A stretch of 5,751 nucleotides of DNA from the NCBI GenBank assembly GCA_001797815.1, contig MGQK01000084.1, positions 15,484 through 21,234 of the forward strand, given 5' to 3'. Position numbers and translations under genes: made by a program. The notes beneath the pieces were generated by a model. It had not been told where the DNA came from. It was given only the letters and a program-made list of their open reading frames with translations, and did not search any database. The DNA comes from Deltaproteobacteria bacterium RBG_13_61_14. GTDB lineage: Bacteria; RBG-13-61-14. Shown here piece by piece: positions 1 through 5,751 of this stretch. Numbering within the stretch: the stretch's first letter is position 1; every line of letters starts with the position of its first letter.

Positions 1-882
1 CACCTGGCCCAGCCCCAAACCTTTGCCCGGGCGCTCGAAGGCGTCGAGCGGGTCTATCACACCGCCGCCCTCTTCAGCTTCTGGCGTGAGGAAAAGCTCC
101 TGCACCAGATCAACGCCGAGGGCACCAATCACTTCGGCAAGGCCGCTCTGCAAGCCGGGGTCAAGGAATTCATCAACTGGTCCACCGGCGCCCTCTACGG
201 CACCGCCTACGGCAACCGCCTGGTAACTGAAGACGACCCGCCTCAGCCCCACGACAAATACACCCGCAGCAAGTGGGCCGCGGAGCAAGCCGCCTTTGCC
301 CACAACAGCGCCAAGATGAAAGTCCTCAGCCTCCGGCCCGGCGCGGTTTATGGCCCCGGCTCGGCCTACGGCGACGCCAAGGCCCTCTACCTCCTCAAGC
401 GCGGCGTCCTCTGCGTCATCCCCGGCTTCCGCGACTTCTACTCCTCCCACCTCCACATCGCGGACATGGTCGCCGCCGCCATCCACCTCGCCGACCGGCC
501 CCAAAGCTATCGCCCCGAGGCCAAGGACCCGGCCGAGATCGCCTACAACGTGGCCGACGACACCCCCATGTCCGCCAAGGAACTCCTCTCCACCGCCGCC
601 AAGCTCATCCGCAAAAAAGGACTCCTCGGCTTCATCCCCGTCCGCGTGCCCGTGGCCGCGGTCCGCCTGGTCGCCTGGGCCCTGGAAAATTATGCAAATC
701 TGCGTAAGACCGATCCCCTGGTCGAGATTGACTCGATTGACTACATCGCCGCCGGCCATGCCCTCTCCAACGATAAGCTCAAAGCCACCGGCTACCGGCT
801 CCGCCATCCCAGCATCAACGCCTCCCTCGCCGAGATCGTGGCCTGGTATGAAGAAAACAACTGGGACATCTTCCAACTGTAA
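1..882 (+). CDS. NAD-dependent epimerase/dehydratase family protein (extended SDR), 5' end cut by window
   Basis: The reading frame is open from base 1 to the TAA at 880-882 and gives 293 residues without the N-terminal NAD-binding GxxGxxG end, which lies outside the window. Numbering from base 1, the visible SDR landmarks are VYHTAA (18-23, end of a Rossmann strand), NAEGTNHFGKAA (38-49), the STGALYG strand with the catalytic Ser/Thr (61-67), and the catalytic pair Tyr87/Lys91 in DKYTRSK. After these comes LRPGAVYGPG, the usual segment following the active site. The C-terminal substrate-binding part ends in a helix typical of the family (SLAEIVAWYEENNW). Known for the family: oxidation/reduction or epimerisation of nucleotide sugars or sterol-like substrates. 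The substrate cannot be told from this sequence. The ATG at 316 is internal and is not the start, because the catalytic residues lie before it. The protein is likely cytosolic. The gene ends at a gap facing the minus-strand genes. Confidence 0.9.
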   Translation, partial: HLAQPQTFARALEGVERVYHTAALFSFWREEKLLHQINAEGTNHFGKAALQAGVKEFINWSTGALYGTAYGNRLVTEDDPPQPHDKYTRSKWAAEQAAFAHNSAKMKVLSLRPGAVYGPGSAYGDAKALYLLKRGVLCVIPGFRDFYSSHLHIADMVAAAIHLADRPQSYRPEAKDPAEIAYNVADDTPMSAKELLSTAAKLIRKKGLLGFIPVRVPVAAVRLVAWALENYANLRKTDPLVEIDSIDYIAAGHALSNDKLKATGYRLRHPSINASLAEIVAWYEENNWDIFQL

Positions 883-906
883 AAAAGTGCCCAGTGAACA
901 GGGCAC
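881..906 (-). terminator. Probable intrinsic terminator for leftward transcription
   Basis: GTGCCC (887-892) and GGGCAC (901-906) form a 6-bp GC-rich stem around an 8-nt loop. Read on the minus strand, the stem is followed at once by six T (complement of A 881-886), the layout of an intrinsic terminator. It would stop transcripts entering the epimerase gene antisense. On the plus strand only a short TTT follows, so it is at best a weak terminator for the epimerase, whose stop codon overlaps the A run. The structure is seen directly; its activity is inferred. Confidence 0.45.
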
Positions 907-1237
907 CGTTTGAACCCTTGAACCTGAACTGGAACGTGAACGTATCCGAAATAGGCAGGACACGGGTGTCCGTTCGGCTGAGCTCACGGCCGAAAGCCTC
1001 ACCCGCGAACAACCGCCAACTGTGAACCGTGAACTTTTTGGCTCCTCTCGAGGATTGGTGGGTCGAAACCAAGCTTGATCTCGAGCCAAGAATGGATTTT
1101 CTCAGGCATGGCTCCGGTCTCCCGCCGCCTCGGAATCGAGGAACCCCTGGTAACCCTTCAGTTTTAAGGGGCAGTCATGCTTTCTCCCGGTGATGATGAG
1201 AAACGTCGCCGTGAATTTCATGCTCGGCCATTCTGAG
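907..1237. other. Intergenic stretch without a gene; GAAC repeats and small hairpins
   Basis: No open frame here resembles a protein. GAAC occurs at 912, 920, 926, 932 and 938, the last four exactly six bases apart, and again at 1007, 1024 and 1031. Small inverted repeats are GGACAC/GTGTCC (958-971, 2-nt loop), TTCGGC/GCCGAA (973-994) and CCTCG/CGAGG (1128-1141, 4-nt loop). None is followed by a T run, so none is called a terminator. The GAAC tract looks like a degenerate dispersed intergenic repeat, but that needs the rest of the genome. Confidence 0.5.
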
Positions 1238-1240
1238 CCC

Positions 1241-1285
1241 CCTCACCCTCCCCTCTCCCCCGCAGGGGAGAGGGTTAGGGAGAGG
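1241..1285. repeat. Palindromic CCCTCTCCCC / GGGGAGAGGG hairpin
   Basis: CCCTCTCCCC (1251-1260) pairs perfectly with GGGGAGAGGG (1265-1274) around a 4-base loop, CGCA. The arms continue imperfectly outward (CCTCACCCTC on the left, TTAGGGAGAGGG on the right). The right half is copied a second time at about 1399-1419 as part of the 134-bp duplication. It resembles the purine/pyrimidine hairpins scattered between genes in many bacteria. No coding role is visible. Confidence 0.7.
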
Positions 1286-1529
1286 GATAAGCGCTTAGAG
1301 ACTATCTCAAAACCTCTGGTTTTGGATAATTATACAAAATGGCAATTTTTACCCGCGATAAAATCAAGGGCACGGCGTAGGGGCGGCTCGCGAGCGCAGG
1401 GGAGAGGGTTAGGGAGAGGGATAAGCGCTTAGAGACTATCTCAAAACCTCTGGTTTTGGATAATTATACAAAATGGCAATTTTTACCCGCGATAAAATCA
1501 AGGGCACGGCGTAGGGGCGGCTCGCGAGC
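1261..1529. repeat. Perfect 134-bp direct tandem duplication (two copies)
   Basis: Bases 1261-1394 and 1395-1528 are identical by eye over the full 134 bp, and one more matching base (C at 1395/1529) marks a 1-bp junction homology. Each unit carries the right half of the GGGGAGAGGG hairpin, the left terminal repeat and most of the body of MITE A, and the left half of the palindrome at 1511-1538. The first copy is therefore a truncated MITE (left end at 1298, broken at 1394), and only the second runs to its right end. The lack of any mismatch means the duplication is recent, or is an assembly artefact. Confidence 0.93.
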
Positions 1530-1561
1530 CGCCCCTACCTTGCCGGTTTTGAGATAGTTTC
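1432..1561. mobile_element. MITE-like element A (130 bp, 17-bp terminal inverted repeats, TTA duplication)
   Basis: The left end GAGACTATCTCAAAACC (1432-1448) matches the reverse complement of the right end GGTTTTGAGATAGTTTC (1545-1561) at 16 of 17 positions. TTA lies immediately outside both ends (1429-1431 and 1562-1564), in the context CTTAG. The element is non-coding. It holds a small hairpin CAAAACC-TCT-GGTTTTG (1442-1458) and a 28-bp perfect palindrome near its right end. A broken copy of its left 97 bp sits at 1298-1394. Known for IS5-family subgroups: short TNA target duplications. A parent element of that kind is an inference, and no transposase is encoded here. Confidence 0.7.
1511..1538. 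repeat. 28-bp perfect GC-rich palindrome
   Basis: GTAGGGGCGGCTCG (1511-1524) is followed directly by its exact reverse complement (1525-1538), with no loop. It lies inside MITE A near the right end and can extrude as a cruciform or fold back in single-stranded DNA. Its left half recurs at 1377-1394, where the tandem-duplication junction interrupts it. There is no T run behind it, so a terminator role is not supported. Confidence 0.9.
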
Positions 1562-1564
1562 TTA

Positions 1565-1755
1565 GAGCGTGTACGAAAAGGGTCGAGAGTTTGAATGCTT
1601 TGCGGTATTATTTATGCGGCCCTTGGGAGTGCGGAAGCTTGCTTCCGCTTTGGTTACGCCGGCTTGCTGGCGGGCTTTTCCGGGAGCAAGCTCCCGGGAC
1701 AAAAGCGGCGGCAAGCCGCCGCACTCCAAATTCAAAGACCTTTTCATACACGCTC
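1565..1755. mobile_element. MITE-like element B (191 bp, terminal inverted repeats, four internal hairpins)
   Basis: The left end GAGCGTGTACGAAAAGG (1565-1581 plus one G) matches the reverse complement of the right end CCTTTTCATACACGCTC (1739-1755) at all but one position. TTA flanks it at 1562-1564 and 1756-1758, both within CTTAG. Inside are four hairpins in a row: 1631-1648, 1658-1671, 1680-1697 and 1705-1722. Each has a 6-8-bp stem closed by GC-TT-GC (first two) or GC-AA-GC (last two), so the two halves are rough inverted copies of each other. Short open frames across it do not look like proteins. It appears to be a non-autonomous palindromic element. Confidence 0.7.
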
Positions 1756-1758
1756 TTA

Positions 1759-1870
1759 GAGGTGGACCTGGTCGTGGAACAAGGATTTCGGCCACGTTCA
1801 CGTTGACGGGACCCGAGCAGAGGTTGGGGATCGGCCGCGCTTTAGCTCGACCCTGATAACTGAAAGGGCC
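1759..1870. other. Intergenic stretch, no gene recognised
   Basis: This stretch lies between MITE B and the transposase remnant. It is unremarkable in composition and has no start codon with a ribosome binding site and no recognisable RNA gene. It may be a dispersed intergenic repeat, but a genome-wide comparison would be needed to say so. Confidence 0.3.
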
Positions 1871-1909
1871 AAGTGTCAGCATTAAAAGGTCGCTTAAGTG
1901 CCAGCAATT
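1871..1909 (+). repeat. Direct repeat AAGTGTCAGCA / AAGTGCCAGCA, probable insertion-sequence left end
   Basis: AAGTGTCAGCA (1871-1881) and AAGTGCCAGCA (1896-1906) differ by one base and start 25 bp apart. They lie about 60-95 bp upstream of the transposase remnant, where an insertion sequence carries its end and transposase binding sites. No matching inverted copy was found downstream up to 2541, so the right end is either lost or too diverged to see by eye. Confidence 0.4.
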
Positions 1910-1929
1910 CGAGGTCAGTTGGTTTCGTT

Positions 1930-1935
1930 TATAAT
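1930..1935 (+). promoter_or_regulatory. Putative -10 box of the transposase remnant
   Basis: TATAAT matches the sigma-70 -10 consensus perfectly and sits 30 bp ahead of the ATG at 1966. The best -35 candidate, TTCGAG (1908-1913, 16-bp spacer), is poor. The transcript would include the strong Shine-Dalgarno AAGGAGG at 1954-1960, five bases before the ATG. Confidence 0.4.
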
Positions 1936-1965
1936 GCCGGAAACCCTTTTTCCAAGGAGGCCGGT

Positions 1966-2341
1966 ATGAACAAAAAAAACTTCTCTTCAGCGGCGTCGAG
2001 AAATGGTTGCGGCAGTCCGTCGGGGCAACTCGTTGCGCCAAGTCGCCCGGCGGTTTGGAGTTGCCCTCTCGGTCGTGCAACGCTGGGTTGTCCGGGCCGG
2101 AGAAGGCCGTTTGGATCGGGTGAACTGGGGCGACCGGACGCGCGGGCCGCGTTTGCCCCACAATAAAACCGCCCGGGAAACGGAAGAACAAATTTTGGAA
2201 TCGAGGCGTCGGCCACGTGCAAGAGCAGGTCCGCGGGCATCAATATCTTGCGGGCGACCCGCGTCCGAAAGTTGCGCCAGGCGGCGAAGCATGGCCCGGA
2301 ATTGGGAAAAACCTCTATTCCCGGTTGGGATGGGGTGTTGA
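1966..2341 (+). pseudogene. Decayed helix-turn-helix transposase, N-terminal part only, frame break in an A8 run
   Basis: AAGGAGG (1954-1960) precedes ATG 1966, but that frame leads only to a composition-biased 66-residue product ending at 2166. The frame one base further on encodes RRREMVAAVRRGNSLRQVA and continues as a classic helix-turn-helix (about 2027-2089, ending VVQRWV), then LDRVNWGDRTRGP and ETEEQILESRR. This is the N-terminal DNA-binding part of transposases that carry an rve/DDE integrase core. The two frames meet in eight A (1972-1979). One A fewer would fuse MNKKTSLQRRRE to MVAAVRRG, so a frameshift or slippage site lies there. Similarity fades after about 2212, and the frame closes with TGA at 2339-2341. 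The DDE catalytic core is absent, so the gene cannot make an active transposase. The exact IS family (IS481-like or similar) is not certain. Confidence 0.65.
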
Positions 2342-2541
2342 AATCTGTTTTCCAAGAGCGTTGGAGAGAGTTTTGGGTTCGCATCGAAACGATTTTCGTT
2401 CCGATTAAGCCAATGGCCGCTTCCGATGAAAAAGATTGGGGGCAAGACCTGAAAATGGCCGCGTGACTTTTTACGGGTCCATCCAGAATGCCTGTCCCAC
2501 TGATTTACTGCGGGTAGAGAGATGGGCCATGGTGTGGGGGC
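2213..2541. other. Intergenic stretch, no gene recognised
   Basis: Between the transposase remnant and the PHP gene, all frames are short and none reads like a known protein. It may hold further decayed insertion-sequence DNA or an old intergenic repeat. No clear terminator for the leftward PHP/M23 transcript was found. The PHP stop codon is at 2542-2544, and no GC stem followed by T on the minus strand is evident beyond it. Confidence 0.35.
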
Positions 2542-3156
2542 TTATTGGTGGTCGCGGCGAAGGGCCTGGCAGCGGCCGGCGCGGATTTCCGCGATCAGCT
2601 CGGCCATGGTCTCTACGGAATTTTCCAAACGGGTCAGGCAGGAGCCGAGTTCGGAAAGGAAGTGGGCATCGGAGCCGCCGGTGGCGAAGAGGCCGACCTG
2701 GCTCGCCCACTGCACGGCAAAGCGGTTTTCGTCCTCGGAGTTGGCGCCGTTCAAGGTCTCGACCGCAGAGACCCCGGGCAAATCCAGGGAGCGGGCGCCC
2801 AGGCTGATATAGGGCCGGAAGATGTGAGCCGGAACGACCAGGCCGCCGGCTGCGGCGATGGCGCGGGCAAGTGGGACCGGGTCGAGCCGGCGGGAGAAGT
2901 CGAAGGTCTGGGCCAGGGCGGGAGTGACGCCGTAAATCAGGAGGTGTCCCCAAAAGGTCTCGGCCTCGACGCCGTGGAGGATGAGGAGCCGGTATTTTTG
3001 GCCGAGCCCGGTGAAATCGAAGTCAGTGACCAGGCGCTTGTGTTCCATGAAGACCAGGCCCTGGAGCCCGAGGGCGGCGGCGCGGCCGGCGTATTCTTCG
3101 GGAGGGGTGGGGCTGTCCAGGGAAAAGATGGAATGGACGTGGAGGTCGAGGAGCAT
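2542..3156 (-). CDS. PHP-domain metal-dependent phosphoesterase
   Basis: The 204-residue protein begins with the PHP signature DLHVHS (4-9; metal ligands His6 and His8). It then shows MEHK (37-40, His39, in place of the usual T-D/E-H), GVEAET (62-67, bridging Glu64), His71, PAH (109-111, His111) and GSDAH (161-165, Asp163 and His165). All ligands expected of a trinuclear PHP site are present. Known for the family: hydrolysis of phosphoesters such as small nucleotides or histidinol phosphate. The substrate is unknown. There is no signal peptide, so it is probably cytosolic. It lies 21 bp downstream of the M23 gene, in the same frame beyond the in-frame TGA, and is probably co-transcribed. The only Shine-Dalgarno-like bases (GGAG) abut the ATG, so initiation may rely on translational coupling. 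The start is supported because the metal motif begins at residue 4, as is common in this family. Confidence 0.88.
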   Translation of the reverse strand: MLLDLHVHSIFSLDSPTPPEEYAGRAAALGLQGLVFMEHKRLVTDFDFTGLGQKYRLLILHGVEAETFWGHLLIYGVTPALAQTFDFSRRLDPVPLARAIAAAGGLVVPAHIFRPYISLGARSLDLPGVSAVETLNGANSEDENRFAVQWASQVGLFATGGSDAHFLSELGSCLTRLENSVETMAELIAEIRAGRCQALRRDHQ

Positions 3157-3177
3157 CTCCGGAAGAGGCGAATTAAA

Positions 3178-4719
3178 TCAGTCGCCGGCCTCCTGTGCGA
3201 GTTGGGTTGAGGCGGCGCCGGGCAGGGCTTGGGCGCTGGCCAGTTTGGCTTGGAGCCGGGACTTGGCGGTGCGGAAGTCTTTGAGGTTGGAGGCTCCAGG
3301 CCCGGCCGAGCCTCGGAACTTGAGGGGGTCCAAGCTTTTGCCGTTACGGAGGATGCGGTAACACAGGTGCGGGCCGGTGGCGAGACCGGAGGACCCGACG
3401 TAGCCGATGACCTGGCCTTGCTTGACCCGCACGCCCCGGCGGATGCCGGGCCCGTAGCGGGAGAGGTGGCCGTAGGTGGTGGTGTAGGTCGAGTTATGGC
3501 GCAGGCTGAGGTAGCGGCCGTAATCGCCTTTCCAGCCGGCATACTCGATGACGCCGTCGGCCGGCGCCCGGATGGGAGTGCCGGAGTGGGCGGAATAATC
3601 CACGGCCAGGTGGGGCCGGTGGTAATGCAGGATGGGATGGAAGCGGCTGTGGGTGTAGCCGGAGGTGACGCGGGCGGATTTGACCGGGGTCCGCAAGGTA
3701 AAGCGGCCCAGGGAATTGCCGGCCTCATCGTAATAGCCGGCGGCGCGTTTGCCGTCCTTATAAGAGAAAGCCCAATGCTCTTGCCGGCCGGTTTCGATCT
3801 TGGCCGCCAGGATGCGGCGCTCGCCGGCGCCGTGCTGGCGGTCGGGACGGGAAGAGACGAGGACCTCGAAGCGGTCGCCGGCGCGAAAGTCGCGGCGGAA
3901 GTCAATTTCCCAGGTGAAGATCTCGATCAGGGACATGATCATCCCGGCGGAGAGACCGGCGCGCTGGGCGGCCTCGTAGAAGTTGGTGCTGACCATGCCG
4001 GCGTAGATTTGCTCGCCGGTGGGGAGGGTCTGGCGGAGTCCGGGCGCGGAGGTGACGGAGGCATGGGGTTTGTCGTCGGCGGGGATGGACTCGCCGCCCA
4101 GGTCATCAATGACCGGGATGCCGTTTTCGTAGTGGAAACTGACCGCGATCAGCTGCGGTTTTTCCTGGGGGATGGGCTCGGTAATTTCCAGGTCGGCCTG
4201 CCAGCCGTCGCCCTCTTTTTGGATGACCAGGTGACGCTCGGGCGAGATGTGGAAGATGAAGCTCTGGAACTGGTCGGGCTCGACGTAGATGAGCTCAAAG
4301 GATTGCCCGGGATGGACCCGGGAGAGGCGGTATTGAGGTTGGGCGACTTTCTCCCATTCCTGGATCAAGATTGCCGGGACTCCGAACTGGGCCAGGGCCT
4401 CGAAGATGGTGTCGCGCTCGCGGAGGTAGTAGTAAACCGATTGGGCGGGGAGCGAGGAGGCTTGGTTGTCGCCGGCTTCGAGGGAGTCCCCTGGCGCCAG
4501 CTCCGCCCCGGCTTCTGCCTCGGGTTCGTCGCCGACCACGGTCAGACATTCGGCCGGGTTTTGAGCGGCCTGGAGCCAGTAACCGAACGCGGTCCCGGAA
4601 CCGAACACGGCCAACACCATCAGCCAGAGCAAGCTGACCAGGACCCACCAGTGGACACAACGGATGCTGTAGCATGGGGCCCGAGGCTGCGGGCGATTCG
4701 CGGTCAGGGTTCGTGTCAT
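3178..4719 (-). CDS. Membrane-anchored M23 family metallopeptidase (MepM/Csd3-like)
   Basis: The protein has 513 residues. A basic N-terminus leads into one hydrophobic segment (about 24-48), which is a membrane anchor or uncleaved signal placing the rest outside the cytoplasmic membrane. An acidic linker (about 64-85) follows, then a LysM/OapA-like region (about 96-146: LRERDTIFEALAQFGVP, then VHPGQSFELIY). A middle domain as in MepM/Csd3 (about 150-330) is next, and the M23 domain lies at about 340-468. Zinc-site residues are His370 and Asp374 (HLAVD), with His418 in YGHLS and His451 in GPHLC. The usual final His ligand of HxH is Cys453. Known role: cutting peptide cross-bridges in peptidoglycan for growth or shape. 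The tail (470-513) is rich in Ala, Gln and Lys. The ATG at 4719 has an AGGA ten bases upstream and lies just inside a good promoter. The gene probably heads a two-gene unit with the PHP gene. Confidence 0.9.
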   Translation of the reverse strand: MTRTLTANRPQPRAPCYSIRCVHWWVLVSLLWLMVLAVFGSGTAFGYWLQAAQNPAECLTVVGDEPEAEAGAELAPGDSLEAGDNQASSLPAQSVYYYLRERDTIFEALAQFGVPAILIQEWEKVAQPQYRLSRVHPGQSFELIYVEPDQFQSFIFHISPERHLVIQKEGDGWQADLEITEPIPQEKPQLIAVSFHYENGIPVIDDLGGESIPADDKPHASVTSAPGLRQTLPTGEQIYAGMVSTNFYEAAQRAGLSAGMIMSLIEIFTWEIDFRRDFRAGDRFEVLVSSRPDRQHGAGERRILAAKIETGRQEHWAFSYKDGKRAAGYYDEAGNSLGRFTLRTPVKSARVTSGYTHSRFHPILHYHRPHLAVDYSAHSGTPIRAPADGVIEYAGWKGDYGRYLSLRHNSTYTTTYGHLSRYGPGIRRGVRVKQGQVIGYVGSSGLATGPHLCYRILRNGKSLDPLKFRGSAGPGASNLKDFRTAKSRLQAKLASAQALPGAASTQLAQEAGD

Positions 4720-4751
4720 CCGATCCGGTTCCTGCTCCCAATTGATGTCTA

Positions 4752-4783
4752 ATTATAGCATAATGAACCTAAGGTTAGGTCAA
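4752..4783 (-). promoter_or_regulatory. Extended -10 promoter for the M23/PHP unit
   Basis: On the minus strand, TGCTATAAT gives a perfect -10 (complement of 4752-4757) with the TG extension that lessens the need for a -35. TTGACC (complement of 4778-4783) is a near-consensus -35 but is 20 bp away, longer than the ideal 17. The spacer contains the inverted repeat AACCT-A-AGGTT (4766-4776), a possible operator. Predicted transcription start is near 4745, about 25 bases before the ATG. Confidence 0.6.
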
Positions 4784-4853
4784 TTTTAACAACAAAGAAA
4801 AGCCAAGGCAAGAAAAAAATGGCGGGTTATTAAAATTTTTTTACCCCGGGGGT
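4784..4853 (-). terminator. AT-rich spacer with a weak possible terminator after the biotin carrier gene
   Basis: Downstream of the biotin-carrier stop codon (minus strand), a GGGT...ACCC pair (within about 4824-4846) encloses an AAAATTTT core and is followed by seven T (complement of A 4813-4819). The stem is short and interrupted, so termination would be partial at best. The stretch is much more AT-rich than its surroundings, as expected for a promoter-bearing gap. Confidence 0.25.
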
Positions 4854-5207
4854 TTAGACCAAAGTAACCAGGGCTTGCCCGGTCTGGACTGTCTCTCCAG
4901 CCGAGACATGGACCGCCTTGATCGTCCCGGCCATGGGAGCTTCGATGCGGCTCTCGATCTTCATGGTCTCGAGCACCAAGAGAAGATCATGCGGATTGAC
5001 CCGGTCTCCCGGCTTCACGGCCACGCGCAGGATTTTCCCCGGTGCCGGGGCGCGGACTTCTCCCGCAATCGCGACCACCGGCGTGGAGCGAACCGGCGTT
5101 GGGGCCGGCGCGGAGACCGCCGGCGCCGAAGCCTCGCCGGCCAGCTCCTCCACTTCCACTTCCCAGCTTTTCCCTTCCACCGTAATCCGGAACCTTCGTT
5201 TCACCAC
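4854..5207 (-). CDS. Biotin/lipoyl attachment-domain protein (biotin carboxyl carrier subunit of a decarboxylase)
   Basis: The 117 residues start with RRFRITVEGKSWEVEVEEL, the N-terminal strand pair typical of decarboxylase gamma/biotin subunits. An Ala/Pro-rich flexible linker follows (about 25-47), then a complete biotinyl domain (about 48-117). Biotin is expected on Lys83 in ETMKIE (family pattern E-A/T-M-K), with the mirrored half EAPMAGTIKAVHVSAGETV completing the fold. It would carry CO2 between a carboxyltransferase and the membrane decarboxylase subunit, as in oxaloacetate or methylmalonyl-CoA decarboxylases. Two GTG codons are adjacent (5205-5207 and 5202-5204). AGAGGAG (complement of 5211-5217) is 3 bases from the first and 6 from the second, so the second GTG (start at 5204) is the better choice. 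The ribosome site overlaps the stop of the OadG-like gene, which suggests coupled translation. Confidence 0.9.
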   Translation of the reverse strand: MVKRRFRITVEGKSWEVEVEELAGEASAPAVSAPAPTPVRSTPVVAIAGEVRAPAPGKILRVAVKPGDRVNPHDLLLVLETMKIESRIEAPMAGTIKAVHVSAGETVQTGQALVTLV

Positions 5208-5210
5208 CTA

Positions 5211-5217
5211 CTCCTCT
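5211..5217 (-). promoter_or_regulatory. Ribosome binding site overlapping the upstream stop codon
   Basis: AGAGGAG (minus strand) overlaps the TAG stop (5216-5218) of the OadG-like gene and precedes two consecutive GTG codons. Its spacing of 6 favours the second GTG (5204) as the start of the biotin carrier. The overlap with the preceding stop links the translation of the two subunits. Confidence 0.7.
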
Positions 5218-5527
5218 ACTCATCCGGGAACGAGCCTTCGGTCCGGGCCAGGTCTTCCCGGCCGGCCCGGATCCAGGCGGAATTCCCTTCCTTGACCCAG
5301 GTGACTTGATAAGGACGACCCTCCATGACGGCGGCCACGGCAGCGGCTACTAAAACCGGCATGGGGATTTCTGGAGGCTCCGCGGCGAGAGGCAGCCGGG
5401 CCGGACGAGGGCGGCCTTTCAACACCCGGCTCAGAAGCCAGACCAGGCTGATGACCGCCGCACAGATAACCACGGTGGCCGCCATCCCCACCCCGGAAAG
5501 CCACAGCCCCTGGAACAAATCGTTCAT
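5216..5527 (-). CDS. OadG-like small membrane subunit of a biotin-dependent decarboxylase
   Basis: The protein has 103 residues. A short N-terminus (MNDLFQGLWLSGVGM) leads into one membrane helix (about 13-35), followed by a basic turn (RVLKGRPRPAR) and a cytoplasmic tail. The tail contains a helix (about 56-69) and ends with SAWIRAGRED, close to the W-x-x-x-GR-x-L/D pattern at the end of OadG proteins. Known role: OadG/MmdD anchors the carboxyltransferase to the membrane subunit in Na+-pumping decarboxylases. Order and spacing agree: the biotin carrier follows by 8-11 bases. The start is supported by the short distance to the membrane helix, but there is no Shine-Dalgarno. A near-consensus promoter ends only nine bases upstream, pointing to a leaderless mRNA. 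Neither the carboxyltransferase nor the beta subunit is adjacent in this window. Confidence 0.8.
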   Translation of the reverse strand: MNDLFQGLWLSGVGMAATVVICAAVISLVWLLSRVLKGRPRPARLPLAAEPPEIPMPVLVAAAVAAVMEGRPYQVTWVKEGNSAWIRAGREDLARTEGSFPDE

Positions 5528-5536
5528 GACGGCTTC

Positions 5537-5565
5537 ATCATATTCGTCCCGGATGCGGCTGTCAA
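5537..5565 (-). promoter_or_regulatory. Near-consensus sigma-70 promoter directly ahead of the OadG-like gene
   Basis: On the minus strand, a perfect -35 TTGACA (complement of 5560-5565) is followed after exactly 17 bases by TATGAT (complement of 5537-5542, one mismatch from TATAAT). The expected start site is near 5530, about three bases before the ATG at 5527, so the mRNA would be nearly leaderless. The -35 lies 65 bp beyond the transposase stop codon, close to where the insertion sequence should end. Confidence 0.6.
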
Positions 5566-5630
5566 TGAAGGGAGCAAAGGGATCCGCCTTAAGAAAAGAG
5601 CTTCGGGTGGGTCATCCCCTAAATCTCCGG

Positions 5631-5751
5631 CTAAGCATAGCTCAGCGCCAAAATTTTCTCCCGCACCAGCTCAAAAAACGTCCGGTGAACTTCCGATCCC
5701 AGCCGGAGAAGCATCCGCCGAGCATGATGCACCACCTTTCCGACGGTGTTG
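5631..5751 (-). CDS. C-terminus of a DDE transposase (possibly IS1380-like), cut by window edge
   Basis: The frame is open from the right edge to TAG at 5631-5633 and gives 39 residues: NTVGKVVHHARRMLLRLGSE, then VHRTFFELVREKILALSYA. The pattern V-x-HARR-x-LLRL followed by a short amphipathic helix resembles the C-terminal end of DDE group 1 (IS1380-type) transposases. This is a similarity judged by eye over a short stretch. The catalytic part lies outside the window, so it cannot be said whether the gene is intact. It is transcribed toward the OadG-like gene. The end of the insertion sequence should lie within the next tens of bases (roughly 5566-5630), but no terminal repeat can be confirmed without the other end. 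Confidence 0.5.
   Translation of the reverse strand, partial: NTVGKVVHHARRMLLRLGSEVHRTFFELVREKILALSYA

Follow-up and report, generated by a model that had tools for sequence, protein, structure and literature searches.

Two joined mini-transposons of probable IS5 type sharing a CTTAG site in a deltaproteobacterial genome

Ends and layout of the two elements

In a previous sequence-only reading of 5,751 nucleotides of Deltaproteobacteria bacterium RBG_13_61_14 (the whole stretch analysed, here called the window), two short elements, A and B, were found end to end with a single CTTAG between them. The question that this locus raises is how two different elements came to share one site, and whether they are independent insertions under one target rule. 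We consider it very likely that both elements are non-autonomous MITEs of IS5 type, each inserted at a palindromic C-TWA-G with a 3-bp duplication. The window lies at the end of contig C84 of an assembly of 4.74 Mb in 132 contigs, and its features are as follows (window coordinates).

1261 to 1394, plus strand: first unit of a 134-bp sequence repeated exactly in tandem; the second is at 1395-1528
1429 to 1431: TTA, left target duplication of A, within CTTAG 1428-1432, read directly
1432 to 1561, plus strand: element A, a 130-bp MITE with ends GAGACTATCTCAAAACC and GGTTTTGAGATAGTTTC; the same ends are carried by full-length IS5-family elements
1511 to 1538, no strand assigned: perfect palindrome GTAGGGGCGGCTCGCGAGCCGCCCCTAC within A
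1562 to 1564: TTA common to A and B, within CTTAG 1561-1565
1565 to 1755, plus strand: element B, a 191-bp MITE with ends GAGCGTGTACGAAAAGG and CCTTTTCATACACGCTC
1623 to 1730: long inverted repeat in the interior of B, GGAGTGCGG...CCGCACTCC
1756 to 1758: TTA, right target duplication of B, within CTTAG 1755-1759

The three CTTAG sites are identical and stand exactly where they had been placed, at every border of A and B. The termini of A are imperfect inverted repeats of 17 bp that, together with the flank, form 24-nt arms with 88% complementarity, and those of B form 22-nt arms (flank included) with 91%. As single strands, A and B both folded into long hairpins far better than their shuffled versions (z of -7.4 and -6.2, respectively). 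Both are shorter than 500 bp, non-coding and bounded by terminal inverted repeats, as expected of MITEs; the open reading frames that cross them are mechanical and continue into the flanking sequence, and an Rfam search of the window gave no match.

The two elements also occur as multiple dispersed copies with target duplications. Element A had 10 paired-end copies in its own genome, and our sample from other genomes added 73 elements; B had three copies, all in its own genome. A was present without B at nine other loci and B without A at two; they are joined in the window only, and contig C60 carries both about 1.2 kb apart. Since the copies are mostly apart, A and B are independent families, which supports the earlier proposal of two MITE families under one target rule. 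To call their terminal repeats unrelated, as had been done, was slightly too strong, for GAG and AAAA are common to both and 9 of 15 bases are the same (chance P ~0.004). The interiors of A at the ten own-genome loci are of two types, with either the palindrome GTAGGGGCGGCTCGCGAGCCGCCCCTAC or CGGGCGGGTATCCAAACCCGCCC. The palindromes within A (1511-1538) and B (1623-1730) were also seen outside these elements, on their own or as parts of other element families, and further genomes contain them too. That of A, GTAGGGGCGGCTCGCGAGCCGCCCCTAC, stands alone at many further places in its own and other genomes. It is as if they were passenger palindromes common to different MITEs.

Target site and full-length relatives

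A-type elements were collected by scanning genome contigs for CTNAGAGACTATCTCAAAA, which yielded 26 DNA stretches, and by sampling about 80 places around matches to GARACTATCTCAA in the genomes where the first scan had matched; the latter pattern gave many matches against almost none for its backward control. Among 82 paired-end A-type elements from its own and other genomes, 45 were flanked by TNA on both sides, and 39 of the 45 had matching middle bases (expected, 49%; P 1.7e-7). The outer bases of the flanks were C in 73% and G in 71%, figures that are somewhat biased for the first scan, which demanded CTNAG at one end; the later matches were taken without this demand. On the basis of the matching middle base and the outer C and G, we conclude that the target of A is CTWAG with a 3-bp TWA duplication. 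Against this count six of the 45 elements, and several chained ones too, in which the middle base differs between the two ends. For B, the left site was CTTAG in all three copies and the right one in two, the third being CTCAG, so that two copies have TTA/TTA flanks and one has TTA/TCA. The TTA flanking that had been described for both elements thus holds in the window, whereas other copies of A often have TAA and some flanks are degraded. The renewal of CTTAG at every border, also proposed earlier, follows from a C-TTA-G target combined with a G at the start and a C at the end of each element.

The ends of A were found around full-length insertion sequences. In Phycisphaerales (L107) and Planctomycetota (L119) sequences they delimit roughly 0.9 kb encoding a transposase in two frames, parts of which match NCBIfam NF033580 (IS5 family transposase), Pfam DUF4096 and DDE_Tnp_1. 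When the genomes with A-type matches were queried with the L107 transposase, complete elements with A-type ends were obtained in two Chloroflexi sequences (L279, 915 bp; L282, 979 bp), and the L107 and L119 elements were recovered again (L278, 901 bp, and L280, 928 bp, respectively). CTNAG-type sites flank these full-length elements; in L282 there is TTA on both sides, but in the other three of the four TTA stands against TAA, a point against our main explanation. The search suggested by the sequence-only reading was therefore successful for A, with elements of 0.9-1.0 kb in Planctomycetota and Chloroflexi. A has the ends of full-length IS5-family elements, as an IS5 derivative should, and orphan MITEs of one genome are in this way tied to full-length elements of other phyla.

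In the own genome of A, profile searches for IS5-type transposases with PF13586 and PF13359 were empty, and the L107 transposase query gave no match there or in two genomes of the same order. The latter search lacked a positive control of its own, but the query did afterwards match in other genomes. Three PF01609 matches in the own genome were read from their sequences as IS4/IS1634-like and not IS5-type. Since no IS5-family transposase was detected in its genome, A is probably an orphan, although a draft assembly in 132 contigs easily loses repeats and insertion sequences.

For B, the outcome was different from that envisaged: a full-length partner with its exact ends was not found in 386 genomes or in viral contigs. 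In the former, the ends of B gave four single matches outside its own genome, about the yield of the backward control pattern, and in the latter three matches, none with a B-like partner end at the right spacing. The first 15 bases of B are the same at 12 positions as those of an IS5 element in L281 (GAGCCTATCCGAAAA; chance ~1e-5), whose flanks are CTAAG and CTTAG and whose protein matches NF033580. A related IS5-type transposase is the likely source of B.

The events at the locus might then be reconstructed as follows. A would formerly have been mobilised in trans by an IS5-family (NF033580) transposase that now appears to be missing from the assembly, and B probably by a related IS5-type enzyme. 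The first element would land, and the second would later enter one of the two border CTTAG sites of the first. Because both elements start with G and finish with C, each insertion would renew the border CTTAG, and because all three TTA are alike, the order of arrival of A and B cannot be told. Such chains might be kept because border sites in intergenic DNA would be tolerated landing places.

Chaining of elements and its alternatives

Junctions of the same form occur elsewhere in this genome. Two other CTNAG-bounded elements, C (185 bp) and E, adjoin A in other contigs (A with C in C79 and C76, A with E in C81), and C adjoins D (138 bp) in contigs C16 and C130. The families searched exhaustively (A, B and C) comprise 20 elements in the own genome, with three junctions among them. 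If insertions were random over all CTNAG sites (about 7,800, as estimated from 133 kb), 0.05 junctions would be expected (P 2e-5); restricting them to 15% or 10% of the sites, which allows for genes closed to insertion and takes the intergenic share as an assumption, raises this to 0.3 (P 0.004) and 0.5 (P 0.013), respectively. The idea that elements could chain without limit was not supported: no A-A chain was present among 82 A-type elements, a strict neighbour search of 162 element borders disclosed no convincing neighbour outside the own genome, and the longest confirmed runs within it are of two elements. The search for longer chains that had been proposed thus yielded a few other junctions in the own genome, none confirmed beyond two elements.

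Two candidate chains were discarded. What looked like E next to a further element, G, is actually a single 116-bp element with TTA/TTA flanks at two loci (L130 in contig C16 and L015 in contig C76), and an apparent chain at the IS element of L281 was ruled out as it is without a second inverted repeat. The two halves of the 116-bp element are related but stand in inverted order, and it has CTCAGCACTAAGTCCTGAG inside; it may represent an ancient dimer fused at a CTNAG site.

We weighed three other explanations of the locus. That A-B is a single composite element moving as one unit is suggested by the C-TTA-D pair, which at its two loci has different outer flanks (TTA/TTA vs TAA/TAA) with the same inner TTA, order and orientation, and by an A-C pair elsewhere with outer TAA/TAA and inner TTA. 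However, the A-B pair was found once, with A alone at nine other places and B at two, and the two C copies that stand next to D are not most closely related to one another, so that we regard a composite unit as very unlikely here. That assembly errors produced the junction and the tandem duplication beside it is highly unlikely: although the assembly is in 132 contigs and an exact 134-bp repeat adjoins the junction, the latter is formed exactly as the target rule predicts and has like-formed counterparts in the A junctions at other loci. Finally, CTTAG could be taken as part of each terminal repeat and not as a target duplication, since some neighbouring elements have CTTAG and CTAAG, inverted, at their two ends. 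An inverted repeat would not give the direct flanks (TTA/TTA or TAA/TAA) of 39 of the 45 A-type elements, and TTA/TTA is also found in two of the three B copies, which makes this explanation extremely unlikely.

We return to two separate insertions at C-TWA-G. The target rule and tolerated intergenic insertion explain most of the chaining. Among 146 half-sites taken from A-type elements of other genomes, the base A was in excess at -5 and -8 (chi2 51 and 33, 3 df). Those ends of C and E that touch element A begin with GTGCT and, by this -5/-8 measure, stand at the 97th percentile of own-genome CTWAG half-sites, while the ends of A itself are at the 27th-33rd percentile and those of B are average. 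These sequence comparisons are compatible with certain element ends being preferred targets. Going further, it is conceivable, though in our opinion rather doubtful, that the A-type transposase reads an extended palindrome of about A-N-N-A-C-T-W-A-G-T-N-N-T, that C and E ends of the GTGCT type imitate its half-site, dock and seed chains, and that pairs like C-TTA-D then move as compound units.

A tandem duplication, which the sequence-only reading had missed, takes in the left part of A and its left flank; its two 134-bp copies are identical. The first copy holds a CTTAG (1294-1298) and a truncated A (1298-1394) that precede the full A. The breakpoints of the duplication both fall mid-palindrome, at CCCTCTCCCCCGCAGGGGAGAGGG and at the CTCGCGAG centre within A. 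The duplication could be a real event or an assembly artefact.

Related systems and neighbouring features

Members of the IS1031 group (IS5 family) use TNA as their target and produce a 3-bp repeat (PMC12016507), and A resembles this group in its 3-bp TNA duplication (39/45), an assignment to be read with the proviso that NF033580 may span more than one subgroup. The full-length relatives of A (~0.9 kb) have two overlapping frames, as some IS1031 members do (PMC12016507); in contrast to IS1031-like elements, A and B encode nothing. In eukaryotes, PIF/Harbinger transposons duplicate TTA/TAA, have an IS5-like transposase and show derived MITEs and nested insertions (PMC2213677); they and the Tourist-like plant MITEs are like A and B in the TTA/TAA duplication, a likeness by description. 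The carrot DcSto Stowaway MITEs comprise several families that are clustered and nested, for which a 'safe haven' idea was put forward (PMC3695323), but they duplicate TA and are mariner-type and eukaryotic. In pneumococci, the small repeat families BOX, RUP and SPRITE are described as clustered and inserted into one another (PMC3049150; PMC10969869), and a shared site preference or tolerant regions have been proposed (PMC3049150). Their sequences are different from those of A and B, and the parts of these reports consulted do not describe exact sharing of a 3-bp border. A-B is thus a clear new instance of something already known, chained mini-transposons, tidy but ordinary. It shows for bacteria how, with a short palindromic target and elements bounded by G...C, the target is preserved at each border, so that different mini-elements can stack without losing the landing site, and it could aid the recognition of MITE chains in intergenic DNA.

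Other features were noticed in the window and in other sequences. At 1873-2466 (plus strand) there is a transposase remnant with a helix-turn-helix and a broken frame, with weak matches to NF033577 (IS481) and to IS630, far below the cut-off. Two A-type elements in different Chloroflexi genomes (L111, 5820-5834, and L252, 305-319) have the left flank CAAAGTCCAGCTAA in common and not the right one. At 5620-5751 (minus strand), CTAAATCTCCGGCTAAG is followed by an apparent transposase C-terminus cut by the contig end, a 37-aa piece that is IS1380-like by eye and gave no HMM match. Ends of the CTAAATCTCCGGCTAAG type also bound MITE-like elements in L015 and L022, which represent a further family.
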